A stretch of 64,000 nucleotides of DNA, taken from NCBI GenBank assembly GCA_024742275.1, contig JANSYS010000019.1:1-64000 (forward strand), read 5' to 3'. A program made the position numbers and the translations under genes. Below, piece after piece: positions 1 to 64,000 of the stretch (positions within the stretch are counted from its first letter, which is position 1; each line of letters begins with the position of its first letter). The stretch is from Alphaproteobacteria bacterium. GTDB lineage: Bacteria; Pseudomonadota; Alphaproteobacteria; Thalassobaculales; Thalassobaculaceae. The notes below the pieces were generated by a model. The model was not told where the DNA came from. It was given only the letters and a program-made list of their open reading frames with translations, and made no database searches.

Positions 1-139
1 AATCAGAACCAGTTGAAAAAACATCAGATTGTTTTACCGGTATTGATGCATTACGATTTATAATAGTTGTCATTACACCACCCATAGTTTCAACACCAAG
101 TGAGAGAGGGGTAACATCTAATAGAATTAAATCAGTAAT
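1..139 (-). pseudogene. dnaK: dnaK (Hsp70) 5'-truncated fragment, runs off the window start
   Basis: The minus strand reads 46 open codons with a strong DnaK signature ([16 protein letters not shown], then [11 protein letters not shown]) and continues past base 1. This is the start of the substrate-binding domain. Directly upstream is an in-frame TAA (140-142), then tRNA-Tyr and psaA, so the roughly 385-residue ATPase domain is absent. The break falls almost exactly at the linker between the two domains. There is no ATG at the fragment start. It is most likely a truncated pseudogene. A gene fission that keeps a separate substrate-binding piece cannot be excluded, because the visible codons show no decay. 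Confidence 0.8.
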
Positions 140-146
140 TTAAAAT

Positions 147-229
147 TGGGCCGAATAGGATTTGAACCTATGTAGACAAATGTCAGTGGATTTACAATCC
201 ACCCCCATTAACCGCTCGGGCATCGACCC
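147..229 (-). tRNA. trnY: tRNA-Tyr (GUA)
   Basis: Class II cloverleaf with a long variable arm. The acceptor arms GGGTCGA and TCGGCCC pair, the anticodon loop reads GTA, and the T-arm is TTCAAAT. Its 3' end lies 7 bases from the dnaK fragment. Confidence 0.95.
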
Positions 230-508
230 CATCATAAAACTATGATATATAATAACTATCTTATTACAAATAATATAGAAAACAGATAAAAAAAAACGAA
301 CAATAAAGATTACAAACAAAGAATAAAATACATATAATATATGTATTAATAATTAAGTAATTAAAAAAATGTATTTTATTCTTTTAAATATTTGTGTAAT
401 TGTTGGTTATATAATAAAATAATAAATAAATTAGAAGTACCTCCTATCAAACTTGAATCAGATATGTGGTCAAAAAGTTAATTAATAAATTTAATGTAGT
501 TTAAATAT

Positions 509-2776
509 ATGGTTACAACTCCACAAGAACAAGAAGCTAAAAAAAATAAAAAAGCACAAGTACTTGTTGATTTAAATGTAGTTGAAACAAGCTTCGAAAA
601 ATGGGCAAAACCTGGTCATTTTTCAAGAACATTAGCCAAAGGTCCAAAAACAACAACATGGATTTGGAACTTACATGCCGATGCACATGATTTTGATATT
701 CAGACAAAATCCTTAGAAGAAGTTTCAAGAAAAATTTTTAGCGCACATTTTGGACAACTATCTATTATTTTTCTTTGGTTAAGTGGAATGCATTTTCATG
801 GTGCATATTTTTCAAATTATACAGCATGGTTAACAAATCCATTACAAATCAAGCCTAGTGCCCAATCAGTTTACCCAATTGTTGGTCAAGAAATTTTAAA
901 TGCTGATGTGGGTGGTAATTTCCAAGGTATTCAAATAACTTCTGGATTTTTCCAAATTTGGCGTGCGGAAGGAGTTACAACACAACAACAATTATATTGT
1001 ATTGCTATCGGTAGTCTGGTAATGTCAGGATTAATGTTGTTTGCAGGATGGTTCCATTACCATAAAGCAGCACCAAAATTAGAATGGTTCCAAAATGCCG
1101 AATCAATGTTAAATCATCATCTTTCCGGATTACTTGGATTAGGTTCATTATCCTGGGCTGGACACCAAATTCATATTGGTAATCCAATCAATAAACTGTT
1201 AGATTCAGGAATGGATCCAAAAGATTTACCAGATCCCCATGAATTATTAATTAATCGTGATTTTATTGCAAGTTTATATCCTTCTTTCAAAGAAGGACTT
1301 ATTCCATTTTTTACATTTGATTGGTCAAAATATTCAGATATTTTAACGTTTAAGGGTGGATTAAATCCAACTACAGCGAGTTTATGGTTAACTGATGTTG
1401 CGCATCATCATTTAGCTATTGGTGTTTTATTCATTATTGCAGGCCATATGTATCGTACCAATTTTGGTATTGGTCATAGTATGAAAGAAATTCTTGAAGC
1501 ACATAGAGGTCCCTTCACTGGAAATGGACATCAAGGACTTTATGAAATTTTAACTACATCTTGGCATGCACAACTTGCAATCAATCTAGCTTTATTAGGG
1601 TCATTAACAATTGTTATAGCACATCATATGTATGCTATGCCACCATATCCATATATTGCAATTGATTATCCAACACAACTTTCTTTATTTACCCATCATA
1701 TGTGGATTGGTGCTTTTTGTATTGTAGGTGCAGGAGCACATGGATCAATTTTTATGGTTCGTGATTATGATGCTGCACTAAATTATAACAATCTACTAGA
1801 CAGAGTAATTCGTCATCGTGACGCAATTATTTCACATTTAAATTGGGTTTCTATCTTCCTAGGATTCCATAGTTTTGGGCTATATATTCATAATGATACA
1901 ATGCAAGCTCTAGGACGTCCTCAAGATATGTTCTCTGATAAAGCAATTGCATTACAACCAATTTTTGCACAATGGATTCAAGGTTTACATACTGCGGCTC
2001 CAAATACAACTTCACCAAATAGTTTAGCGACTGCTAGCTATATTTTTGGTGGTGATCCAGTTATTTTAGGATCGAAAATAGCTCTTGTTCCAATGAAATT
2101 AGGAACAGCTGATTTTATGGTTCATCATATTCATGCCTTTACTATTCACGTAACAGCCTTAATTTTATTCAAAGGGCTATTATATGCACGTAACTCAAGA
2201 TTAATTCCTGATAAATCAAATTTAGGCTTTAGATTCCCATGCGATGGACCGGGTCGTGGAGGTACATGTCAAGTTTCAGGTTGGGATCATGTCTTCTTAG
2301 GTTTATTCTGGATGTATAATTCAATTTCAATCGTTATTTTCCATTTTAGTTGGAAAATGCAGTCAGATATTTGGGGTTCAGTCACACCTGAAGGTGCAAT
2401 TACTCATATTACTGGTGGAAATTTTACAGAAGGAGCACTTACAATTAATGGGTGGTTAAGAGACTTCTTATGGTCACAAGCATCACAAGTAATTCAATCT
2501 TATGGATCAGCACTTTCAGCTTATGGACTTATTTTCTTAGGAGCTCATTTTATTTGGGCATTCAGCCTAATGTTTTTATTCAGTGGACGTGGATACTGGC
2601 AAGAATTAATTGAATCCATTGTATGGGCACATAATAAATTAAAAGTTGCTCCTGCAATACAACCGCGAGCATTAAGTATTACACAAGGTCGAGCAGTTGG
2701 TTTAGCTCATTATCTATTAGGAGGAATTGGAACAACTTGGGCGTTCTTTTTAGCTCGAATTATTTCAGTAAGTTAA
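509..2776 (+). CDS. psaA: Photosystem I P700 apoprotein A1 (PsaA)
   Basis: A 755-residue PSI reaction-centre subunit that binds P700, the primary acceptors and much of the antenna chlorophyll in the thylakoid membrane. Many His-containing hydrophobic helices are present. The F_X iron-sulphur cluster motif [12 protein letters not shown] lies near residues 575-586. Full length, with no frameshift or internal stop. It is followed after 30 bases by psaB, forming the usual psaA-psaB unit. The start is the first ATG of the frame and gives the expected N-terminus. Its integrity matters because the carbon-fixation genes a few kilobases away are dead. Confidence 0.99.
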
Positions 2777-2806
2777 TTTTTAAATAAGTAAAAAGGAGTT
2801 TTATCC

Positions 2807-5011
2807 ATGGCAACAAGATTCCCTAAATTTAGTCAGGTATTAAGTGAAGATCCTACTACACGTCGTATCTGGTATAGTATTGCAACGGTTCATGATCTCG
2901 AAAGTCATGATGATGTTTCAGAAGAAGCATTATATCAAAAAATTTTTGCTTCACATTTTGGTCACCTTTCTATTATTTTTCTTTGGACAGCCGGAAACTT
3001 ATTTCATGTTGCTTGGCAAGGAAATTTTGAACAATGGATTCTAAATCCATTAAAAGTTAAACCCATTGCTCATGGTATTTGGGACCCACATTTTGGTGAA
3101 ACCGCTTTAAAAGCTTTCACACGTGGTGGAGTGATTTATCCTGTTAATATAGCACTATCTGGAGTATATCAATGGTGGTATACAATTGGTATGAGAACAA
3201 ATCAAGACTTATATGTTGCGTCCGGATTTTTACTTATTGTTGCATTACTTTTCTTACAAGCAGGTTGGTTACATCTACAACCACAATTTAAGCCAAGTAT
3301 TGCTTGGTTTAAAAATAATGAATCTCGTTTAAATCACCATTTATCAGGGCTTTTTGGTTTCAGCTCACTTGGATGGACAGGACATTTAGTACATGTTGCA
3401 ATTCCCGAATCGCGTGGAATTCATGTAGGATGGGACAACTTTTTAAACATACTCCCTCATCCAGCAGGATTAACACCTTTTTTCTCCGGTAATTGGAGCG
3501 TATACGCAGAAAATGCTGATACATCTACACATATTTTCAATACTTTAGAAGGTGCAGGTACAGCAATATTAACATTTAAGGGAGGTTTTCATCCACAAAC
3601 CCAATCTTTATGGTTAACTGATATTGCTCACCACCATTTAGCTATTGGTGTTTTATTCATTATTGCGGGTCATATGTATCGTACCAATTTTGGTATTGGT
3701 CATAGTATGAAAGAAATTTTAGATGCTCATCGTCCTCCTGGTGGACGTTTAGGAAAAGGTCATGTTGGATTATATGAAACAGTAACTAATTCTCTTCATA
3801 TGCAACTTGGTTTAGCATTAGCATCATTAGGTGTAATTACATCGTTAGTAGCACAACATATTTATGCTTTAAATCCCTATGTATTTTTATCAAGAGATTA
3901 TGCAACAGAAGCTGCGTTATACACTCATCATCAGTATATTGCTGGTTTTTTAATGGTAGGTGCATTTGCACATGGTGCTATTTTCTTTGTTAGAGACTAC
4001 GATCCTGAAGCAAACCAAAATAATGTACTTGCAAGAATGCTTGATCATAAAGAAGCTATCATCTCACATTTAAGTTGGGTTTCTTTATTTTTAGGATTTC
4101 ATACATTGGGATTATATGTTCATAATGATGTAGTTGTAGCTTTCGGACAACCAGAAAAACAAATTCTTGTTGAACCTATTTTTGCACAATGGATTCAAGC
4201 AGCATCAGGAAAAACATTATATGGATTTGATACGCTATTGGCATCATCTACAAGTCCAGCAACTTTAGCTAGTCAACAATTATGGTTACCAAATTGGTTA
4301 GAAGCTATTAATAATAGTAAAAATTCATTATTCTTAACAATTGGACCAGGAGATTTTTTAGTACACCATGCAATTGCATTAGGGTTACATGTAACAACCT
4401 TAATTTTAGTAAAAGGAGCACTTGATGCACGTGGGTCAAAATTAATGCCAGATAAAAAAGACTTTGGTTATAGCTTCCCATGTGATGGACCTGGTCGTGG
4501 GGGTACATGTGATATTTCTGCATGGGATGCCTTCTATTTATCAATGTTTTGGATGTTAAATACTATTGGTTGGACAACATTTTATTGGCATTGGAAACAT
4601 ATTACATTATGGCTAGGAAATCCAGCACAATTTGATGAATCCTCAAATTATATTATGGGTTGGCTACGTGATTATTTATGGTTAAATTCATCACCTTTAA
4701 TTAATGGGTACAATCCATTAGGAATGAACAACTTATCCGTTTGGGCATGGATGTTCTTATTTGGTCATCTAATTTGGGCAACAGGATTTATGTTTTTAAT
4801 CTCTTGGCGTGGATATTGGCAAGAATTAATTGAAACAATTGTATGGGCACATGAACGTACACCATTAGCAAATTTAGTACGTTGGAAAGATAAACCTGTT
4901 GCATTATCAATTGTACAAGCACGATTAGTTGGTTTAGCTCATTTTACCGCTGGATATATATTTACATATGCACCGTTTGTTATTGCTTCAACTTTAGGTA
5001 AATTTGGGTAA
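2807..5011 (+). CDS. psaB: Photosystem I P700 apoprotein A2 (PsaB)
   Basis: A 734-residue partner of PsaA in the PSI core heterodimer. The second half of the F_X site, [12 protein letters not shown], lies near residues 556-567. Eleven-helix architecture and length are normal for the family. A Shine-Dalgarno-like AAGGAG at 2793-2798 precedes the ATG, which fixes the start. It is co-oriented with psaA upstream and rps14 downstream, a conserved red-lineage grouping. No decay is seen. Confidence 0.99.
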
Positions 5012-5065
5012 TACAATACTATTTGTTATATTTATTTTTGTAAATAATACAACTTATCAAGAAAT

Positions 5066-5368
5066 ATGGCAAAAAAAAGTATGCTTCAACGTGAATATAA
5101 ACGTATTAAATTAGTTGAAAAATATGCTGAAAAAAGAAAAATTTTGTTAGCTCAATTAAAAAATACAACTTCATTAGAAGAAAAATTTTTAGTTAATACC
5201 AAAATTCAGCAACTTCCACGTAATAGTGCTCCAAATCGAATTCGTAATAGATGTTGGAAAACTGGACGTTCACGTGGATATTCTAGATTCTTTGGACTTT
5301 GTCGTAATGCTATTCGTGAACTTGCACACGATTGTTATCTTCCAGGGGTAACAAAAGCAAGTTGGTAA
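5066..5368 (+). CDS. rps14: 30S ribosomal protein S14
   Basis: A 100-residue small-subunit protein. The C-terminal half carries the diagnostic stretch [21 protein letters not shown], split here across residues 50-70, with basic rRNA-binding residues. It follows psaB by 54 bases and probably belongs to the same transcription unit, which ends at the hairpin just downstream. Confidence 0.97.
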
Positions 5369-5382
5369 TAATTAAAAAAGTG

Positions 5383-5428
5383 AAAAGAAATTATATATTG
5401 TATTAATTAACAATATATAATTTCTTTT
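5383..5428. terminator. Bidirectional hairpin between rps14 and petG
   Basis: Two 19-base arms (5383-5401 and 5410-5428) are perfectly complementary around an 8-base loop. It sits between convergent rps14 (+) and petG (-), with A/T runs on each flank. It could terminate or stabilise the 3' ends of both transcripts. Confidence 0.7.
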
Positions 5429-5453
5429 TATTTATATAGAAAATTACTTCTTT

Positions 5454-5567
5454 TTAAATCGCTAATTGATTTCCACGCTTAAATTGTAAATAAGCAGCAA
5501 CAAAAAGCCCTAATAATGTTATTATAATCAGGCCTAAAACAATTCCAGATAAAAGGGATTCTACCAT
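5454..5567 (-). CDS. petG: Cytochrome b6f subunit PetG
   Basis: A 37-residue single-helix subunit of the cytochrome b6f complex. It starts [14 protein letters not shown] and ends [12 protein letters not shown], matching the family closely in length and sequence. It lies downstream of psbK on the same strand, 17 bases away. Confidence 0.96.
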
Positions 5568-5584
5568 TTTAATTTTTTTAATTA

Positions 5585-5719
5585 TTATCTAAAACCTACA
5601 CTTGCTTGCCAAACAAATGCTAATAAGAAAAATAATACAGGAATAATAGGCATTACATCAGCAAGTGGTCCAAAAATAGCAAAACCACCTGGTAATTTGC
5701 TTAAGAATAATGTTTCCAT
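5585..5719 (-). CDS. psbK: Photosystem II subunit PsbK
   Basis: A 44-residue PSII core subunit. The N-terminal leader [11 protein letters not shown] is followed by the conserved segment beginning at about residue 12 ([19 protein letters not shown]) and the C-terminal [10 protein letters not shown]. This is the typical precursor form whose first residues are removed. It shares orientation with petG. Confidence 0.97.
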
Positions 5720-5858
5720 AAAAATTTTAAATTTCTTTAATTTATAGTACGTTATGAATATTAATTATATTCTACTTTAATATTATTATAATCCAAGCAC
5801 TATATATAACAATATATTTTATTATCCTAATAAATAGATTCGGAGCATAATTAATAAA

Positions 5859-5931
5859 AGCTAGTAGAGGGAATTGAACTCTCAACCTCCTGATTACAAG
5901 TCAGGCGCTCTACCAATTGAGCTATACCAGC
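5859..5931 (-). tRNA. trnT: tRNA-Thr (UGU)
   Basis: Full cloverleaf. The acceptor arms GCTGGTA and TACTAGC pair with one G-U, the anticodon is TGT, and the T-loop is TTCAATT. Confidence 0.95.
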
Positions 5932-5968
5932 ATATGAAGTATATTATATAGGGATAGATTAAAAAATG

Positions 5969-6038
5969 TCAAGAAAATCAATTCTTTAAAAACAATAAAG
6001 GTTAACCTTTATTGTTTTTAAAGAATTGATTTTCTTGA
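5969..6038. repeat. 70-bp perfect palindrome at the rpl20 3' end
   Basis: Two 35-base arms meet at 6003/6004 with no loop and no mismatch. The outer part of one arm (6018-6038) encodes the last six codons and stop of rpl20. The other arm lies in the spacer before tRNA-Thr. In RNA it would form an unusually long stem at the end of the rpl35-rpl20 transcript, so a terminator or 3'-end protector is likely. The length and perfection suggest a duplication or template-switch origin. Confidence 0.9.
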
Positions 6039-6374
6039 TTCACGTTCAATAACATTAAAAGAAGATATATCATTAAAAGCTAAAAAAGCCAATATTTTTC
6101 GATCAAGGAGAATATCTAACTGGCGTAAACAGCCTATAAATTTAGAATAAACATTTTTACGAACTCTGGTTGCAGCATTAATACGATATATCCAAATACG
6201 TCTAAAATTTCTTTTTTTCAATCTACGTCCAATATAAGCATAATTTAAACTTTGAACAACTTGTTCACCTGCTAATGTTGAAAGTCGGGAATGACTACCC
6301 ACATACCCTTTTGCAAAATTTAAATACTTTTTTCTTCTTTTTACTGCGACATTACCACGCTTTACTCTTACCAT
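6018..6374 (-). CDS. rpl20: 50S ribosomal protein L20
   Basis: A 118-residue large-subunit assembly protein. The N-terminus MVRVKRGNVAVKRRKK and the RLWI-like motif region (RRIWIYRINAATR) are diagnostic. It is downstream of rpl35 in the conserved rpl35-rpl20 pair. Its last codons lie inside the 70-bp palindrome. Confidence 0.97.
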   Translation of the reverse strand: MVRVKRGNVAVKRRKKYLNFAKGYVGSHSRLSTLAGEQVVQSLNYAYIGRRLKKRNFRRIWIYRINAATRVRKNVYSKFIGCLRQLDILLDRKILAFLAFNDISSFNVIERESRKSIL

Positions 6375-6448
6375 ATTTAATTACTATTAATTTGTAGCTA
6401 TGCTTCTTCTATTGTAACAAAAGAACAAAAAATACTTAAATTATAAAA

Positions 6449-6640
6449 TCAAATATTTGGTAACATTCGGGAAAAATTTGTATAGTCTGACGAATGAATT
6501 TTTGCTGGTTGTGAAAGAGAACGTAATTGTTTTGTTGTCTTTCGTCTAAGCAAATGACCTTTATAAGAATGTTTACGTGCTAAAAAGTTTTTCTTAACCT
6601 TAACTCGTTTTAAAGCCGATTTACGTGTTTTTAATTTCAT
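6449..6640 (-). CDS. rpl35: 50S ribosomal protein L35
   Basis: A 63-residue, very basic large-subunit protein. It begins MKLKTRKSALKRVKV and contains the conserved HLLRRKTTKQLRSL segment. Paired with rpl20 74 bases downstream. Confidence 0.96.
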   Translation of the reverse strand: MKLKTRKSALKRVKVKKNFLARKHSYKGHLLRRKTTKQLRSLSQPAKIHSSDYTNFSRMLPNI

Positions 6641-6698
6641 TTTTTTTTTTTACTAATAGATTATAGAACTAGTTTATAAATTATCAAAGTAATAACTA

Positions 6699-7754
6699 TT
6701 AATTTTCCGTCCAAATATATTTTGTCTCAATTGCAGGCAAACAATATAATTGAATTAAACTTGATATCATTAAATAATATGCCGGAATTTTATTGTATAT
6801 TTTATTAATAGTTGTATCAACATTTTTTTCAATTGCGATTAAATTTTCATTTGCTTCCACACATTTATCCATTAATTCGAAAAATTTTGGATTATCCACA
6901 TCTAAAATAACTGGAAATAAAGTTCTTGAACTTTGATTAGTTTTACGAATAACATGTTTATCAAATTGTTTTGTATCAAGTCCAAGTGTTGAATAAAAAT
7001 CTGTACGCTGTAAGTCATTTAAATACATTGTCGCAAATACAGAAAGAAGGAAAAATTTTGACCATAATCTTGCCTCATAAGTATTTAAAAGATGTCTTTG
7101 TGATTTCATAATTGCAGCAAAAAAGTCACCATGACGATTTTCATCTTGACACCAGCTCTCAAAAAATCTAAATAAAGGATAGACTCTAAAATTTGGATTT
7201 TTTTCTAAATGGCGATAAATTGTGATATAACGCCAATACCCTATTTTTTCAGATAAATAAGTAGCATAAAAAATAAACTTAGGAGCAAAAAATGTATACT
7301 TGCGTGTTTTTGTTAAAAATCCTAAATCTAAAGAGATATTAAAATCACTCATTGCTTTATTTAAAAAACCAGCATGACGAGCTTCATCTCTTGACATAAA
7401 AGAAAAACCTTCAGCTAATAAAGGGTTTGACTTTTTTAAGTTACGTGAAATTTCTTTGTATAATAAAAAGCCAGAAAATTCTGCTGTACATGAGCGTTCT
7501 AAAAATTCAATAAATATATTACGTGTTTTGTCATCAAAAAAATCCCATGTTGTCAAAAATTCTTTATCACGAATAAAATGATCACGATTATAATCAATTC
7601 TAAATTCTTCAACAATAGCTTCAATTTCTTCACTATTTGAACTAACATCAAGTTCAGCCATTTCTTTAAAATTTGTTGTATAAAAACGCGGAGTCAATAA
7701 AGTTTCTTTTGCAGCTGCTTTCGTGTCTATTACTTTTGTTGTACTAATAGTCAT
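6699..7754 (-). CDS. acsF: Mg-protoporphyrin IX monomethyl ester oxidative cyclase (AcsF/ChlE, Ycf59)
   Basis: A 351-residue diiron oxygenase that forms the fifth ring of chlorophyll. Two carboxylate-histidine motifs typical of the family are visible, DEARHAG near residue 122 and DENRHGD near residue 204, with the glutamate-bearing helix [10 protein letters not shown] near residue 87. Length is normal and there is no decay. It is found in red algal plastids and only some ochrophyte plastids. Retention of a chlorophyll-synthesis gene argues that the organism makes and uses chlorophyll despite the ruined Rubisco locus. Confidence 0.97.
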
Positions 7755-7929
7755 AATAAAAAAATATATATATAATAAATTTGGTCTTGTTTAAAATAGA
7801 AAAAAAATAGAATACTTGAATACTAAGAAGTAAAAAACTATTATTATTTATATTATAATGAAATTTGAATGTATTTCTTTACAAAAATTTTAGTATTATA
7901 TACAATTGTGAGTAATATAGAATTATGAA

Positions 7930-8001
7930 GACGGTATAGCCAAGTGGTAAGGCAGTGGATTGCAAATCCTTCATTCTCCAGTTCGAATCTGGATACCGTC
8001 T
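7930..8001 (+). tRNA. trnC: tRNA-Cys (GCA)
   Basis: The acceptor arms GACGGTA and TACCGTC pair perfectly. The anticodon loop contains GCA and the T-loop is TTCGAAT. Confidence 0.95.
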
Positions 8002-8009
8002 TCCATTAT

Positions 8010-8093
8010 GGGGATGTGGTGGAATGGTAGACACAACAGACTTAAAATCTGTTGATCGATAGGATCGTGAGGGTTCAAGTCCCTCCGTCCCCA
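8010..8093 (+). tRNA. trnL: tRNA-Leu (UAA)
   Basis: Class II tRNA with a long variable arm. The acceptor arms GGGGATG and CGTCCCC pair, and the anticodon is TAA. No intron is present, unlike many cyanobacterial and green plastid trnL(UAA) genes. Confidence 0.95.
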
Positions 8094-8485
8094 ATAATAA
8101 AGTTTGATTCAAGAAATAAAAAAGTTACATATTTTATAAGTATTAGCTGTTACTAACTAATTGTCTTTCTATGAACATTTTTGCTATACGAAGAATTTCT
8201 GAAATTTATTAAATTGATATAATTTTAGTTTTATTAAACCTAATTCTTACTTAATTTAGATAAACGTAATAATATTATTTACTTCTAGTTATTTATTAAA
8301 TGTTGGAAATACTAATAGTTTTTTTTTAATATTATTAAAATATAATTATTTTATGAACCTCTTTTTTTTTTACTTTTTTTATAATTAAATCTATACTATG
8401 CTATTATTGATATAAAAACATATTTTTGATGAGTATCAATAAAATCAAATATTCATAAAATAAATTGAAGTATTATAAACAATAT
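8094..8485. other. 392-base spacer without a recognisable gene
   Basis: Very AT-rich with homopolymer T runs near 8320 and 8365. I see no tRNA, no conserved small photosystem peptide and no convincing gene remnant. It holds the upstream region of tsf. Confidence 0.6.
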
Positions 8486-9088
8486 ATGGCAGTTACAACA
8501 GAACAAATTAAACTATTACGAGAAAAAACTGGAGCCGGAATGTTGAATTGTAAAAAAGCCTTACTTGAAACAAATGGTAATTTTGAAGAAGCCATTGCTG
8601 AACTTCGAAAAAAAGGTTTATCATCAGCGGAAAAAAAATTATCAAGATCAACTCGACAAGGTATAATTACAAGTTATATTCATACGGGAGCAAAAATTGG
8701 AGTTCTATTAGAATTAAATTGTGAAACCGATTTTGTTGCACGTCGTATAGAATTTCAGAATCTTGCAAAAAATTTGGCTATGCAAATTGCTGCTGGAGAA
8801 TTAATCAATTATCTTACGATGGACGATATACCACAAGAGATTTGGGATTCTGAAATGAAGACCGAATCTGAACGTGAAGATATACAAAATAAACCTTTAC
8901 AAATTCGTGATTCAATTTTAAAAGGACGCGTTGAAAAAATACTTAAAGAACAAACATTATTAACACAACCAAGTATTCGTGATTCTAATGTGACTGTTGA
9001 AGACTATATTAAAAGTCATGTCGCTTTATTGGGGGAAAACATCCAAATTAACCGATTTTGTAAATTTGTGATTGGTCAAGATAACTAA
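8486..9088 (+). CDS. tsf: Translation elongation factor Ts
   Basis: A 200-residue nucleotide-exchange factor for EF-Tu. The N-terminus MAVTTEQIKLLREKTGAGML holds the UBA-like domain, followed by the core motif around LELNCETDFVAR near residue 75. I chose the ATG at 8486 rather than an in-frame one 21 bases upstream because it gives the family N-terminus. In red algae tsf lies between rps2 and atpI; here it has moved, leaving a spacer at that site. Most ochrophytes lack it in the plastid. Confidence 0.96.
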   Translation: MAVTTEQIKLLREKTGAGMLNCKKALLETNGNFEEAIAELRKKGLSSAEKKLSRSTRQGIITSYIHTGAKIGVLLELNCETDFVARRIEFQNLAKNLAMQIAAGELINYLTMDDIPQEIWDSEMKTESEREDIQNKPLQIRDSILKGRVEKILKEQTLLTQPSIRDSNVTVEDYIKSHVALLGENIQINRFCKFVIGQDN

Positions 9089-9128
9089 AAACTAAAATAA
9101 TTATAAGTAAATATAAAAATAAATGAAT

Positions 9129-9158
9129 AAGTATATGTAAAATTAATTACATATACTT
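9129..9158. terminator. Hairpin between convergent tsf and petA
   Basis: Two 12-base complementary arms (9129-9140 and 9147-9158) with a 6-base loop and a following T run. It serves the ends of tsf (+) and petA (-). Confidence 0.65.
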
Positions 9159-9163
9159 TTTTA

Positions 9164-10108
9164 CTAAAAGTCTAATTCCGCAAGTTGAACTTTTTCAAAT
9201 TGTTTTTTCTTAAACACAAGTGTTGCTTGGGAAAGAATAATGGAAATACAAAAAGCCAAATAACCATAAATACGAGCCGGATCTTGTAAAACAATTTCTG
9301 TCTCTGTTTGTCCAAAACCACCAACATTTGGATTTTCAGTTAAAGGTTGATCTTGAGTTATAATTTGATTCTCTTTAATAATAACTGCTAACCCTTTTGG
9401 AATTGTTTGAGATTTTAAATCACCATCATTTGTTAAAATACGTACTTCTGTTTCTTTACCATTATCTTTGATTTCTTGAATTTTACCTGAAAAAGAAGCA
9501 TTAAAAATATTATTGTTTGTTTTTTCTCCTGTTGGATAAAGTTGACCACGTCCACGGTTAGCACCAACATATAATGGATATTTAACAAAAAAAACATTTT
9601 TATCTTTCTTTGGATCAGGTGATAAGAGAGGAAATACTATTTCTTGGTTTTTTTCTCCAGCAATAGGTCCAACTACTAAAATATTATCTTTAGAAGGACT
9701 ATAAGGAGTTATGAATACACTTTTTGTCTTTTTTTTCATTTCTGAATCAAGACGATTTTTTGGGGCTAATTTAAAACCATCTGGTAAAATAATTACTGCA
9801 CCTACGTTTAAACCACCTTTTTGACCACTACCTATTATCTGTTTTTGTTTAACATCATAAGGAATTTTTACAACTGTTTCAAAAACACTATCTGGTAAAA
9901 CAGATGTTGGAGCTTCAAATTGAGTTGGTTTCTGTGCTAAATGACAATTTGCACAAACAATACGTCCATTTGCTTCACGAGGATTTTCATATGCTTGTTG
10001 TGCATAAATAGGAAACGCATACGAACATTGTGGTTTAAAGGTTATGAAAATCAGAAATAGACTGATAAAATTTTTGGCAAAAGATAATTTGTGTAATTTT
10101 TGTAACAT
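9164..10108 (-). CDS. petA: Cytochrome f precursor (PetA)
   Basis: A 314-residue haem c subunit of cytochrome b6f that passes electrons to the lumenal carrier. It has a hydrophobic signal peptide at residues 1-30 and the mature N-terminus YAQQAYENP, whose tyrosine amine is an axial haem ligand in the family. The haem site is CANCH near residues 52-56, and one C-terminal membrane helix near residues 280-300 ends in a short stromal tail. Full length and intact. tatC lies 72 bases upstream on the same strand. Confidence 0.98.
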   Translation of the reverse strand: MLQKLHKLSFAKNFISLFLIFITFKPQCSYAFPIYAQQAYENPREANGRIVCANCHLAQKPTQFEAPTSVLPDSVFETVVKIPYDVKQKQIIGSGQKGGLNVGAVIILPDGFKLAPKNRLDSEMKKKTKSVFITPYSPSKDNILVVGPIAGEKNQEIVFPLLSPDPKKDKNVFFVKYPLYVGANRGRGQLYPTGEKTNNNIFNASFSGKIQEIKDNGKETEVRILTNDGDLKSQTIPKGLAVIIKENQIITQDQPLTENPNVGGFGQTETEIVLQDPARIYGYLAFCISIILSQATLVFKKKQFEKVQLAELDF

Positions 10109-10180
10109 AAGATAAATTAAAATGTTCTATTAATAAATTCATTAATTTTGCGATTAGAAAAGAAAAATAATAGCTTCCTA

Positions 10181-10906
10181 TCAATTTGTAAGCGAATTTG
10201 TACCCACAAACTTACTAGTCATTCGTTTTTCTAAAATAAATATTATGATTAAGTATAATATTACTGCAACCAAAGCAAATGCGCTTTGAGTATAACCATC
10301 AACTGTTGGTGTAGCTATACCCGCGACAATTACAGAAACTAAAACTACTATTTTCCACAGTCCGGGAAGTTTTTTTATATCAATTTCACTTCTAAAATAA
10401 AGAAGACCAATTATAGGAATTTGTGACAAAAGAGCTAAAACATTAGTTAAGGTACCTTCAGTATTAACAAGTTCATCAATTGACCATATATTTTCAATAA
10501 CTCCATAATTGAACCCTGCAAAAGTGTCTAAACTTAATTGAATGATATTATTTAGTATAATGAAAAGAGTTGTTATTGAAAATAAAAAACTTCGTTTAAA
10601 AATAGTTAACAAATCTACTTTTTTTCCTGTTTTCGTCCCAAAACCTTTTTTAGCGTCAAATAGAATAGTTGGGAAAAGAACAAATATTGTTGAAGAAGTT
10701 GACAAAAAAAATAGAAGAAGACACAATAATAATACGTAAAATCCAGGTACTAATTGTAATAAATTAAGTTCAACAACTTGTTTACGTAATAATTCTATAA
10801 AAATTATTGAAATTATTGAACAAATAAGTAATTTCAAATAATAATCACGTTGAATAAGATACGCTTTTTTAATACCTAAAGTTTCATTTAAATTTAACAT
10901 TATCAA
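10181..10906 (-). CDS. tatC: Sec-independent protein translocase TatC (Ycf43)
   Basis: A 241-residue multi-helix membrane protein. The C-terminal half matches TatC: LSQIPIIGLLYFRS, then KLPGLWKIVVLVSVIVAGI, then ATPTVDGYTQSAFA. TatC forms the receptor of the twin-arginine pathway that exports folded proteins across the thylakoid. The N-terminal part is divergent. The petA-tatC neighbourhood is known from red-lineage plastids. Confidence 0.88.
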   Translation of the reverse strand: MIMLNLNETLGIKKAYLIQRDYYLKLLICSIISIIFIELLRKQVVELNLLQLVPGFYVLLLCLLLFFLSTSSTIFVLFPTILFDAKKGFGTKTGKKVDLLTIFKRSFLFSITTLFIILNNIIQLSLDTFAGFNYGVIENIWSIDELVNTEGTLTNVLALLSQIPIIGLLYFRSEIDIKKLPGLWKIVVLVSVIVAGIATPTVDGYTQSAFALVAVILYLIIIFILEKRMTSKFVGTNSLTN

Positions 10907-10935
10907 ATAGTTACATATTAGAGAGATCGGCCTTT

Positions 10936-11424
10936 TTATTTCATATCTTTTAATAAAATAAGAGTACGTCGTAAAAATTCAACATCTTCTTGAAGTATAA
11001 TTATTCGAGAATTTAACAATAAATCAACTTTTTGTGAGTCTTTTTTATTTTCAACTTCGTCAATTTTATTATCTAATTGAGCTTTCTTTTCATCATACAA
11101 TTCAGAAAGTTTATCAATTGAAAGATTCGGTCCCATTTCATAAATTTTCTTTGCATATAAATAAACTCCTGTCTCATTGTTAGAATTATCATTTTCAAGC
11201 CCTTTATTAGATACAACAAAAACTCCTTCTTGTACTATAAAAACAAACTTTTCTGACTTGTTTTCAAAAACCGTTTCAACTTCAACAAAATTATTTTCGA
11301 CTTTACCCATCAAATCTTGATGTTTATCATAAATTTCTGCAACACCATTCCTTAAATGAACTTTTACTCTTGTTGCATTTTTTTGGGTAGTAGTATATTC
11401 TGGTGTTGATAATAAAAATAGCAT
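10936..11424 (-). CDS. Conserved-looking 162-residue protein, weakly similar to ATP synthase epsilon
   Basis: Not firmly recognised. The N-terminal 80 residues form short beta-like stretches (NATRVKVHLRNGVAEIY, DKHQDLMGKVEN, KFVFIVQEGVFVVSN). Their spacing recalls the epsilon/AtpE beta-sandwich, including the histidine-leucine turn and the late glycine strand. Residues 100-162 are charged and helical, possibly a coiled coil. It lies 29 bases upstream of tatC on the same strand, so they are probably co-transcribed. The usual atpE is missing behind atpB in this window, so this ORF could be a very divergent epsilon or a separate paralogue. Confidence 0.5.
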   Translation of the reverse strand: MLFLLSTPEYTTTQKNATRVKVHLRNGVAEIYDKHQDLMGKVENNFVEVETVFENKSEKFVFIVQEGVFVVSNKGLENDNSNNETGVYLYAKKIYEMGPNLSIDKLSELYDEKKAQLDNKIDEVENKKDSQKVDLLLNSRIIILQEDVEFLRRTLILLKDMK

Positions 11425-11539
11425 ATTTAATTTTCTTTTCTGTAATCTTAACTATAAAAAGACCAATAATGAAATTATTTTCATAATGTTACGGTAAAAA
11501 AATAACTCTTTCTTAAAAAATTAATTTCTTATTTTAATA

Positions 11540-12539
11540 TTATTTACATAATTCAATATCCTCACTACCAATAATGTTAATAAAGTCAGTTCTATTAAAA
11601 TAATTAAAATCTTCTTTTTTAATTGTTACTAATAAATCATAATCAATAGGACCTTTTTTTGTTAAAATTTCTTCAATTCGAATGGCTTGATACGCTAACA
11701 ATTGATTTAAAAAGATCTTAAGCGTACAAACATTCGAAAAAGTTGAAAATTTAATTAATTGTTTTATATAGAAGGTAAGGATCTTAATTAAATCACTGGT
11801 AAATTTATAACGATTATCATTATGTAATAAAAATTCAGTAATAGCTATTAAATCATTGATATTATAATCTTTAAAATATATATGATTTCCAATACGTTAA
11901 GATATTCCTGGATTTGAATTGAAAAAATTATCAATTTCTTTCTTTGCACCCGCAAAAATAATTATTAAATTATTACGTTTATTTTCCATTACTTGGAATA
12001 ATAATTCAATAGCTTATAATCGATAATTACGATCATTATTTGGTTTATATAGATTAAAGGCTTCATTAATAAACAAAATACCCCCTTCTGCTTTTTGTAA
12101 TTGTTCTTTGGTTTTAGGTGCTATATGACCAACGTATTATCTCACTAAGTCCTCTCTTATCACATTTGTTATATGTCCTTTTGTTAAATACCCTAAATTT
12201 CTTAAAACTATTGCTATTTTTGAAGCAACAACGTTTTTTCCAGTACCTTATCGTCCTAGAAAAGCCATTTGTAAACTGGAATTTAAACTTGGTAGTTCTT
12301 GTATTACACGAATTCGATCAAACAATAAAACAGAAGATATTTCTTTAATTTTAGTTTTGACCTCTTTTAATGCAATAAGTTTTTTATTTAAAGTATCACT
12401 TACTTCTGCAATCCCTGTGTTTATAAAAATCTTTAATATCAATAAAATTTTTTTGTATTACAATACAAAACTGTTTTTTAATTTGTTCATCAGTTAAATC
12501 TGGTGATAAAGAAAAAGCCCTTTATTGAATTCTTGTCAT
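11540..12539 (-). pseudogene. cbbX: cbbX (red-type Rubisco activase) pseudogene
   Basis: Near full-length remnant of the AAA+ Rubisco activase. Recognisable segments include FSLSPDLTDEQI at the N-terminus, [36 protein letters not shown] (Walker B follows as ILFINEA), [14 protein letters not shown] and ILTKKGPIDYDLLVTI. Decay is extensive: a stop at codon 6, a frameshift near 12440, and further stops within Walker A, before YVGH, before AIELL and before RIGNH. Walker A is GR*GTGKN instead of GSPGTGKT. Several stops arise from GAA and TCA codons, so simple C-to-U editing could not repair them. In the ancestral order it follows rbcL and rbcS. Confidence 0.95.
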
Positions 12540-12615
12540 ATTTATTTTTTAAGGTTAAAAATATAATAAATTTGATTTTTTAATTAATACTGAAAAAAAT
12601 AAATAAAATTTTATT

Positions 12616-13508
<893 letters not shown>

Positions 13509-13645
13509 TTATCATTAAAATTTTAATAACTATTTTTGAGAACTTTCATCTCTATAAAGTGATAACTTAGTCCATAGTATTTCAGGTGTTAAAATACTTT
13601 AATATTTATTAAGTTTTACCCTCAATTTATCTATTATGATTTATC

Positions 13646-13684
13646 TTAAGAATTAAACATTGGAGATTAATGTTTAATTCTTAA
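13646..13684. terminator. Hairpin at the rps4 3' end
   Basis: Arms of 15-16 bases (13646-13661 and 13669-13684) are perfectly complementary and include the rps4 stop codon. Probable terminator or 3'-end stabiliser of the rps4 transcript. Confidence 0.65.
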
Positions 13685-14367
13685 CGTGAATAATACTCAA
13701 TTACTTTTAATTCATTTATACGTAGTAAAACATCTTTACGATTAATATTAGAAATAATTTTTCCGTGTAATCTTTCTTCATCAACTTCTAGATGAATTGG
13801 TAATAAACTATGGAAACGCGATTTTGTTAAATTTACGCGTTTCATACGTCGTTTAATTAATTTACGCTTTTGTTGTTGCATTTCAAAAGTAGTACTTATA
13901 AGATTCTTTGAACGTTCTCTTTCACGTATAGAAATTTTATCTCCAGGTTTACAAATAAAACTTGGTATTGTTACCAATTTAGTATTCACCAAAATATGAC
14001 CATGATTAATAAGTTGGCGAGCAGCTGGAATTGTTGCAGCAAAACCTAACCTATAAACAATACAATCAAGTCGTGCCTCGAGTAATTCTAAAAGTAATGT
14101 TCCTGTCGCTCCTCTACTATTTTTGGCCTTTTTATAATAAGAAACTAATTGTTTTTCCGTGACACCATAATTAAAACGAATTTTTTGTTTCTCTAACAAA
14201 CGATTTTTATAATCATCAGATAATGAAGTACGTGTTGTGCGTCTTGAAATTGGCTTTCCATGTTGACCTGGAGTTTTTATTCTATTTTTTGCGCTTTTTC
14301 TGGTTAAGCCAGGGAGTAATCCTAATCTTCTTACAATTCTTATTCTTGGACCCGTATATCTTACCAT
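13681..14367 (-). CDS. rps4: 30S ribosomal protein S4
   Basis: A 228-residue primary rRNA-binding protein. The N-terminus MVRYTGPRIRIVRRLG and the S4 domain (LDCIVYRLGFAATIPAARQL, near residues 103-122) are diagnostic. Slightly longer than bacterial S4 because of a basic insertion around residues 155-185. It lies upstream of the rbcL pseudogene on the same strand. Confidence 0.97.
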   Translation of the reverse strand: MVRYTGPRIRIVRRLGLLPGLTRKSAKNRIKTPGQHGKPISRRTTRTSLSDDYKNRLLEKQKIRFNYGVTEKQLVSYYKKAKNSRGATGTLLLELLEARLDCIVYRLGFAATIPAARQLINHGHILVNTKLVTIPSFICKPGDKISIRERERSKNLISTTFEMQQQKRKLIKRRMKRVNLTKSRFHSLLPIHLEVDEERLHGKIISNINRKDVLLRINELKVIEYYSR

Positions 14368-14455
14368 ATTTATACGATAATATTTATATATTTTAATTAC
14401 TATTTAATAATACCAACCATGTTCAATTTAGTCAAAATTATACAGATTTCAAAAA

Positions 14456-14529
14456 GGTGAAAGACGGGATTTGAACCCGCGAATGATGGAATCACAACCC
14501 ATTGCCTTAACCACTTGGCGACATCCACC
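14456..14529 (-). tRNA. trnH: tRNA-His (GUG)
   Basis: Cloverleaf with anticodon GTG, T-loop TTCAAAT and an encoded extra 5' G paired to a C discriminator, as expected for histidine. One U-U mismatch sits in the acceptor stem. Confidence 0.93.
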
Positions 14530-14556
14530 TATATACTTCAATATCATAACAAAAAA

Positions 14557-15456
14557 CTAAATTTCAGACGAATACATTCGTGTTGATGTTTTTTGAATCG
14601 ATTTATTTATATCAGAATCTAAAATTTGGTATAAATTACACGAAAAGAGTCTATTTATAATAAAAGCACGAAAATATAAAATTCCCAAAGGAAAATAATT
14701 GGAATCAATTAAATGAGTAAAATAATCTTCAGGTATTTGTGTTTTTAACAAATATGCAAAATATTTTTCGCTTTTTTTTATATCATTTCGAATTTTCGTT
14801 TCTTGATGATGTATTATTTTTAATAGTTTATATCTTAATAGATACCAATCTAAAGAACTTGGCAAGAAGAGTAAAATTAATTTGCCAATTTTGCTTTTTT
14901 TATCTTCCATCATTGTAAGAAAGAGAATTTCAGATGTTATAACTGGTGTTTTAAAACGTGAAATTGCATTTTCAGCAGCTTTCTCAAATAGTAGATTCAT
15001 ATCATGTGAGAAGGATATTTTAATATCAAGTTCTGTTTTATTAAAATAATATAAAAGTGAATGTGCAAAAAATGGTATAGGACCAAAAATTTTTTCTGGT
15101 AAGGTTTTTTTACTTACATTATAAGAACTAATCAAATACTTATTAATGATAGATTTTTTTAAACCATACTCATCTAAAATTGTTGTGAGTTCATTGTTTG
15201 AATCCAAAAATGTAAACAATAGAAAATCACAGGAAACTTTTTCTTTTTCAAAAATTTGTGCTAATAATTTTGTACGTAATACTATTTCAAACGCATTACG
15301 TGAAAAAAAATCAAAATAACTAACAGCCGATAAAGAGTAATCAAGCATTGTATAAATATGAAAACGATTTCGTTTTTCTAATTGAATTTGTTTTTTTTTA
15401 TCCAAATTTTCAAAAAATTTGGATTTGTTCTGATTATTTAATATTAAGGTTGTCAT
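14557..15456 (-). CDS. clpN: ClpN: separate N-terminal domain of the ClpC chaperone
   Basis: A 299-residue protein with two diverged Clp N-domain repeats: one around residues 55-110 (FEIVLRTKLLAQIFEKEKVS, then LLFTFL) and one around residues 155-215 (FEKAAENAISRFKTPVITSE, then ILFLTMMED). It has no AAA+ module. The AAA+ part of ClpC is encoded about 27 kb away and lacks this domain, so the two genes look like a fission product. N-domains recruit substrates and adaptors to the Clp protease in the stroma. A basic N-terminal extension of about 50 residues and the C-terminal 80 residues are not recognised. Confidence 0.78.
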   Translation of the reverse strand: MTTLILNNQNKSKFFENLDKKKQIQLEKRNRFHIYTMLDYSLSAVSYFDFFSRNAFEIVLRTKLLAQIFEKEKVSCDFLLFTFLDSNNELTTILDEYGLKKSIINKYLISSYNVSKKTLPEKIFGPIPFFAHSLLYYFNKTELDIKISFSHDMNLLFEKAAENAISRFKTPVITSEILFLTMMEDKKSKIGKLILLFLPSSLDWYLLRYKLLKIIHHQETKIRNDIKKSEKYFAYLLKTQIPEDYFTHLIDSNYFPLGILYFRAFIINRLFSCNLYQILDSDINKSIQKTSTRMYSSEI

Positions 15457-15683
15457 CTTATTTTTAGTTTTTTTTTTTTATGAATTGAAAGAATATAAAA
15501 AAGTAACTTGAATACTGTTTACTAATTTATAATAACTTATATAGAAATTTCAAGAGAATAAATTTATTATTTCTTTCTTTAATACTTAATATTTATTATT
15601 ATAAATTTAAAGCTAACAAAATTATAATAATATACTAAAATTCTTTTTTGGCAAGTAAATATTTATATTAAAAGATAGAAAAA

Positions 15684-16109
15684 ATGGAAATACAAACCAA
15701 CACTAAAATAAATACTAAAAACGTGATAAAAGAAGAAAAAGATAAAAGAAAAATATTACTCATTGAAAGGGAATATTTGAAAACTTCAGTTCAAACAAAA
15801 GAAAAGAAGGACCCAAGTTATATACAAACTGGTGATATTATTCGTATTGGCTATAAAATACCTGAAGGTGAAAAAGAACGTATTCAATTTTATCAAGGGC
15901 TGGTTATTGCTCGAAAAAATCGTTCACTTTCTCAAACAATAACACTTCGTCGTAATATACAAGGTGTTGGCGTTGAGCAGATCTTTCTTTTACATTCGCC
16001 CAAAATTATTTCGATTGTTAAAAAACAATCGTCAAAAATAAGACGCTCGAAACTATATTTTATGCGTAATTTACAAGGTAAAGCAACACGTTTAAAAGTT
16101 AAAAGATAA
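15684..16109 (+). CDS. rpl19: 50S ribosomal protein L19
   Basis: A 141-residue large-subunit protein. The conserved core starts at about residue 48 (IQTGDIIRIGYKIPEGEKER) and continues through FYQGLVIARKN and RRNIQGVGVEQIF to a basic C-terminus. It carries a charged N-terminal extension of about 40 residues beyond the usual length. The first ATG is used, since no later one fits. Confidence 0.95.
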   Translation: MEIQTNTKINTKNVIKEEKDKRKILLIEREYLKTSVQTKEKKDPSYIQTGDIIRIGYKIPEGEKERIQFYQGLVIARKNRSLSQTITLRRNIQGVGVEQIFLLHSPKIISIVKKQSSKIRRSKLYFMRNLQGKATRLKVKR

Positions 16110-16131
16110 AGAAGATTTAAATAATAAAATA

Positions 16132-16215
16132 TGTGTCCGGCTGGGTTCGAACCAGCGATGTTCATATGAAAATGGATTATGAGTCCATTGCCTTCAACCA
16201 CTCGGCCACGAACAC
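16132..16215 (-). tRNA. Class II tRNA with CAU anticodon (identity uncertain)
   Basis: An 84-base gene with a perfect acceptor (GTGTTCG/CGGACAC), serine-like D-arm (GCCGAGTGGTTGAAGGC), anticodon stem ATGGA/TCCAT and loop CTCATAA. It has a 15-base variable arm and a T-arm GCTGG-TTCGAAC-CCAGC. The anticodon is CAU, but a long variable arm belongs to Ser, Leu and Tyr tRNAs. The discriminator is A, not the G usual for serine. The loop equals that of plastid tRNA-Ile(CAU), whose C34 is changed to lysidine, so an Ile2 identity is possible. All stems are intact, so it is unlikely to be a pseudogene. Confidence 0.8.
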
Positions 16216-16228
16216 TTTATTAATTTTA

Positions 16229-16295
16229 TGGAACCTATGGGATTTGAACCCATGTCCATATTATATTATAGAATATGTCGATTCCAAAAGGTCCC
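16229..16295 (-). ncRNA. ssrA: tmRNA-like gene reduced to the tRNA-like domain (no tag reading frame)
   Basis: A 67-base gene. The acceptor arms GGGACCT and AGGTTCC pair (with G-U). The 5' side continues TTTTGGAATCGACAT, matching the hallmark GGAUUCGAC region of bacterial tmRNA, where the D-stem is missing. The 3' side has GGACATGGGTTCAAATCCCAT, the tmRNA T-arm with its GGAC lead. Between them a 6-bp stem (CATATT/AATATG) closes a 9-base loop, where a normal tmRNA has pseudoknots and a tag ORF of hundreds of bases. No normal anticodon arm or D-arm can be drawn. It is either a tag-less tmRNA or a decayed remnant with only the tRNA-like core left. Confidence 0.7.
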
Positions 16296-16334
16296 AAAAT
16301 TTATTTTAGGTGTATACACCTAAAATAAATTTTG
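16295..16334. repeat. 40-bp perfect palindrome after atpB
   Basis: Two 20-base arms meet at 16314/16315 with no loop or mismatch. It lies between the atpB stop and the start of the tmRNA-like gene, all on the minus strand. Probable terminator or 3'-end protector of atpB. Confidence 0.85.
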
Positions 16335-16354
16335 ATCGCAAAAAATGATATTTT

Positions 16355-17782
<1,428 letters not shown>

Positions 17783-17837
17783 TCAGCATCATAATTTAAG
17801 AATTAACCGTATTTCATTTAGATCATAACAAATTAAA

Positions 17838-18347
17838 TTATAATTTTATGCGACGAGTAGTTTTTAACCAGTTCCAAGCTTCAATATATGAATTAGGATC
17901 AATTTTTACTACTTTTGTCCAATAAAAAGTCGCCTTTTGTAAAAGTGATTCAGATAATCCATAGCAATTTTTATCGGCTGCTTTGATACCTTGATAATGA
18001 TAAATAACTGCAATATTATTTAACGCTGAAGTGAATCTAGGGTTTATAAATATAGAAAAATAATAATATTTCAATGCTTTTAAATAATCACCATTTTTTG
18101 AATAAATTAAGCCTATATTGTAAAGTATTATACTACGATCATATAGATCTTCTTCTATTTGTAAAGCTTGATAATAATTATTTAAAGCTTCGGCATATTC
18201 ACCTTCATCTTGCGCTGATAATCCATTTAAATAATACGAAAAAGCTTTTTTTTCTTGTTGAGTTGCAGGAAAAACGCGTAAAATGACATCAGCAATTATA
18301 GTAAATGTTTTATCAATAAAATTATTATTATTTCGAGCCTTTCTCAT
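17838..18347 (-). CDS. ycf3: Photosystem I assembly protein Ycf3
   Basis: A 169-residue TPR protein that chaperones PsaA/PsaB assembly on the stromal side. Three TPR repeats are visible: residues about 35-68 (AFSYYLNGLSAQDEGEYAEAL), 72-105 (YDRSIILYNIGLIYSKNGDY) and 106-150 (INPRFTSALNNIAVIYHYQG). The C-terminus IEAWNWLKTTRR is typical. No intron. Intact, consistent with functional PSI. Confidence 0.97.
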   Translation of the reverse strand: MRKARNNNNFIDKTFTIIADVILRVFPATQQEKKAFSYYLNGLSAQDEGEYAEALNNYYQALQIEEDLYDRSIILYNIGLIYSKNGDYLKALKYYYFSIFINPRFTSALNNIAVIYHYQGIKAADKNCYGLSESLLQKATFYWTKVVKIDPNSYIEAWNWLKTTRRIKL

Positions 18348-18363
18348 ATAACAAAATAAGTAA

Positions 18364-18699
18364 TTAAATTTTTACATCAAAGGTAAAAGGTAATAACCCA
18401 ACAGCACGTGCTTTTCGAATGGATTTTGCAACTAAACGTTGTTGTTGAGGAGTTATACGTGTTTTTCGACGTGGACGAATTTTTCCATATTTTGTTAAAA
18501 ATGCTTGTAATAATTTTACATTTTTATAATCAATATTATTATCAAATTTTCTTAGTAACAATATATATTGAAGACTTTTTTTGAAATTTTTTTCTAAATC
18601 TGGTTTGTTTTTAGGACGTAAACATTGTTGCCAATTAATTCGTTTCTTTTTTGTTACTTTCGATTTAGTTTTATTTCGAGATTCGTATGTTGTTGTCAT
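18364..18699 (-). CDS. rps18: 30S ribosomal protein S18
   Basis: A 111-residue protein. The conserved core is at the C-terminus ([19 protein letters not shown], then [20 protein letters not shown]). The N-terminal 45 residues form a lysine-rich extension not usual in bacteria. It is 15 bases downstream of rpl33, forming the standard rpl33-rps18 pair. Confidence 0.96.
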
Positions 18700-18714
18700 A
18701 TAAAAAGATTATAT

Positions 18715-18909
18715 TTATTTAATTTCTTTATGAATTGTATGTTTATTACAGTAGCGACAATATTTTGAAATTTCTAATTTATCTGGAGTGTTACGTCGAT
18801 TTTTTGAACTTAAATAACGTGATACCCCATATGATCGTTTGTTATTATTTTCTCGACATTCTGTACACTCTAATGTAATTACAATGCGAGGTCCTTTATT
18901 TTTTGCCAT
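18715..18909 (-). CDS. rpl33: 50S ribosomal protein L33
   Basis: A 64-residue protein. It begins [19 protein letters not shown] and ends with a [12 protein letters not shown] zinc-ribbon half, so two CxxC pairs are kept. Paired with rps18. Confidence 0.96.
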
Positions 18910-19100
18910 ATTTTTTTATTATTATCATTATTTCAACGAAAGATATTATATCTCTTATTAAAAGTTATTATATATAATATAATACCATTAATTTAATCTC
19001 TTTCATAACAAGCTATTTTTTTTAGTAATTAATAATTGCGAATAGTATTAGATTTAAAGTAAAATGTTATATTAACAAATTGTAAATTAAAATATTAAAA

Positions 19101-19397
19101 ATGAATAAAAAACAAAGAAATAGAAAAATAGTATTACAAAATAAACGTAATCGTATTATCAATCGTCGTTATAGTTCTACAATAAAAACTTGCTACAAAC
19201 TAGCCAACAATATTATTCATTCATACAAACTAGAAGAAGAATCACTTAAAAAAGAAATATATAAAGTAGAATTAAAAAAAATTATTAGTCTTTTATATAG
19301 TTTTATTGATAAAGGAGTGAAAAAAAAAGTGCTTCATAAAAATACAGCAGCTCGAAAAAAATCGACTCTGGGAAAAATATTTAATCATCTTAAATGA
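19101..19397 (+). CDS. rps20: 30S ribosomal protein S20
   Basis: A 98-residue basic helical protein. The family ending (FIDKGVKKKVLHKNTAARKK, near residues 70-90) is diagnostic. It lies upstream of rpoB, the usual red-lineage position. Confidence 0.94.
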   Translation: MNKKQRNRKIVLQNKRNRIINRRYSSTIKTCYKLANNIIHSYKLEEESLKKEIYKVELKKIISLLYSFIDKGVKKKVLHKNTAARKKSTLGKIFNHLK

Positions 19398-19516
19398 TAA
19401 AAGATAAAATGTATATCTTTTGTCTTTATTAGAACATAATATAGTATTTTTTGTGTTTTTAATTAGTTCCATATAGATAATAATAATATTAACCAATAAC
19501 AATATATATCATCCAA

Positions 19517-22500
19517 ATGAATAAAATATTTCTTAATAATATTGGTGATTTAGGTGAGGCACAACGTGCGAGCTATTATAGATTTTTATCTAGAGGAATT
19601 AAAGAAGAATTATCAAATTTTCAAAACCCTTTTTCTAAAAAGATTAAAGTTCCAACACGAACAACAAAAAAAAAAGTAGTTTGTTTTGTTTATATTTATC
19701 CGAATGAAGTAAAGTTGTTAGGACCATCCATAAGTATGGATATTGCACTAAAACGAGATATAACTTATTCAATTCAACTATATGTACCTGGAGAATATTC
19801 GTATTTATATGATGAGAAACTTGATGCAAAAAATGTTTTATTTTCAAAAAATGAAGGTACTAAGTTAACTTCTAAAAAAACGATAAAAACTATAGAAAAG
19901 AGAATTAGAGTAAAACAAGATCTTCTATTTGGTGAAATTCCATTAATGACTGAAGAAGGAACTTTCATAATAAATGGCTGTGAACGTGTTGTTATTAGTC
20001 AAATAATTAGAAGTCCAGGAATTTATTTTAAAAAAGAATTTACACAGACAGGTAAAGTAAATTATTTTGCACAATTAATTTCTAACAAAGGTATTTGGAC
20101 AAAGATTCATTTTGATACAAAAATTAATAAAGAAACAACAGAAGAAGAAGATCGTATTTATATTGATCTAAAAGATCTAAAAATACGTACTTTTGATACC
20201 CTTGAAAAAAAGGAAGAAAACGATAATGATAAACTTTTTATTTATGATTTAATACGTTACTTTGGTTTGAGTTATGAAGAAATTGAAGACAGCTTAAAAT
20301 ATCCATTACATTTTTCAAAAAACCACCAATTAACAAATCAGGAAAATGATGGTTCCGAAGAAGAATTAGAAGAAACTGCCTTTCTTATTCGAAATATTTT
20401 GTGTAATCAAAGAATAGGATGTTTCTCTATTGGTGAAACTGGACGTTATAAAATCAATAAATGTTTAGGTTTAAATTTACCAAAACAAATAACTTATTTA
20501 ACTTCACATGATTTAATTGGAATTATTAATGGGTTAATCGAATTGAAGTATTATGACCGCGCAGCGGATGATATTGATCATATTAAAAACAAACAAATTA
20601 GATGTGTTGGCGAATTATTACAAAATCAAGTTCGTATAGGATTACAGCGCTTAGAAAAAAATATTCGTGAAGGAATTATTGAACCAAAAAATCAGAATTT
20701 AAATTTTAAATTTGAAACACAAGCTGAATTAACCGAATGGATCGTGGATCCACGTTCTATTTCAACTTCGATAAAGGAATTTTTCAAAACAAGTCAGTTG
20801 TCTCAATTTATGGATCAAATAAATCCTTTAGCTGAATTAACTCATAAACGGCGAATAACAGTTTTTGGTCCAAATGGTTTAAAACGTGATCATATTAGTA
20901 CCTCAATCCGTGATATTCACCCAAGTCAGTATGGTCGTTTATGTCCAATTGAAACACCTGAAGGTCAAAATGCAGGGCTTATTAATTCAATTGCTATGCA
21001 TAGTCGGGTAAACTCTTTGGGATGGATTGAGACCCCTTATTTTTTAATGAATAATGAAAAAATATTATGTGATAATCGTCCAATCTTTTTAAATCCTCAA
21101 CAGGAATCTGAAACTAAAGTTGGATTTTGTGATATAAGTGTTAAAACCTCAAACAAAATTAATATTGATTTTTTATCGGTTAAAGAAGATTATTCCTTTG
21201 GTATAAAAAAACCCAAAGATTTAAATTTTATAACTACTTCTCCAATTCAAATTATGTCTTTGGCAACAGCTCTAATTCCATTTATTGAACATGATGATGC
21301 CAATCGAGCATTAATGGGATCAAATATGCAGCGTCAAGCGGTCCCATTAATATATCCTCAAAAGCCTATTGTTGGTACTGGCTTAGAAGCTGCAGCAATC
21401 GTTGATTCCGGGATGATTATAAAAACATATAATCAAGGAACTGTATTGTTCGCTTCTTCAAGTTCAATTATTATTGAAGACTTATTTCAACAATCTATTT
21501 CTTATGGATTAAGAAAATATTATTCTTCTAATCAAGAAACATGTATTAATCAAAGACCACTTGTTTGGGAAGGAGAAAAAGTATTCTCAGGACAAATTAT
21601 TGCTGATGGACCAAGTACACAAGATGGTGAACTTGCATTAGGTAGAAATTTAATGATAGCTTATATGCCTTGGGAAGGATACAATTATGAAGACGCAATT
21701 ATTATTAATGAAAGTCTTATTACTGAAGATTATTTAACTTCAATTCATATTGAAGAACATGAAACAAATTTAACTTACTCAGTAGTTGGTAGTGAAAAAT
21801 TAACAAAAAATTTACCACATTTAACAAAATATATTCGTCGTCATCTTGATAAAGAAGGAATTGTAAATATTGGCTCATATGTTACTGAACATGATATTTT
21901 AGTTGGAAAATTAACACCTTGTGAAGAAGAAACTTCAGCAGAAGCAAAGTTATTAAAAGCATTGTATGGACAAAAGAAGCCGTCTTTTCGAGATAGTTCA
22001 TTGAGGGTACCCCATGGTGTAGCTGGGCGGGTAGTCGATGTTCGAATAGTCTCAACAAATATTATGAGCAAAGATGAAACAGTTATTCCTACATTTTGCG
22101 AAGTTATTCGGATATATATAGCTCAAATTAGAAAAGTTAAAGTTGGTGATAAATTGGCAGGACGTCATGGTAATAAAGGAATAATTTCGAGAGTATTATC
22201 TCGTCAAGATATGCCATATTTACCAGATGGGACCCCAATTGATATTATTTTTAATCCTTTAGGTGTTCCTTCACGTATGAATGTTGGTCAAATATTTGAA
22301 TGTTTACTTGGTTTAGCTGGTGATAAATTAGGTAAACGTTATAAAATAACTCCATTTGATGAAATTTATGGAAAAGAAGCTTCTCGGGTTTTAGTAAACC
22401 AAAAATTAAAAGAGGCTTCTATTAATACAAAGATACCCTGGTTATTTAATTCGACTTCGCCAGGAAAAATATTACTTAAAGATGGTCGAACTGGAGAATA

Positions 22501-23110
22501 TTTTGATAATCCAATTGCGGTTGGAAAAACATATATTTTAAAATTAATTCATTTAGTTGAAGATAAAATTCATGCACGCGCAACAGGTCCATATGCGATG
22601 ATTACCGAACAACCGCTTGCAGGTAAATCTCAAAAAGGTGGACAACGATTTGGAGAAATGGAAGTTTGGGCTCTTGAAGCATATGGATGCTCAAATACAT
22701 TACAAGAAATATTAACAATAAAATCAGATGATATTGATGGCCGTAATGATATGTATGAATCAATTTTAATTCGAAAAGAAATTCCAAAACCAACACCATC
22801 AATTCCAGAATCTTTTTTGGCATTGATGCGTGAACTAAATTCTCTAGGTTTAGACTTTTCTTTAAATGAAATAAGTGATAGTTTTGGTACAACAACCAAA
22901 ATGATGCAATACAAGCGAGATATTTTTCACGAAATGGAAGCCCGACTAAATTTAAGAGCATTATTGTCAAGACAAAAAGCCGAACATTTTGCAAAATCAA
23001 GTATTTCAGATTCCACTTCTCCTTGGTATCAGGAAAGAAAATTAGAACAAGGAAAAATTTTAAAACGATTACATCAAATCGAAGAAATAAAAAACATAAG
23101 TAATAATTAG
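19517..23110 (+). CDS. rpoB: RNA polymerase beta subunit
   Basis: A 1197-residue catalytic subunit of the plastid-encoded RNA polymerase. Recognised blocks in order: protrusion and lobe with LMTEEGTFIINGCERVVISQ near residue 145, the rifampicin region DQINPLAELTHKRR near residue 435, YGRLCPIETPEGQNAGLINS near residue 474, KVGDKLAGRHGNKG near residue 875, and GGQRFGEMEVWALEAYG near residue 1040. The gene is continuous. It heads rpoB-rpoC1-rpoC2-rps2. Confidence 0.98.
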   Translation: MNKIFLNNIGDLGEAQRASYYRFLSRGIKEELSNFQNPFSKKIKVPTRTTKKKVVCFVYIYPNEVKLLGPSISMDIALKRDITYSIQLYVPGEYSYLYDEKLDAKNVLFSKNEGTKLTSKKTIKTIEKRIRVKQDLLFGEIPLMTEEGTFIINGCERVVISQIIRSPGIYFKKEFTQTGKVNYFAQLISNKGIWTKIHFDTKINKETTEEEDRIYIDLKDLKIRTFDTLEKKEENDNDKLFIYDLIRYFGLSYEEIEDSLKYPLHFSKNHQLTNQENDGSEEELEETAFLIRNILCNQRIGCFSIGETGRYKINKCLGLNLPKQITYLTSHDLIGIINGLIELKYYDRAADDIDHIKNKQIRCVGELLQNQVRIGLQRLEKNIREGIIEPKNQNLNFKFETQAELTEWIVDPRSISTSIKEFFKTSQLSQFMDQINPLAELTHKRRITVFGPNGLKRDHISTSIRDIHPSQYGRLCPIETPEGQNAGLINSIAMHSRVNSLGWIETPYFLMNNEKILCDNRPIFLNPQQESETKVGFCDISVKTSNKINIDFLSVKEDYSFGIKKPKDLNFITTSPIQIMSLATALIPFIEHDDANRALMGSNMQRQAVPLIYPQKPIVGTGLEAAAIVDSGMIIKTYNQGTVLFASSSSIIIEDLFQQSISYGLRKYYSSNQETCINQRPLVWEGEKVFSGQIIADGPSTQDGELALGRNLMIAYMPWEGYNYEDAIIINESLITEDYLTSIHIEEHETNLTYSVVGSEKLTKNLPHLTKYIRRHLDKEGIVNIGSYVTEHDILVGKLTPCEEETSAEAKLLKALYGQKKPSFRDSSLRVPHGVAGRVVDVRIVSTNIMSKDETVIPTFCEVIRIYIAQIRKVKVGDKLAGRHGNKGIISRVLSRQDMPYLPDGTPIDIIFNPLGVPSRMNVGQIFECLLGLAGDKLGKRYKITPFDEIYGKEASRVLVNQKLKEASINTKIPWLFNSTSPGKILLKDGRTGEYFDNPIAVGKTYILKLIHLVEDKIHARATGPYAMITEQPLAGKSQKGGQRFGEMEVWALEAYGCSNTLQEILTIKSDDIDGRNDMYESILIRKEIPKPTPSIPESFLALMRELNSLGLDFSLNEISDSFGTTTKMMQYKRDIFHEMEARLNLRALLSRQKAEHFAKSSISDSTSPWYQERKLEQGKILKRLHQIEEIKNISNN

Positions 23111-23150
23111 TACTAAAGTTTTTTCTATCTATAGTTTTCAAACTAATAAT

Positions 23151-25226
23151 ATGAAGTCAACACAAGAAATTTTAGATCTTGAATTAGCATTATTGAAGCT
23201 TGAAAATCTACATGCTTCTTTTGATTATTTGAGAATTCGTATCGCATCACCTACACGTATTAAAAGTTGGGCTCAGCGAACATTACCTTCTGGTGAAATT
23301 GTTGGTGAAATTACAAGACCAGAAACGATAAATTTTCGAACACATCAACCAGAAGTATATGGATTATTTTGTGAAAAAATTTTTGGTCCTATAAAAAATT
23401 GGAAATGTCGTTGTGGAAAATATAATGGTTTTGTAATTGATCGAATTTGTGATGAGTGCGAAGTTGAAATAATTGAATCACGTGTTCGACGTTATCGTAT
23501 GGGGTATATTGAATTAACGTGTCCTATTACACATCTTTGGTATATGAAAGGAAACCCGAATTATATTCTTACGATCCTTCAGTCATATGATGAAAATCTT
23601 AAAATTGTACAACTTGAAAAAATTGTTTACTTTTCTGGAGGTTCAAAGATACTGGATTCTGAACATCCTCTTTATGAGTTTTGTATTAATGAAAATTATA
23701 AAACAGAAAATGATTTATCAAGGTTTCGAGATACAACTGGAACACCACATCGATTAGAAAACCTTGAATTTCCACTTTTAGCCTTTAGAAAACGTAAAGG
23801 AGCTGAAATTTTAAAAAAGGCTCTGGAGGGTATAAATATAAAAAATGAGATTTCTAAAGCGCGTACAAAGATTATATCAGGATATCAAGCAGATATAGCT
23901 ATTCAAAAACAATGGCAAGAAAAAGATAAAAAAATTATGAAAAGGCTACGCCTTTTAGAAAGTTTTCATGCAACAAAAATAAATCCTAGTTGGATGATCT
24001 TAACAGTATTACCTGTCTTACCACCAAATTTACGTCCTTTAGTGGAATTAGAAAATGGAAGACTTGTTGCAGCTGATGTTAATGAAATTTATCGTCTTAT
24101 TCTTACCCGAAACCAACGATTAGCAGATTTTATTTATAGATTTATTGCACCCGATTTAATTAGTGTTCAAGGTAGGAAATTATTACAAGAAGCAGTTGAT
24201 TCTTTGATTGATAATTCCAGAGTAGGGTCAACTAAAACTCTCTGTTTAAACAATAAAGCTTTGCGTAGTTTAACTGAAATATTAGAAGGAAAGCAAGGTA
24301 GATTTCGTCAATCATTATTAGGAAAAAGGGTTGATTATTCCGGTCGTTCGGTTATTGTTGTTGGTCCCAATCTTCGACTAAATCAGTGTGGATTACCTTA
24401 TGAAATGGCAACGGAATTATTTCAACCCTTTTTGATTAATGAACTCTTAAAAGAAAAGATTCAAGCCCCAAGTCATAATACAAAGTTAGCTCATATTATT
24501 ATTCGTAAAAATAAACCATTTATCTGGCGTTTATTAGAAATACTAACAAAAAAATATTGTATATTACTAAATAGAGCCCCAACTTTACATCGTTTTGGAA
24601 TTCAGGCTTTTAACCCTGTTATTATTTTAGGACAAGCTATTCAATTACATCCTTTAGTTTGTACAGGTTTTAATGCTGATTTTGATGGAGATCAAATGGC
24701 AGTTCATTTACCTTTATATGATTCAAGTCAATTAGAAGCACGTACAATGATGCGACCGTCATATAATTTATTATCACCATCAAATGGTGAAGTGATACTT
24801 AAACCAACTCAAGATATGGTAATTGGCTGTTATTATTTAACATTAATGGTTTCAAACCAAAATTTTATTCTAAAAAAATGGTTTCCTAATGAAAATAATG
24901 CTCTTATAGCATTTTATCAAAAGAAAATAACAATACATACTCCGATTCTTGTAAAATATTCGATTGTTAACTTTTCATTCATTATTAAAGATCAATGTAT
25001 ACAATTTATAAATAGTGAATTTTTATTAAAAGATCAAAATATAAGTATTCATAAAGTTTTTCAAGTTGGTCCAAATAAGGATAAATATTACCTAATAACT
25101 AATATTGGTATTCTAATATGTAATTATAAACAGAATAATACTTATAGTCTAACGGATCTCTTTTTAGAAACTACTCCTGGTCGTTTAATTTTTAGTACCA
25201 ATATAAAAAATATATTAATGAAATAA
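23151..25226 (+). CDS. rpoC1: RNA polymerase beta' subunit, N-terminal part
   Basis: A 691-residue protein with the zinc-binding cysteines near residues 84-103 (KCRCGKYNGFVIDRICDECE) and the catalytic Mg-binding motif NADFDGDQMAVH near residue 504. The stop overlaps the start of rpoC2 by one base (TAATG), which suggests coupled translation. The C-terminal 120 residues are divergent. Confidence 0.98.
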   Translation: MKSTQEILDLELALLKLENLHASFDYLRIRIASPTRIKSWAQRTLPSGEIVGEITRPETINFRTHQPEVYGLFCEKIFGPIKNWKCRCGKYNGFVIDRICDECEVEIIESRVRRYRMGYIELTCPITHLWYMKGNPNYILTILQSYDENLKIVQLEKIVYFSGGSKILDSEHPLYEFCINENYKTENDLSRFRDTTGTPHRLENLEFPLLAFRKRKGAEILKKALEGINIKNEISKARTKIISGYQADIAIQKQWQEKDKKIMKRLRLLESFHATKINPSWMILTVLPVLPPNLRPLVELENGRLVAADVNEIYRLILTRNQRLADFIYRFIAPDLISVQGRKLLQEAVDSLIDNSRVGSTKTLCLNNKALRSLTEILEGKQGRFRQSLLGKRVDYSGRSVIVVGPNLRLNQCGLPYEMATELFQPFLINELLKEKIQAPSHNTKLAHIIIRKNKPFIWRLLEILTKKYCILLNRAPTLHRFGIQAFNPVIILGQAIQLHPLVCTGFNADFDGDQMAVHLPLYDSSQLEARTMMRPSYNLLSPSNGEVILKPTQDMVIGCYYLTLMVSNQNFILKKWFPNENNALIAFYQKKITIHTPILVKYSIVNFSFIIKDQCIQFINSEFLLKDQNISIHKVFQVGPNKDKYYLITNIGILICNYKQNNTYSLTDLFLETTPGRLIFSTNIKNILMK

Positions 25227-28200
25227 TGATTATTACAAGAACAATTACAAAAAAAATTTTAGAAAATATTGTTCAGGAAACATTTTCAAAATTTGGAAAT
25301 GTTTCTTCATCTTCCCTTTTAGATTCTTTAAAATTTTTAGGGTTTTATTATGCAACAAATGCTGGTATTTCGATTAATATAGAAGATTTAAAAACGCCTT
25401 CTGTAAAAAAGAATTTTCTAAAAAATGCCGAAGATGAAGTAAGTTTTGTTAGTAAACAGTGGGAAAAAGGATTTGTATCGGATAATGAACGTTTTCAATC
25501 AATTATTGATAGTTGGAATAGTGCGACAGATTCACTAAAAAATAGAATTATTGAGTATTATCAAAATTTTGATCCAGTAAATAATCTTTATATCATGGCT
25601 TTTTCTGGAGCACGTGGAAATATATCACAAGTTAGACAATTAGTAGGAATGCGTGGATTAATGTCTGATCAAGAAGGAAAAATTATTGATCTTCCTATTA
25701 AAACTAATTTTCGAGAAGGGTTAAGTTCAATTGATTATATAATTTCATCCTATGGAGCACGTAAAGGAATAGTTGATACAGCTCTAAAAACAGCGGATTC
25801 AGGTTATTTAACCCGTAGATTAATTTTTATTGCACAAGATATTATAATTCGTGAAATTGATTGTCATACCTCACAAGGAGTTATTTTCTTTTTGAATAAA
25901 GAAACAAGTATTAATAATCTTATCGGTCGGATATTATTAAAAACTGACAAAAAGATTAATAGTGAAACACAATTTTCAGAAAAGAATAATATTTTAAATG
26001 TGGAAAAACTTAATAGGCTTAAAAAAAATTCTCCCTTAATATTAACTGTCCGATCGCCTTTAACATGCAAAGCAAATAGTTCAATTTGTCAACAATGTTA
26101 TGGTTGGGATTTGGCACAGCAAAGAATTATATCACTTGGTGAAGCAGTAGGGATTATTGCTGCACAATCAATTGGAGAACCTGGTACTCAATTAACAATG
26201 CGAACATTCCATACGGGTGGAATTTTTACTAGTGAATTATTACAACAAACTGTTTCTCCATTTTCTGGAAAAATTATTATACCAAAGGATATTCAAAAAA
26301 CTCCTTATAGAACAAACCATGGTATGATGGTTCTTAGAATTCAACGTGAAACAATTATAATAATATTAAACTGGAAGGGAGAGAAAAGTGAAATTAAATT
26401 AGAAATTGGATCCTTTTTATATATTACAACTTCAACTTTTATTAAAAAAGGGCAACTTATCGCTGAATATTCTTCACGTTCAATTTTACCAGGTACCCGT
26501 CGCTTAAAACCAATAAAAACTCCAATAACAGGTGAAGTTAAATTTGATAATTTGGTAGTTTTATCAAAAGAAAGACAAGAAGATAGACCAATTATTAAAG
26601 TTAATCAAGATGATAGTATCCTTTGGATTGCATCTGGAAAAATATTTTCAATTCCTAAAGAAGCAAAAATAGAACCATCAAAAATTTTAGAAAAGAGTAA
26701 AGCAATTGGTCATTTAAATATTGTAACACCTATACCAGGATATATAGTTTTTGATAAAAATAAAATAACACTTTTTAATCATCAACAATTACATTTAGAT
26801 CTTGAAAATATTTTAAATAATATAGAAAATTATGATCTAAAATTTGCCCTTTTTGTAAAAAAATATCAGTATGTTGATGCTCATACTATAATTGGAAAAA
26901 TTTATTTTTTCTCAAAAACTAGAGGAAAAGTTTATGCAATAAAACAGAAAGAAGCAAGAGATCATACTATTTTATTTTTTGTTACAGAGTCAGATATTTG
27001 GAAGTTATCAACTGACCATACAATAACTCTCTCGAAAAATCTACAAAAAATGGCTTATACAGGAAATTTATTTAATTCAGGGTCGCTATTTAACCAATCC
27101 GGATACTTAATTAGTAAAACGGGATTTAAATTAATTTTTCAACGTGCTTATCCTATTTTTTTAAGTCCTGGTGCTATTCTAAAATATAAACAGGGAGATT
27201 TTGTATACAAAAATCAAACGGTTGCAACCTTAGTAAATACAACTCAACAAAACGAAGATATTGTTCAAGGTTTACCAAAAATTGAAGAGTTAATTGAAGG
27301 ACGTAGTCCAAAACGAAAAGCTATGATAAGTTCAGGTCCATCAATTGTTGTACCTGGTGGTTTATGTAATAAATCACTTCATTGGGTACGTGATAATGTT
27401 TTTAGACAATCAAAAACAATTATCAATTCGAGACAAACGAACTGTGATAAATATGACCAAATTGATACTCTTGCTGAGGTTTTAATAAACTCTGATTATC
27501 GCATCAATGAGCTTTCTTCAAATAATTTTTCTAAGATTTCAAATGATTCTAAAAAAATAAAAACACGAAAAAAATATATCTATATTAATCATTGGGGGAG
27601 AATAACTCGTGGAACTGTTTTATATAATAATAAATTATGGAAATTAAATCCGTTAAAAATTAAAATAAAAGCCCAACCAAAAAAGTCAAAACCTTGGGAA
27701 TTCTTTTTTACAACTTTAAATAATGTACCGGCAACATTTAATTCATTTCGTTCAAGTAGAAAATGGATCGAAGTAGAATCTAATACGGGAAATCAAAATG
27801 TTTATTTTATAAATCCTAAACCACCATATAGTTTAGAAAAGATAACAGAGTTGAATATATTAGATGAAATGTATGAAAATGTTAAAACTGGTGATTTAAT
27901 TGCTAATACGATTAATAATGAACAAGTTTATTTACAGAGTGTTAATTTAACTACAGGTATACGTTTAACCCCTGGAATATGTTCTTTTAATCACTTTGGT
28001 AAATTAATTGATATAGGTGATATTGTTTCAGATGGGATGTTAGACCCACAGATATTACTAAATGCTTTAAATAATTATCATACAACTACAAACAATCAAA
28101 TAATTGGTCCACAAATCAGCATAACAAAATTTCAATTGATTTTAGTCAATTCAATTCAAGCTATATATCAATCACAAGGTGTTAATATTGCAAATAAACA

Positions 28201-28609
28201 TATTGAAATTATTGTTAGACAGATGACTTCCAAAGGGAGAATTAGTTATTCTGGTGATACGGTTTTTCCGATAAATGAACTAATAACAGTAGATTTTTTA
28301 AAGAAAATTCAAAAAAAATTTGTTAATATTGGTTATAATCCTCCAATTTATCAACCTATTTTACAGTCAACAACAAACGCATCCTTAGATAAAAAAGGAT
28401 TTATAGCCGCATCTGGTTTTCAGGAAACACGTCGTATACTTTCAAGGGCAGCAATAGAAGGAAAATCCGATTGGTTAAGAGGATTGAAAGAATCTGTTAT
28501 TCTTGGTAGACTTATACCAGCAGGTTCCGCTTTTTTAACCTATAAAAATTATCTAGATAAAATGTATTATTTTGTAGATGAAAAACAAAAAAATACAAGT
28601 AATATATAA
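25226..28609 (+). CDS. rpoC2: RNA polymerase beta'' subunit, C-terminal part
   Basis: A 1127-residue protein completing beta'. Landmarks are SGARGNISQVRQLVGMRGLM near residue 130, the zinc site CKANSSICQQCYGWDLA near residue 282, and the bridge-helix/trigger-loop region SIGEPGTQLTMRTFHTGG near residue 313. The C-terminal GRISYSGDTVF and FIAASGFQETRRILSRAAIE (near residue 1055) are also present. The middle carries large divergent insertions, as usual in plastids. Confidence 0.98.
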   Translation: MIITRTITKKILENIVQETFSKFGNVSSSSLLDSLKFLGFYYATNAGISINIEDLKTPSVKKNFLKNAEDEVSFVSKQWEKGFVSDNERFQSIIDSWNSATDSLKNRIIEYYQNFDPVNNLYIMAFSGARGNISQVRQLVGMRGLMSDQEGKIIDLPIKTNFREGLSSIDYIISSYGARKGIVDTALKTADSGYLTRRLIFIAQDIIIREIDCHTSQGVIFFLNKETSINNLIGRILLKTDKKINSETQFSEKNNILNVEKLNRLKKNSPLILTVRSPLTCKANSSICQQCYGWDLAQQRIISLGEAVGIIAAQSIGEPGTQLTMRTFHTGGIFTSELLQQTVSPFSGKIIIPKDIQKTPYRTNHGMMVLRIQRETIIIILNWKGEKSEIKLEIGSFLYITTSTFIKKGQLIAEYSSRSILPGTRRLKPIKTPITGEVKFDNLVVLSKERQEDRPIIKVNQDDSILWIASGKIFSIPKEAKIEPSKILEKSKAIGHLNIVTPIPGYIVFDKNKITLFNHQQLHLDLENILNNIENYDLKFALFVKKYQYVDAHTIIGKIYFFSKTRGKVYAIKQKEARDHTILFFVTESDIWKLSTDHTITLSKNLQKMAYTGNLFNSGSLFNQSGYLISKTGFKLIFQRAYPIFLSPGAILKYKQGDFVYKNQTVATLVNTTQQNEDIVQGLPKIEELIEGRSPKRKAMISSGPSIVVPGGLCNKSLHWVRDNVFRQSKTIINSRQTNCDKYDQIDTLAEVLINSDYRINELSSNNFSKISNDSKKIKTRKKYIYINHWGRITRGTVLYNNKLWKLNPLKIKIKAQPKKSKPWEFFFTTLNNVPATFNSFRSSRKWIEVESNTGNQNVYFINPKPPYSLEKITELNILDEMYENVKTGDLIANTINNEQVYLQSVNLTTGIRLTPGICSFNHFGKLIDIGDIVSDGMLDPQILLNALNNYHTTTNNQIIGPQISITKFQLILVNSIQAIYQSQGVNIANKHIEIIVRQMTSKGRISYSGDTVFPINELITVDFLKKIQKKFVNIGYNPPIYQPILQSTTNASLDKKGFIAASGFQETRRILSRAAIEGKSDWLRGLKESVILGRLIPAGSAFLTYKNYLDKMYYFVDEKQKNTSNI

Positions 28610-28640
28610 AAAACATTAAATTATATTTAATATTTACATC

Positions 28641-29357
28641 ATGACTGAAACATTAAATAAAAAAGAAATTGCTAAAGACTATATAAAATCTTCATTACAT
28701 TTTGGTCATATACCAAAAGAATGGAATCCAAAAATGGCCCCTTATATACGATATGAAAAATATGGTTATCATATTTTTGATTTAGTTAAAACCTCAAAGT
28801 TATTGACGCTTGCTGGAAATGTTTTACAAAAAAAAGCAGAAAAAGGTGGAAACTTTTTATTTGTCGGAACCAATAAACTTTCTTCATCAATAATTTCCAA
28901 ACAAGCAGTTCGAGGGAAAAGCTATTATATTAATTATCGTTGGTTAGGAGGGATGTTGACCAATTGGGGTACAATTCAAAAACGAATTGAGCGATTAAAA
29001 CATTTAGAACAACAAGAAAAAGAAGGGAATTTTGAGACTTTATCGAAAAAAGAATATAGTCGTATTCGTAAAGAAATGGACTCTTTAAAACGTTTATTTA
29101 ATGGGATTAAAGATATGACTACGTTACCTGATATGGTTATATTTACAAATCAACAAAAAGATACTTTAGCAATTCAAGAATGTTTAAAATTAGGCATACC
29201 AACAATTTGTATTGTTGATACCAATGGTAATCCAGATTTAGTTCCATATCCTATTCCGGCTAATGATGATTCAAGTTCATCTATTTCTTTTATATTAAAC
29301 TATTTAGTGAATAGAATTTGTGTTGGACATACCAAACATACAAAACAAAGACAATAA
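28641..29357 (+). CDS. rps2: 30S ribosomal protein S2
   Basis: A 238-residue protein. HFGHIPKEWNPKMAPYI near residue 21, YYINYRWLGGMLTNWGTI near residue 97 and PTICIVDTNGNPDLVPYPIP near residue 190 are the S2 hallmarks. It ends the rpoB-rpoC1-rpoC2-rps2 cluster. Confidence 0.98.
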   Translation: MTETLNKKEIAKDYIKSSLHFGHIPKEWNPKMAPYIRYEKYGYHIFDLVKTSKLLTLAGNVLQKKAEKGGNFLFVGTNKLSSSIISKQAVRGKSYYINYRWLGGMLTNWGTIQKRIERLKHLEQQEKEGNFETLSKKEYSRIRKEMDSLKRLFNGIKDMTTLPDMVIFTNQQKDTLAIQECLKLGIPTICIVDTNGNPDLVPYPIPANDDSSSSISFILNYLVNRICVGHTKHTKQRQ

Positions 29358-29666
29358 AAAGTATCCAAATCAATCAAAAAAAAGCGATATTTTATATTCA
29401 TATTGAGGTAAATCTTTGGGTAGAAAAGATATTTTATAAAACTTAAATTTAAGTATTAAGATAACGTTTGAATCTAATTATTTATTTAATTAGGTTACTT
29501 TATAGAGTAATTCATTCTATAAGAAATTTGTGTATTCTTTAAGAATAAAAATTTTTTAATTTAAGATTATTGCGTTGAAAAACCCAAATACAATCAAAAA
29601 TTACTTCGACATTTTAGAACCCTACTAATATAAGTCAATTTTTATAAAGCAAAAAAAAAATTAACT
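29358..29666. other. 309-base spacer at the ancestral tsf site
   Basis: AT-rich with no gene found in it. In red algal plastids tsf sits here between rps2 and atpI; in this genome tsf is intact at 8486-9088. I see no clear tsf remnant in the spacer. It should hold the atp operon promoter. Confidence 0.6.
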
Positions 29667-30374
29667 ATGCAGACATTTATTTTATCGAAAATAGAAGTTG
29701 GATCACATCTATATATAAATATAACTGAAAACCTTCACTTTCATGGAGAAACAATTATTATTTCCTCTCTTGTTGTTTGTTTAATTAGTTTATTATTATT
29801 GTTATCAACAAGTAATTTAGAAAAAATTCCAAGTGGACTACAAAATTTTGCCGAAGTTATTTATGAATTAGTTAAAAGTATTGCATTTTCACAATTAGGT
29901 CCTTCATATTATGCACAATTTTTACCGTTTATTGCAACAATTTTTCTATTTGTTCTTGGATCAAATTGGGCTGGTGCTTTAGTTCCATGGAAATTATTTA
30001 TTCTTCCTGAAGGGGAATTTGCAGCTCCAACAAATGATATTAATACTACTGCTTGTTTAGCAATTTTAACCTCGATTGCATATTTTGGTGCTGGATTTAA
30101 AATAAAAGGTTTAGGTTATTTTGGTCGTTATATTAAACCAAGTGTTTTTTTATTACCAATCAATATAATAGAAGATTTTACAAAACCATTATCATTAAGC
30201 TTTCGACTTTTCGGAAATATCGTTGCAGATGAATTAACAGTTAGTGTAATTTGTTCACTTGTTCCATTATTTATCCCAGTACCAATCATGGTACTTGGTT
30301 TATTTGCAAGTTCAATTCAAGCCTTAATTTTTGCAACCTTAGCAGGTGCTTACATTGCTGAAGTTATTGAATAA
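29667..30374 (+). CDS. atpI: ATP synthase CF0 subunit a
   Basis: A 235-residue membrane subunit forming the proton half-channels. The essential arginine lies in the helix LSLSFRLFGNIVADE near residues 175-189. Several hydrophobic helices and normal length. It begins atpI-H-G-F-D-A. Confidence 0.98.
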   Translation: MQTFILSKIEVGSHLYINITENLHFHGETIIISSLVVCLISLLLLLSTSNLEKIPSGLQNFAEVIYELVKSIAFSQLGPSYYAQFLPFIATIFLFVLGSNWAGALVPWKLFILPEGEFAAPTNDINTTACLAILTSIAYFGAGFKIKGLGYFGRYIKPSVFLLPINIIEDFTKPLSLSFRLFGNIVADELTVSVICSLVPLFIPVPIMVLGLFASSIQALIFATLAGAYIAEVIE

Positions 30375-30425
30375 CAATTGGTTTAATTGTGTTAAAATTA
30401 TACAAGAAATTTGTAGATTCTTTGA

Positions 30426-30704
<279 letters not shown>

Positions 30705-30790
30705 TAATAGTATAGTTTGACTTAGTAAAAAAAATACTAAGCCAAACTTTTATATAATTATACACTTATTAGAAAATTAAAAAACTAGTT

Positions 30791-31252
30791 ATGGATTTTT
30801 CAACAACATTTTTTATAAGTGCTAATGGTTTATTTGATTTTGATTTAACCTTCCTATTAGAAACCACATTATTTATAACCTTTTCTATTATAGTCACAAC
30901 TGTTTTTCTGAACCCTATTTCAAAACAAATTGATAATCGTATAGAATTTATTGATTATACTTTAAGAAAATCAACATTCTTATTAAATTTTGGATATGAA
31001 AGATTAACAACTTGTGTTGGATTACTTACGGAAGAAATAAATGAACTAAATCGTCAAATTAAACTTGTTCGTACCTATACTAATTCTCATTTTGAGACAG
31101 AAGTTCTTAAAGTTCAAAAAGAAAACAATGAAATATTAAGTAAATTAAAAGGCAATCTTGCTATTAAATCAGCATATCTTTTTGCAAATTTAGCTCAAGA
31201 TTTAACAATATTAACAGACGAATTTTTTAAGAAAAAATTCCAATCAAAATAA
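30791..31252 (+). CDS. atpG: ATP synthase CF0 subunit b' (peripheral stalk)
   Basis: A 153-residue protein with one N-terminal membrane helix (residues about 18-42) followed by a long charged helix. The sequence NPISKQIDNRIEFIDYTLRK after the membrane anchor is typical of the b' subunit. It lies between atpH and atpF in the conserved order. Confidence 0.95.
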   Translation: MDFSTTFFISANGLFDFDLTFLLETTLFITFSIIVTTVFLNPISKQIDNRIEFIDYTLRKSTFLLNFGYERLTTCVGLLTEEINELNRQIKLVRTYTNSHFETEVLKVQKENNEILSKLKGNLAIKSAYLFANLAQDLTILTDEFFKKKFQSK

Positions 31253-31294
31253 AATTTGTTATTTAAATATTATAACTAGATCTATATAAAAATT

Positions 31295-31828
31295 ATGGAA
31301 TGGACATCATTTTCGTTCTTATTGAATAATGAAGAACCGTTTATAAAATTAAACACTGATATTTTTGAGACAAATATTGTAAATATTATTCTTCTTATTG
31401 GTTTATTAATATATGCAAATAAAATATCTTTTAGTGTTACATTAGAAAATCGTAAAGAAGAAATTATTCAAACTATTGAGAACGCCCAAAAAGATGTTGT
31501 TGATGCATCAAATTATTATTATTTAGCAGAAAAAGGATTTACACAAAGTGTATTTTGGTTACAATCATGGAAAAATATCTACCAACAAGATAAAATGAAT
31601 TTTATAAGATTAAAATATACAGCTGTTAAAAATTCTTTAATAGAAGTTTTTACCACAACAGAAAATTTAATCCAAAATTTTGAAAATAGAGCTTATGTAT
31701 CATTACAACGTTATATTGTATTAACTGCAGCAAGTAAAATTTTAAGAAAATTTTTCTTTCTATCTAAAAAAGAACAATCTCAATTAATTGAATTAACTAT
31801 TTCTAAATTAGGAGAGTTTACAAAATGA
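31295..31828 (+). CDS. atpF: ATP synthase CF0 subunit b (peripheral stalk)
   Basis: A 177-residue protein with an N-terminal membrane anchor (residues about 24-45) and a long amphipathic helix. The motif LENRKEEIIQTIENAQK near residue 50 is characteristic. No intron. Its stop overlaps the atpD start by 4 bases (ATGA). Confidence 0.96.
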   Translation: MEWTSFSFLLNNEEPFIKLNTDIFETNIVNIILLIGLLIYANKISFSVTLENRKEEIIQTIENAQKDVVDASNYYYLAEKGFTQSVFWLQSWKNIYQQDKMNFIRLKYTAVKNSLIEVFTTTENLIQNFENRAYVSLQRYIVLTAASKILRKFFFLSKKEQSQLIELTISKLGEFTK

Positions 31829-32430
31829 GCACTAATACTAAACTTGTTAAAACCTATGCAAAATCTCTTTTTCAAAATTTAATAAGTTCAAAAGAAGTAA
31901 AAAAAGAAAATTATAGTTTCACTCCTGCTAATATAACTTCAAAACAAGAAAATAAAATTTCAGCAAATATATTTATTATTGGAGAAGAGTTATTAATAAT
32001 TCGATCACTTTTAATATCATCTAAGAAATTAAAAACTGTTTTTAAAAATCCAACATATCAAGAACAACAAAAACTAAATATTCTTCTTGAAATTTTTCCA
32101 GGTTTGACAATAACAATGAAATCTTTTTTAAAAATTTTGACGGAAAGAAATCATTTATCGCTATTACCACAAATAAGTGATGCATTTGAAGAACTATTAT
32201 TAAAATTTAAGCGCATAACAAAAATTAAAATTTTAGTTGCAAGTCCTCTTTCGGCTAATTTTGGAGTTAATTTATTAAAATCTTTGCAATTGGTAACATC
32301 TTCAAAAGATATTATTTTAAATATTGGATACGATCCAAAATTACTTGGTGGATTAATACTTGAGTATAATTCATGTTCAATTGATGCAAGTATTTTGAAA
32401 GAATTTAGTTCACTTTTTAATAATATTTAA
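31825..32430 (+). CDS. atpD: ATP synthase CF1 subunit delta
   Basis: A 201-residue stalk-to-head connector. The N-terminus KLVKTYAKSLFQNL and the C-terminal DPKLLGGLILEYNSCSIDASI are family hallmarks. It overlaps atpF by 4 bases, indicating translational coupling. Confidence 0.96.
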   Translation: MSTNTKLVKTYAKSLFQNLISSKEVKKENYSFTPANITSKQENKISANIFIIGEELLIIRSLLISSKKLKTVFKNPTYQEQQKLNILLEIFPGLTITMKSFLKILTERNHLSLLPQISDAFEELLLKFKRITKIKILVASPLSANFGVNLLKSLQLVTSSKDIILNIGYDPKLLGGLILEYNSCSIDASILKEFSSLFNNI

Positions 32431-32504
32431 TTTTTAAATACCAAATTTTTTGAAAAATTAATATACATAAACCTATTAAGAAACTTTTGATATTATAACC
32501 AAAT

Positions 32505-34016
32505 ATGAAAAATGTAAGCCAATTAACAAATTTTGTCGAAAATAAGTTAAATGAATATATGCACACTGTAGCCCGCACTGCAGATATAGGTATTGTTTTA
32601 CAAGTTGGTGATGGAATTGCACGTGTATATGGATTAGAGAATGTTGCTTCAGGAGAATTACTAGAATTCGAAGATCAAACCATTGGAATCGCCTTAAATT
32701 TAGAAACAAGTAATGTTGGGGTTGTATTAATGGGTACAGGGAGAAATATCAAACAAGGAAGTACAGTACGTGCAACTGGCAAAATTGCACAAGTTCCAGT
32801 AGGAGAAACATTATTAGGCCGTGTTGTTAATGGTTTAGTAAGTCCAATTGATGGTAAAGGTAACATTATTGCAACGGAAAACCGTTTAATTGAATCTCCT
32901 GCACCTGGTATTATTTCTCGACAATCTGTCTGTGAACCAATGCAAACAGGAATTGTATCAATAGATTCAATGATTCCAATTGGACGTGGACAACGTGAAC
33001 TTATTATTGGAGATCGTCAAACTGGAAAAACATCTATTGCAATTGATACTATTATTAATCAAAAATCTGAAGATGTTATATGTGTATATGTTGCTATTGG
33101 ACAAAAATCTTCAACAGTTGCACAAGCGGTAACAATATTAGAAGAACGTGGTGCTCTAGCATATACATGTATTGTAGCAGCGAACGCTAGTGATCCCGCA
33201 ACATTACAATATTTAGCACCATATACAGGTGCAAGTATTGCTGAATATTTTATGTATAAAGGAAAAAGTACCTTAATTATTTATGACGATTTAACAAAAC
33301 AAGCTCAAGCATATCGTCAAATGTCATTATTATTACGTCGACCACCGGGACGTGAAGCATTTCCAGGAGATGTATTTTATTTACATTCACGACTGTTAGA
33401 ACGAGCAGCAAAATTAAATAGTGATTTAGGTGGAGGAAGTATGACTGCCTTACCAATTATTGAAACAGAAGCTGGAGATGTTTCTGCTTATATACCGACA
33501 AATGTTATTTCAATTACAGATGGACAAATCTTTTTATCTAATGATTTATTTAATTCAGGGATTAAGCCAGCAATTGATGTAGGTATTTCGGTATCTCGTG
33601 TTGGGTCAGCTGCACAAATTAAGGGTATGAAACAAGTAGCAGGAAAATTAAAACTTGAATTAGCTCAATTTGCTGAATTAGAGGCTTTTTCACAATTTGC
33701 ATCTGATTTAGATAAAGCGACTTTAAAACAATTAGAGAGAGGAAGAAGATTACGTGAACTTTTAAAACAACCACAAAATTCACCAAAATCTGTTGAAGAA
33801 CAAATCGGAATTATTTATGCTGGTACAAATGGTTATCTGGATGACTTAGATATTACATTAGTAACTCCTTTTGTTGCTCTTCTTGAAGAGTATATTACGA
33901 CTAAAGATTTACGCTTCTTTAATGATGTTAAAGAAACAAAAAAATTAACACCAGAAGGTGAAAGTTTTTTAAAAGAAATGATTATAAAAGTGAAACAAGA
34001 AATTAAAGTAGCATAA
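32505..34016 (+). CDS. atpA: ATP synthase CF1 subunit alpha
   Basis: A 503-residue nucleotide-binding subunit. P-loop GDRQTGKTS near residue 170; arginine-finger region [16 protein letters not shown] near residue 363. Full length and intact. Last gene of the atp operon, ended by a strong hairpin. Confidence 0.99.
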
Positions 34017-34020
34017 AAAA

Positions 34021-34066
34021 TATTTATCTTTATATACTTAAATTTTTAAGTATATAAAGATAAATA
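34021..34066. terminator. Bidirectional hairpin between atpA and sufC
   Basis: Arms 34021-34040 and 34047-34066 are perfectly complementary over 20 bases, with a 6-base AT loop. It fills the whole gap between convergent atpA (+) and sufC (-). Confidence 0.8.
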
Positions 34067-34816
34067 CTATTCTATATTCTCATATCCGTAAGCTTCTAAT
34101 TGCTCAACAAGCTCAATATTCCCCGTTTTAACTATTTTTCCCGCCATCATAATATGTACATGAGTTGGTTTTAAATACTGTAATATTCGAGGATAGTGAG
34201 TAATAATAATTAAAGATGAATTTTTAATCATGTTATTATTAATTCCTTCGCAAATAATTCTTATTGCATCAATATCTAATCCAGAATCAATTTCATCTAA
34301 AATTACTAGTTTTGGTTCTAAGAGTAACATTTGTAATATTTCATTTCTTTTTTTTTCACCACCAGAAAAACCTTCATTTAAATTTCGATGTAAGAATTCA
34401 TTACGCATTTTCAATTTATTTAACATTATTTGTGTTATTTCCATAAATTGTAATGGATCTAATTCTGGTTGTCCTAAATATTTTCTTTTTTCATTATAAG
34501 CAATTCGAAGAAAATCATAATTTGTGACACCTGCAATTTCAATTGGATATTGAAAGGCTAAAAATAAACCTTCATGTGATCGTTCCTCTGGTGCTAAACA
34601 AAGTAAATCCTTATTTTCAAATAAAACTGATCCAGAATTAATAGTATATGCAGGATGACCTGCTAAAATTTTAGAAAGAGTACTTTTACCAGAACCATTT
34701 GGGCCCATGATTACATGTATTTCATTTTCTCCAATTTTTAAATCAAGACCATTAATAATTTGTTTTTTTTCAATGGATGCTTCCAATTTATTTAATTCTA
34801 ATAATATTTTATTCAT
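34067..34816 (-). CDS. sufC: Fe-S cluster assembly ATPase SufC
   Basis: A 249-residue ABC-type ATPase of the SUF machinery that builds plastid iron-sulphur clusters. Walker A GPNGSGKST near residue 38, signature FSGGEKKR near residue 150, and Walker B LVILDEIDSGLD near residue 171. It follows sufB by 3 bases. Clusters are needed for PSI, ferredoxin and FTR, all present here. Confidence 0.97.
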   Translation of the reverse strand: MNKILLELNKLEASIEKKQIINGLDLKIGENEIHVIMGPNGSGKSTLSKILAGHPAYTINSGSVLFENKDLLCLAPEERSHEGLFLAFQYPIEIAGVTNYDFLRIAYNEKRKYLGQPELDPLQFMEITQIMLNKLKMRNEFLHRNLNEGFSGGEKKRNEILQMLLLEPKLVILDEIDSGLDIDAIRIICEGINNNMIKNSSLIIITHYPRILQYLKPTHVHIMMAGKIVKTGNIELVEQLEAYGYENIE

Positions 34817-34819
34817 GTA

Positions 34820-36277
34820 TTATCCTATACTCCCTTCTAATTTTAAAGATAAAAGCTTATCGGCTTCCGTTGCAAATTCCATTGGTAACATGGTAACAAC
34901 GTCTTTACAAAAACCATTAATTAATAATCCTACAGCTTGATCAATCGTTATACCACGTTGAGTTAAATAAAATAATTGTTCTTCACTAATTTTTGAAATT
35001 GTAGCTTCGTGTTCAACAATAGAATTAGAATTCCATATGTCTATATAAGGGTATGTACATGCCAATGAAGATGATCCTAATAAAAAAGAATCACACTGCG
35101 AAAAATTACGTGAACTTTTTGCATTTGCTGCAATTTTTACTAAACCTCTATAAGAATTTTTTGAATTTCCACAAGAAATACCTTTTGATATTATTTTACT
35201 TGTGGTTTTCTCACCTAAATGAATCATTTTGGTACCAGTATCCGCTTGTTGATAATTATTAGTTAATGCAATTGAATAAAATTCTCCTGAAGATAATTCA
35301 CCAACTAACACACAACTAGGGTATTTCCAAGTTATCGAAGATCCAGTTTCAACTTGTGTCCATGAAATATTAGCATTTTTTCCAATACATAAACCACGTT
35401 TTGTAACAAAATTATATATACCACCAATTCCTTTATTATCTCCACTATACCAATTTTGAACCGTTGAATATTTAATATTGGCGTTTTCAAAAGCGACTAA
35501 TTCAACAATCGCAGCGTGTAATTGATTTTCACTGTATTGAGGAGCAGTACATCCCTCAAGATAATTAACACTACTATTTTTTTCAGCGACAATTAATGTA
35601 CGTTCAAATTGTCCTGAATCTTTGTCATTTATACGAAAATAAGTTGATAATTCTAAAGGACAAATAACGTTTTGAGGTATATAACAAAAAGATCCATCAG
35701 TAAAAACGGCAGAATTTAATGAAGCAAAAAAATTATCACCAGTCGAAACTACTGTTCCAAGAAATTTTTCAATTAGTTTAGGATAATCTTGAATTGCTTC
35801 AGAAATTGAACAAAATATAACTCCAGATTTGGCTAATTTCTCTTTATATGTAGTTCCAATTGAAACACTATCAAATACCGCATCTACTGCAACATTTGAT
35901 AATTTTTTTTGCTCATCTAATGAGATCCCTAATTTTTCAAAAGTACGTAAGATTTCAGGATCAACTTCTTCGAGTGAATTTAACTTTTTCTTTTTTTTTG
36001 GAATTGAATAATAACTAATTTTATCAAAATCTAATGAATTTATTTGTAAATTTGCCCAAGTTGGGAATTTTGTTTGCAGCCATTTTTTATAAGCTTTAAG
36101 CCGAAAATTAAGTAAAAATTTTGGTTCCTTTTTTTTATTTACTATTAATTTAATAATATTTTCATTCAAACCTATTGGAAATATCTCTTTTTCAATATTA
36201 GTTTTGAAGCCATATTTATATGGTTGGTTAATAACTTGATTTATTTCAAAATTTGTTTTATTTTTTTGCTCAGTCAT
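34820..36277 (-). CDS. sufB: Fe-S cluster scaffold SufB (Ycf24)
   Basis: A 485-residue scaffold protein. Family segments include [16 protein letters not shown] near residue 150, [20 protein letters not shown] near residue 233, [20 protein letters not shown] near residue 325, and [20 protein letters not shown] near residue 425. The order sufB-sufC is conserved in red-lineage plastids. Confidence 0.98.
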
Positions 36278-36469
36278 AAGTAGGATAATATAAAAATAAA
36301 CGTTTAGATATTATTTATTATTATAGATTTATTATATTACGAAAATCTGCAGTATTCTTTTTGCTAAATTAAAATTAGCCTAAAAAAAAAAATAAACGTA
36401 TAATAAGATTTAGTGATATATATATATATAGTTAATAAATAGTTTTTTAAAGCTTTTACTCCTAGATTT

Positions 36470-36961
36470 ATGAAAAATGTAACAAAAAGTATTTATCGTA
36501 ATATTTTCTTTGTATTTACTCTTTTAACTTTTAGTTCATCGTGTTTCGCAAGTGAATTAGATGAAGCGGTTCGAACTGTTCAGTTAACACCAACAAAAAA
36601 AGTTGTTCTAACTACAGAACAAGTAAAAAGAGGAAAAAGACTTTTTAACAGTACATGCGCAACATGTCATACCGGTGGGATCACAAAAACAAATCCAAAT
36701 GTCGGATTAGATGCAGAAGCATTAAGTTTAGCAACACCTGCTCGTAATAATATTGAATCTTTAGTTGATTATATGAAAAATCCAACAACATTCGATGGAT
36801 TAGAATCAATCGCTGAAATTCATCCAAGTATTAAAAGTGCAGATATTTTCCCCAAAATGCGTACTATAACAGAAGAGGATATGTACACAATTGCAGGTCA
36901 TATTTTAATATCACCAAAAATTGTAGCAGAAAAATGGGGTGGTGGGAAAATATACTATTAA
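36470..36961 (+). CDS. psbV: Cytochrome c550 of photosystem II (PsbV)
   Basis: A 163-residue lumenal extrinsic PSII subunit. Signal peptide at residues 1-27 ending FASELDEA, haem-binding CATCH near residues 63-67, and a C-terminal region ending WGGGKIYY typical of PsbV. It stabilises the oxygen-evolving cluster, so its intact state supports oxygenic PSII function. An upstream TA-dinucleotide run lies at about 36417-36431. Confidence 0.97.
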   Translation: MKNVTKSIYRNIFFVFTLLTFSSSCFASELDEAVRTVQLTPTKKVVLTTEQVKRGKRLFNSTCATCHTGGITKTNPNVGLDAEALSLATPARNNIESLVDYMKNPTTFDGLESIAEIHPSIKSADIFPKMRTITEEDMYTIAGHILISPKIVAEKWGGGKIYY

Positions 36962-36982
36962 TAATTATTAATAGTATATTTT
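36947..36982. repeat. 36-bp perfect palindrome at the psbV stop
   Basis: Two 18-base arms meet at 36964/36965 with no loop. The left arm contains the end of psbV including its stop, and a T run follows. Terminator-like. Confidence 0.8.
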
Positions 36983-37031
36983 TTTCTTAGAAATTAATCA
37001 TATTTTTTATCGGAAATAACTTTTCATAATT

Positions 37032-37388
37032 ATGGTATATCAAACCCCCGAATTTACTTTAGTTATTGGTTATATGATGTTACTTTTTGCGGATTTTCTG
37101 GGCTATTTTTATTTAATCTTAAAAATTTATCGTATTTTATGTTTTAGTAAAATTACATTTGATCAATTACCACTATTAAATCCATATAAATGGCCTTTAT
37201 CTTTAGTTCGTATAACAACGAAACCATATTTTCGCTTTTGGTCAAAAATGTTGCCAAAGCTAAAATTAGGAAAAGCCGCATATGATATGTCAGCTATTTT
37301 AGGACTCGAAATGTTATCTATAATGATTTCTGGTATGTTACAATTTCGAGCATTTATTTTGCTGGAAGTTCAACAATTTTTAGTTTAA
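37032..37388 (+). CDS. ycf19: Ycf19-like membrane protein (YggT family)
   Basis: A 118-residue protein with two hydrophobic segments (about residues 9-35 and 88-112). They flank a central loop PYKWPLSLVRITTKPYFRFW, which resembles the YggT/Ycf19 pattern in which a proline-rich link leads to a DPYLN-type segment. The usual IPP and DFSP motifs are weakened (MLPKLKLGKAAYDMS), so the assignment rests on layout and partial similarity. YggT proteins are linked to thylakoid membrane organisation and osmotic stress. Same strand as psbV. Confidence 0.65.
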   Translation: MVYQTPEFTLVIGYMMLLFADFLGYFYLILKIYRILCFSKITFDQLPLLNPYKWPLSLVRITTKPYFRFWSKMLPKLKLGKAAYDMSAILGLEMLSIMISGMLQFRAFILLEVQQFLV

Positions 37389-37467
37389 TGGAAATATAAA
37401 TTGTTAATTGATTAAGTATATGATATAAAATGAAAAGTATTATCTTATTCAATATTCTCTAATAAAT

Positions 37468-37707
37468 ATGCTTAAAATTCGTTTAAAACGAACAGGAAGA
37501 AAAAGAAAACCTTTTTATAGAATTGTAGTAATGGAAAATTTATCACGACGTGATGGAAAAAGTATTGCTGAAATTGGCTATTATGATCCAATAAGTAAAA
37601 TTTTAAATTTTAATAAAAAAGCACTTCATACATACATAAATAATGGTGCTCGTCCAACAAATACAGTTCGACATTTAATTCAAAGAATGTTTTTTGACAC
37701 TTTATAA
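37468..37707 (+). CDS. rps16: 30S ribosomal protein S16
   Basis: A 79-residue protein. MLKIRLKRTGRKRKPFYRIV at the N-terminus and IAEIGYYDPISKILNFNKKA in the middle are diagnostic. No intron. A stem-loop follows at about 37723-37750. Confidence 0.97.
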   Translation: MLKIRLKRTGRKRKPFYRIVVMENLSRRDGKSIAEIGYYDPISKILNFNKKALHTYINNGARPTNTVRHLIQRMFFDTL

Positions 37708-37754
37708 AAATAAAAAATTATAGAATAGGGTTAATGTTTAATCCCTATTCAAAT

Positions 37755-39200
37755 TTTATTCAATCAAATCATAACCATAAAGAAATCCTATTTGTGAAAT
37801 TTTTTCCAAAATTTTAAATCACGACATATTAGCATTTAAAAATAATTCAATTATTGGTCGATTTAAAGCTTCTAAAACTATTTGTATAGAAAAAAGTTCT
37901 TCACTAATTAAATTTCTATGTCCCCAATTTTTCAGTTCTTCACTTAAGAATATGTAAAATATGCCACTACCTGGAACAATTCCTTCTTTTAATGAAGATT
38001 TTATAATGTTAATAGCATTTTCAATTTTTTGCCGTTTTTCATCAAATTGATATTGCTTTGAAAAGCCTATTTTAGTCTTTATAGTATTTCCTTATAAACA
38101 AGCAATAGGTGTACGTATTATATTTTTTTCATCTTCATTATTATTTGTTAGTAATTCTTGATTTAAATCATTAATACATCTTTATGCAATCACTTTTTGA
38201 AATTTTGAAACAATAAATGTACTTTTTTCTTTTTTTATTATTACTTTTTCAGCTTGTCCTAAATCTTCAATCTTGAAGTTTTTTATTTCACCTTTAATCT
38301 TTAATCCAAAATAATGTGAATGTATCAAAAGTGAGAAATCTTGTAAAATTACCGTTTTAAGAAATTTTATATAACTAAATTTAACAACAGTGATTTTTAA
38401 TTTTTTTTGAATATTATTTAATATTAATGTAGAAACAACACTTTTGTTTATTTTTTCCACAATAATAATTAATGAACCATTGTTTTTTTTATATTCAATT
38501 ATAATATTAAGTTGATTTATACATTTAAATGGTCTGGTTACTATTAATAAATATGATTTTTCATAAATCACACCAAAATTTTTCATATCATTAACAAAAT
38601 AAGAAGAGGTATAGGCATAATTCAATTGGATTCCTTGAACTATTTCTATTTCATTATCGGAAGAAATATTTTCTTCAATAACAAATAACCCATCTCGTTT
38701 AATTTATTGAATAGATCTGGTGAAAACTGAAAAAAGTTGTGTATTTATTTTTTTACCTCCTGACGTTTTAAATACACCTATAATTTGTTCAAGATTAGAA
38801 ATATACAATAAAATTTCTAATACTTTTTCGACTAAAAAATAACTAATTTTTTTTTACCTTGACTTAACAATTACAGAATTATATCGATTGACAATAAAAT
38901 TTAGTGAACACTGTACTAAGTAACAGATTATAATAATTGTAGTTATTGAGCCATCTCCAGATATTTTATATGTTTTAAAAGCAGCTTATTCAAAAAGTTT
39001 ACGCAAAGTATTAGCACTTTTTAAAGAAAAATCTAACGTTTTTATTCAAATAGAACCACTCGTAACAATTTTTATATCATTTTTTTTGGTTGTAATGGTA
39101 GCATTTTTAACAATTGGACCGAATGTAATTTTTACAAATTCATTAATTTCGTTTAGTGTTTTTATACTTTTATTTAATTCTTTATATAATCAAAATAGAT
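37755..39200 (-). pseudogene. groEL: groEL (chaperonin 60) pseudogene
   Basis: A long remnant of the plastid chaperonin in several frames. From the 5' side it reads ELNKSIKTLNEINEFVKITF, then KNATITTKKNDIKIVTSGSI, stop, then KTYKISGDGSITTII (the GDGTTT ATP-binding motif is changed). It continues RDGLFVIEEN and EIEIVQGIQLNYAYTSSYF, a 147-codon open stretch covering the apical domain (38182-38625), and EGIVPGSGIFYIFLSEEL (family EGVVPGGG). At least six in-frame stops and several frameshifts are present, and about the last 130 codons are missing. Chaperonin is required for Rubisco folding, so its decay beside a dead rbcL fits a shared loss of need. Confidence 0.93.
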
Positions 39201-39304
39201 TAGGCATATTGTATTTAAAATATATATATATATCTATTAAAAACTTAAATAATAAAAATTTGCTTATCAATCAAAATATATTTATATATATATAAATATA
39301 TATA

Positions 39305-39377
39305 GGGCTTGTAGCTCAGTGGCTAGAGCACGTGGCTACGAACTACGGTGTCAGGGGTTCGAATCCCTTCCTGCCCA
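39305..39377 (+). tRNA. trnR: tRNA-Arg (ACG)
   Basis: Anticodon loop CTACGAA gives ACG. D-arm and T-arm are normal (TTCGAAT). The acceptor has two non-pairing positions, as also known in other plastid trnR(ACG) genes. Confidence 0.93.
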
Positions 39378-39441
39378 ATAGTTAAAAATCTTTTAGGGTC
39401 ATTATGATGTTATAATAATACAATTATTGAATATTATTAAA

Positions 39442-39513
39442 TGGGATATAGCCAAGTGGTAAGGCAATGGACTTTGACTCCATCATTCGTAGGTTCGAAT
39501 CCTCCTATCCCAG
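39442..39513 (+). tRNA. trnQ: tRNA-Gln (UUG)
   Basis: The acceptor arms TGGGATA and TATCCCA pair perfectly. Anticodon TTG, discriminator G, T-loop TTCGAAT. Confidence 0.95.
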
Positions 39514-39542
39514 TTACAAAAAAATAAAAATAAACAATAAAA

Positions 39543-39881
39543 ATGATTCAATTTAGTAAACCAATTTATGAAAAAAGATTACCTTTTATAAAATTAACTA
39601 AATCAAAAAATGGACAGACTGGGACTGCAACTTTTGTCTTTATCCACCCATTTATTTTTAGAAATTCTCTCTACTCATTCACTCAAATAAATGGTATTTA
39701 CTTAATATGGGGCAAAAAAGAAATAATTTCAACAGATATTGAAATTATTTTTCGTAAAGGCAAACCTTTTTTACTAAAAGCTATTTTTATTTTTAAAAAT
39801 AGTATGGAATGGTTTAATTTTCTTAGCTTTATGCAATTTTATGCTAATGAAACTGGTCTTTTTTTTAAGTCTTCAACTTAG
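39543..39881 (+). CDS. psb28: Photosystem II assembly protein Psb28 (Ycf79)
   Basis: A 112-residue soluble assembly factor for PSII and the CP47 module. Matches the family at SKNGQTGTATFVFIHP near residue 21, INGIYLIWGKKEIIS near residue 49, and the tail MEWFNFLSFMQFYANETGLF near residue 88. Located between trnQ and pheT. Confidence 0.92.
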   Translation: MIQFSKPIYEKRLPFIKLTKSKNGQTGTATFVFIHPFIFRNSLYSFTQINGIYLIWGKKEIISTDIEIIFRKGKPFLLKAIFIFKNSMEWFNFLSFMQFYANETGLFFKSST

Positions 39882-39922
39882 TTTTACCCTAAATTTAATT
39901 TATCTTAATAAAGTTTAATAAA

Positions 39923-41980
39923 ATGGAATATTCTTTACAGACATTAAACCAACGTTCCCGCTTAAAACATTTAACACTTACTAATATTATCGACACCTTA
40001 AATTTGATTGGATTTGAAGTTGATGATATTTTTTTTGAAAATACTTTTAATAATAAAGATTATCAAAATATAAGACTGCTTTTAAAAGTACCTGCAAATC
40101 GAGAAGATTTAGCAAATGAACACTTGTTGCTTAAAGATCTTCAATCAATCTTTAATTTTTCAGTAAAAAATCAATGGAAACTTTTGAAATCTTATTACTC
40201 ATTTATTTTGAAACAAAAATATATTAAATCAAAAAAGAATCACTCTACAAAAATACAATCTACGGTTCCAAATGTTTTTATTTTTATTAGTGAAATAGAA
40301 TATCACTTGCAAGATTTTTCGCCTTTTTGGATACAAAAAAAACTTATAAATAGTGGCTATAAGCCACAAAATAGTATAGAAGATCTTTTATCATTAATTC
40401 TTTTAGAATGGGGTGAATTAATTTCATTTAAAAATTATGAAATGAGTTCTCTTTTAAATCTTAGTATCTTATCAACTAACGAAATAATGGAAGATGAAAG
40501 TGGAAATAAAAAAATAATTCCAAAAAATACAATAGTCGTAAAAGATTCCAAAAATAATATTATTAGCTTTCTTGGTAGATTTGAAACAACTTATTCTTCT
40601 TTAACAAAGTATACAAAAGTTTTTGAAATTATTTTTTATGATATTCATGAAAATCAATTATGTCTTAACCCTTTAGAAAGTAATATATCATTTCGTTATT
40701 TACGAAATATGTTTTTAATACATTTAAAATCTAGTCTACAGCGCTTTTTAACTCTTTTAGAATTAATATATCAAGGGAATATTTCACATAATATAGTTTC
40801 AACGATTCAAAGTATCAAAAAAGTGTCTAATTATCGTTTTTTAAAGTTAAATAAACAAAAATTATTAAATTACTTAAAGAGTAACACATATAACCAAAAT
40901 ATATTCGAGAAGGCAGGTTTAAAATTAGTATGTAGTACTAGTAAACAGCTATATTTTCAAATTCCAATAACAAGAAATGATTTAAAACGCGATGTTGATA
41001 TTATTGAAGAGTATTGCAGATTCATTGGCTATTCAAATTTTTGTGAGATTCCTCCAATAAAAACTTATAAAATTAAACAAACAAAAATTAAACCTCTTGA
41101 ATTTATTAAAACGTATTTTTTAAATCAAGGATTTCAAGAAATTAATACAAATCCTATTCAAGATTCAAAAAATAAAAATAGTCAATCTATCTTACTTACT
41201 AATCCATTAACAAATGACTATAGTTTACTTCGTACTGAACTTATCTCACAATTATTCGATAATTATTCTCGAAATGTTCGAGCTGGATTTGAGACAAAAA
41301 ATTTTTTTGAGATTGGTCGAGTTTTTAAAAAAGTTAGTACAAATATTCATGAAATTGATAAATTAGGAGGAATTTTTCAAATTGAGAACATTAAAAAAGA
41401 CGTAGATAATTCTTCTGAATGGTTTTTTGCAAAAGGTTTACTTGAGAATTTTTTACTTCAATTTGGATATACAAAATATCAGATGAAGGATTTAAAATTG
41501 TCACATACATCACTTTTTCATCCGACCCGTTCAATAGATATATTAATACATAATAATAATATAGGTTCATTTGGAGAACTAAATCCAAAATTTAAAAAAA
41601 GTACATTTTCAAAATATGCGACTTATTTATTTGAATTTGATCTTAGTTATTTTAAAGCGTGGCGTTTACAGAGTCAAATAAAAAATTATAATATTTATTC
41701 CAAGTATCCTATAATTATTAAAGATTTATCATGTTCTTTAAGCAAACAAATTTCTTTTGTTGAGTTGAAAAAAATGATTTATAATTGCTCAAACAATTTA
41801 AAATCGGTTGAGTTTTTTGACCTATATTTTAGTGAAAAAGAGAAAGAAACAATTAATATAAACATTCGTTTAAAATTTCAATCTTTTGAAAAAACATTAT
41901 TAACATCAGATATAGAGAAATGTATTAATAGTATTCAAAAAAATCTGAATAAAAAATTTTGTGTAATTTTTGATATATAA
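39923..41980 (+). CDS. pheT: Phenylalanyl-tRNA synthetase beta subunit
   Basis: A 685-residue tRNA ligase subunit. Present are the B1-type start (LTNIIDTLNLIGFEVDDIFF), the B5 domain around residues 290-370 (IPITRNDLKRDVDIIEEYCR), the core with LTNPLTNDYSLLRTELIS near residue 430, and the C-terminal anticodon-binding domain (YSKYPIIIKDLSCSLSK near residue 590). Plastid pheT is kept in red algae and some ochrophytes only, so it helps place the organism. The alpha subunit would be nuclear-encoded. Confidence 0.93.
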   Translation: MEYSLQTLNQRSRLKHLTLTNIIDTLNLIGFEVDDIFFENTFNNKDYQNIRLLLKVPANREDLANEHLLLKDLQSIFNFSVKNQWKLLKSYYSFILKQKYIKSKKNHSTKIQSTVPNVFIFISEIEYHLQDFSPFWIQKKLINSGYKPQNSIEDLLSLILLEWGELISFKNYEMSSLLNLSILSTNEIMEDESGNKKIIPKNTIVVKDSKNNIISFLGRFETTYSSLTKYTKVFEIIFYDIHENQLCLNPLESNISFRYLRNMFLIHLKSSLQRFLTLLELIYQGNISHNIVSTIQSIKKVSNYRFLKLNKQKLLNYLKSNTYNQNIFEKAGLKLVCSTSKQLYFQIPITRNDLKRDVDIIEEYCRFIGYSNFCEIPPIKTYKIKQTKIKPLEFIKTYFLNQGFQEINTNPIQDSKNKNSQSILLTNPLTNDYSLLRTELISQLFDNYSRNVRAGFETKNFFEIGRVFKKVSTNIHEIDKLGGIFQIENIKKDVDNSSEWFFAKGLLENFLLQFGYTKYQMKDLKLSHTSLFHPTRSIDILIHNNNIGSFGELNPKFKKSTFSKYATYLFEFDLSYFKAWRLQSQIKNYNIYSKYPIIIKDLSCSLSKQISFVELKKMIYNCSNNLKSVEFFDLYFSEKEKETININIRLKFQSFEKTLLTSDIEKCINSIQKNLNKKFCVIFDI

Positions 41981-42118
41981 CTATTCATTCACTTACCATA
42001 CATTTTCTATTTTTTAATAATTAAAAGAAAAATAATTTATTAAAAGCCCTATTATTTTTAAAATACAGGTAATGATTAATAATCATACAAATATAAAATA
42101 TTTTTAGTATTAAAATTT

Positions 42119-45100
42119 ATGATTTCCGTTTGCCAAGAATATTATAAGAGTAATAATTCTGCCTTTGAGGCCGCATTTTATCAGTGTTTTAATGAAGATA
42201 CATTTGATGAAGCTTATGAATATGATGAATCAAAAAAAGGTCCCGCATTAGATACATATGGTACAGATATAACGAAATTAGCTCGACAAGGAAAATTAGA
42301 TGATTGTTTTGGACGTGATAGTGAATTATTAGAGATGATGGAAATTTTAGTGCGACGTCAAAAAAACAATCCTGTATTAGTCGGTGACGCAGGAGTAGGA
42401 AAAACAGCAATTATTGAGTTGTTCGCAACTAAAATTGTTAATAATTTAGTTCCTTTTGTTTTAGAAGGTAGGGTAATCGTTAGTCTTGATTTAGCTCGAA
42501 TTGTAGCTGGCTCTAGATATCGTGGTGAATTTGAACTCCGTTTTCAACGCGTATTAGATGAAGTACTTGCACAACCTAATATAATAATTTTCATCGATGA
42601 AATACATACTTTAAGTGGTACTGGTTCTGCAGAAGGTTCTTTAGATGCAGCAAATATATTAAAACCGGTTCTTTCTAGAAGTGGTTTTCAATGTATTGGA
42701 GCCACAACAGTAAAAGAATATCAGAGAATTGAAAAAGATCCTGCATTGAATCGTCGTTTTCAACCAATTCGAGTAAAAGAACCTAGTGTTGAAGATACTA
42801 TTAAAATATTATATGGTTTACGTCCCAGTCTTGAATCATTTCATAATGTTACCCTTGAACCAGATGCATTACGTTTAACGGCTGAGCTTGCAGCTCGCTA
42901 CATCTATGATCGTTTCCTTCCAGACAAAGCTATAGATCTTATTGATCGAGCAGCAGCAAAAGAGGTAATTAAAATAACAAATGTTACCGAAGGTTCAGTT
43001 ATTTCTGCTGTTGTTAATGCAGCCTTAAATGTTCTTGGAACTCTCAAAGCTGAAGCTTTTCGACGTGGCGATATGCCCTCAGCATTTTTATTTCAAGAAA
43101 TTGAACACGCATATCGTAATTTTTTACTTCGTTGGGTTGAAAACCCTCTCTTAATACCAGAGGTTAATGAACCCTTACAAGCAATAACTGTATCTTCGCC
43201 ACTTAAGCAAGAGTTCTTTGATATGATGCGTATATCTATTTTAAAAAGAGTTGATGATATCTTATTTGCTTCGAGTAATGTACGTGTAGACACAAAAAGA
43301 CGTAGATTAATTAAAAATTTATCACCTTCAAAAAATGAAGAAATTTATACGAAAGTAATAAATAATAATATAAACAAAAAAAAATCAAATGATTTAAGTA
43401 TTTATCGTATTTCAGTTTTTTTATATGGTGAATGGTTAGAAGGAGAACGTCTTAACTTTTTCACATCGATATCAGTTAAAAATCAATTCTTTAAAGAACT
43501 AAATCATATTATACATGAATCGAATATTTATGATTATTTATCGAATGTACGTTCACTTTTATTTAAAAATATACTTTCTTTTTCTCGTGAGAAGGATTTT
43601 TTAGAAGAAGATATTGAATCATTTGAAGAAACAATTGAACTATTAAGTGAACTTGAAGAAAAAAGAATTGAAGTTTTTAAAGATTTTGCGCGAAATTTTA
43701 GACCAATCATTAGAAAAGGAATTATAGATAGCTTAAAATGTAGTTCAAAAATTACTTTAACAGAAAAAGAATTAGTTTCTGTATATGCTTTATTAGGTTT
43801 TTATTCAACACCAACAGGTCAAGACTTTTTAGAAAATTTAGAAGATCCTGAATTAATTCGTCTAGCAAGAAATATGGGTGATTTTAGTGGCTTAAAAAAA
43901 CGTATTACACATACTGAAATTCGCGCATTATTATCTCATATGACTGGTATACCAATGCAATCAATTAATAGTATTGAAACAGATAAATTACTTAATTTAG
44001 AATCAACTCTTCATACAAGAGTTATTGGTCAAGAAGAAGCTATTTCAGCTATAGCAAAAGCTATTAGACGTTCTCGTCTTGGTATTCAAAATCCTACCCG
44101 TCCAATAGCGAGTTTCCTATTTTGTGGACCTACTGGAGTTGGAAAAACAGAAGTTACAAAAGCTTTAGCTGTTAGTTTATTTGGAGCTGAAAGTGATATG
44201 ATTCGCTTTGATATGTCAGAATTTATGGAAAAATTTACTGTTTCAAGATTAATTGGTTCACCTCCAGGATATGTTGGTTATGATGAAGGAGGTCAATTAA
44301 CGGATTCTGTTCGTCGTAAGCCATATTCTGTAGTACTTTTTGATGAGGTTGAAAAGGCTCACCCTGATATTTTGAATATTTTATTACAAATCTTAGAAGA
44401 TGGACGTTTAACTGATAGTCAAAAACGTTTGGTTCCATTTGAAAACACAGTAATTATTATGACTTCGAATGCTGCCGCTGAGGAAATTCAACAAATTATT
44501 AAAGATCAAAGAACATCAAATATAATTGAATCGCAAAGTGAGAAATACCCTTCAAAAAATAAAAAAGATAAACCTGAATTGTCTTCTAGTTTCCATGATG
44601 AATATTCTGGTGCTATTGATTTTTTAAATTCTCCAATTCAAGAAAACTTTTTATCTGATTTAAAAGGTCAAATAAATGTTGAGTTTGAACGTTCTTTTAG
44701 AGCAAGTACAGCATACACCAGATTAGAACGTCAACTTAAAGAATCAAAAGAGGGTATAAAGGATAATAATGAGGAACATTCTGAAAAACAAAAAAATCAA
44801 GTCACATTAAAAAGTGCTGTTTTAGAACGTTTAAGCACGATGTTTTTACCCGAATTTTTAAATAGATTGGATGATATCATAATTTTTCAACCATTATCGC
44901 CTGAAGAACTAAGAAAAATTTGTGATATTATGATTAAAGAAGTGATAGAAAGAGTTCAATCAAAACGAATAAATTTAGAAGTTGATGATAAGGTACGATT
45001 AAAATTAACCCGTGAAGGCTATAATCCAATTTTTGGTGCTCGTCCATTACGTCGTTTAGTAACAAAATATATTGAAGATCTAATTTCTGAAAGTTTACTA

Positions 45101-45211
45101 AAAAATCCGCCAGTAAATAAATCTCAAACGGTTAAAATTATTCTTGATGAAAATGATCAAATTACTCTTAAATTAGAAAAAGAATCTAATATTAGTATAG
45201 CGATTATTTAA
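42119..45211 (+). CDS. clpC: ClpC AAA+ chaperone, lacking its N-domain
   Basis: A 1030-residue Hsp100 unfoldase of the stromal Clp protease. The first AAA+ module has Walker A GDAGVGKTA near residue 89 and Walker B IIIFIDEIHTL near residue 153. The second has GPTGVGKTE near residue 669 and VVLFDEVEKAHPDIL near residue 738. The usual two N-domain repeats are absent: the protein starts just before LDTYGTDITKLARQGKLDD. They are encoded as clpN at 14557-15456. A hydrophilic insertion of about 100 residues (about 790-895) interrupts the second AAA+ domain, and the middle region is also enlarged. Confidence 0.96.
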   Translation: MISVCQEYYKSNNSAFEAAFYQCFNEDTFDEAYEYDESKKGPALDTYGTDITKLARQGKLDDCFGRDSELLEMMEILVRRQKNNPVLVGDAGVGKTAIIELFATKIVNNLVPFVLEGRVIVSLDLARIVAGSRYRGEFELRFQRVLDEVLAQPNIIIFIDEIHTLSGTGSAEGSLDAANILKPVLSRSGFQCIGATTVKEYQRIEKDPALNRRFQPIRVKEPSVEDTIKILYGLRPSLESFHNVTLEPDALRLTAELAARYIYDRFLPDKAIDLIDRAAAKEVIKITNVTEGSVISAVVNAALNVLGTLKAEAFRRGDMPSAFLFQEIEHAYRNFLLRWVENPLLIPEVNEPLQAITVSSPLKQEFFDMMRISILKRVDDILFASSNVRVDTKRRRLIKNLSPSKNEEIYTKVINNNINKKKSNDLSIYRISVFLYGEWLEGERLNFFTSISVKNQFFKELNHIIHESNIYDYLSNVRSLLFKNILSFSREKDFLEEDIESFEETIELLSELEEKRIEVFKDFARNFRPIIRKGIIDSLKCSSKITLTEKELVSVYALLGFYSTPTGQDFLENLEDPELIRLARNMGDFSGLKKRITHTEIRALLSHMTGIPMQSINSIETDKLLNLESTLHTRVIGQEEAISAIAKAIRRSRLGIQNPTRPIASFLFCGPTGVGKTEVTKALAVSLFGAESDMIRFDMSEFMEKFTVSRLIGSPPGYVGYDEGGQLTDSVRRKPYSVVLFDEVEKAHPDILNILLQILEDGRLTDSQKRLVPFENTVIIMTSNAAAEEIQQIIKDQRTSNIIESQSEKYPSKNKKDKPELSSSFHDEYSGAIDFLNSPIQENFLSDLKGQINVEFERSFRASTAYTRLERQLKESKEGIKDNNEEHSEKQKNQVTLKSAVLERLSTMFLPEFLNRLDDIIIFQPLSPEELRKICDIMIKEVIERVQSKRINLEVDDKVRLKLTREGYNPIFGARPLRRLVTKYIEDLISESLLKNPPVNKSQTVKIILDENDQITLKLEKESNISIAII

Positions 45212-45217
45212 ATTGAC

Positions 45218-45256
45218 ATAGAATAGATTATATATATATAATATAATCTATTCTAT
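45218..45256. terminator. Hairpin after clpC
   Basis: Sixteen-base arms (45218-45233 and 45241-45256) pair perfectly around a 7-base AT loop, and a T run follows. It separates clpC from trnF. Confidence 0.7.
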
Positions 45257-45272
45257 AGACATTTTTTTTTTT

Positions 45273-45345
45273 GCTGAGATAGCTCAGTTGGTAGAGCAGT
45301 GGATTGAAGCTCCTCGTGTCACCAGTTCAATTCTGGTTCTTAGCA
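45273..45345 (+). tRNA. trnF: tRNA-Phe (GAA)
   Basis: The acceptor arms GCTGAGA and TCTTAGC pair, with anticodon GAA. The loop TTGAAGC departs from the usual CTGAAAA, but all stems hold. Confidence 0.93.
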
Positions 45346-45453
45346 TGAATTCTTTTTTTAGTAATATAATATAATTTTATTTATTGTTGATCTTACTTTA
45401 TTTATGTTATATATATAATAATAATTATATAATCAATTATTTGTTAGTAATAG

Positions 45454-45526
45454 GCGTCTTTAGTTCAGTTGGTAGAACGCAGGTCTCCAAAATCTGGTGT
45501 CGAGGGTTCGAGTCCTTCAAGGCGCG
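45454..45526 (+). tRNA. trnW: tRNA-Trp (CCA)
   Basis: The acceptor arms GCGTCTT and AAGGCGC pair with one G-U. Anticodon CCA, discriminator G. Confidence 0.95.
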
Positions 45527-45599
45527 ATTTAATAAGGTGGTTTGGAATATTCAAAAAAGTTATAAAATCCATATAAGAACAAATAAATTTATTCCTTCT

Positions 45600-46028
45600 A
45601 TGGCAAAAAAAATTAAAGCATTTGTAAAATTAGCCCTTCCTGCTGGAAAAGCAACTCCCGCTCCTCCTGTTGGACCTGCTTTGGGTCAACATGGTGTAAA
45701 TATAGCAGGTTTTTGCAAAGAATATAATGCAAAGACAGTAGATAAAATTGGATTAATTATTCCTGTTAAAATAACAATTTATGAAGATCGTTCTTATTCT
45801 TTTATCTTAAAATCCCCTCCTGCGTCGGTTTTACTGGCAAAGTTCGCAAAAATATTAAAAGGAGCTGCTGAACCAAATAATCAAAAAGTTGGAAAAGTAA
45901 CAATGGAACAAGTTAAAGAAATTGCCACCTTAAAAATGAAAGATTTGAATACTAAAGATATAGAAAAAGCATCTTTAATTATTATAGGTACAGCAAAAAA
46001 TATGGGAATTACTATAGAATCTAATTAA
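45600..46028 (+). CDS. rpl11: 50S ribosomal protein L11
   Basis: A 142-residue protein of the GTPase centre. [34 protein letters not shown] and the C-terminal [19 protein letters not shown] are hallmarks. The start at 45600 is chosen because the open frame upstream runs through trnW and is not coding. First gene of rpl11-rpl1-rpl12. Confidence 0.97.
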
Positions 46029-46056
46029 CTTTTAAGGATGATATTTAATAATAAAT

Positions 46057-46749
46057 ATGAAAAAATATTCAAAACGTATTCAAGCATTAAGAGACATAAT
46101 TAATAAGGAATCTTATATACTAGATAAAGGGATTAAACTATTAAAAAATTTGGGAAATGCAAAATTTAATGAGTCTGTCGAAGCACATATTTGCTTAAAT
46201 ATTGATCCAAAATATGCAAATCAACAATTACGAACGAGTTTAGTATTACCGAATGGAAATGGTAAAGAAACTAAAATTGCGGTATTAACAGATTCTGAAA
46301 GAGTTAAAGAAATGCTTTCTTTTGGAGCATCAATTGCAGGAAGCGATGATTTAATTGAAGAAATAAGTAATGGAAAATTAGACTTTGATTTACTTATAAC
46401 TTCACCCCAATTCATGCCAAAATTAGCAAAATTAGGACGTATTTTAGGTCCTAAAGGATTGATGCCTTCCCCAAAATCTGGAACCGTAACGCAAAATCTT
46501 AAAGAGACACTTTCTGAATTTAAAAAAGGTAAGTTGGAATATCGTGCAGATAAAACAGGTATTGTTCATTTAAGTTTTGGAAAAACTAACTTTACAGAAG
46601 AACAATTAAAAGAAAATTTATTAGTTGTTTTTAATTCAATTGAAAAAAATAAACCTAGTGGAGTTAAAGGAAAATATTTTAAATCTTTTTATATTTGTAC
46701 AACAATGAGTCCTGCTCTAAGTCTCGAATTAAATAGTTTTAAGAAATAA
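46057..46749 (+). CDS. rpl1: 50S ribosomal protein L1
   Basis: A 230-residue L1-stalk protein. FNESVEAHICLNIDPKYANQ near residue 37, and GRILGPKGLMPSPKSGTVT near residue 127. It follows rpl11 by 28 bases. Confidence 0.97.
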   Translation: MKKYSKRIQALRDIINKESYILDKGIKLLKNLGNAKFNESVEAHICLNIDPKYANQQLRTSLVLPNGNGKETKIAVLTDSERVKEMLSFGASIAGSDDLIEEISNGKLDFDLLITSPQFMPKLAKLGRILGPKGLMPSPKSGTVTQNLKETLSEFKKGKLEYRADKTGIVHLSFGKTNFTEEQLKENLLVVFNSIEKNKPSGVKGKYFKSFYICTTMSPALSLELNSFKK

Positions 46750-46883
46750 TTTAACTAATTGAATTTTAGTATTTTTTATGTTAAATTACTATTATGTATA
46801 GATTTATAAATTTGGGAATAATATAACATACTAAAATTTTCTAATGTATTGCCTATACTTTAATTATTTATAAACTTTTATTT

Positions 46884-47276
46884 ATGAACGAAAAATTAAA
46901 TACGATTATTGACCAATTAAAAACATTAACACTTTTAGAAGCTGCAGAGCTTGTAACAGCTATGGAGGAAACCTTTGGTATTGATACGACAATTGCAGCA
47001 GCACCAATGGTTACTGCATTAAATGGAGAAACAAATTCAACAGCTTTAGCTGAAGAAGAAAAAACAGCCTTTGATGTTTATTTAGAAGAAGTCCCTAGTG
47101 ATAAAAAAATAGCGATTTTAAAAATTGTTCGTAATGTTACGGGATTTGGATTAAAAGAATCAAAAGAGATTGTTGATACTGTTCCAAAAGTAGTAAAAGA
47201 AGGAACTACTAAAGAAGAAAGTGAAAGTATTAAAAAAGAGTTAGAAGCCGTTGGTGCAAAAGTAAGTATTAAGTAA
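46884..47276 (+). CDS. rpl12: 50S ribosomal protein L7/L12
   Basis: A 130-residue stalk protein. The N-terminal dimer domain (LKTLTLLEAAELVTAMEETF) is followed by an alanine-rich hinge near residues 35-55. The C-terminal domain carries KTAFDVYLEEVPSDKKIAIL and ALGLK-like TGFGLKESKEIVD. It ends in the hairpin shared with acpP. Confidence 0.97.
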   Translation: MNEKLNTIIDQLKTLTLLEAAELVTAMEETFGIDTTIAAAPMVTALNGETNSTALAEEEKTAFDVYLEEVPSDKKIAILKIVRNVTGFGLKESKEIVDTVPKVVKEGTTKEESESIKKELEAVGAKVSIK

Positions 47277-47307
47277 ATAATTAAGTAAAAATTTACTTAA
47301 TTATTTA
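47274..47307. terminator. Hairpin shared by rpl12 and acpP ends
   Basis: Sixteen-base arms (47274-47289 and 47292-47307) with a 2-base loop cover the stops of both convergent genes. Confidence 0.75.
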
Positions 47308-47711
47308 TTATTTGTGTATAATTCACCGACTTTTTTTTGTTTTTCAAGTGCTTTAAAATCTGGTTCTATTTTTTCAAAAGGTTCCATTTTATTTTCGATC
47401 TCTAAAATAACTTCATAAATAATATCGAAAATATCTTCTACTAACTTGACTTCTCCAAGTTTATCTGTTGGAACAACCGTACGAGTTTTTTGTGATGCTT
47501 TTTTAAACATATCTTCGAGATATAAAAGCATTGCGACAACATCAACAGAATCTACTTCAAAGTCTACGCGTAGATTTGACTCCAATTTAACTTCCTCTTC
47601 TTCAATTTCATCTAATTGTTTTATAATTACTTTAACTATAACATTAAATAATTCATCAAAAGTTAAGGATTTTAGTTCCCAAGTTTTTTTCCAATTTTTT
47701 GAAAAAACCAT
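47301..47711 (-). CDS. acpP: Acyl carrier protein with extended termini
   Basis: A 136-residue protein. The attachment motif VDSVDVVAMLLYLED (residues about 53-67) fits the ACP DSxD helix whose serine carries phosphopantetheine, and VPTDKLGEVKLVEDIFDII matches the third and fourth helices. ACP is normally near 80 residues; here about 25 extra residues precede and about 30 charged residues follow the core. It carries acyl chains in plastid fatty acid synthesis, a job independent of carbon fixation. The serine codon and fold are intact. Confidence 0.85.
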   Translation of the reverse strand: MVFSKNWKKTWELKSLTFDELFNVIVKVIIKQLDEIEEEEVKLESNLRVDFEVDSVDVVAMLLYLEDMFKKASQKTRTVVPTDKLGEVKLVEDIFDIIYEVILEIENKMEPFEKIEPDFKALEKQKKVGELYTNNK

Positions 47712-47974
47712 TAAAATAATATTTTTACTTTTTATTTACCTCATTTATTTCACTCAGAAGATAGAATATAAATCTTTATAAATTAATATTAACACTAAAA
47801 AAATCTATTACAATAAAAAAAATATTTACTTTTAAGTAACTTGACTTTAATAATATCATCATTTATTATTAAAGCTAACAAGAAAATATATTATAAATAA
47901 TTTAATTATTCGTTTATTGGTTAATATTTAACTTTTCAATGTTTAAAAAATAGAAAAAAGCATTATTTAATCAT

Positions 47975-48048
47975 CGAGATGTAACGCAGTTTGGTAGCGT
48001 GTCTGCTTTGGGAGCAGAAAGCCGCAGGTTCAAATCCTGCCATCTCGA
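47975..48048 (+). tRNA. trnP: tRNA-Pro (UGG)
   Basis: The acceptor arms CGAGATG and CATCTCG pair. Anticodon TGG, T-loop TTCAAAT. Confidence 0.95.
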
Positions 48049-48306
48049 ATTTATTTTTAACGAAATTTACTAAAATTTTTGATTCATATAAACTAATAAA
48101 ACACCAAACTTTTAGGTCTATAAATGAATTGGATTAAATTTTTTCAGATTTTAAAATAATTTAATTATATCAATTTAGTATCACTACAAAAACAGAATAT
48201 AAAACAAAGTTAAGAGTTAGTAAATCGAAATATCAGTTTTCTTATAACGATAATTGGTTATCCATATTAAAAAGTATAGGTTAACCATATACGTTCAAAA
48301 TATTAG

Positions 48307-48379
48307 TACCCCCAAGGGAATTCGAATCCCTGTTGCCTCCGTGAAAGGGAAGTGTCCTAGGCCACTAGACGATGGGGGC
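48307..48379 (-). tRNA. trnE: tRNA-Glu (UUC)
   Basis: The acceptor arms GCCCCCA and TGGGGGT pair with one G-U. Anticodon TTC. In plastids tRNA-Glu also feeds tetrapyrrole synthesis, which fits the retained acsF. Confidence 0.95.
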
Positions 48380-48509
48380 TATCTACATGTATTCTAAACA
48401 ATATGTGAATTATTTGTCAAGTCTCCTATTTTCGAAAAAATTATTATTATTTTTTTTTAATGGTATATATATATATATATTTAAAAATTTAAATAGAACT
48501 GGAAAATTT

Positions 48510-48875
48510 ATGTGTCCTGAATTAATTTTAGCAACAATTTATTTTTTTGTAATTATATCTATCAATATTTTTTTTTCTAAATTATTAAATAGTTATATTA
48601 GGACAATTAAAGAGTTACAGAAAATAAAAAATATTTTAACAATATTTCCTTCTCCTTCTGGATTAGTTATTTCAAATTTATATTTATATACAAAAAGTCA
48701 AATTAAAGAGCCAACTATACTTAAAAATTTTCATTTATTAACTGATTCTGAAGATATTTTAGTTCTAGGTAATTGTTATAAAAATTTAAATCAAACATTT
48801 AAGAAAAAAAATATTGATTTTCGTTCTTTTAGATATTATCTAAATTTATTAGAAAAGCAATCTTTAAATTCTTGA
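48510..48875 (+). CDS. Hypothetical membrane protein, 121 residues
   Basis: Not recognised. From the ATG at 48510 it encodes one strong N-terminal membrane helix (ELILATIYFFVIISINIFF), then a basic helix (SYIRTIKELQKIKNIL) and a soluble C-terminal part of about 75 residues with FPSPSGLVISNLYLYTKSQI and SEDILVLGNCYKNLNQTF. The open frame extends further upstream to 48372, but that part overlaps trnE and a TA repeat and looks non-coding. Composition resembles other small membrane-anchored plastid ycf proteins. Confidence 0.5.
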   Translation: MCPELILATIYFFVIISINIFFSKLLNSYIRTIKELQKIKNILTIFPSPSGLVISNLYLYTKSQIKEPTILKNFHLLTDSEDILVLGNCYKNLNQTFKKKNIDFRSFRYYLNLLEKQSLNS

Positions 48876-48903
48876 TTATTACTCTAAAATTTAATGGAAA
48901 AAT

Positions 48904-48975
48904 TGGGCTGCCTGGGACTTGAACCCAGAACTTATCGGTTAAAAGCCGAGTACTCTACCATTGAGTTAGCAGCCC
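48904..48975 (-). tRNA. trnK: tRNA-Lys (UUU)
   Basis: The acceptor arms GGGCTGC and GCAGCCC pair perfectly. Anticodon TTT. No intron. Confidence 0.95.
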
Positions 48976-49089
48976 AAACTATAATACTTTACATATTTAA
49001 TGTACAATACAATAGGAGAAATTACTAATCTTTAATAAGATAGTGAAGAGTGTATTAAATGAAGAACACAAAAAAACTCTTTTATAACG

Positions 49090-49194
49090 ATGAATTTAAA
49101 TGCATTAAGTCAATTACTAACTGTATTTATTATTGTTTCAATTGGTCCAGCTTGTGTTGCATATTTAGCGACTAAATCTAAAAATACACTATAA
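49090..49194 (+). CDS. psb30: Photosystem II subunit Psb30 (Ycf12)
   Basis: A 34-residue single-helix protein starting MNLNALSQLLTVFIIVSIGP, the Ycf12 pattern with its GP turn, then a short stromal tail. Sits between trnK and psbB. Confidence 0.88.
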   Translation: MNLNALSQLLTVFIIVSIGPACVAYLATKSKNTL

Positions 49195-49344
49195 CATTAA
49201 TTATATAATTATATATTAAATTATGGTAATTAATACTAAGAATATCATATAAAAAGGAAGAAATACAAACAAAAAATATATTTGTTAAAATTTACTTCAG
49301 AGAATTAAGAAAGGACTTATAGATTTTATTTAAATTATATAAAA

Positions 49345-50874
49345 ATGGCTTTACCTTGGTATCGTGTTCATACTGTTGTATTGAATGATCCTGGAAGATT
49401 GATAGCTGTACATTTAATGCATACAGCATTAGTTTCAGGATGGGCAGGTTCTATGGCTTTATATGAATTAGCTGTTTTTGACCCTTCAGACCCTGTATTA
49501 AATCCTATGTGGAGACAGGGGATGTTTGTTATGCCTTTTATGGCACGTTTAGGTATTACTGAGTCTTGGGGCGGATGGACAATTACTGGTGAAAGTTCAA
49601 CAACACCAGGAATTTGGAGTTTTGAAGGAGTTGCTTTAACTCATATTATTTTATCAGGATTACTCTTCTTAGCTGCTATATGGCATTGGGTATATTGGGA
49701 TCTTGATTTATTCCAAGATCCAAGAACTGGTGAACCTGCATTAGATTTACCAAAAATTTTTGGAATTCATCTTTTATTATCAGGTATTTTATGCTTTGGA
49801 TTCGGAGCATTTCATGTTACTGGATTATTTGGGCCAGGTATTTGGGTATCAGATGCTTTTGGTTTAACGGGACATGTGCAACCTGTAGCACCTTCATGGG
49901 GACCAGAAGGATTCAATCCATTCAATCCAGGTGGAGTTGCTGCACACCATATTGCTGCTGGTACATTAGGTATAATTGCAGGTATTTTCCATTTAACAGT
50001 ACGTCCACCTCAAAGATTATATCGTGCATTACGAATGGGGAACATTGAAACTGTATTATCAAGTAGTATTTCTGCAGTATTTTTTGCTGCCTTTATTACA
50101 TCTGGAACAATGTGGTATGGATCAGCAACTACTCCTATCGAACTATTTGGACCAACACGTTATCAATGGGATAGTGGATATTTCCAACAAGAAATTGAAC
50201 GTCGTGTAGAGACTTCTCTTTCACAAGGAATTTCTGAAACAGAAGCTTGGTCACAAATTCCAGATAAACTTGCATTTTATGATTATATCGGTAATAACCC
50301 TGCAAAAGGTGGTTTATTCCGTTCAGGCCCAATGGATAAAGGAGATGGTATTGCCGAAGCTTGGCTAGGTCATCCAATTTTCCGTGATCGTGAAGGACGT
50401 GAATTAACAGTTCGTCGTATGCCTGCATTCTTTGAAACTTTCCCTGTTATTTTAGTTGATAAAGATGGTATTATTCGCGCTGATATTCCTTTCCGACGTG
50501 CTGAATCAAAATATAGTATTGAGCAAGTAGGGGTAAATGTAAGTTTTTATGGTGGAAAATTAAATGGGCAGACATTTAAAGATGCACCAACAGTTAAAAA
50601 GTTTGCTCGTAAAGCACAATTAGGTGAAGTATTTGAGTTTGATCGTACAAGTTTAGAGTCAGATGGGGTATTCCGAAGCAGTCCTCGTGGTTGGTATACT
50701 TTTGGTCATGCAAATTTTGCTCTATTATTCTTTTTTGGTCATTTATGGCATGGATCAAGAACAATTTTCCGTGATGTATTTACTGGTATTGGTCCAGAAG
50801 TTACTGAGCAGGTTGAATTTGGTGCATTTAGAAAAATTGGAGATAGAACAACACCACGTAAAGGAAGCGTTTAA
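49345..50874 (+). CDS. psbB: Photosystem II CP47 core antenna protein
   Basis: A 509-residue chlorophyll-binding inner antenna of PSII with six membrane helices and a large lumenal loop. [20 protein letters not shown] and the C-terminal [20 protein letters not shown] are diagnostic. Intact and of normal length. It heads psbB-psbT-(psbN)-psbH. Confidence 0.99.
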
Positions 50875-50908
50875 CTTGTTTTATTTTTAAATTTTTTATT
50901 AATCATAA

Positions 50909-50939
50909 AGTCACATATTTCTAAAAAAAATATGTGACT
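50909..50939. terminator. Stem-loop between psbB and psbT
   Basis: Twelve-base arms (50909-50920 and 50928-50939) around a 7-base loop. It lies inside the psbB-psbT spacer, so it may be an RNA processing or stabilising element rather than a full terminator. Confidence 0.55.
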
Positions 50940-50974
50940 ATTCAATACTAATCTTAAATTGAAATATTATTATT

Positions 50975-51073
50975 ATGGAAGCCTTAGTTTATACATTTCT
51001 ATTAATTGGAACTTTAATGGTACTTTTTTTTGCAGCATTTTTCCGTGAAACACCAAAAATTTTAAGAAGCTAA
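50975..51073 (+). CDS. psbT: Photosystem II subunit PsbT
   Basis: A 32-residue single-helix PSII subunit: [19 protein letters not shown], then RETPKILRS. Located directly downstream of psbB as in other plastids. Confidence 0.97.
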
Positions 51074-51088
51074 AAACTTTTTAATATT

Positions 51089-51223
51089 TTAATCATCGTC
51101 TTCTTCAAATGGATCAATGAGATTTTCTGATCCTGGTCCAAATGAGCTATATATTGTTAATAATGTTACTCCTATAGCTAATGAGGCAATTCCAAGGGCT
51201 ATAAATATAGTATCAAGATTCAT
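51089..51223 (-). CDS. psbN: PsbN, photosystem II assembly factor
   Basis: A 44-residue protein on the opposite strand between psbT and psbH, its conserved place. One helix, then the family tail YSSFGPGSENLIDPFEEDDD. Confidence 0.95.
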   Translation of the reverse strand: MNLDTIFIALGIASLAIGVTLLTIYSSFGPGSENLIDPFEEDDD

Positions 51224-51303
51224 AATTTTTTTCTTTCTAATTTAGTAATATATATTATTTTTGTCTTTATTTAATTTATTAAATTCATAATTTAACTTTT
51301 ATT

Positions 51304-51507
51304 ATGGCACTAAAAACTCGTTTAGGTGAAATTCTTAAACCTTTAAATATTGAATATGGTAAAGTAGCACCAAATTGGGGTACAACACCTGTTATGGGTA
51401 TTTTTATGGCTTTATTTCTTGTATTTTATTTGATTATTCTTCAAATATATAATTCATCATTAATTTTAGAGAACGTTGATGTTGATTGGAGTGCATTAGA
51501 GGGTTAA
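51304..51507 (+). CDS. psbH: Photosystem II phosphoprotein PsbH
   Basis: A 67-residue single-helix subunit. [20 protein letters not shown] and [18 protein letters not shown] are diagnostic. The phosphorylated N-terminal extension of land plants is absent, as in other red-lineage forms. Confidence 0.97.
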
Positions 51508-51508
51508 G

Positions 51509-51574
51509 AAGAATATATATTTTATATATTCTTTCATTATAAAATTAGAAAAATTGAAATTTTTCTAATTTTAT
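51509..51574. terminator. Two tandem hairpins between psbH and psaE
   Basis: First hairpin: 11-base arms (51509-51519, 51523-51533). Second: 17-base arms (51539-51555, 51558-51574) with a 2-base loop. They separate convergent psbH (+) and psaE (-). Confidence 0.7.
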
Positions 51575-51608
51575 ATTAGTGTAATCAAAAATTACTTTAA
51601 AGCTTCCT

Positions 51609-51797
51609 TTAAAGTGATAAAAGCTCCGAAATTGCAAAATTATTTGTATTAGTTCCACTATAATTAACAGAATCAAAACGAACAACAACTGGATAACGAA
51701 TTGCTTCAGCTTTCTCAACACTTACTACAGTACCCACTTTATTAAACCAATACGATTCTTTTCGTAAGATTCTTACTTTTGTTCCTTTTTCTACCAT
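51609..51797 (-). CDS. psaE: Photosystem I subunit IV (PsaE)
   Basis: A 62-residue SH3-like stromal PSI subunit that helps dock ferredoxin. [20 protein letters not shown] and [20 protein letters not shown] match the family. Confidence 0.97.
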
Positions 51798-52104
51798 ATA
51801 TAATTACTTAAATTTTAAATATATAATTTATATTAATAGCTTTATTATATTAATATTTTTTAAGTAAACCCTCTATGATACTTAATTTTAATAAAAATAA
51901 TAATTAATATTATATGTTAATTATTAATTAATATTATTTAATAAATTTATTAATATTTCCAAATAAGTAATAAATTTATTCTTTTAACAATATATTAAGT
52001 ATATCAACCATAAATATTTGTTTGAGGTGTAATTAAAAAAGTAATTACATTTACTTATTTACTTAAAATTTTTATCATAAAGATATTTAATACAAAAAAA
52101 CATT
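51798..52104. other. 307-base AT-rich spacer between divergent psaE and ftsH
   Basis: Almost pure A/T with many short inverted repeats, and a 7-bp stem at 52028-52049. No gene is recognised. It must hold the promoters of psaE and ftsH. The AT richness and repeats would also suit a replication origin, but nothing proves it. Confidence 0.5.
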
Positions 52105-53739
52105 ATGAATATTAAAACTTACTTATTTTTATTTATACTTTTTTTCTTACTTACATTTGGTGATCGAATTGTTGTAATAGTTGAAAATTTATGGAAAAAT
52201 GTTGCATCTCGTGTTTATGAAATTAATGATTCTTCAGAATCATTATTAGATTTTACTGGTTTAGATCAAACAGTATTTCAAGTTATTACAGATACAAAAA
52301 TAACTTTTGAAGATGTTGCTGGAAATGAAGAAGCAAAAGAAGAATTAGTAGAGGTTGTCAAATTTTTGAAAGAACCTGATAGCTTTTCAAAATTGGGTGC
52401 AGGAATACCAAAAGGCGTATTATTAGGTGGACCACCAGGTACAGGAAAAACCTTATTAGCAAAAGCTATTGCAGGAGAAGCAGGTACTCCTTTTTTAAAA
52501 GTTTCAGGCTCTCAATTTGTTGAATTATTAGTTGGTGTTGGAGCAGCAAGAGTGCGTGAGCTTTTTGAAAAAGCACGTTCAATAAAACCAGCAATTATCT
52601 TTATTGATGAAATTGATGCAATTGCTCGGGCTCGTTCAGGAAGTAATAGTATGGGTGGTGGAAATGATGAACGGGAACAAACATTAAACCAAATTTTAAC
52701 TGAAATGGATGGTTTTAAAGTTGATACTGGAATTGTAATAATCGCAGCTACCAATCGAATTGATATTTTGGATCCTGCAATTAAACGCGCTGGACGATTT
52801 GATCGACAAATAACAATCAATAATCCAAATTTACGTGAACGTCAAGCAATTTTAAAAGTCCATGCCCGTGGTAAAAAACTAGATCCAACTGTTTCTATTT
52901 CACGAATTGCACAGCGAACACTTGGTTTTTCAGGAGCCGATTTAGCCAATCTTCTGAATGAATCAGCTATTCTTGCTACACGTCGTGAAAAACAAACAAT
53001 TACTATGGAAGAAATTAATATTACTATTGATAGACTTGTTATTGGATTAGAAGGAAAACAAGTAAATCGTGTTAAAGCACGTCAATTAACCGGCTTTCAC
53101 GAAATGGGACATGCTTTTGTTGGTAGTTTGATTAATGAAAAGAGTGGAATTGAGAAATTAACTTTAGTACCACGAGGTCCAACTCAAGGCACTACTTGGA
53201 CACTTCCTTCACCAAGTCAGTATGATTCTCGTGATTTTTTTGTTAGTCAAGTTTTAATTGCTCTTAGTGGTCGTGCTTCCGAAGAAATTGTGGGTGGGAT
53301 ATCAGAGTGTACAGTAGGTGCTCAACAAGATTTAGCACAAATGACACGTAATTTACGTGTTATGATACTTCGTTATGCAATGTCACGTCTTCAAGAATTA
53401 AAACAACAAGCTCAACAACGTAATTTATTCTTTTTAGGAAGTGATGTTAAACAAGAATTGAATAATATTATTGATACATTTACAACAAGTTTTATGGATA
53501 GTACTTATCAAGAAGTTTTATCTTTTTTAGAAGCTATTCGTCCTGGAGGAGAACGTTTAGTTGATGAATTATTAGTTTCTGAAGAATTAAGTGGTCGTGA
53601 ATTAAGATCTGTTGCTAAAGAATATTTATCTAACTTAACAAAATTGGAAATTCTTTATAATAGCCGTCAATCGTCATTATTTGACATTATAACTCCAGAA
53701 TTACAACCTTTAACAAATGAAGTAAACAAAGAAATATAA
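52105..53739 (+). CDS. ftsH: FtsH thylakoid protease, shortened N-terminus
   Basis: A 544-residue membrane AAA+ zinc metalloprotease that removes damaged D1 and other thylakoid proteins. It has one membrane helix (residues about 4-25), Walker [10 protein letters not shown] near residue 109, Walker [13 protein letters not shown] near residue 165, and the SRH region [20 protein letters not shown] near residue 211. The zinc site is HEMGH near residues 332-336. Plastid FtsH is usually about 620-640 residues with two helices around a lumenal domain. Here that domain and one helix seem to be missing, while the catalytic parts are complete. Confidence 0.96.
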
Positions 53740-53750
53740 TTTATGTAAAT

Positions 53751-53785
53751 AAAAAAAAATTACTTATAATAAGTAATTTTTTTTT
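53751..53785. terminator. Hairpin between convergent ftsH and psaJ
   Basis: Sixteen-base arms (53751-53766, 53770-53785) with a 3-base loop, A run on one side and T run on the other. Works for either strand. Confidence 0.7.
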
Positions 53786-53790
53786 ATCAA

Positions 53791-53919
53791 CTAAAAACTT
53801 GGGAAAATTAATGGATCTGGATATACAAAATTTATAAAAATAATAAATCCAGATGTGATTGATAACCAAACAGTTAATAATACGGGTGCTGTTGATAAAT
53901 ATTTTAGAAAATTATTCAT
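53791..53919 (-). CDS. psaJ: Photosystem I subunit IX (PsaJ)
   Basis: A 42-residue single-helix PSI subunit: [20 protein letters not shown], then [10 protein letters not shown]. Downstream of psaF as in the conserved psaF-psaJ pair. Confidence 0.96.
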
Positions 53920-53973
53920 ATATATTTTTTTTAATAGATTATTATATGATATAGAATTAAATACCTTAAAATT

Positions 53974-54555
53974 TTAACGAGGAGATACTGTTATATCATC
54001 ATCGGATGCTAATAAATCACCATTAACAAATTCCTTCCAAGAATCGATTGGCCATAAAAAGCCAGAATTCATAATTGAAATAGCTACAGGAACATTAATA
54101 ATAATTTCATTTTCAAAAGCATTTGATGTTGTACTAGCATATTGTATATACTTTCTTCCTACCCATCCAATCCATCCAGTAATATAAAGAAATAATAAAC
54201 CTGGTAATATAAATTCATTTACATGATCAAATTGTCCACTAGCTATAATACGTGGTAATCCTTCTTTACCACACAGTAAATTTGAATTACCATATCTTTC
54301 AAAACGTGCTTTCGTTGCATCAATTTCTTTTAATAAAAATTTTGCTTCTTTACTATCAGGGGTATAAAGTTTTAATCTGTTTTCTAATTTTTTTACAGAT
54401 GATCCTAAACGTTTCTGAAATGCAGGTGATTCTTTACAAGGCTTTAAGGCATTAAAATCTGCATATGCTATTTGAACATTACTTGTTATTAATGAACAAG
54501 AAAATAATGTTAAACAACTAATTTTTGCAACTAATGTTTTAAAATTAAATTTCAT
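53974..54555 (-). CDS. psaF: Photosystem I subunit III (PsaF)
   Basis: A 193-residue protein with a lumen-targeting signal (residues 1-32, ending QIAYA). The basic lumenal helix SSVKKLENRLKLYTPDSKEA near residue 52 docks plastocyanin or cytochrome c6. Two membrane helices follow (FILPGLLFLYITGWIGWVGR). Intact. Confidence 0.97.
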   Translation of the reverse strand: MKFNFKTLVAKISCLTLFSCSLITSNVQIAYADFNALKPCKESPAFQKRLGSSVKKLENRLKLYTPDSKEAKFLLKEIDATKARFERYGNSNLLCGKEGLPRIIASGQFDHVNEFILPGLLFLYITGWIGWVGRKYIQYASTTSNAFENEIIINVPVAISIMNSGFLWPIDSWKEFVNGDLLASDDDITVSPR

Positions 54556-54679
54556 TTGAAGATAAATATCGTTAAAAATAAGTTTCGCTAGTAGAATCGA
54601 TATATATATGTATATATATTATAATACAGAATAAAATTAGTAAAATTTTTTCGAATTAATCCTTAAGATTTATAAATAA

Positions 54680-54753
54680 CGGGATTGACGGGACTCGAAC
54701 CCGCAACTTCCGCCGTGACAGGGCGGTGCTCTAACCAATTGAACTACAAACCC
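54680..54753 (-). tRNA. trnD: tRNA-Asp (GUC)
   Basis: Anticodon GTC, discriminator G, T-loop TTCGAGT. One T-T mismatch at the fourth acceptor pair (GGGTTTG/CAATCCC). Confidence 0.93.
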
Positions 54754-54754
54754 G

Positions 54755-54842
54755 AGGAGAGAGAGGGATTCGAACCCTCGGTATAAACAAATTATACAAA
54801 AGATTAGCAATCTCTCGCGATCGACCACTCTGCCATCTCTCC
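54755..54842 (-). tRNA. trnS: tRNA-Ser (GCU)
   Basis: Class II tRNA with a long variable arm and anticodon GCT. The acceptor arms GGAGAGA and TCTCTCC pair. Its 3' end lies 1 base from trnD. Confidence 0.94.
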
Positions 54843-54878
54843 ATTTTTTTAATGTTTCAATAATAACTTTATTTAGGG

Positions 54879-54952
54879 TGGCTTCGGTTGGATTTGAACC
54901 TACGACCTAGGGCTTATGAGTCCCCCACTCTAACCAGCTGAGCTACGAAGCC
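54879..54952 (-). tRNA. trnM: tRNA-Met (CAU), elongator type
   Basis: The acceptor arms GGCTTCG and CGAAGCC pair perfectly, with loop CTCATAA. One A-G mismatch closes the anticodon loop and one A-A mismatch lies in the T-stem. It pairs at position 1-72, so it is not the initiator. Ile2 identity cannot be excluded. Confidence 0.85.
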
Positions 54953-54991
54953 CTTTTTTTGTATAAATATATATTGTACTTTAATTCAGTT

Positions 54992-55024
54992 AAAAATGTA
55001 AGATATTAATTATCTTACATTTTT
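54992..55024. terminator. Hairpin downstream of petD
   Basis: Thirteen-base arms (54992-55004, 55012-55024) with a 7-base loop, ending 5 bases from the petD stop. Likely 3'-end element of petB-petD. Confidence 0.65.
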
Positions 55025-55029
55025 AGACA

Positions 55030-55512
55030 TTAAAAGAATCCTAGTGTAACTGCTTTATCAATTGGCATTGTTGCACCAATTCCGAACCAAATGGCAAATA
55101 TTGTCCCTATAAAGAAGACCAACATTGCAATCGGACGTCTAAACGGGTTTTGAAATTTGTTAACATTTTCAATAAATGGAACTGTTAATAAACCTAAAGG
55201 TACTGCTGCCATAGAAGCGACACCTAGTAATTTATTAGGTAAAATACGTAATAAATTAAAAGTGGGATAAAAATACCATTCTGGTAATATTTCTAATGGT
55301 GTCGCAAACGGATTTGCTTTTTCACCAAATCCTGATGGTTCTAATATTGACAATCCAATAATAGAAGCAAACGTTCCAAGTATTACCACTGGAAAAATAT
55401 AAAGTAAATCATTAGGCCATGCAGGTTCACCATAATAGTTGTGACCCATTCCTTTTGCTAATTTTGCACGTAGTTTTGGATCTGAAAGATCCGGTTTTTT
55501 AATAACAGACAT
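55030..55512 (-). CDS. petD: Cytochrome b6f subunit IV (PetD)
   Basis: A 160-residue protein with three membrane helices. [20 protein letters not shown] at the N-terminus and the Q-site motif [13 protein letters not shown] near residue 76. It follows petB by 69 bases. No intron. Confidence 0.98.
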
Positions 55513-55581
55513 AATATATATATATAATTTTCAATTATTTTGATTACTTTAAATAGTGTTTTATTAACTTAATTAGATAAT

Positions 55582-56229
55582 TTACAATGGTCCTGAAATT
55601 CCTTGTTTTCTTATCATTAAGAAATGAGCCAGCATTAGGACAGCTGTTAACAGTGGTAAAACAAAAGTATGTAAACTATAAAAACGTGTTAACGTTCCTT
55701 GACCAACACTTGTTCCACCACGTAACAGTTCGACTAAAGTATTTCCTACAACAGGTATTGCTTCTGGAACTCCTGTTACAATTTTACAAGCCCAGTATCC
55801 AACTTGATCCCAAGGTAATGAATAACCGGTAACACCAAAAGATACCGTTACGGAAGCTAAAATTACGCCAGTTACCCATGTTAGTTCTCTTGGTTTTTTG
55901 AATCCACCTGTTAAGTAGACACGAAAGGTATGTAAAATCATTGTTAATACCATCATACTTGCAGACCAACGATGAATTGAACGAATTAGCCAACCAAAAT
56001 TAACTTGAGTCATCATATATTCAACAGAAGCAAATGCATCAGCAACAGAAGGACGATAATAAAAAGTCATTGCAAATCCCGTTGCAACTTGTACTAAGAA
56101 ACAAACAAAAGTTATACCACCTAAACAATAAAAGATATTGACATGTGGAGGTACATACTTACTTGAAATATCATCAGCAATTGCTTGAATTTCAAGACGT
56201 TCTTGGAACCAATTGTAAACTTTTCCCAT
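55582..56229 (-). CDS. petB: Cytochrome b6 (PetB)
   Basis: A 215-residue protein with four membrane helices and four haem-ligand histidines ([20 protein letters not shown], and the later [10 protein letters not shown] and [11 protein letters not shown]). The covalent haem cysteine lies near residue 35 (YCLGGITFV). Intact. Confidence 0.98.
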
Positions 56230-56323
56230 TATTAAAATAAAAGAATATTCTCTAATTATTTTTCACATTTAAGCACAAAATAAATTAATTAATATAAAAC
56301 CAGCAATACCTATTATTTTAAGA

Positions 56324-56431
56324 TTATGTATTGTTTGGGTTTCGCGATGAATCGCTTGATAATAAGCCAAATACAGCAATTGTAATAAAAAAAAATGCTG
56401 TTGCGTAAACAAATAATTTTAATGCTAGCAT
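56324..56431 (-). CDS. psbI: Photosystem II subunit PsbI
   Basis: A 35-residue single-helix PSII subunit: [20 protein letters not shown], then the tail [14 protein letters not shown]. Typical length. Confidence 0.95.
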
Positions 56432-56487
56432 ATGTTTAAATATAATCTTAAGTTAATATAGGGTACTAAAGAAAAATTTTATAAAAT

Positions 56488-56775
56488 TTATATAGTTTCA
56501 ACCAATCTACGAATAATTTCACGTTGACGAATTAATGTCCAGCAAAATGAAAATGTGATAAATATTAATAGTACTTGACTAAACAATAAAATCGGGTCTA
56601 ATCTCCAACCATGAATAACAATTATTGAACTATAAACAATACCTAACGTCGTTATAAAAATATCCCAGTCTGTTGCTAAATTTGGATTTACAAATCGTAA
56701 AGCATATAAACAAATCATAGCAAAAGCAAAACTAACGCCAATAAGAAGTGCAGGTTCAATAATTATATTAATCAT
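56488..56775 (-). CDS. ycf66: Ycf66 membrane protein
   Basis: A 95-residue protein with three hydrophobic segments. EPALLIGVSFAFAMICLYAL, the loop NPNLATDWDIFITTLGIVYS, and HGWRLDPILLFSQVLLIF match Ycf66 of cyanobacteria and some plastids. Its role is not settled; it is linked to photosynthetic lineages. It starts 3 bases after psbX, so the two are co-transcribed. Confidence 0.9.
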   Translation of the reverse strand: MINIIIEPALLIGVSFAFAMICLYALRFVNPNLATDWDIFITTLGIVYSSIIVIHGWRLDPILLFSQVLLIFITFSFCWTLIRQREIIRRLVETI

Positions 56776-56777
56776 TT

Positions 56778-56903
56778 TTAAGCCCCAATACGCTCAAGTG
56801 GATCTAAACGACTTACAATAATTAAAGCAAGAGTAATAGGTACAATTACAATAATTAGTCCCCCAAATAAGCTTCCTAAAAAATTTGATAATGATGCTGT
56901 CAT
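56778..56903 (-). CDS. psbX: Photosystem II subunit PsbX
   Basis: A 41-residue single-helix subunit: MTASLSNFLGSLFGGLIIVI, then VPITLALIIVSRLDPLERIG. Directly upstream of ycf66. Confidence 0.94.
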   Translation of the reverse strand: MTASLSNFLGSLFGGLIIVIVPITLALIIVSRLDPLERIGA

Positions 56904-56946
56904 GATTTGTATTTTATAAAATTAGGTAAATGATTTCTTTTTTTTG

Positions 56947-57261
56947 TTATGTATTCGGAAGTATTTGGTTGTTAGATGAAAATTCATTATCCGGAGTTAA
57001 AAATAACATACAATGGCATTCTTTTCGTTCACGCATCGGAACACAAGGACAATTCCAATAAGCTAAACTAATTTCATCTTCTTTATTATCATAATAGCGA
57101 CATGGACATAATGGTGCACCATATAATTCTTTATTTTTTGCTAATCCTTGAATAACGGATTCTGTTACTTCTGTATCAATACAAAAAAAAGTATTTGTAG
57201 ATTTTGCATAGTTTGCTGCAAATTGTTTCATTGCCTTTATGATTTTTGCGTTAATACTCAT
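56947..57261 (-). CDS. ftrB: Ferredoxin-thioredoxin reductase catalytic chain
   Basis: A 104-residue beta subunit holding a [4Fe-4S] cluster and a redox disulphide. The three cysteine pairs CPC, CPC and CHC lie near residues 52, 71 and 82 (GAPLCPCRY, YWNCPCVPM, KECHCMLF). It passes electrons from ferredoxin to thioredoxin, classically switching Calvin-cycle enzymes with light. It is intact although the Rubisco locus is dead, so thioredoxin control of other targets, such as ATP synthase or lipid and tetrapyrrole synthesis, presumably keeps it. Confidence 0.97.
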   Translation of the reverse strand: MSINAKIIKAMKQFAANYAKSTNTFFCIDTEVTESVIQGLAKNKELYGAPLCPCRYYDNKEDEISLAYWNCPCVPMRERKECHCMLFLTPDNEFSSNNQILPNT

Positions 57262-57400
57262 AATTTTAAAAATATATAGCTAGTACTTTTTTTTATTTAT
57301 TACTTAATATTATTAATTTTTATAATTATGAATAAGTAATTGAACGAGATAAAAATATACTATAATAGTAGAGTATATAAATTATATTAATGAGGTCCTA

Positions 57401-57511
57401 ATGATTGCTCTTTATCTCCCAGCTATATTAATACCTATTATTGGAATATTTTTACCTGGAATTGCCATGGCTGTATTATTTATCTATATTGAAAAAGAAA
57501 ACGTTGAGTAA
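57401..57511 (+). CDS. psaI: Photosystem I subunit VIII (PsaI)
   Basis: A 36-residue single-helix PSI subunit. MIALYLPAILIPIIGIFLPG, then IAMAVLFIYIEKENVE, matches the family. Confidence 0.95.
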   Translation: MIALYLPAILIPIIGIFLPGIAMAVLFIYIEKENVE

Positions 57512-57561
57512 TTTTTTACCTCAATGTTTTCTGATAATAAATAAACGATAACTTTCATTAA

Positions 57562-57684
57562 TTATAATGAAGAACCTAATCCTGCATATGAACCATAAAT
57601 GAAAAGACTTAAAACCGTCAAAACACCCATTCCACCAACCACTGCAATTACCCAAAGAGGTATACGTCTATTAGTATCTGCCAT
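57562..57684 (-). CDS. psbJ: Photosystem II subunit PsbJ
   Basis: A 40-residue subunit: [20 protein letters not shown], ending [11 protein letters not shown]. Last gene of psbE-psbF-psbL-psbJ. Confidence 0.97.
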
Positions 57685-57728
57685 AAAAGTTAAATAATTT
57701 AAAAAGTAAAAAAAATTTCTTTTGAGAG

Positions 57729-57987
<259 letters not shown>

Positions 57988-58030
57988 AAAGATATGAGTG
58001 ATAAATTAATTTTTTAAGTTATTAAGCTAA

Positions 58031-58276
58031 TTATTTAAGGTCTTCTAGCTCTTGGTTTACATTGAAGCGTTCATTTGCTAATGGTACTTGTTGTCTATCT
58101 TGTGTGAAGTATTCATCTGGACGTGGTGTTCCAAATACATCATAAGCTAATCCAGTACTAACAAAGAGCCATCCTGATAAGAATAATGTCGGAATAGTAA
58201 TACTATGAATAATCCAATATCGAATACTTGTTAAAATATCTGTAAAGGGACGTTCCCCTGTTGATCCACCAGACAT
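58031..58276 (-). CDS. psbE: Cytochrome b559 subunit alpha
   Basis: An 81-residue PSII haem subunit: [20 protein letters not shown], haem histidine in [13 protein letters not shown], and a lumenal tail. First gene of the psbE-F-L-J operon. Confidence 0.98.
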
Positions 58277-58409
58277 GTTTTTACTAATTAATGTGTAGTA
58301 AAAATTCTTCTTTTGTCACTCCTTAACGATAGAAAACTTTTTGTATAACTATTATTATACAAAAAAAATATAGTACTAATCCTCTAATTTACATCTTATA
58401 TTTATAGAA

Positions 58410-58480
58410 AGCGGGTAGTCAGAATCGAACTGACATAATCAGCTTGGAAGGCTGAAGTTTTACCACTAAACTATACCCGC
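58410..58480 (-). tRNA. trnG: tRNA-Gly (UCC)
   Basis: The acceptor arms GCGGGTA and TACCCGC pair perfectly, with anticodon TCC. A short stem (58481-58487 with 58491-58497) precedes it. Confidence 0.95.
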
Positions 58481-58547
58481 TAAGGCTTATAGCCTTATAT
58501 ATTACTATATTTTGAAAAAAAACAAAAATCTTTTTTGTAAACTATAT

Positions 58548-59099
58548 CTATATTATTAAATTTTCTAAGGGAACATTTAAAAAAGTCGATAATTCAATAG
58601 CTTTTTTTTCTGTTTCACTTGGATTTAATAATATTTGAGCAGGGAATAAAGGAATTTCTCTACGATCTTTTAAAACTAGTAAAATATTGCAGCGTGGATT
58701 TAAACCTTGCTTTATTAAAAACTTTATTTTTTTTATACTTTTAAATTCATAAGATAAAAAAATTGTTCTATTTTTTCCTGGGAACCCAAGTCGAACAACT
58801 CTAATCATATTTTCAATTTTCGAAAACTCGTTATAACCACTCCCAACATTTAAAACAATAGTTAATAAATTGTAGATTGCTAAACCTAATGCTCCTGTTC
58901 CATAAAATAGCATTACAATTCCTTGTGGTATAAAACTTATTTGACTTGTATCTGTTATATTCAATACGTTAGTATGTAGGTAACTTGATAATCCAGCTAA
59001 AAAAAAACCGCCACCAGCAAAAAAAAGGATTACCATAATACCAATACTACGAATATTTCGTGCTCCATTAATTGGTTCACGTATAATTGTTTTATTCAT
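58548..59099 (-). CDS. ycf4: Photosystem I assembly protein Ycf4
   Basis: A 183-residue thylakoid protein that scaffolds PSI assembly. Two membrane helices (residues about 17-40 and 57-85) and a soluble part follow, with GLNPRCNILLVLKDRREIPL and a C-terminal EKKAIELSTFLNVPLE. I start at 59099, giving MNKTIIREPINGARNIRS, rather than at an ATG 30 bases upstream. Confidence 0.95.
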   Translation of the reverse strand: MNKTIIREPINGARNIRSIGIMVILFFAGGGFFLAGLSSYLHTNVLNITDTSQISFIPQGIVMLFYGTGALGLAIYNLLTIVLNVGSGYNEFSKIENMIRVVRLGFPGKNRTIFLSYEFKSIKKIKFLIKQGLNPRCNILLVLKDRREIPLFPAQILLNPSETEKKAIELSTFLNVPLENLII

Positions 59100-59129
59100 T
59101 TGATTATTATTTATTTTTATTAAAAACAA

Positions 59130-59225
59130 TTAAATCAATTTAATTGTTTTTAAGCCTATATATAATCCTGTCACTAATCCAAACATTAAACCACAAAGGA
59201 TTAAATAATTTAAAAAAACGGTCAT
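59130..59225 (-). CDS. petL: Cytochrome b6f subunit PetL
   Basis: A 31-residue single-helix protein: MTVFLNYLILCGLMFGLVTG, then LYIGLKTIKLI. Size, helix position and IGL-K-IKLI ending fit PetL. Upstream of ycf4. Confidence 0.85.
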   Translation of the reverse strand: MTVFLNYLILCGLMFGLVTGLYIGLKTIKLI

Positions 59226-59380
59226 TTTCTTTTATTATATAATTAATTTTTTTTATATTTTGACTATCATACTCTATAGTATATAAAATAAAAAAGTATA
59301 AAATCAATAAAAAATTTAATTCACTCTATTATAATAATATAATATAATAGAATAAGTTTATAAACATATAAATATAGCAT

Positions 59381-59938
59381 ATGATAATAAATAAAGCTGA
59401 GCAATTTAAGTTTTTAAGCATGGAAGAGATCTCAACAGTAGAAAGTAATCTAACAGTAGGATCTAGTTTAAAAAAGTCTCCATTTGATGTTGTTTCTGTT
59501 TACCGGCAAGATCCTTTTGTAGCTAACTTATCAACACCTATTACGACTTCAACACTTACAAGAACATATTTAAGTCTTTTACCAGCATATAAAAACGGTT
59601 TATCGCCATTGCTACGTGGTCTTAATATTGGATTTATTCATGGTTATTTTCTTTTAGGACCTTTTGTTAAATTAGGTCCTTTACGCCATAGTGAAGTTGC
59701 AAACTTTGTTGGTTTTGTATCAACGCTTAGTTTAATTATAATTTTAACTGTATGTCTTTTAATTTATGGTATTGTAACATTTTCGAATAAAAAGACGCAA
59801 ATAAAACAATTTACAACAATAGATTTTTTAAATTCAAAAGGATGGAATCAATTTACTTCTGGCTTTATTCTTGGTGGATTTGGAGGAACAAGTGTAGGGT
59901 ATGTTATCTTAAAACTCTTTGGTTCAACTATTGGTTGA
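59381..59938 (+). CDS. psaL: Photosystem I subunit XI (PsaL)
   Basis: A 185-residue membrane subunit used in PSI oligomerisation or antenna contact. Core motifs: [20 protein letters not shown] near residue 41, [22 protein letters not shown] near residue 68 and [20 protein letters not shown] near residue 93. The N-terminus is about 35-40 residues longer than usual; a later ATG at 59420 would shorten it. Confidence 0.96.
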
Positions 59939-60023
59939 TTTTTTTTGTATGAAGGTTGATTTTTGATTAAAGGTTTGTTATTATATTATTTTAAATGCAT
60001 TTCTATAATTAAAGGTAAATATT

Positions 60024-60323
60024 ATGGCAACATATAAAGTTAGATTACTGAACGAGGAACAAAATTTAGATGTTACAATTGATTGTGCAGATGATAAATT
60101 TATCCTTGAAGCAGCAGAAGATAACAATGTTGAATTACCTTATTCATGTCGGGCAGGATCTTGTTCAACATGTTTAGGTAAAGTTACAGAAGGAACAATT
60201 GATCAAGCAGATCAAACCTTTTTAGATGATGAACAAACAGGTGCTGGATTTGTTTTAACATGTGTTGCATATCCGACATCAAATTGTACAATTTTAACTC
60301 ATGAAGAAGAAAATTTATACTAA
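60024..60323 (+). CDS. petF: [2Fe-2S] ferredoxin
   Basis: A 99-residue electron carrier from PSI. The cluster cysteines lie in [13 protein letters not shown] near residues 42-50 and in LTCVAYP near residue 79. Intact. Possible sinks here are FTR, NADP reduction, nitrogen or sulphur assimilation and cyclic flow, since the plastid Rubisco genes are dead. Confidence 0.98.
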
Positions 60324-60340
60324 TTTTCTAATTTTATTAT

Positions 60341-60371
60341 TGTGATAAGTATTTAATTTTTACTTATCACA
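60341..60371. terminator. Hairpin between convergent petF and rps10
   Basis: Eleven-base arms (60341-60351, 60361-60371) with a 9-base T-rich loop, followed by a T run. Confidence 0.7.
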
Positions 60372-60392
60372 GTATTTTTTTCTAATTTATTT

Positions 60393-60704
60393 TTACTTTT
60401 TTTCCAATATTTTTAAAGAACAAGCTACACCTGAGGGTAATTCTGTTTTAAGTAATAAATCAACAATTTTTGTTGAATTTGTTGATATATCAAAAAATCT
60501 TTTTGATAAACGCACTTCAAAATGTTCTCTTGAATCTTTATCGACATGAGGTGATCGAAGAACACAAAAACGTTTGATTCGTGTTGGTAGGGATACTGCA
60601 CCTGAAATTGTACAATCGGTTCCAATTAAAGTATCATACAATTGTTGTGAGGCTTTATTTATAAGTTCACTATCAAACGATCTTAATAATATACGAAATT
60701 TCAT
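60393..60704 (-). CDS. rps10: 30S ribosomal protein S10
   Basis: A 103-residue protein. It has the S10 core ISGAVSLPTRIKRFCVLRSP near residue 33 and VDKDSREHFEVRLSKRFFDI. Last gene of the ribosomal super-operon, 14 bases after tufA, the order typical of red-lineage plastids. Confidence 0.96.
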   Translation of the reverse strand: MKFRILLRSFDSELINKASQQLYDTLIGTDCTISGAVSLPTRIKRFCVLRSPHVDKDSREHFEVRLSKRFFDISTNSTKIVDLLLKTELPSGVACSLKILEKK

Positions 60705-60718
60705 AATAATAATATTTT

Positions 60719-61945
60719 TTATTCAGTAATAGCCGTTACTAAACCAGAACCAACAGTACGACCACCTTCTCTAATTGCTAAGCGCATACCTTTTTCAATA
60801 GCAATTGGTGCAATTAATTCGATGCGCATTGTAATATTATCACCCGGCATAACCATATCTACTTTTTCTCCCTCAGAAGAGAACTCAATAATTTGACCTG
60901 TAACATCTGTTGTACGAACATAAAATTGTGGTCGGTACCCTTCAAAAATTGAGGTATGTCTTCCACCTTCATTTTTCGTTAAAATATATACTTCAGCCTC
61001 AAATTTTTTGTGTGGTTTGATAGAATTGGGTTTAGCTAAAACCATACCACGTGTTACATTTGATTTTTGAATACCACGTAGTAATACACCAATATTGTCC
61101 CCAGCCATTCCTTGATCTAATGTTTTTTGAAACATTTCTAACCCTGTCACCGTTACTGCTTTTGTTTCTTCAAATCCAATTAATTCAACATTATCGCCAA
61201 CTGTTACAACTCCACGCTCAATTCTACCAGTTGAAACAGTACCACGTCCCGTAATTGAAAAAACATCCTCAATAGCCATTAAAAAGGGTTTTTCTACTTC
61301 ACGTTCTGGTGTTGGAATGTAATCGTCAACATTTTCCATTAATTCAAAGATTTTATCAACCCATTGATTTTCACCTTTTTTGATCTGAGGGTTTGAAACC
61401 ACAGCTTCAAGAGCTAATAAAGCTGAACCAGCAACAAAAGGAACTTCATCACCTATGTAGTCATAATTTGATAACATTTCGCGTAATTCAAGTTCAACAA
61501 GTGCAATTATATCTTTATCATCAACTTGATCAACTTTATTTAAAAAAACAACTAAACGTTTTACTCCAACTTGACGTGCCAAAAGAATATGTTCACGGGT
61601 TTGTGGCATTGCTCCATCTGCTGCTGAAACAACAAGAATAGCTCCATCCATTTGAGCTGCACCAGTAATCATATTTTTGACATAATCTGCATGTCCTGGA
61701 CAATCAACATGTGCATAATGTCTTTTTTCTGTCTCATATTCTACATGTGCAGTATTAATCGTAATTCCACGTGCTCGTTCTTCAGGTGCTGCATCAATAT
61801 CTTCATACTTTTTCATTTTAGCATTACCTAATGTTGAAAGTGTTGCAGTAATTGCAGCCGTTAAAGTCGTTTTTCCATGGTCGACATGTCCAATTGTACC
61901 AATATTAATATGTGGTTTATTACGTTCAAATTTATCTCTAGCCAT
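60719..61945 (-). CDS. tufA: Elongation factor Tu
   Basis: A 408-residue GTPase that delivers aminoacyl-tRNA. G1 GHVDHGKT near residue 19, G3 DCPGHADY near residue 81, G4 NKVD near residue 136, and G5 SALLALEA near residue 174. The effector region [13 protein letters not shown] is intact. Its exchange factor tsf is also encoded in the window. Confidence 0.99.
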
Positions 61946-62072
61946 GATTCTTTTAATTTATTTTTTTTTGTTTAAGTTGGTATATTTTTTTAATACCATT
62001 AACTAATATTATTGCTATTGATCCTAAAGATCAATACTTTTAACTGTAATAATTAAATAAAGAACAGATTTT

Positions 62073-62540
62073 TTAACGAAATTGAGCGAATGCTTTATTT
62101 GCTTCAGCCATTTTATGAGTTTCTTCTTTTTTCTTTATAGCATTACCAAGTCCTTTTGAGGCCTCTAAAAGTTCATTTGCTAATTTTAACGCTATACCTT
62201 TACCAGAACGCTTTCTAGAAAATTCTACAACCCAACGAATAGCAATATTTGTTGCACGAAATTTATTTAATAGGGTTGGAACTTGATATGTAGCTCCACC
62301 AACACGTTTTGCTTTTAATTGTACTCGAGGACTAATGTTTCGTATAGCTTTTTCAAAAATTAATAATGGATTTTGGTTAGTTCGAAACTCGATTAAATCA
62401 AGTGCTTTATAAACAATTCGTCTAGCTAAACGTTTTTTACCATCTTTTAAAATTCGATTTACAAGTAAACTAACTAAAAAATTATCATATTTGAAATCTT
62501 TTTGTGGAAAACGTTTTTGTGTAGAAATACGACGTGACAT
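62073..62540 (-). CDS. rps7: 30S ribosomal protein S7
   Basis: A 155-residue primary rRNA-binding protein. SLLVNRILKDGKKRLARRIV near residue 24, and GGATYQVP near residue 81. An AGGAG ribosome-binding site sits just upstream of the ATG, in the 20-base gap after rps12. Confidence 0.98.
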   Translation of the reverse strand: MSRRISTQKRFPQKDFKYDNFLVSLLVNRILKDGKKRLARRIVYKALDLIEFRTNQNPLLIFEKAIRNISPRVQLKAKRVGGATYQVPTLLNKFRATNIAIRWVVEFSRKRSGKGIALKLANELLEASKGLGNAIKKKEETHKMAEANKAFAQFR

Positions 62541-62560
62541 ATTATATAATCTCCTTTTTA

Positions 62561-62950
62561 TTATTTTTTAACGGTTCCTGGAACAGGACGACGTGCACCA
62601 TATTTTGATCTACCTTGTTGACGGTCTTTTACACCTGTTGAATCTAAAGCTCCACGAATAATTTTATAACGAACTCCGGGAAGATCTTTTGTACGGCCTC
62701 CACGTAATAAAACAATTGAATGTTCTTGTAAACTATGTCCCTCTCCTGGAATATAAGCAGTAACTTCAAAACCACTTGTTAATTTAACACGAGCAACCTT
62801 ACGAATTGCCGAGTTTGGTTTTTTTGGTGTTGTTGTATAAACACGTGTACAAATACCGCGACGTTGAGGACAAGATTTTAATGCTGGACTTTTCGTTAAT
62901 TGTGTTATTTTTTTACGTCTTGTACGAATTAGTTGTTGAATTGTTGGCAT
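62561..62950 (-). CDS. rps12: 30S ribosomal protein S12
   Basis: A 129-residue decoding-centre protein. [17 protein letters not shown] near residue 41 and [19 protein letters not shown] near residue 81. Uninterrupted, without the trans-splicing of land plants. Confidence 0.99.
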
Positions 62951-62963
62951 ATTTTTAATAATA

Positions 62964-63179
62964 TTATTCTGTTATATCTTTTAAGTTATATTTTCGTTGG
63001 AATTTTTCAACACGTCCTTCAGTATCAATAATTTTCTGTGAACCTGTATAAAAGGGATGATTTCCTGACCAAATATCAACATAAAGTTCTTTTTTAGTTG
63101 TTCCAACTTCTAAAATTAATTTTCCATCACAAAAAATTTTTGTTTTATAAAATTCGGGATGTAATCCTTTTTTTGCCAT
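62964..63179 (-). CDS. rpl31: 50S ribosomal protein L31
   Basis: A 71-residue protein. [20 protein letters not shown] and [20 protein letters not shown] match L31. The zinc-binding CxxC of some bacterial L31 is absent. Lies between rps9 and rps12. Confidence 0.95.
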
Positions 63180-63211
63180 ATTATTTTAATCCAATGTCAA
63201 TTCTATAAATA

Positions 63212-63613
63212 TTATCGTTTTGAGTATTGCGAAGCTTTACGTGCTTTTTTTAAACCATATTTTCGACGTTCTTTTATACGTGCATCCCGTCTCAAAAGTG
63301 TATTTTGACTTAATATTTGTCTATATTCATTACTGATTTGACAAATTGATTTTGCAAGTGCTAATTTAATTGCTTCCATCTGTGAACTGATACCACCCCC
63401 TCGAACAATAATATCTATATCATATTTATTGTTTTGATCTATTAATATTAATGGCTTTTTTATTTGTTCACATTCTTCAGATACACTCGAGAAAAAATCT
63501 TTAAATTCTTTTTGATTGACTATAATTTTTCCGGAACCTTTTTTTAAAAAAATTTTTGCTACAGAAGTTTTTCTTTTTCCAATTGAACTATAAACTTGTA
63601 TTGAGTTGTTCAT
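63212..63613 (-). CDS. rps9: 30S ribosomal protein S9
   Basis: A 133-residue protein. VYSSIGKRKTSVAKIFLKKG at the N-terminus, and the C-terminal RRDARIKERRKYGLKKARKA with SKR end that reaches the P-site tRNA. Downstream of rpl13. Confidence 0.98.
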   Translation of the reverse strand: MNNSIQVYSSIGKRKTSVAKIFLKKGSGKIIVNQKEFKDFFSSVSEECEQIKKPLILIDQNNKYDIDIIVRGGGISSQMEAIKLALAKSICQISNEYRQILSQNTLLRRDARIKERRKYGLKKARKASQYSKR

Positions 63614-63640
63614 TTTTATTACCCTCTTTTAATTTTAAAA

Positions 63641-64000
63641 TTAGATAGTTATTTTTTGCCAATTTGTTTCTTTTAAATTATCAAGTGAAAGAGATTGTGC
63701 AACCAGATTTTTAGTTTTTTTATAATTTATTTGATTACCCGCATAAATGTATAAACGACGATAATATTGACGTCCCAATACACCTTTTGGTAACATACCC
63801 CAAATTGCTTTTTCAATAATACGTGTTGGAATCCTTTTTTGTAATTGTTGGAATGTTTCAGTTTTTAAACTTCCTGGACGTTGAGAGGTACGATAATATA
63901 ATTTTTGTGTTTCTTTTTTTCCACTAACAACTACCTTATCAGCATTTAAAATTATAACATAATTTCCTTGATCTATTCCTGGGGTATAATAACTAATTTC
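63641..64000 (-). CDS. rpl13: 50S ribosomal protein L13 (C-terminal part; continues past the window)
   Basis: The last 119 codons are visible. GNYVIILNADKVVVSGKKET, YYRTSQRPGSLKTETFQQLQ and EKAIWGMLPKGVLGRQYYRR are diagnostic. The 5' end lies beyond base 64000. First visible gene of rpl13-rps9-rpl31. Confidence 0.95.
   Translation of the reverse strand, partial: EISYYTPGIDQGNYVIILNADKVVVSGKKETQKLYYRTSQRPGSLKTETFQQLQKRIPTRIIEKAIWGMLPKGVLGRQYYRRLYIYAGNQINYKKTKNLVAQSLSLDNLKETNWQKITI

Follow-up and report, generated by a model that had tools for sequence, protein, structure and literature searches.

A plastid groEL pseudogene and a dead Rubisco operon on a chrysophyte-type contig with intact photosystem genes

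A groEL pseudogene and a dead rbcL-rbcS-cbbX operon were found on a plastid contig whose photosystem genes are all open. We consider it likely that this is a true groEL pseudogene in a chrysophyte-type plastid with a dead Rubisco operon and photosystems held by selection, and that the constraint on GroEL was relaxed first, before stop codons accumulated jointly in groEL and the operon. Light probably serves this alga as an energy source, with no CO2 fixation through Rubisco. With somewhat less assurance, though we lean towards it, the host would be a natural alga in which both photosystems are selected while Rubisco, its activase and the chaperonin are dead. Such an alga would be obligately photoheterotrophic, with an oxygenic plastid, and its chaperonin constraint would have faded before the client was lost.

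Results

The contig is plastid DNA of chrysophyte type

The window, the whole 64,000-nucleotide stretch that was analysed, is part of a 76,620-bp contig (C8) inside a 4.69-Mb bacterial genome bin. Because it carries psaA, psaB, psbB, psbV, petA, petB, petD, atp genes, acsF and a plastid ribosomal-protein block, the contig is not bacterial; it is plastid DNA misbinned with a bacterium. The reverse-complement match between its two ends (Table 1), together with dnaK running into the end, indicates that the contig is the large single-copy region, flanked at both ends by a collapsed inverted repeat. Neither the repeat, in which the rRNA genes and usually psbA, psbC and psbD sit, nor the small single-copy region is part of the contig; in Poterioochromonas the two together span about 33 kb (PMC8405094). 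As both were also unrecognised in the bin, psbA, psbC, psbD and a possible second copy of rbcL or groEL would be out of view. A search of the bin for a second plastid contig by means of psbA and psbD matched only bacterial pufL/pufM-like genes. The two matches, frames of 327 and 331 residues side by side on contig C31 (33586-35250), were read as bacterial pufL and pufM, and the bacterium of this bin appears to be an anoxygenic phototroph.

Gene content, rather than a tree, suggests that the plastid is that of an uncultured ochrophyte of chrysophyte (golden-alga) type in the wide sense. The contig carries syfB (pheT) together with acsF, tsf and ftrB, and dnaK lies at the repeat boundary; these marks were compared against published plastomes (PMC6330437, PMC4603697, PMC7511666), and a dnaK split at the repeat boundary is itself a chrysophyte-type mark (PMC6330437). 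Sequence and Pfam were the basis for naming tsf and ftrB, the latter by reading. In addition, clpC is without its N-domain, and a separate 299-aa open reading frame resembles clpN by reading, with no match in Pfam or NCBIfam. A separate clpN characterizes Limnista (chrysophytes plus eustigmatophytes), and in chrysophytes the remainder of clpC is undivided (PMC4603697, PMC6330437). Synurophyceae plastomes carry ilvB and ilvH; neither gene was seen on this contig, and the two either lie in the unseen repeat or are lost.

Two other sources were considered. A leptophyte plastid was dropped, as leptophytes keep rbcL and rbcS (PMC12816646). In a Karlodinium-type plastid, in which genes contain stops and frameshifts (PMC3082547), many core genes are hit, compared with only four here. 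Searches for relatives with pheT and rpoC1 in genome contigs revealed no related plastid, the rpoC1 matches being bacterial and due to the universal ADFDGDQM motif, and searches for photosystem II and PsaA/B families in about 820 related bacterial genomes found none. Among viral contigs, clpC, pheT, sufB, rpoC1, psbV and psbB gave one 4.9-kb contig, the rest being phage or bacterial. This "viral" contig, IMGVR_UViG_3300021233_000287, contains a plastid clpC end 73% identical to the clpC described here and a dnaB-like gene that carries an intein-like insert. Its phage-like genes are joined by adapter-like peptides (SEEHTSELQS, RKSTRLNSSHV), and it is probably a chimeric assembly.

Table 1. Features of the plastid contig, in window coordinates.
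Feature	Position	Strand	Remarks
Single-copy/inverted-repeat junction inside dnaK	1..141	.	identical to the reverse complement of the last 141 contig bases
psaA and psaB	509..5011	+	intact
cbbX (red-type Rubisco activase) pseudogene	11606..12432	-	one frame, 4 TAA stops
rbcS remnant	12440..12532	-	first ~30 codons only, one stop; E 7.5e-4 to Galdieria RbcS
rbcL pseudogene	12604..13493	-	N-terminal part 13493-13386; rest 13365-12604 in another frame
clpN-like separate N-terminal piece of clpC	14557..15456	-	sequence reading; candidate lineage marker
psbV (cytochrome c550)	36470..36961	+	intact neighbour of groEL remnant
groEL (plastid Cpn60) pseudogene	37760..39207	-	single co-linear frame, 8 in-frame stops, C-terminus deleted
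Longest stop-free groEL run, apical domain	38185..38703	-	holds most of the 147-aa ORF at 38182-38625
pheT/syfB	39923..41980	+	intact; lineage marker
psbB, psbT, psbH	49345..51507	+	intact; psbN on minus strand
petD and petB	55030..56229	-	intact
psbJ-psbL-psbF-psbE	57562..58276	-	intact

groEL is a pseudogene in a single frame

The original prediction had placed a degraded plastid groEL in this region, and similarity searches recovered it. PF00118 matched with 62.6 bits in a search of the own genome, with 7 in-frame stops inside the matched span. Among solved GroELs compared by phmmer, a reconstructed ancestor matched at E 2e-47 and the E. coli protein at 7e-41, with residues 14-480 co-linear. 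The similarity runs without rearrangement through the equatorial, intermediate and apical domains, as in a type I chaperonin pseudogene. From a putative ATG at 39207, where a working plastid gene would have an uninterrupted frame, there are 8 in-frame stops (TGA, TGA, TAA five times, TGA), and about 65 C-terminal codons are gone before rps16. The remaining two frames of the same strand contain 58 and 59 stops; therefore the groEL frame is far from random.

Stops, the missing C-terminal part and an altered ATP-binding site had all been predicted and were all found. Frameshifts had been predicted too, but are unsupported: alignment with E. coli GroEL requires only tiny in-frame gaps. Among the ATPase residues (E. 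coli numbering), D52 is changed to S and D398 to N, though D87 is kept, and the GDGTTT motif reads GDGSIT, a combination at odds with a working gene. The N-terminal third, described earlier as heavily broken, holds 5 of the 8 stops, and the 147-codon open stretch noted in the apical domain exists (Table 1). G+C at the three codon positions is 0.31, 0.25 and 0.11, compared with 0.16 in spacers. The periodicity of codon-position G+C is still strong, and on these sequence features groEL is a relatively young pseudogene. The remaining GroELs of the bin belong to the bacterium itself.

The Rubisco operon is dead

Both rbcL and cbbX are dead as well, as originally predicted. The rbcL remnant contains one frameshift and 4-5 stops. 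Two large deletions, covering approximately residues 108-262 and 303-333 in Galdieria numbering, together remove about 185 codons including the active-site lysine region; none of the minus-strand frames contains the active-site KDDE motif. In cbbX both nucleotide-binding motifs are broken, with the Walker A proline replaced by a stop and its T by N, and the Walker B D by N. The rbcS remnant has no Pfam match; it was spotted by eye and is weakly confirmed by similarity and by its position between rbcL and cbbX. Complete copies of all three genes, as in a working form ID (red-type) Rubisco operon, are thus lacking, and a search across the bin for a further Rubisco large or small subunit found none. 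The dead island (13493-11606) adjoins rps4, and in Poterioochromonas rps4 and rbcL-rbcS are also neighbours (PMC8405094).

Photosystem genes are kept by selection

An inventory of all gaps longer than 120 bp on the 76.6-kb contig revealed two dead islands only, rbcL-rbcS-cbbX and groEL; the other gaps hold small photosynthesis genes that could be recognised and were named by reading their sequences. All psa, psb, pet and atp genes on the contig are open, as in a photosynthetic plastome; psbA, psbC, psbD and psaC lie outside it. Across 30 psa, psb, pet, ycf3, ycf4 and acsF genes (4,889 codons) there are no internal stops, compared with about 79 expected at the stop density of the pseudogenes (P about 3e-35, or about 6e-18 at half the rate), and the atp genes (1,830 codons) likewise contain none of about 30 expected. 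The absence of stops shows that the photosystems were held by selection after Rubisco was interrupted: the genes on the contig for photosystem I, photosystem II, cytochrome b6f, ATP synthase and chlorophyll synthesis are kept by selection.

Ferredoxin-thioredoxin reductase is normally tied to Calvin-cycle regulation, and its best-known targets are Calvin-cycle enzymes. Its subunit gene ftrB is intact (56947-57261), which counts against a Rubisco-less reading. In Poterioochromonas Rubisco is kept and ftrB is absent (PMC8405094).

GroEL probably eroded before its frame was interrupted

The densities of stops per codon in groEL (8/482), rbcL (5/290) and cbbX (4/275) are alike, at 1.5-1.7% (chi-square p=0.96, with small counts and little power), consistent with the three genes having been interrupted roughly in one period. 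In a neutral simulation this density corresponds to about 0.08 substitutions per site. rbcL and cbbX retain 75% and 70% of their strongly conserved residues, and the simulation predicts 75-80% for that age. groEL, in contrast, retains only 57 of 213 residues invariant in bacteria (27%). Intact genes on the contig retain far more of their bacterial invariants (rpoB 71%, rpoC1 70%, tufA 85-89%). Neutral decay from a baseline of 70-100% down to 27% would be accompanied by 24-31 stops, whereas groEL has 8 (P 1e-4 to 2e-6). When mutation bias and ancestor were varied over 18 combinations, the excess erosion of groEL stood at baselines of at least 70% (P 0.007 to 2e-9), and it weakens only if the functional GroEL ancestor already retained at most about half of the invariants.

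So few invariants with so few stops indicate that constraint on GroEL was lost while the frame was open, before the stops arose. To judge from these residue counts, either the constraint on GroEL probably went first, or the plastid protein was already evolving unusually fast in this lineage; the early erosion may be confined to the lineage or common to the plastid GroEL of chrysophytes at large. The original prediction of a joint dismantling of the Rubisco assembly pathway therefore holds in part. rbcL, rbcS, cbbX and groEL are all pseudogenes, they are the sole dead genes, and their stop densities are indistinguishable; a simple order in which the chaperonin follows its client is unsupported. 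As read from the sequence, the history is not simply one of "client dies, chaperonin follows".

Discussion

The following sequence of events would account for these observations. A nucleus-encoded Cpn60 presumably took over most general folding, relaxing the constraint on plastid GroEL, which would have persisted for a time, possibly to serve Rubisco. The host alga, which presumably feeds on prey, would then have given up CO2 fixation by Rubisco, and with it the last selected use of GroEL, after which rbcL, rbcS, cbbX and groEL would have gathered stops over one period. The thylakoid system would have been retained because light-driven ATP and reductant still pay, with other electron sinks taking the place of CO2 (photoheterotrophy).

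It is also possible, with a probability that we put well below that of the reading just given, that groEL was lost for reasons unrelated to Rubisco, a nuclear plastid Cpn60 having replaced it on its own schedule, so that the joint death is a coincidence. The loss of GroEL constraint well before the stops, and far beyond that in rbcL and cbbX, would fit such a history, and one diatom and one red alga are known to combine a nucleus-encoded Cpn60 with a plastid groEL (PMC1550267). In colourless Cryptomonas groEL persists even without rbcL, so the two genes are not strictly tied; colourless chrysophytes and diatoms without rbcL, on the other hand, have lost groEL together with it (PMC7511666). These opposed patterns make the link between client and chaperonin a tendency, not a rule. 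Two observations speak against coincidence here: apart from groEL and the Rubisco operon no gene on the contig is dead, and their stop densities are equal.

We regard as improbable that an intact second rbcL-rbcS-cbbX, groEL or both lie in the unseen inverted repeat and that the visible copies are decayed duplicates. The repeat is missing from the contig, rbcL-rbcS of Poterioochromonas lie inside the repeat of that plastome (PMC8405094), and repeat boundaries shift often in the group (PMC6330437). The dead rbcL, however, adjoins its usual neighbour rps4, most simply its original locus, and groEL lies remote from it in the middle of the single-copy region, so two independent relocations would be required.

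Slightly less probable again is that CO2 is still fixed by a nuclear Rubisco, either a transferred form ID enzyme or form II in a dinoflagellate with a chrysophyte-type plastid, leaving the plastid set redundant. Such an enzyme would account for the retained photosystems and for ftrB, and form II Rubisco is nuclear in dinoflagellates. Against this, to our knowledge no transfer of form ID rbcL to the nucleus is known in ochrophytes. The fucoxanthin dinoflagellate Karlodinium, moreover, retains a plastid rbcL (PMC3082547).

It is very unlikely that the plastid is heading for complete loss of photosynthesis, with photosystem genes that have so far escaped breakage. Complete losses of photosynthesis are frequent in chrysophytes (PMC7511666, PMC6019013), but for the time after the stops appeared the stop-free photosynthesis genes refute this, unless mutation is much faster in the dead genes than in the genes around them. 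That the stops are read through, edited or assembly artefacts and the proteins made can practically be dismissed: groEL and cbbX do each stay in one frame, through 482 and 275 codons respectively, and carry no frameshift, but every other gene is open with normal stops, the stops are of three kinds at positions requiring different base changes, catalytic residues carry missense changes (as in GroEL D398N and the CbbX Walker motifs), and rbcL and rbcS lack about 185 codons and most of their length, respectively.

The preferred reading, early GroEL relaxation followed by joint interruption of groEL and the Rubisco operon, can be compared with several known systems. Non-photosynthetic, Spumella-like chrysophyte plastomes (PMC7511666) share the chrysophyte-type gene set, have lost groEL, rbcL, rbcS and cbbX, and keep sufB, sufC and petF. 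There, psa, psb and most pet genes, acsF and syfB are gone as well, whereas those on the present contig are intact and its four dead genes can still be recognised as pseudogenes. The mixotrophic chrysophyte Poterioochromonas malhamensis (PMC8405094) has a large single-copy region of similar size, the same rbcS-rbcL-rps4 neighbourhood and a prey-eating life style, presumed likewise for the present host; it keeps rbcL and rbcS, however, and is without tsf, ftrB, acpP and syfB, all present here. A Chlamydomonas rbcL deletion mutant (PMC9096841) also has photosystems without Rubisco, and electron sinks other than CO2 can carry the flow; the state is thus possible but light-sensitive. That strain is a laboratory mutant dependent on acetate, whereas here a natural genome has its photosystems under selection. 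UCYN-A, a Rubisco-less cyanobacterial symbiont (discussed in PMC8143392), is a natural case of light-driven metabolism without Rubisco; it differs in being a nitrogen-fixing cyanobacterium that is also without photosystem II, the genes of which are intact in this eukaryotic plastid. Some colourless Cryptomonas are without rbcL too, with the opposite pattern of groEL retained and photosystems lost (summarised in PMC7511666).

Models of plastid reduction place the loss of photosystem genes first or early, with Rubisco sometimes kept; the contig would represent the reverse order, caught early while the remnants are readable. Light energy and CO2 fixation, two uses of photosynthesis, would here be separated in a living lineage. 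The role of plastid GroEL becomes testable through which genes go with Rubisco, and in what order, and the case bears on the share of natural-water chlorophyll that lies in cells without CO2 fixation. Our literature search found no report of a dead Rubisco in an algal plastid that keeps its photosystem genes intact; all preprints and most subscription papers were outside its scope, and the negative outcome is no proof of novelty.

Other features of the window

Between trnE and trnK (48387-48875) lies a 162-aa open frame with no family match. A whole-window Rfam scan placed 70 bases at 16226-16295 just over the tmRNA cut-off, a match that was absent when the region was scanned alone. A perfect 70-bp palindrome with 35-bp arms (5969-6038) overlaps the last codons at the 3' end of rpl20 and is likely a hairpin terminator or a recombination site.
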